A stretch of 23,428 bases of DNA from Saccoglossus kowalevskii (taxonomy: Eukaryota > Hemichordata > Enteropneusta > Harrimaniidae): the NCBI RefSeq assembly GCF_000003605.2, contig NW_003123418.1:194152-217579 (forward strand), given 5' to 3'. Position 1 is the first letter of the stretch. The number at the start of each line of letters is the position of its first letter. The translations under genes were made by a program, and so were the position numbers. Below are positions 1 to 23,428 of the stretch, piece by piece. The notes under the pieces are model-generated. The model did not search any database. It was given only the letters and a program-made list of their open reading frames with translations, and was not told where the DNA came from.

Positions 1-2602
1 TGGCGATCGGGCTTATAATACACGGATTTCTCGCGGCAGCTAATGAATCTTCTTCCAAGAATTGTCCCACAAATGGTTATAACTGTGGAGATGAGGTAAG
101 ATGAAGTTGCATTTAATTAATACATAGATCATATTTCATAGTATGTAGTAAATTGATTGTTGGTGGTCAAAGCTTTCCCACAAAATAATGTCATTTGATT
201 CTCAGCTGACCTAATAATGTATGGCATCCTGTAAGTGTTTGATCTTATATGTTTAATGTTGTTATTTCTTTTTCCTCTCATGTTCCATATCTTACTTTTT
301 CCAACTGTCAATGTAACACGGAACATCGTTAAATCAAATTCCCCTGTTTCGAATTTTATATTTACTGTTCTTCTTTCCTTACCAAGAACAATGTTTTTAT
401 TTCGCCAGGCACTTCGTATATGTTTAGACGTTGTCATGGTAATGTTTGGTACACTAGTAATATGCGAAGCCTTAGCAGCTTGTTATTTAGTTCAGACTAT
501 TTATAATGGTGAACCAGCAGATCTTATATTTGACCCAAAAAGGTAAGGAATGTAAAAGTTTTCTAATAACAGATACTTGTAGTTATATTCTTTGGCTAAC
601 AAACAATTTGACATGACACTTTGTTATGAATTTGACATGCTGAATTCTAAATTGGCCATGTCGTAAAAACTAGTAGTTTACACTACTATTCGGGCCATTG
701 ACTGTTTGATAAGGTTCTTCCATATATTTAATATTAGTATTCTCTCGTGAACATCATATCCTGTCGGGCTCTAGGGTCAAGTTAACATACTCAGTTGTTG
801 AAAAGATAGTATTATTGATGAGAATGATAAATGGCCGACATTTTCCATGATTGAGTATTCTATATATTAAAGGTGACACTGGCCATTCAGGCGTTGAAAT
901 TGTTAATATCATCTTACCTTGTAATTTATTTAAATCGAAATTTGTTTGTCCATTATTCAGCCCACCTGCACATACATCGGAATCACGATTGAATAACTTC
1001 AGTACAGCAACGTCGTCTGAGAATCGGTACAGTGAAGATCCATTGGCTGATTCCAATGAAGGTGCCCCGCCTAGAACTCTGGCCCACGTGAATCCAGCAT
1101 TTTCGGCCACGATCACTGCTGAAGATAAAGCAAACAAACGCAAACCGCGCTCTTCTCAACAACCCCGTCACACAGAGCCTACAGCCAGGCCAAATAAAAA
1201 CAGAAACCAGGACAAGGTAGAAATAGAACAGTTAGACCATCCACCCAGGGTTATCACGCCTACACGCATCCGGTCAAGCAACGACCATGAAGCAGCAGTT
1301 CAAATGATGGAGACACCCGTAACATCACGGGAGAATGTCGTGATTCTGAATCAGCAATCCCCATATACACAGTATGGTCATGAATCAGATGATGATCCAC
1401 GGTATGTAACTGAGCCTTGTCGCACAGGTCTGTCCACACCCAGTTTGGCACCTGCCTCTCCCTGGGCATCAAGCATTCATCTGCAATCAGATGATTCTGG
1501 CGCTCCTAAGGTACACAGGTATGATGACGTAGCATCAGAGCCAGAAAGTGCACACATGTACGAGGAGGTGCCACTTCAATTAGAGCCAAGGCAAGATTCC
1601 TTGTTTGATTCTGAGACCAAAAGTTATACTAATCCGCATATGGTATTAAATGATGAAATAAGTAATCCCGACCAAAGATATGCAAACTCAGATGAGAATG
1701 ACAATCGTGCAGTCGTGCATACACCATGCCCCCAATCACCAGATTTATACAGAGGACCATCAGACGAACCAGTCTTCATTGTCAATGATGCTGCTGACAA
1801 TTCACATGACAAGTACAACCCGCATGCAAGACATCTACAGAAGGCAGCTCGCTCAAACAAGATGAAACCAAAGCCATACAGTGGTGAAGATGAAAGGTTC
1901 ACGGAGGGCTCAATTAGAAAAAGTCTTGAGAAACTGTATGGGAAGCCAGAAGAGGCACACTTAGGTGTGATAGGCAGAGATAATCAACCAATCCAGATGG
2001 CTAATATGAATGAACCACATTCCCTTCTAGCTGATGGCACTCATCATAATGGCAGTGAAGATGGTTTCCCTGGAACTGATACACAGAATGATTGGGAAAA
2101 TCATCTTAGACGTAACCCATCTCCTGTCGAATCAATTGACACATCAATCAGTGAGACCTCTAGCGATTCAACAAGTCTGTCAAAGGGGCACACTTATCAT
2201 CCAGAACAAGAAGATCACTCAATTCCCACTACTCGTGGTTATGAAACTGACCCCAATAACTACCAACGCACACTCCCGGATGATGAGATGGTAATTCCTG
2301 ATTGGAACTTTGCAAATGGCCAAACACGGTCAACGGATAGAATGGATGAGCCTTGCTCACATAGAGCCCAACCATGGTCAGGAAGCAATCATGGTATTTT
2401 TGGCAACCCCAATAGCTCTTATCGAGCTGGAGTGCCTGTCAATGAGGCGACGATGCATGGGGATATGGCGTTGCCAGACTTTGCTACAGAAAGGCCGACA
2501 CGACAATCAAAAAGCACATCTTCTATAGATTCAGATGGTCGTTTACCAGCCACTACAAGCGGATATTACCACAATATGTATCGATCTTCCGATCGAGTAT
2601 AA
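1..2602 (+). CDS. Gene 1 (5'-partial): MS4A/CD20-like four-pass membrane protein with a very long tyrosine-rich tail
   Basis: Exons are <1-95 (codon start at 3), 409-542 and 961-2602; the rest lies left of the window. The first exon is the end of TM3 plus an extracellular loop with two cysteines (NCPTNGYNCGDE) and matches gene 2 exon 7621-7764. The 134-bp second exon is TM4; its length and phases (0 in, 2 out) equal those in genes 2 and 3. Splice sites are ATGAG/gtaag, ttcgccag/GC, AAAAG/gtaagg and tattcag/CC. The last exon stays open for about 546 residues and stops with TAA at 2600-2602, ending SSDRV. This tail is hydrophilic, Ser/Pro/Asp/Asn-rich and probably disordered, with 19 tyrosines, an NPAF motif, an ITAM-like pair and YxN/YxxP motifs. 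TM4 is diverged (about one third identical to gene 2). The family assignment is by eye. The tail is cytoplasmic if the MS4A topology applies. Confidence 0.8.
1520..1570 (+). other. ITAM-like double tyrosine motif in the gene 1 tail
   Basis: The tail encodes YDDV, nine residues, then YEEV. This resembles an immunoreceptor tyrosine-based activation motif (YxxI/L-x6-8-YxxI/L, with wider spacing sometimes tolerated), but with V in place of I/L and a 9-residue spacer. Acidic residues follow both tyrosines, as is common at Src-family and Syk-type sites. In mammals the MS4A member MS4A2 (Fc epsilon RI beta) carries an ITAM in its C-terminal tail, so the position is suggestive. Function is inferred from sequence only. 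Confidence 0.45.
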
Positions 2603-3190
2603 AATTAAACCCACACGTAATTTCAACTACTACATATGCAATTGTGCCCTACGTATGAAAGCTAAAAGCTGTGTTGGATTATGTTCAAAAGATGGTGAAA
2701 ATGGTGTTAGACTTGAAGAAAGACTTTTCAAAGATCATACTTTTGTTGAATCTAATTGTTCCCACATTGATATATTTAATCTTATTTCAAATATTTCGGT
2801 GATATTAGTATTTTGTTCTGAAATTTATAATCAGAATTTGAGTTAGAATAGAAATTAAACATTCTGAGGAAGCACTTATGTATTACCCGATCAGATCAGC
2901 TTAACACTTTATTATCTTATTATTATAATAATCATAAACATTGGCCACTGTATCTATAAAAATTATAATTTCTCATAATGAAAAATGAGATAATCAGTGA
3001 TCCGTGTTACTTTGTATTTAACGTCAACATATTGTAATATATTATAGTGGATTCGGTGCCTAGGAATGAAGCGAGGTACAGTGAGTTGGGGTGGAAATGA
3101 GTAGACTGTGATGGAAGAGATTGGATGGGTGTTGCTCGGGCGAGGTGAGTTAAGGTAGGGTTAATTAGCGTGATACTGGTAAAACTCGCA
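2603..3190 (+). other. Gene 1 3' UTR and start of spacer; homologous to the region after gene 2
   Basis: There is no coding signal after the gene 1 stop. Candidate poly(A) signals are ATTAAA at 2604-2609 and 2854-2859, neither strong. About 2660-2840 aligns with about 9004-9240 after gene 2 (shared GTTGGATTATGTTC, and TGATRTTATTAG.TTTTTGTT), so the 3' ends are paralogous. The stretch 3030-3190 is G-rich and grades into the minisatellite. Confidence 0.55.
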
Positions 3191-3562
3191 GAGTAGAGTA
3201 GTACTCCCGTGAGAGTGACAGTATACGCATAGTACAAGAATATATATACTTCAAGCAGAGTGAAGTAATAGTTCAAATAGAGGAATAAACTCCCAGTTGA
3301 GTAATACTGCCAATAACGTAAAATAGAGTGGAGTCAAGGTTCTATCAGAGCAATACTTCGATTTGAGTTGACTGATACATCAAACAGAATATTACTCCTT
3401 GAAGAGCCGAGTATAGCAACACTTCTATTAGAGCGTAGAAATCCTTCAGAATGAAGAGATATCAAGCAAAGTAATACTCCAAGTAGTGCAGAATGAAGTA
3501 AAATTAATAATCGAGTGTTCAGAGTAATACCCCCAGCAGAATTGATAACACTTTCAGTCAAG
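3190..3562. repeat. Degenerate minisatellite, block 1 (core AGTAATACTCCCAGTAGAG)
   Basis: Irregular tandem copies of a short unit with core GAGTAATACTcCCAGTA, separated by AGAGTGAAGTA-type linkers. Unit length drifts between roughly 15 and 35 bp. The same motif and order of variants (for example GAAGAGATATCAAGCAAAGTA) recur in blocks at 9466-9720 and 11756-12486. ORFs crossing it are by-products of the repeat. Confidence 0.8.
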
Positions 3563-4545
3563 TAGCGCTTCCAGTAGATTAATTGTGGTTAAGAAAATCA
3601 TATTGGGATATTAACGTCAGAACGAATATGTTAAATAGTTTAAATTATTCACTGAAAACAGTACTCATTATAAATATTTATTGAATGAAAAATATTTTTA
3701 CGTTGAAGGTTTTTGGTGTTTTTTTTATTTCTATGTAGTTTGTATGTTCATTAGCATAATTATGCACATACTAACATTATAATGTTTTGATGTTTCAGTA
3801 ACGGACTTTTCTACTAACTTTTTTTTAAACAATTAATAAATACGGGTGATGTAGATAGATAGGTGATGTAGTATGGACTGAAACAAATATATTAACAGAT
3901 TACTACCATAATACCAAGCCGATACTACAGTTAAATACGTTGGTGGTGGGTCTACATTTACTTGTTTCCTTGGCAACTACGAGTGTGTACTGTATATTGT
4001 GCATTCTACAATTGTGTTTTTTCTTCTAAAAGTTGTTCTCGAAATTTTATTCTAGATAACTTTGCAACATTTTAAAACTTTCAATTTACTGTAAATATAT
4101 TGTTTTAGTATGCATCTCAATCACAAAGGTATTTTTATATTACAAATTACTGCAAATATAAAAATATGTTGTAAGGAATGTACGTGTATATTTTCGAGAT
4201 TCACAAATTCATAAAACAATTATACTTTAATGCAAAGACTAGGATATTTTACAGACGATTGATACATACTGATTGATACTATTGATAATTTGAAATCAAG
4301 GAATGCATTCGATCAAGTTTTTAAAACGTGCAGCGTGCGTTATCAATGTAATGTTTTTACACACGTTGTATACGTCGTGTGGGACTCATATCAAACACGG
4401 CGCGTCATGACGACAGTGGCTCTTTACGTGATTAGAACGATTATACCACACGTTGTGTTTGAAGGGCTCAGCAGGACATACGACGCAAACAAAATTATAT
4501 ATAAGCATATATAATAGAGGGCGTAATTTAGTACCACCGCTGATA
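3563..4545. other. Gene 1-2 spacer, partly duplicated before gene 3; no gene seen
   Basis: About 3570-3760 aligns with 12480-12660 (shared TTAATTGTGGTTAAG and CTCATTAYAAATATTTATTGAAT). The rest is AT-rich with homopolymer runs. AATAAA occurs near 3834 but no transcript end can be assigned. A GC-richer patch at 4343-4420 is listed separately. Confidence 0.5.
4343..4420 (+). repeat. Dispersed GC-richer element, copy 1
   Basis: This stretch, with ACACGTTGTATACGTCG then GGGACTCATATC then CGCGTCATGACGAC, aligns at roughly 75% by eye with the reverse complement of 17351-17426 inside gene 3 intron 4. A shorter related piece (GTATCAAACACGTCATGGCG) occurs near 12745 in the duplicated spacer. It is probably a small mobile-element relic; no target-site duplications could be confirmed. 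Confidence 0.4.
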
Positions 4546-4560
4546 AACACAAACATATAT

Positions 4561-4576
4561 TGACCTCAGTTGACCT
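4561..4576 (-). promoter_or_regulatory. DR4-type nuclear receptor element upstream of gene 2
   Basis: Read on the minus strand this is AGGTCA ACTG AGGTCA, two perfect half-sites in direct repeat with a 4-bp spacer. The aligned site upstream of gene 3 (12835-12850) is AGTTCA ACCT AGGTCA, keeping the spacing with one half-site change. DR4 sites are typical of thyroid hormone receptor/RXR and LXR/RXR heterodimers. It lies about 650 bp before the putative TATA box. Confidence 0.4.
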
Positions 4577-4634
4577 GTTAATGTGTAACATATTATAAAT
4601 AACAAACCCAAATAAATATATCTAATATCAATAT

Positions 4635-4640
4635 CACGTG
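4635..4640. promoter_or_regulatory. Conserved E-box CACGTG upstream of gene 2
   Basis: CACGTG lies within a stretch (AATATCACGTGTCAACAC) repeated exactly before gene 3 (CACGTG at 12909-12914). Such palindromic E-boxes bind bHLH-ZIP factors. Conservation between the duplicated copies is the only support. Confidence 0.3.
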
Positions 4641-4772
4641 TCAACACTGAGTATGTTTCCCGTGTCTTGTTTGTGCACGTCGGTTGGAAAATGCCTTTAT
4701 AGGTTCTTGTTATATCGCTGGTTATTGTTTTAGAAATTGTTTTTATTTAAATTACGCAGACATAATTATTAA

Positions 4773-4984
4773 AGGTATGATACAGATAAAAGTAAATATT
4801 TGAAATGTATCGGTAAGCAGCCGTAAGGACTGATTTCATTAAAATAGACAAATAGACGAACAAATAAAATATTATGTTGTTGTTCATATTAGTATGATGT
4901 AGATAAAATAAAATGTTTGAATATATCTGTAAGTAGCTGAAACGACCGATTTTATTCAAATGTATAGAACAAATAAAATATTAA
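4773..4984. repeat. Two-copy tandem duplication of about 112 bp
   Basis: Copy A (about 4773-4875) and copy B (about 4888-4984) share GTATGAT.YAGATAAAA, TATC.GTAAG.AGC and ACAAATAAAATATTA in the same order. The corresponding place before gene 3 (about 13037-13150) has only one copy, closer to B, so the duplication or loss happened after the two spacers separated. Confidence 0.6.
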
Positions 4985-5148
4985 CTACATTCCATGTGTG
5001 TGATAAATATGAAACATTCAACGACCAATAACCGCCTTCATTATATTGGAGACATCACTTATGTCCACCGAACTAAGGTCAAAGTCTGCATCTGATATCA
5101 ACTAGACACCCTAGCTCAGCAAATATTTCCAAAACACCTGTACAATGT
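4875..5148. promoter_or_regulatory. Near-identical upstream block (gene 2 copy)
   Basis: This aligns with 13041-13313 before gene 3, with about 10 differences over about 273 bp by eye (about 96%). Flanks and coding exons are much less similar. It includes a CCAAT box (5025-5029), present in both copies, and lies just upstream of the putative TATA box at 5224. It could be a constrained regulatory module, a gene-conversion tract, or two copies of a young repeat. Confidence 0.5.
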
Positions 5149-5268
5149 ACAAAATCATATTCTACAATATTAGTATTTATGGTTTGATAGTTGTTTTATT
5201 TAATAAGTTTGTTTCTACTGATATATAAAACGACAATTGAGTCGATAGAACTTGTCTGTCAGTGGTTT

Positions 5269-5304
5269 ATGAAGGGACTGTGTCTTTACGCAGGAATAAA
5301 GTAG
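5269..5304 (+). other. Upstream ORF 1 in the gene 2 leader, 11 codons
   Basis: It encodes MKGLCLYAGIK then TAG. The aligned ORF before gene 3 (13435-13470) encodes MKSLCISAGIK then TAG: same length, 8 of 11 residues identical. A role in limiting translation of the main ORF is possible only if the predicted first exon is transcribed. Confidence 0.4.
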
Positions 5305-5459
5305 TCCCTAGTGTACAGCTTTCTGAAGAGTTAGGGACTCAACTATAGTTGGATTCATGAAGTTTTTTCGTTACTAAGTAGTGAATGTGATGATTTCATA
5401 GTGTGCCACCTGCCTCACATTGAGGTTCATTGCAGTTATCTATCAAGATTTGGCGTGAA

Positions 5460-5492
5460 ATGTCGGCCATTTTGAAACCAGGTTTTTGCTAA
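5460..5492 (+). other. Upstream ORF 2 in the gene 2 leader, 10 codons
   Basis: It encodes MSAILKPGFC then TAA. The aligned ORF before gene 3 (13625-13657) encodes MSAILNTDFC then TAA: same length, 7 of 10 identical. The conserved start contains GGCCATTTTG, a YY1-like sequence on the opposite strand, so the DNA itself could also be the conserved element. Confidence 0.4.
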
Positions 5493-5519
5493 AGACATTT
5501 TCAAGTTATTGGTACACAG

Positions 5520-6427
5520 GTAAGATGTCAAACACATTGCATGTCATCTCTAGGTGTATACGACTTGAATATAGATACACGAGAGCCCGAAGAGACTATT
5601 CGAAGGGAGTGTTAGAATACTAGTATACCAGCCATGCGTAACGGACCTGAACACTCGTTCCCAGTAGTTGTTTAAACACATGCATTCAGGACTTGTAAAC
5701 TGACCCCAGCTTCCCGCCTAAACTAACAACATAAAATAGTGTGAATATTGTATACTGTTTATCGATATACAAATGCTACCAACACAAACACCCGTGTGTA
5801 TTGTATTGCTGTTACGTCAATCTTTATGTGTGAAATAGTTTAGTGAAAAACTATCGTATCGCAATTTTGTGCTCACGACTTTTATCAATCTAATGGATTG
5901 GTCAAACAAACAAGATTACAAAATTATATCGTGGATCTGCTAGTAAAATTCCAATTCTAGATACAAAAAAAAAGTTGTGTATCTATTTTCTACAAAAAAA
6001 ATATGTGGAAATGATATTCATTACAACTGATCAGGAGTACATTGAAAAAAAAAATTCTTCACAGTAATGGCAGAAATATCATTTTAAAGTCGTATAAATC
6101 GGAAACGGGACCAGGGTATTAGTAAACAGTTGATCGAGACGGTAATGTAAACAGAACTATGGCGATGCGTTATTTTGTGTTAAAGAATAGTTTACTGTCC
6201 CGTATCACTATGTGATAGATCACTATTAATCAATGACGTCACCATAAACAGAATGTATCAATTTGTTACTAAAATGTATGTAGTTATTCGAGCATGGTAC
6301 GAAAAATATCTCACGCCTACGTGTTTTATTTATTTTCCTTGACAGGAATCACGCTTACATATAGTGAATACTAACTTATATTAGTATGCCTTGCTTACTT
6401 GATGTAGAAGTAATTTTTTTTTTTCAG
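5520..6427 (+). other. Putative 5' UTR intron of gene 2; no gene seen
   Basis: The interval lies between the predicted donor (5520) and the first candidate acceptor. It aligns in pieces with 13685-15052 before gene 3: 5600-5740 with 13770-13890, and 6110-6400 with 14760-15040. It lacks the insertion present in gene 3 at about 13950-14335. It contains poly(A) tracts and a CRE at 6234-6241. Confidence 0.4.
6234..6241. promoter_or_regulatory. CRE palindrome TGACGTCA upstream of gene 2
   Basis: A perfect CREB/ATF palindrome in the context AATCAATGACGTCACC. The same 16 bases recur at the aligned place before gene 3 (14868-14875). It lies about 345 bp before the start codon. Confidence 0.45.
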
Positions 6428-6584
6428 TAGAGAGCTGTTATTCGTCAACTGAGAAAGGTCAAACGTTAAAGTTATAATCACTAATTTGTCTGCCTCCGTG
6501 TACCCTAGGTGAGCCTCGATATCAGGACCCACATACAACAGCCTGCAATTGGAATTATATATTTTGCTGTGACACTCTATAAAG

Positions 6585-8879
6585 ATGCCGAAACCTGTTG
6601 AAGTAATACAGAACTTTGTCATTAGCATAGCCTTTGGGCTAGGCATGTGCCATATAGTATTAGGGTTTTGTACCGTCGGCGTCGGCACAGCGATTATGAT
6701 TTTTAAGTGTGTTGGTTGGATGCTGGCGGTTGGATTGTGGGCTGGATTTATGGTAAGTATGTCGAGAAATGTGCTAATCAATCATTATGTATTTTTGTTG
6801 TGTAATCTTTGCATGAATCTGTTTTTTTCTTTGTAAATATGGGTGTTTTAAAACTGTTGTTTCTTATGACTCTGTCAATGATTCACCGACCCGTGTTAAC
6901 TGTTATTGACATTGTTTTGACCTGTAACTCTAACAGAACGCATGCTTTTTTTATTGCAGTTTTTGATTACTGGGTTCATAGCAATAGCAATGAGGTGGTC
7001 CAGTGAACCCAGAGGATTGGTAAGAATAGCTTAATTTGTCACATAGAGACAATATTTAGTTTTAATAGCGAGTGTATACTAGTAGTGCCATAATAGTCAC
7101 GCCGGTCAAAGTGCATGTAAAAGTTGAATATTAAATATTAGGGTAATCACGGTCAGGTACCTGTAGTATTAGTTGATCAAGTTTTCCCATTTGTTTTCAT
7201 GTGCGAACCTGTGTCATGATTGGCGTAGTCGGATCAAAATTCGATGTCAGTCCGCCAATCGGTCGCATATTCTCAGCCGCCAGTGTACATCGTATCTAAC
7301 TACATCTGATCAAAAGACTATTCAAATTTTGTTCAGGCAGTTACTCTCTGACTGGTCAATATATTCGCGGCCTTCAGCATGAGTTCTAATGGTGGCTAAT
7401 CCAACCAGTACCATGCGTAATTTAGTCAGATGTAGTCGAATGCGATGAAAACCGGCGATACATGCATCGGATTGTAATATGACTATGGCGTATAGAGCTA
7501 GTATCAGTATAACGTGTAATTGTTAGTCCAACTTTCGATAATAAGTAATTTCCATAATTGGCATAAGGCATCCTCGTTGATTAAATGTTCTAATAGAATG
7601 TTTGTTTTATATTTTTGCAGTCATACGGCCTGCTTGTCATGAGCATTATATCATGCCTGTTAGGGGTTTTTCTTGCTATTTACGGATGGTATGCTGCCAC
7701 GCAGGAATACTTCTCTTTGTATTGTAATCAACAGTTGGAAAACGACTATGTGTGTGTCGATGAGGTGAGTTTGTGTTAGTGGTCTAACATTTGAAATCAT
7801 AGGGTTTGCCGGAATATTTGTTGAAAGAAATTGTATGCAAGAAGATGTTGCACAATCAAACAAAGTTAAAACAAAAATTGTGCTAGCTACACTCTTACAG
7901 CCACCTCAAGATTTCAAATGGCTACCCTCTCAGATGAGTGTCACCCCTCTGAATACTGTATTTCGTGAACAACACGTAGTACATGCGCACAAATGTTGAA
8001 AAGTGTTCTAAAGACCCAGGTTAGCTAGACCACGTGTACTGATTACATACATGCAATTTAATTGAAGCATGAATGACTATGTTCTTAATCCACGTTGTTA
8101 TGTGTTTCAGACAATTAGAATGTGTATTGACATTATCTTGGTGGTATTAGGCTTGCTCGAAGTGGAGGTGTCAATAGTATCTGGAATACTTGCCTATCTA
8201 ATGTTTGAAGCCCCGGCCATTGGGCCATTCAACTCAATAACCGGGTATGTATTATTTCAATCTCGACATATTGATCACGCATATCACAGTATTTCCACGT
8301 TTCGTCAGTTACTAGTAGTCAACACATTACAATGGGCATGCGTTATGAATAACTGGTACGTACTATAATAACATTGAACAGAAGCGTAGTATTTCAATTC
8401 ACATGTTATTGACCAACACAGAATAGACATGTACAAATTCGACACACAAAACGCAAAATGTAAAGATTAATTAATGATTAATACTACTTTATGATATTTT
8501 GAGTGTACATCGCTTGTGTTTACTTAATAGAAATTATTTTACAGTATTGTACACATTTGTACATGACAGTGCACGCTATATTTACTTACGCCCTCATACC
8601 ATTGTTTATCCATGTATCTAGCCATGATATCGCCCCCTGTAGTTTGTCTTAATATTGTATTGATATTAAGTACAATAACTTGTGAAAATGTTCACATATT
8701 GTTTTGTGGAATGAAAACATGGCATGTATACCGAAAACATGATAAACCATGCATAATCTGTGCAATAAACCTAGCCCTGACAGTATCACACGTCTAATGT
8801 TAATATTATTTTTTTTTCATTCAGATTACCCTTTGGCAAAGAGAAGGAGAAACAGTTCAACTTACCACGGAGGGAATAG
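6585..8879 (+). CDS. Gene 2: short-tailed MS4A/CD20-like four-pass membrane protein, 186 aa
   Basis: Coding exons are 6585-6752, 6960-7019, 7621-7764, 8111-8244 and 8825-8879 (stop TAG 8877-8879). Donors are gtaagt, gtaaga, gtgagt and gtatgt; acceptors all end in AG after T-rich tracts. Phases are 0, 0, 0, 2. The start is MPKP, matching gene 3, and no upstream ATG lies between 6428 and 6585. TM1 is about residues 11-40, TM2 45-70 (split by intron 1), TM3 79-103 and TM4 126-154. The TM3-TM4 loop has two cysteines (YCNQQ...YVCVDE), possibly a disulphide as in CD20. TM4 has GLLEVEVSIVSG. The tail is only about 18 residues (PFGKEKEKQFNLPRRE at its end), with no tyrosine. A tetraspanin CCG motif and a claudin W-GLW-C-C motif are absent. 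Introns 2 to 4 (7020-7620, 7765-8110, 8245-8824) hold nothing else recognised. The family call is by eye. Confidence 0.82.
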
Positions 8880-9465
8880 ACCCGGATACGATGAATAGAA
8901 CATTCAGCATTCAGAACACCCGCCACATACATTCGATTCACGTTTATTATCTAGTTCAACAGTCGTAAAAATTTGTATGTAATTTTTCCCTATGACGGAA
9001 GTGAGCAGTAGAGTTGGATTATGTTCGAGAGATGATGTAAATAAAAATGATGTTAGGGTCAAAGTGCCAAAAACGAACAATCTTGCAAATACACTTAAAT
9101 GAGTGCAAACAAATCATATGTTTGCGATACTTAAAAATAGAATCCTGGGTGGGAAACACTGTGTTTGATCTAATTCTCACATTATATTGAAAATTGCCAC
9201 ACTCATTTTGATGTTATTAGTTTTTTGTTTTAAAACTTGTGCTAGGATAAAACTGTTAAACACAGTTGTAAGAAACATTTTAACTTTCGCATCTATAGAT
9301 ATTTATATACGGCTAGGACCTTGTTATATAATGCTTGAAATCGCAGACGCTTTTGATCTTTGAATAATAATACAGACAATCACTGTTTGCAGAATGTTCA
9401 AATTAAGGCAATCCAGAAAAAAATAAACTTTCGCAACTTAACATTTAGCATATAATAGTCAATGC
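8880..9465 (+). other. Gene 2 3' UTR and spacer
   Basis: The sequence after the early stop aligns with the end and 3' UTR of gene 1: about 8930-9060 with 2570-2710. The long tail exon is therefore missing between two retained ends. AATAAA at 9040-9045 is a plausible poly(A) signal, about 160 bp after the stop. The remainder is AT-rich with no other feature seen. Confidence 0.55.
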
Positions 9466-9720
9466 ATTTAGAGTGGAGTAGATGGGGGTGGGATGTGATT
9501 TTTTGTTGATATGGTTGGGTTATGGCATGGTGATACTTTAAGTAGAATACAATACGTATAATACAATGATAGTGCCACTAGAATAATACTTACATCAGAG
9601 TAAAGTAATGATTCAAATAGAGTAATAATCCCACTGGAATTGAGTTATACTCTCACAAAAATGGAGTAATATTACCAGTAGAGTGGGGTAATAATTCTAA
9701 TAGTCCATTGAAATTGTGGG
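9466..9720. repeat. Degenerate minisatellite, block 2
   Basis: Copies of the same GTAATA-type unit as block 1 (GAGTAATAATCCCACT, GAGTAATATTACCAGTAGAG). It matches the left part of block 1: about 9525-9640 aligns with 3165-3290. It ends abruptly near 9720, where unrelated sequence begins. Confidence 0.7.
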
Positions 9721-11755
9721 CAACAGTTATGGTGGACGTAGGGAGTATTGAGGGCCAGAGCTCCGCTCTTGAAACAAGATTTAGTTGAATGCCACAATTG
9801 CCTGTCCGATTATTTTTAGAACGTATCGAGTTTCTGTATTTGGTGAATATTTGAGAACAATGTTGTAATCAATTGACCACAAACAATAAGAATGTCGTTT
9901 GTATACTTAATGTTTTTTTTATACTTATGTGATTTACGTTAAAATGGAATGTTTTCATTTAAGAATTGTTTTTTTTTTAGTTTACTCCGAATAAAAGACA
10001 CTTCACTGACTTTCCATGTATGGTCGTATGATTTCATATCAATTACAAATAATTTTAAGAATATTTAGAACTTTTAATGGATTATTGATGGAGTACTGTA
10101 ATTTTACACTCGCACAGTAGTACCCGTCATCGCATAGTGTATATATTATTATCTGACACAGGAAGATCATTTATTTATCTTGATGCAGTTATTACATCCC
10201 AGTGACTACATCTATCAAGGCCAGTAATCCAGGAGAATGAGATTTAAAAACGGCCACAATTTAAAGGTAATTTTTTTCTTTGGGTTTTGGAGACAAAATA
10301 CAAACCGGAGACAACAGTTCGGTTACTTGAATCCAAACCAAAATGGTGGCATGATATAAAAGCCTGTGTTAATATTAATATCAAGACGGTCACCGTAAAA
10401 CATATTTATCAAGAAGTTTCTTAGGGCAGCAGTTTAGATTTGAACTTTCTCAGATATATTATACAAGTCTGCAGCTATCTCGGCGATACAGTTTGTCGAT
10501 CATCCACAGCACATTCACTTTCACAGTGAAATTGTACGTCCAAGGCCTGGTACACTACATCATCCAGAATCCATCCATATTGTAATATAGGCTTATAAAT
10601 ATTTAAATACTGATTTTTGGCTCGTCCCTATTGCAGTCCTTCGATGGCGAAAAGTTTTCTTTCAGCATTTACTAAGAAAGTACTCTTTCTTTGTCCGATA
10701 TAGTACCCGCTTCCTAGTATCTTTGTTTTCAACAAAGCCCAATTACTAAGAAAGTACTACTTCCCTTTTTTTGTCACAAACAGTTTACTAGTTTTCTTTC
10801 AATAATACATGTTTACTAGGAGAAGACATGTAGTTCACTATGTGTGTACAGGACGATGTTACAAATCATTAGCCCATTAACCTTCTATACGTAAAGTGTT
10901 GCATAACACACGTACCCTGAGATAACACGCAGCCCGCGATGAAGCTACAGAAAAACACACTCACAACTCACCACATTCGCAGTATTATGGCCCACACATT
11001 TCATCTAAAAGCCATCTAAACATAGCTCTTCGAGTCATTAAAATTATTTATGAAATCTAAGTGAGCTGTTATTATATATAAATCATAACTCACTGCATAA
11101 AGTTGTTGCCAAGTTCGTGAATATACGTCTCGACGTCCAGTATCGTAAATATTTTCAAGAATACTCGGGAAATGATACATTCAGATCATTCACCATCACA
11201 TTTTAAGGAGTTGAATCTAAGCAAAATCATCTACGGTCAACAACGAATCTTCAAAATGAATGAATGTTAAACAAGAACAATAATTCACTTCACTGGTTAT
11301 TAGAGGCGCCAGTGAAAGCACAATTTGGGATATATAACGACCAATCGGTGATAATAGTAGCCAGGGGTGGGGAGATGCATTTAAAATACAGCTTTATACA
11401 GAAAGTTTTAAGAGTATTTTTTTAAGCATGTTTAATATTTGTTCTTTAATATTGCATCTGGATAAAAACAGAAGATGGTTTAATGATCGAAGTCATATAC
11501 AGACTAACCTAAAAATACAGGTACACTATATTTAAAAAATAACTCGTGTTTTCAGTTTTTCATCGAAAGAATACTGCTATATATACTTAATGCTATTTTC
11601 AAGATGCAATCTCACATTAAATTATTTGATGCTTAGAAATCGCAAAGTTGTCTACAAAGGATCGAGTGTTATTTCAACCAGTTCAATTTGACTTTGGCTA
11701 CTTATGATTATGAAACACCCTCTATAATATTTAAAAAAAAATAAAAGTTGAACCT
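9721..11755. other. About 2-kb segment splitting the minisatellite; no gene seen
   Basis: This stretch has no counterpart in the gene 1-2 spacer, where the array is continuous. I see no long ORF, terminal inverted repeat or target-site duplication. A short direct repeat (TTACTAAGAAAGTACT) occurs at 10669-10684 and 10743-10758. It is either an insertion in this copy or a deletion from the other. Confidence 0.5.
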
Positions 11756-12486
11756 GAGCAAAGCAAGACTCCCAGAAATGTAGTATTCTAGTTAAACTAC
11801 ATGTGGAGTAACGTAATACTACCAGTAATATGAAGTAATACTACCAATAGAGTAGAGTGAAGTAATTATTGCATTGGAGCAATACTTCGATTGGAGTTGA
11901 CTGGTGCTTCCGAGTTGAGCAATACTTCCAGTAGCAATCCTCGAAGTAGAACAGCATGAAGAGATATCAAGCAAAGTACTAGTAATACTCCCAGTAGTTA
12001 AAACAAAGTAATACTTCTAGAAAATTAAATTAATACTTCTAATGAAGTAATAAAACTCGAGGCAGTTTAGAGTGGAGTAATATTTAAAACAAATGAAAGT
12101 AATAAAAGTAAAACAATACTTCCATTAAAGAGAAATGATACTTCAAGCAAAGTAATTCTCCCGAAAAATTAAGTAATACTGTGTATAGTAGAGTAATACT
12201 ACCAGTTTTATGGAGTGATGTAATGATTATATTAGAATAATACGATTGGAGTTGACTGGTACTTCAAGCAGAGTAATAGAGTAATTGGAGCAACACTTAT
12301 AGTGTTATAGTAATCGTCCAAGTAAAACAGGTATGAAGAGATCTCAAGCAAAGTAATACTCCCAGTAGTGTTGAGGAATACATCTAGTAGACAGAAGTAA
12401 TACTTATAATGATGTGTTGGGAGTAATACACCCGTCAGATTCGAGTAACAATCCAAGTTGTGTCAAGTGATACCTCCAGTAGAGTA
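11756..12486. repeat. Degenerate minisatellite, block 3
   Basis: The longest block, over 700 bp of GTAATACTnCCAGTA-type units. About 11870-12010 aligns with 3340-3490 of block 1, and 12230-12480 repeats the same higher-order series (GATTGGAGTTGACTGGTAC, then GAAGAGATCTCAAGCAAAGTA). This suggests internal duplication of a ~350-bp multi-unit segment. Confidence 0.75.
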
Positions 12487-12834
12487 ATTGTGGTTAAGTA
12501 ATTAATATTGAGATATTAAAACGAATATGTATGATTCATTGAAATTGTTATCTTGCACTCATTACAAATATTTATTGAATAAAAAGTATATTTAGTTGAA
12601 GAAATTTGGTTGTATTTGTCATTTCTATTTACCGTTGAGTAAATGGTGTAATTTGTATATTTTCTTTTGTTATCAGCGTATGCGCCATATTATTATCATG
12701 TTTTCTTAAAATGATTTTCATGTTTCAGTCACGGTATTTTGTGTCCGTATCAAACACGTCATGGCGACCATGACCTTTTTAAATACTTGGTTTAATCTTT
12801 CCGTACGGCGTATTTAACAAATAAATAAGTATGT

Positions 12835-12850
12835 TGACCTAGGTTGAACT
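12835..12850 (-). promoter_or_regulatory. DR4-like element upstream of gene 3
   Basis: On the minus strand: AGTTCA ACCT AGGTCA. This is the aligned counterpart of the perfect DR4 at 4561-4576, with one substitution in a half-site and the spacing kept. An E-box at 12909-12914 follows as in the gene 2 copy. Confidence 0.35.
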
Positions 12851-13040
12851 TTTAATGTGTAACATATTATAAACACCAAACTCCAATGATTATATCTTAT
12901 ATCAATATCACGTGTCAACACGTAAATGTTCCGTGTCTTGTCCTCATGCACGTAGTAATGTTTATGTTATATTGCTGATTCCTGATTTAAAAAATGCGGT
13001 TTTTTTGGTATTAAAATTATCCAGACACAGTCATTAAAGA

Positions 13041-13313
13041 TGTTGTTGTTCATATTAGTATGATGTAGATAAAATAAAATGTTTGAATATATCTGTAAGT
13101 AGCTGAAACGACCGATTTTATTCAAATGTATAGACAAATAAAATATTAACTACATTCCATGTGTGTGATAAATATGAAACATATAACGACCAATAACCGC
13201 CTACATTATAACGGAGACATCACTTAAGTCCACCGAACTAAGATCAAAGTCTGCATCTGATATCAACTAGACACCCTAGCTCAGCAAATATTTCCACAAC
13301 ACCTGTACAATGT
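13041..13313. promoter_or_regulatory. Near-identical upstream block (gene 3 copy)
   Basis: Aligns with 4875-5148 at about 96% by eye. One difference changes AAGGTCAAAG (gene 2) to AAGATCAAAG (gene 3), that is, a nuclear-receptor half-site to a TCF/LEF-like site. Whether either is used is unknown. Confidence 0.5.
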
Positions 13314-13424
13314 TACGAAATTATATACTACAATATTAGTATGTATGGTTTGATAGTTTATTGTATTTAATTTAATTTTTCTACTTATTAAAAAAAATAA
13401 TTTCTAGTGGATGGAACTTGTCTT

Positions 13425-13684
13425 TCATAGGTTTATGAAGAGTCTGTGCATCTCAGCGGGAATAAAGTAGTCCTTACCCTGTAGGTTTTCGAAGAGTTAG
13501 GGACTCAACTGTAGTTGGATTCGTGAAGTTTTTCGTTACCAAGTAGCGTTCGCGATGATTTTATAGTGTGCCACCTGCCTCACACCGAGGTTCATTGCAG
13601 TTATCTATCAAGAATTGGCATGAAATGTCGGCCATTTTGAACACCGACTTTTGCTAAAGTTATTCTCAAGTTACTGGTATCCAG
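13425..13684 (+). promoter_or_regulatory. Putative non-coding first exon of gene 3 with two upstream ORFs
   Basis: Aligned with 5259-5519 of gene 2 and ending at the same donor position (ATCCAG/gtaaga). Contains upstream ORFs at 13435-13470 and 13625-13657 matching the gene 2 pair in length and most residues. A third gene 2 upstream ATG (5357) is GTG here. The TATA position is a degenerate A-rich run (near 13390-13400). Candidate acceptors before the ATG follow AG at 15051-15052 or 15130-15131. Confidence 0.4.
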
Positions 13685-13949
13685 GTAAGATATTATTGCA
13701 TGTCATGTCATCAGGTGTACACGACTTGAATATAAATATCCGAGAATCTGAAAAAAGGTATTCGAAGGGAGTGTTAGAATATACCAGCCATGCGTAACGG
13801 ACCTGAACACACGTTTCCAGTAGGTGTTTAAACACATGCATTCAGGACTTGTAAACTGACCTCAGCTTCCCGCCTAAACTAACAACGAATTATGCTGATA
13901 CATCTAACTCACATAAAATATTGTGAATATTGTATAATGTTTATCAATT

Positions 13950-14335
13950 TTAATTTACTGCCATCATAAACGATATTGTGCCAGTGTGCCAAATATTTGC
14001 CTCATTTTCATCCCAGTGTAATTAATAGTAGGGCGTAGTGGTACTGAAACCTCTTTCAATGGCTGCTTTAAAACATACTGTTGATATATTCGAGAGTCGC
14101 GACTCTGGGGCACGCGCATATCAACGCAGAATACTGTAAAATGACTAGTTTTCACTGGGTTTAAATTTCACTGATTTACCATTTCAGGCATATTCACTGG
14201 GTTTTAAATTCACGGTTTCGTCATTTAGATAATGTGTTCTATGGTAAATTTTACTTATTCACTGTGTTTTAATTTAGCGCATTTTCCAGTCAGCGAAATA
14301 AGCTAAATTAAAACCCAGTGAATAATTACCCCCTT
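13950..14335. mobile_element. Hairpin-bearing insertion in the gene 3 5' intron
   Basis: The alignment with the gene 2 intron breaks near 13950 and resumes near 14340, so about 390 bp are extra here. The segment has three direct copies of TTCACTGKGTTTTAAATT-like sequence (from 14151, 14193, 14257) and one inverted copy. The arms 14255-14278 and 14302-14325 pair at 23 of 24 positions. A perfect palindrome AGAGTCGCGACTCT lies at 14093-14106. It is probably a non-autonomous element; its family and exact ends are not known. Confidence 0.5.
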
Positions 14336-14867
14336 TACAGTATATAGTATTGCTGTTACATTGTCTAATGTGTGTGATTAGTCGTGTGTTGGTCATACAT
14401 ATTCAACGTGTGCAATGCCATAAGCAGTTTTGTGGAATATCGTAATTTTGTGTTCACGACTTTTGTGAATCTACAAAAACGGGCAATCAAACAATTTCTC
14501 AATATATAATAACCACATTGGTTTGCTAGGAAATTGCAGTTCTGGTAAAAAAAAGACAATCCATTTTGAAATAACTTTGTTGTAATTCCAATATACTCAA
14601 ACCAGCCAAATTGCGATTTTTTTTCAACTGATCTAGAGTGTTTTAAAAAAAACAATATTTTACATTAAAAACAAAAAATATTATGACTGTTGTTTTAGCA
14701 ATGTAAACGGATATTATTTGTTTGTTAAGCATGTATTTGTAGAAATCTGTAACAGTAACTATTGCATTAGTAAACAGTTATCGAGGTGTGAATGTAAACA
14801 AAATTATGACGATGCGCTAATCTGAATTATGTCCACTGTATCACCCTGTTAGATATCAGTTAATCAA

Positions 14868-14875
14868 TGACGTCA
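14868..14875. promoter_or_regulatory. CRE palindrome TGACGTCA upstream of gene 3
   Basis: Same core and flank (AATCAATGACGTCACC) as at 6234-6241, about 343 bp before the gene 3 start codon, nearly the same distance as in gene 2. Confidence 0.45.
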
Positions 14876-15217
14876 CCGTAAACAGACTCATCAATTCTTT
14901 ACTAAAATTCATGTTGCTATCGAGCATCGTACAAAAATATCTCACACCGACGTGTTTTATATCATCATCTTTTGACAGGAATCACACTAACATGTAGTGA
15001 ATTATACTGTTATTACTATGCCTTGTTTATTTGGTGTAGAGGTAATTTGCAGTACAACGCAGTTATTCGTCAAGTGAGAAAGGTCAAACTTTAACGTTAT
15101 AATCACTAATTGTCTGTCTCCGTGTACCTAGGTGGGCCTCGAGATTAGGTCCTTCTGCTGAAGGCACACTGCTGTCTGTAATTGGAATTATATATCTTGC
15201 TGTGATTCTCTATAAGA

Positions 15218-18200
15218 ATGCCGAAACCTATTGAACTCGTACAGAAGTTTATTTGTAAGATAGCCTATGGGTTAGGATTATGCCATGTTATATTGGCTAT
15301 TTGTACCATCGCCGTCGGCGTGGCAATTATTGCCTTGAAGTGTTTTGGTTGGATGGCGGGAGTTGGAATATGGGTTGGAATTATAGTAAGTATGTCGAAA
15401 AATACGCCATTCATGCAATAAATCAACATGTATTGTCATTATGTGATCTGTGTATACACTTGTACATTGTAAATACGCATGTTTATGATTTAAAAGTGTT
15501 GTAAGTGGAGGTGATTATTACTCATGTTATGCTTAGTAGAGAAAAACATCTACAATGTCTAGTTTATTTTTTTATTCACTCTGCATAATTGTCACACCTG
15601 TTAATTGTTGTTAGTGACATTAAAAAGTATACCCTGACCTATGACCATTAATAGAAGGCGTGCTTCTTCTCCAATTTCAGTTTCTGGTTACTGGGATCAT
15701 AGGAATGGCAATAAAGTGGTCCAGTGAACCCATAGGTTTGGTAAGAATATCTGAAATTGTTTTCTGTCAACAATTAGAGGGTTCCGATTAATATGTATTC
15801 ATGGTTCATGTATGGGATTAAACTTGAAAGTTTTCATTACATTTTTATTTGTCTTACTTTAAATTTGGAAAAAGAAATATTTTAATAGCGAGTATATTAC
15901 TGGTAGTGCCGGTCAAAGTGCATGTAGAAGTTGTATATTAAACCTTGGGCTTATCGCGACCAGGTACACTATTTGCGACACGTAAATAAGTTGAGGCTGA
16001 ATTATATGAACCATGTAACAAATAGTAACATGTAAACCACCATGCACCAGAAATAAACTCTTATTAACACTACCATCCAATATTAACGGGGTGTATCACT
16101 TACTGTTAAAAAAAAGTTCATCAAGTCTGTTTATTTGTTTTCATGTTTGTACATGCAAATATATGTTCCGTTCGCCAATTGCGGGTCATCGTTTGCTTAT
16201 TTTTGATCACCGTTCGTCTATTTTCGGTAGCCGATCGCCTATTTTCGGTCGCCGATCGCCCATTTCCTCCCGCCAATGCACATCGTTTCTAAGTACATCT
16301 GATCAAATAACTACACAATAGCGTCCAGGAAGTTCTTCTCTGATCGGTCGACATATTCACCTGCAGCATGAGTTCTGAAGGTGGCTAATCCAATGAGAAC
16401 TAAGCGCGATTTTGTCAGTTGTAGTTAGAGGTGATGAAAATCGGCGACCGGAAGTAAGCGAAAAAAGCCTTTTTCATATCGGGCTGTGGCGTTATACAAC
16501 TGGTAATAATGTACGTTGTATTTCCATAATTTGCACAAAGTAGCAATTCATCGCCGTTAAAAAGATGTTGCAATATAATGTTTGTTATATCATTACAGTC
16601 ACAAGCGTTGCTAGCCATGAGTATAGTATCCTTCGTGATGGCGCTGTTTCTCGCTGCTTACGGTTGGTATGCCTCCACACAAGAATACTTCTCAATGTTC
16701 TGTAATGAAGAATATCTGGAAGCAGAAAACAAGGACAACATGGATTATGAGTGCATCCATGAGGTCAGTTTGTGTTCGTTTCATTTACCTCTTTGAATTT
16801 GTCCACTTACAATGGTCAGTTGACGGGCCTTCTGAATTTACTCGGATGGTTATAATACTAGATGTACGTATGATTGAAGTGGGCTCTAAAGCTCCTAGCC
16901 GGCTGGTTATGAATGATCATTTTACATACATATAAATGAAGCTTCGACTGATATGCTCTCAATCCACGATGTTATGTTTTTTCAGTCTTCCAGGATGGCC
17001 GTTGACATTTCCTTGGTAGTAATTGGCTTGTTAGAAATGGAGGTGTGTATATTGTCTGGTGCACTCGCCTACATCATTCTTAAATCGCCGTCCATTGGTC
17101 CATTCAGCTCAGTAACAGGGTATGTATGTAATATTTCAATATTTCGTGTTAACTATGAGTAAAATGTTGAGGTACGCATATCACAGTCTTCCCACGTTTA
17201 GTGAAATAGTCAGCTCATAACAATGAGCCCATGTTTTGAATAACAGGTACGTACTTTAATACGATTAAATTTGTGAATGTCGCTTTATTTTGACGGAGTT
17301 CTTATGCACCTAGTTAATCATGGTACTTTTCAGTACTATTAATACTTAAAGGGCGGCAGTCGTTGTGCCGCGTCCTGTTCGATATGGGACTCATAGCGAC
17401 GTACACAACGCGTGTAAAATACATTGTTTATTTACATGAAATTCGAACACGCGCTGCGCGTGCGACAGACATTTGCGTCTACCCATAAGCCTTTGCTTTT
17501 TAGCGTACATTGTTATCTTCGTTTAGGACTCAATTCCAGCGCGTGCGCAGCCTTGATACATGAGTATATTATGAACACTGCTCACAGAAACTATAAACAC
17601 TCATTAGAGATGCACTACAGCAACAGTTTTACTGCATTGTATACATTTTTACATGCAGTGCACTAATAATATATATTACCAGTGGTTTGTCTAGATAATA
17701 TTATTATTGTATTATTAATATCAAGTTTAATAACCTACGTATATGCATACTTTTATTGTGTTTACTAGTAAGAACGGACGTTGTAGTGTGCCAACAAACA
17801 AAACAAAACATGAGTGGATTGCTTATGAAAAATCTGTGTTATTTATTAACATAAACCGAATTTTTTTTATTTTAGATTACCCTTCGGCGAAGGGAAAACA
17901 TTCAATTTCCCAGAGAGGAAATCAACTACTGAGCCACAATACACGGACAGTGAGGACGATGAGGATGCAGTGATGACAACTGGGGAAACTAAGTATTCAG
18001 AAGACCCGCCACAGAATTTGGAGTCCCAATATGATCCGGACCCTATGTATTCAACGGCCGATGAGATAGAGAAGGAGGAAGCTATCGCCTTGACTACGTT
18101 CCCCGAACGATCAGCGTCTCATTCATCGCGTGAAGGGGGTCCTCCGGCGGAGTATGCGACGGTGAACAAGACACAGTCACCGTTATACCATGAACCACCG

Positions 18201-18715
18201 ATCACTACAACAACAGTGGGAACAGCAAATGCACCGGTTCCACAGCAGGCAAAGTACGCTGGCGATGAAGATGAAGAAGATGGTGATGAATTTGCTGAAC
18301 CTTTACTACCCCAAGGAGGACATCAACGAAAGGGCACACGTAAGTACAGCCCCCGGAAAGCCACTTTCCAGTGTAACTGCATAGTCACAAGACTGTGGAC
18401 GTCTTTCAAGTGTAATCGAAATACGTGACATATATGCATAATTTACGTCATTAATGCCAACAATTATGTATAGTTTAACCCCATGCTACCAGGTGACCTG
18501 ACTCTCTAACAACTTTCATTTATTCCACAGTTCCCCCTCTGAGGCCTACAATGGAAGTGGTACGTCAATCACTCCTACTGAAAGCAGACTCTAGCTCCGA
18601 CAACACACCATCGAGTTCTCCAACTAGCAGCACAGATAGTTCACGATCAGAGACCAAGAAACATGACCCGAGTTCTGGTTCTCTGAAACGTGCCAATAGT
18701 GAAACCACGGTTTGA
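15218..18715 (+). CDS. Gene 3: MS4A/CD20-like four-pass membrane protein with acidic tail and C-terminal PDZ ligand, 391 aa
   Basis: Coding exons are 15218-15385, 15681-15740, 16599-16763, 16986-17119, 17876-18339 and 18531-18715 (stop TGA 18713-18715). Phases 0, 0, 0, 2 match gene 2; the extra last intron is phase 1 (CACAC/gtaagt ... ccacag/TT). The first exon is 30/56 residues identical to gene 2. The TM3-TM4 loop is 7 residues longer, with cysteines 15 apart. TM4 has GLLEMEVCILSG. The tail (about 216 aa) is acidic (DSEDDEDA, GDEDEEDGDE), has 7 tyrosines including EYATV and YHEP, shares YSEDP with gene 1, then a Ser-rich last exon ending NSETTV, a class I PDZ-ligand form. If the last intron is retained, the frame runs on to a stop at 18428. 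Introns 2-4 (15741-16598, 16764-16985, 17120-17875) carry repeats listed separately. Confidence 0.85.
16169..16273. repeat. Five-unit 21-bp tandem repeat in gene 3 intron 2
   Basis: Five exact-length units start at 16169, 16190, 16211, 16232 and 16253, each beginning CGWTYG and most containing TATTTTCGGT. The gene 2 intron at the aligned place (about 7240-7290) has only the related CCGCCAATCGGTCGCATATT and CCGCCAGTG pieces, so the array expanded in gene 3. Flanking intron sequence is homologous between the genes. Confidence 0.75.
17351..17426 (-). repeat. Dispersed GC-richer element, copy 2, in gene 3 intron 4
   Basis: Its reverse complement aligns with 4343-4420. It sits in a GC-rich patch (about 17350-17560) with GCGCGTGCG twice (from 17455 and 17539). 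The patch appears absent from gene 2 intron 4; flanking pieces resemble about 8480-8500 and 8530-8590 there. Confidence 0.4.
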
Positions 18716-19890
18716 ACTGGAAACAATGAGCTTTCAGTCCATTATGTGTACTAACGAATGCGGAAAAAAACAAAAACAATTTAGTCTTTAAGTGGTAAAT
18801 GAAATTAGTATTTGAATAAACTAGGCCATACGTGTTTAATTGAAGATAATATTCTTGCATATTTTATAAATCTGGCGGCAATATTAACAATTGCATGGTA
18901 GGCATTTGTATTTCGATTTGAAATATACACAGTATCGAATTGCATTTGTTTGCCAATACAGTAACCGAAATCAATTTTATCCTAATTTAGAAACAGGAAT
19001 ATAGAAACACATTTTGTACGTGCATGTTTCAGAATTGTGTAGATCAATATTCATAACAATAATACGATAATTGGTTGTTGATATGATATGTACTTTTGAA
19101 ATATGTTGATTTGTTATCATTGAATTTGATAATACTGCCATTCAATTATGATGATGATCGATTATTTCTTTCTCAATTGATAAGATATATAAAAACCGTA
19201 GAATAGAAGAGCTTGAATACCTTATAACTAGATGTATTTGATTTACCCAACTCTGCAGACATTATGGAAACTGCAACGGGGTGTATTATATATAGTAGTT
19301 TTTGTTTTTATTTTTCGCTGAGAACGCTTTGTAAGCAAGCGATTCGCAATTTCAATATGTAGAAGGTCGGACTTAAAACAAATTTGACGACAAGCTTAAT
19401 CACAATGTCAGAAAAGTCATAACGAAGTATGAATATAAAAATGATGATGCTAAAAATAGTTTAGTGTTCACGTGACGTCAATAATCATACTCCTAACTGA
19501 TCTTAATATGTTAGATCCACTTCATTACATAAACTTTAGGGAAAAAAATATTTCTTTGCAATCCAGAAATTGAAGATTAATTTCTTTCAACGTGTACTAG
19601 TAATGTTTCAAGTTTTCTTATATACTATACGCATTTGACTTTTGACCCTACTGGGCACCTCAATGTATAATGTAATAAATACAAAACTCGCCAAGAATAT
19701 GCATTGGTACACAGTCCATGTGATTGGTGATAACAGGTGTATGTGAGAATATGACATTGATTTATTACAGTTAGGCATTGAAAATATATCTTGTAATGTT
19801 TTTTTTATCCTTTAAAATAAAGCAATGAATTTCTAGAAAACTCGCCTCCATTCGTTTGGTGACTTAGATTCTGGGGGGGGGGGTCAATAA
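18716..19890. other. Gene 3 3' UTR and AT-rich spacer; no further gene seen
   Basis: AATAAA at 18815-18820, 100 bp after the stop, is the likely poly(A) signal; a second AATAAA lies at 19816-19821. The minisatellite that follows genes 1 and 2 is absent, so the duplicated unit does not continue here. An 11-G run lies at 19873-19883. Confidence 0.5.
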
Positions 19891-19903
19891 TATAAACTTA
19901 TCA

Positions 19904-20154
19904 ACGGGTATGCGAGGCACCCAAGGGATGTGAACTACTATTATGTTTCGAAATGGGCAAAGGGCTCTTTTTGAAATTCTCAATGTTTTTTGACATTTTC
20001 AGGGATCAAAACAGTCGTATTTCTGTTGTGTTGACATAATGTGTCAAACAATAACTTCAAGGGATGTTTTTTTTTTTTAAATGTAAGTGAGTTTTGATAA
20101 ATTTGATCTCTCAGACCGTAATTTTCATCAAAAGTTGGTACCTCGCATACCCGT
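19904..20154. mobile_element. Small element bounded by 18-bp inverted repeats
   Basis: The left arm ACGGGTATGCGAGGCACC (19904-19921) and the right arm at 20137-20154 are reverse complements with 17 of 18 matches. The 251-bp span has no ORF of note. This fits a MITE-like non-autonomous DNA element, but I could not identify a clear target-site duplication. Confidence 0.45.
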
Positions 20155-20165
20155 ACATAAATAAT

Positions 20166-20230
20166 ACGAGTGGTCCGTAGAGTTGACGGTCGCGTCTTGA
20201 TGTGTTCGAGTCCGGGCCCCGTGATACTGT
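20166..20230 (+). repeat. tRNA-like SINE head (degenerate)
   Basis: TGGTCCGTAGAGTTGACGG (20171-20189) resembles a pol III A-box region. GTTCGAGTCC (20204-20213) matches the B-box consensus, about 33 bp downstream. No cloverleaf forms well, so a tRNA-derived SINE relic is likelier than a working tRNA gene. A poly(A) or repeat tail is not obvious. Confidence 0.4.
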
Positions 20231-20825
20231 ATTACGTGGCATATTCACATTTCAAGTACATACAAACTTACGTTCTTCTGTTGTAATTGTTAGGACAAAT
20301 TACTCGACCAATGCAATGAGAAATATATGATATATTGATAGATTCTAACATAGACCTTCGTCCATAATTGAAATCAATAATATATACATTAGTACTATGA
20401 CAGTCTTGGACTGGTCAATGAGGGTTCGAGAATTGTCATGGTTACGACGGTATACTCGTGTTATATAAAGATGCGCATCCATATACTATGGCATATAAGA
20501 TCAAATTTCTGACATATTACAAGTTGCGACGAGTTATCAATTGTATTCAAACGATGTCACTCGTAGACAACAATTATGTGTGAAAACTTCAATTTACATT
20601 CGTTGAGTCCTATAAAATCGTGTTCAAGTGCGGAATTGACCACTATGATCTTCAAGCGCTCATCAGTTGCACCATTCACAAAACATCTATACATACGGCC
20701 ATCTATTCACTCATTGCGCTCCCTTCGGATTTTTTTTCTGTTTTGATAGTGGATCGGAAAATCTAGTCAACGCCGGCACCTAGCATGAATTGCGGAAAAG
20801 CTCTTGGGTATCGACTCCGATAGTA
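20231..20825. other. Intergenic stretch with no feature seen
   Basis: AT-rich to mixed composition with stops in all frames and no repeat or motif I could support. Confidence 0.4.
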
Positions 20826-20826
20826 G

Positions 20827-20873
20827 GTTTAACCACAGTCATTCTATAGTCTATGGAGAGATTGTGGTTTAAC
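20827..20873 (+). other. 47-nt hairpin
   Basis: Arms 20827-20840 (GTTTAACCACAGTC) and 20860-20873 pair with one mismatch and one G-U, and the interior can pair further. It is short for an animal miRNA precursor. It may be a repeat fragment. Confidence 0.35.
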
Positions 20874-21034
20874 ATACGCAATTTTAACAGCTAGTGCACT
20901 CACTACAGAATTTGTTTGTATTTTGGCGCGTGTCATTTTATTTTTTAAATGACCGTGATTGGCCGAAACCACCATCGATTATAACATTTATACGACCATT
21001 ATCATACATTGGGGTAGTGTCGCCCCTCGTGTAT

Positions 21035-22050
21035 AAGAATATATTATACTGGTCGCCCCCCAATCTCCCAGGCAGAGTTCTATTCCACGAATATATCTCT
21101 GCCACCACGCGATATTATGCTCGTCGTTGATTGGTCGATGCGTCACAGTGGAACTACTTACAAAGACGCCCAACAAAACATCGCCAGGCAGGTGTTCGAA
21201 CCTGACGAAAGTGTACGCGTTGTTTGTAGATTCTGGCTAATTTTAAATTGAGAAGCTATTTTTTTATATTCCGTAGCACAAACGGTGTGGCAGTAGCACG
21301 ATTTAGTTGCCAATACTACGAAGTGCTTTCGTTTGTTTATATTTCTTCGCCTGGCAATCCACAGGACGGTCAGTTTGATGAACCGAGTAACACATTAGTA
21401 ACCGCAGAGGTACATTACTTGGGGTTTACTGTATGGTGACATCATGTCAAGATCCCATTCAAGTCTCATCTCGTAGTTAGCGAGACTGATGCTACTACCT
21501 TCTGACATGACATAGGCGGTTTGTAATAAAACAATAAAACACGTATTACGACATTCATAGTGAAAAAATGTAATACATCGAAAATATACAGAAAATATAG
21601 TTATCGTAATCCGTCATATCGTGAGCAGCTATTTTGATCCACCTGGACATCCCAGTATCCTAGTTACCTCGGGCATGCGCATTTTTCTGAGTTGGAACGC
21701 TTATGCGAGCGCGAGATTGTAACGGGATCTTGGTATCATGTCACCGTAGTTGCAAACCCCAAGTAATGTGCCTCTGTAACCGTTATTCCGCGATGAAATT
21801 ATTTTCTTTTGTAAATTATAACTATTTCACCCTTAACAGTACATTTACGGAAAAATCGTTATTAGCTATCGATAAAATATTTTAAAACTTGTTTTCCAGT
21901 AGGAATAAATCAACACGAGAGCCCTCTAATAGCAAAAATACGCAAATGACACGCGTAGTAAAAGTCTTGTGGTGTTTCACCACAAAATGGCGGTGTGTGG
22001 TGGCAGAGATACTTTCGGTGATCTAACCGCAAGGAACTCTGGGAAGGAGA
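21035..22050. repeat. Long imperfect foldback (inverted repeat) of about 1 kb
   Basis: Two separate arm pairs are visible. The inner pair: 21405-21457 against 21724-21780 (exact core CATTACTTGGGGTTT and its complement, then GGTGACAT and AAGATCCC). The outer pair: 21050-21110 against 21995-22060 (GGTCGCCCCCC, CCCAG..AGAGTTC, ATCTCTGCCACCAC and complements). Both share an axis near 21550-21590. Similarity between the arm pairs is patchy. No coding sequence is supported; this suggests a foldback transposon or an old inverted duplication. Confidence 0.5.
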
Positions 22051-23224
22051 ATGGTCGCCCCCCTCTCCCCAATTTGCAAGCGTCTATTATATTTCGGGTC
22101 TATTCCGTGCACGTCAATCGAACGTTGTTTTAACAGACATTTCGAATTTAGTCAAAAACGCTCGCATTACGCGCTTTGCGAATATGCAACAACACTACAA
22201 CAAAAACGGACTGAGATTAGCACCAACCAGTTCTTTCACTGACTAATCTTATAGATCCTTGGTGATATTTATTGAATCAAAATTACAAAAACAAAACAAA
22301 CCAATAATGAAAAACACAGAAAAAAGATAGGGGTACTGTCTGATATTCAGAACTGTGGGTAGACTGTTTACTTTCTGTGCAGAAAGTGCATTCCATTCAT
22401 CGTTATAACTCATCTTCAAATTACGTACATACATATGTAAACTTTATTTCATACGGAAACACATTGTTCTTCTCACATGCCCTTTTATACCCGGTAGGTG
22501 TTTGCACTAAAGCATAAAACAATAACATAACCCGCACCAAAGAACGTACAGGTGCATTGTTCACAATATTACGAAAGGTGTTACGAAATCACGCATGCGC
22601 ACGTCTGATCTAAGGAGTGTCTGGTATCCATCTGGAGCTTGTGAGTTGAGCTCCGTAGGCATGATATATCTGGAATACGTGGACATGCCGAGTTTAACGT
22701 GAGGCCAACGAGTGCAAAGGTAGTTATATTATATTTACACTCCACGAGAAATAATCGAAGGCCATCGAACTACTCGATTCCACTGACAGTAACATCCTTT
22801 GGACGTACATTGTACACCGGCAGACATCTTGTTTTCATTAAGCCTGGTAAGTGCAATTCACAGCTGTATAGCATTATTTGGTGCCTCGTTGAAGCGATCA
22901 CAGCATGCAGTCACGTGTCGGAGTTGTTGTTGTGACCAAGGGTTGCAGACACTGATGGGTGCGTGTGTATGTGAGCTAAAATAGACCAGTAAACTGAATG
23001 GACGAGTCGACCGACCGTACTAGGTGTCCTATTTGTTTACAAATACGCCATATGATCACGTTCATGGGTTGTTTTCACAGGACTGTACGGAGTAGTCAGT
23101 GCGTTCTGTATCACTTCCATTGTAGCTCTCTAATTGATGAATGTTAATTAAGTTAGCGTTGTAAATCACCGCGTATATCAATATGAGTCGATGTGAAAAT
23201 TCAAAGCATGAGTAAGTTCATAAT
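22051..23224. other. CpG-richer intergenic stretch; no gene supported
   Basis: Contains an NRF1-like ACGCATGCGCAC (22591-22602) and a good donor-like CTG/gtaagt (GT at 22847). These could belong to an upstream exon of a gene off the right edge, but no coding exon is visible. Confidence 0.3.
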
Positions 23225-23428
23225 ATAATAATAATAATAACTTTATTGCATCCTTAGAATTACAAATGTTCTATTGGTTTACAGCAATAAATATATAAGT
23301 AATTAAAAATATCAAAGTATGATAACGTAAAAAAAAAAAAAATAGAAAAAAAGAGTCAAGGTATTATATCCAAAAAAAGCTCATTTCTTAAAATAAATGA
23401 TTTATGTAAAAATTCCCCTAAAAGTATT
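23225..23428 (-). mobile_element. Probable 3' end of a non-LTR retrotransposon, antisense, running off the window
   Basis: On the minus strand the sequence reads toward GGATGCAATAAAGTTATTAT..., a polyadenylation signal followed by a (TTA)n tail (23225-23240). That is the usual form of CR1/L2- or RTE-type 3' ends in marine invertebrates. The upstream part is AT-rich UTR-like sequence with no reverse transcriptase in view. A SINE sharing such a tail is an alternative. Confidence 0.4.

Follow-up and report, generated by a model that had tools for sequence, protein, structure and literature searches.

A tandem array of probable MS4A-like genes for predicted four-span membrane proteins with a conserved core and diverged tails

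The window, that is the whole stretch of 23,428 nucleotides that was analysed, contains on its plus strand, head to tail, two complete split genes (B and C), together with a third gene (A) of which only the 3' portion is present. Our preferred reading, to which we give a probability of roughly 0.7, is that these genes are a tandem array of MS4A-like genes for four-span membrane proteins which arose by duplication and in which the membrane core was conserved, the tails diverged and the tail of B was lost. The genes have splice-consistent exons, homologous cores and duplicated flanks, a remnant of a tail lies behind the stop codon of B and the core carries the mark of coding constraint. From the comparisons described below we infer that A, B and C belong to the MS4A superfamily.

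Results

Organisation of the gene array

The coding exons of the three genes are listed in Table 1. The splice-site check found GT and AG at every inner exon boundary of A, B and C, and the tandem array of three neighbouring genes described in the initial annotation is real. The exon lengths and phases said to be common to all three were found in full in two of them (B and C, with 168, 60, 144 or 165, and 134 nt); gene A is cut by the left edge of the window, with its 168- and 60-nt exons outside, and only its 134-nt exon could be checked. Introns 1–3 of B and C are in phase 0 and intron 4 is in phase 2, and the visible exon phases of A match those of B and C; the last core intron, at the tail junction, is in phase 2 in all three genes. 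The products of B and C have 186 and 391 amino acids, respectively. Counted from the junction residue, the tails of A, B and C have 547, 18 and 216 residues, in line with the earlier figures of about 546, 18 and 216. A short tandem array with a 21-nt unit (GATCGCC...) is located in the second intron of C (16198-16274).

Table 1 Coding exons of genes A, B and C in the window
Gene	Exon	Length (nt)	Content	Position	Strand
A	Exon end		End of TM3 and outer loop; truncated by the left edge	1..95	+
A	134-nt exon	134	TM4; preceding intron phase 0, following intron phase 2	409..542	+
A	Last coding exon	1642	Polar tail of 547 residues	961..2602	+
B	1	168	ATG, TM1, start of TM2	6585..6752	+
B	2	60	Rest of TM2 and cytosolic loop; phase 0/0	6960..7019	+
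B	3	144	TM3, outer loop with two cysteines	7621..7764	+
B	4	134	TM4	8111..8244	+
B	5	55	Tail of 18 residues; stop TAG at 8877-8879	8825..8879	+
C	1	168		15218..15385	+
C	2	60	Phase 0/0	15681..15740	+
C	3	165		16599..16763	+
C	4	134		16986..17119	+
C	5	464	First part of the 216-residue tail	17876..18339	+
C	6	185	Includes stop; tail end SETTV-stop	18531..18715	+

The core of C is 60% identical to that of B, and the core of A is 31% identical to B over its last part, the only comparable one. Over the 173 codons of the B/C core, dN was 0.248 and dS 0.596, and the resulting dN/dS of 0.42 fits coding constraint; the counts per exon are small, and exon 2 is without a difference between dN and dS (0.168 and 0.165). 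Kyte–Doolittle peaks above 1.6 were found at all four spans of B, at TM1, TM3 and TM4 of C, not at TM2, and at TM4 of the partial protein A. Two aligned cysteines in the TM3–TM4 loop are present in all three window proteins as well as in all four FceRI-beta and CD20 sequences compared, and by analogy with CD20 these residues may be bridged by a disulfide within that loop, the second outer one.

Duplicated flanks

The likeness of B and C extends beyond their exons: the self-comparison matched, in pieces, 3295-8877 with 12187-17922. Over 902 aligned bases, the block upstream of B (4874..5789, +) and its counterpart upstream of C (13040-13971) have 87.6% identity, with 99 of 99 positions identical in the first 100 columns. 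In contrast, the synonymous sites of the core differ at 41% between B and C, and alignment of the four introns gave 50 to 60%; a simple two-proportion test gave z=8. A candidate 5'-UTR splice donor (AG/GTAAG, 5518..5524, +), inferred from sequence, is aligned with 13683-13689 of C, and aligned candidate splice acceptors precede the ATG exon in both genes, so the upstream block may hold a promoter and a 5'-UTR exon. The likeness of the block could reflect constraint on a conserved promoter or 5'-UTR exon, or it could reflect gene conversion. Gene A is tied to B at the other end of the unit: its 3' flank (2635..2702, +) matches the segment 8976-9042 behind B with 73.5% identity and E=9e-4.

Degenerate AGTAATACT-type repeats recur between A and B and between B and C in the spacers 3234-3737, 9577-9651 and 11834-12631, and the segment 4350-4434 upstream of B matches, inverted, 17340-17425 in the fourth intron of C at 77%. 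Two candidate small elements were seen elsewhere in the window. The one at 21405-21776 has inverted repeat arms of 23 nt (96%) that are 326 nt apart and inner arms of 36 nt (78%), and resembles a small terminal-inverted-repeat element; the other at 19898-20160, a candidate small mobile element, has arms of 24 nt (88%) that are 215 nt apart. By eye, the sequence ATAATAATAATAACTTTATTGCATCC at 23225-23260 resembles a LINE or SINE tail. Scans of the window for Rfam families at gathering scores and for tRNAs gave no matches.

Probable relationship to the MS4A family

The link of the genes to MS4A/CD20 had been drawn by eye in the initial annotation, which also proposed a search against the Pfam CD20-like family (PF04103). 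Protein B matched PF04103 at positions 2-154 of 156 with E=5e-5 and 23.8 bits for the whole protein, and with E 4.1e-5 and 24.1 bits for the core alone; both scores lie below the curated cut-off of 27.9 bits. Proteins A and C gave no match to PF04103, neither as whole proteins nor as cores. No other Pfam family matched A, B or C with an E-value better than 0.012. When ten decoys of the B core were searched (one reversed, nine shuffled within helix and loop segments), none matched PF04103, and the best match of a decoy to any family had E=0.063. Since the curated cut-off was missed, we call the proteins MS4A-like and do not file them as members of the family.

A search of PDB sequences with B alone gave no match at E-values up to 10; with a profile of all three proteins, the sole match in the same range was FceRI-beta (MS4A2) at E=1.7, which is not significant. 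A profile of B and C was then aligned by hhalign with a profile of three FceRI-beta sequences and one CD20 sequence. The score of 25.1 was above all 100 column-shuffled versions (best 23.95), by a small margin and with the reversed profile at 23.5 and a probability of 11%, and the alignment is confined to columns 9-88, from TM1 to where TM3 begins. Against the same B/C profile, the control proteins CD81 and claudin-4, with sequences entered by hand, scored 14.3 and 18.6, respectively. NCBIfam gave weak matches only, the best one (E=0.0063) to a bacterial model. A search for relatives in viral contigs yielded 61 stretches that matched a pattern, none of which was confirmed by tblastn.

The introns were compared with those of human CD20. 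Intron 5 of CD20 has its canonical donor at nt 337, after SRKCL, in phase 0 (PMC4774009, Table 1). The corresponding phase-0 junctions are PRGL/SYGL in B and PIGL/SQAL in C, and the intron behind the TM2 loop thus has the same place and phase in B and in CD20 (PRGL/SYGL and RKCL/VKGK), with the loop one residue longer in the window genes when counted from the TM2 tryptophan. According to the same source, exons 4 and 5 of CD20 together have 177 nt, and the coding length is 894 with 216 coding bases in exon 8 (PMC4774009); the latter two lengths place the last CD20 intron in phase 0. Here the window genes differ, since their last intron is in phase 2. They also differ before TM4, where the intron follows the second loop cysteine by 3 residues instead of 8 as in CD20 (intron 6), and before TM1, where CD20 intron 3 is without a partner inside the coding part of the window genes. 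We take CD20 exon 5 to be 57 nt long, in which case its start, WGGIM/YIISG, would equal WAGFM/FLITG of B and CD20 would, like the window genes with their 60 nt, have a small phase-0 exon at TM2. The comparison with CD20 comprises one documented agreement, one presumed agreement and three differences. Convergence of hydrophobic helices does not account for evidence of this kind, an intron that coincides in position and phase.

Like the MS4A proteins CD20 (MS4A1) and FceRI-beta (MS4A2), B has a hydrophobic pattern of four putative spans, and like the MS4A genes those of the window form a tandem cluster. Unlike in MS4A, the segment before TM1 is short in the window proteins, and the tail of A is long, whereas most MS4A proteins are described as having up to 300 residues (PMC2826416). 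The same survey describes MS4A14, in other respects a typical MS4A protein, as carrying a C-terminal region of exceptional length in human and cow (PMC2826416), a feature that may be likened to the long tail of A. Taken together, the by-eye link survives, weakly on sequence grounds and with help from the one CD20 intron that agrees: B reaches PF04103 but stays under the cut-off, and two of the three proteins are without a match. From sequence comparison, homology of A, B and C to MS4A is remote but probable.

Origin of the tails

The DNA behind the stop codon of B (8906..8927, +) agrees with the coding tail of C (17992-18013) at 20 of 22 bases, and none of 2000 mononucleotide shuffles scored as well. 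This remnant of a C-like tail is out of the frame of B. The matched region of C includes the codons of the motif YSEDP (17994-18008, exon 5), and YSEDP is also present in the tail of A (1028..1042, +), 23 residues into the tail. When the first 60 and 70 tail residues of A and C were compared, a stretch picked after the motif had been seen, 1 of 1000 shuffles shared a 5-mer and 7 of 1000 reached the local score; with the tails taken in full, a common 5-mer occurred in 15% of shuffles. Alignment of the whole tails of A and C was no better than chance (884 of 1000 shuffles reached the score, P 0.884), and the first 300 bases of the A tail exon have no DNA likeness to exon 5 of C (P 0.91). The remnant, the common YSEDP and the 3' flank that A has in common with B speak for a single ancestral tail. 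Loss of a C-like tail by B is well supported by these sequence matches, and the tails of A and C probably have a common origin, which is less well supported than the loss in B.

The tail of A (547 residues) contains 102 Ser/Thr, 84 Asp/Glu, 52 Pro and 19 Tyr. It carries an ITAM-like pair, YDDV-x9-YEEV (1520..1570, +), of a kind held by 4% of its own shuffles; such a pair is absent from the tails of B and C. The ITAM consensus YxxL/I-x6-12-YxxL/I was not found in the tail of A, B or C, and a canonical ITAM in A was rejected, with V in place of L/I and a longer spacer. C ends in SETTV, which agrees with the class I PDZ-ligand pattern S/T-X-hydrophobic (3.3% of shuffled tails end so), and A ends in DRV, a class III-like PDZ end (2.05% of shuffles). 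Since 12 patterns were tried on three tails, shuffle values of this size are expected. The motif evidence for tail roles is marginal, and the signalling, silent and anchored roles suggested in the initial annotation are conjecture, as are the mixed complexes that it considers conceivable.

Discussion

We propose that units of several kilobases, including upstream and 3' sequence, were duplicated in tandem, and that purifying selection keeps the membrane core. As a speculation on the model of CD20, the core would probably form dimers or larger assemblies in a membrane, with its two ends facing the cytosol. The cytosolic tail would have been free to change, and the long polar tails of A and C probably derive from one ancestral tail, while the tail of B would have been lost through a stop codon and a deletion. 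As a further speculation, the tails most likely recruit cytosolic partners, in the case of C possibly a PDZ protein, and B may act as a tail-less partner or modulator. Splice forms of MS4A2 that lose spans or the tail are described to change receptor trafficking (PMC8776166), and tail-less members can thus be regulators.

Tail swapping, as proposed before, would mean that exon shuffling joined one core to three unrelated tails and so gave signalling, silent and anchored subunits. The great differences in tail length (547, 18 and 216 residues) would suit it, as would the chance-level alignment of the whole A and C tails and the start of the A tail exon, which is unlike the DNA of C. Unrelated tails would, on the other hand, leave unexplained that DNA behind the stop of B matches the coding tail of C, that YSEDP is found near the tail start in both A and C, that the tail junction is in phase 2 in all three genes and that A and B have a 3' flank in common. 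We doubt that the tails were swapped in from elsewhere, because the tail of B looks truncated with a remnant of the C tail behind its stop, and consider tail swapping quite unlikely; the differences look like divergence and loss. The same out-of-frame remnant, together with the stop in the tail, would be in keeping with B as a pseudogene in decay, its tail broken and no product made. Its core reading frame is open, though, all its splice sites are kept and B is the very copy that matches PF04103, so that we regard decay as improbable; the dN/dS of 0.42 is a pairwise B/C value and does not by itself establish constraint on B alone.

The cores could also belong to a different four-span family that is CD20-like by convergence, through hydrophobic helices only. 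This would agree with the sub-threshold Pfam score in one of three proteins and the weak profile matches, and short similarities in invertebrates were judged non-specific in the 2010 survey (PMC2826416). On the other hand, none of the ten B decoys matched PF04103, and CD81 and claudin-4 stayed at 14.3 and 18.6 against 25.1 for the MS4A profile. No other Pfam family came closer than E=0.012 to A, B or C, the position and phase of one intron coincide with those in CD20, and we judge convergence unlikely. At the other extreme, the array would comprise true MS4A members outside jawed vertebrates, with introns common with CD20; tailed and tail-less copies would join in mixed complexes, and both the cluster and its subunit logic would predate adaptive immunity; to this reading we give little credence.

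The tandem array of MS4A-like genes with a conserved core, our preferred reading, bears on the history of the family. Invertebrate members of PF04103 are found in protein databases. In the 2010 survey, MS4A genes are stated to have first appeared in jawed vertebrates and to be absent in invertebrates, with the suggestion that invertebrate candidates may be convergent, and TMEM176 proteins are described as partly similar to MS4A and encoded on a separate chromosome (PMC2826416). A later review calls the ancestry of the MS4A chemoreceptors less well known (PMC7776563), and besides this review the library searched listed no later paper on the question of MS4A in invertebrates, with TMEM176, amphioxus and sea urchin covered. 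If confirmed, the history of the tails would be nothing unusual, a single core whose cytosolic tails change fast. The array is probably a further case of a known, MS4A-like kind with a moderate bearing on the origin of the family, and, if the host is an invertebrate, it opens the question of how the MS4A cluster arose to direct test.
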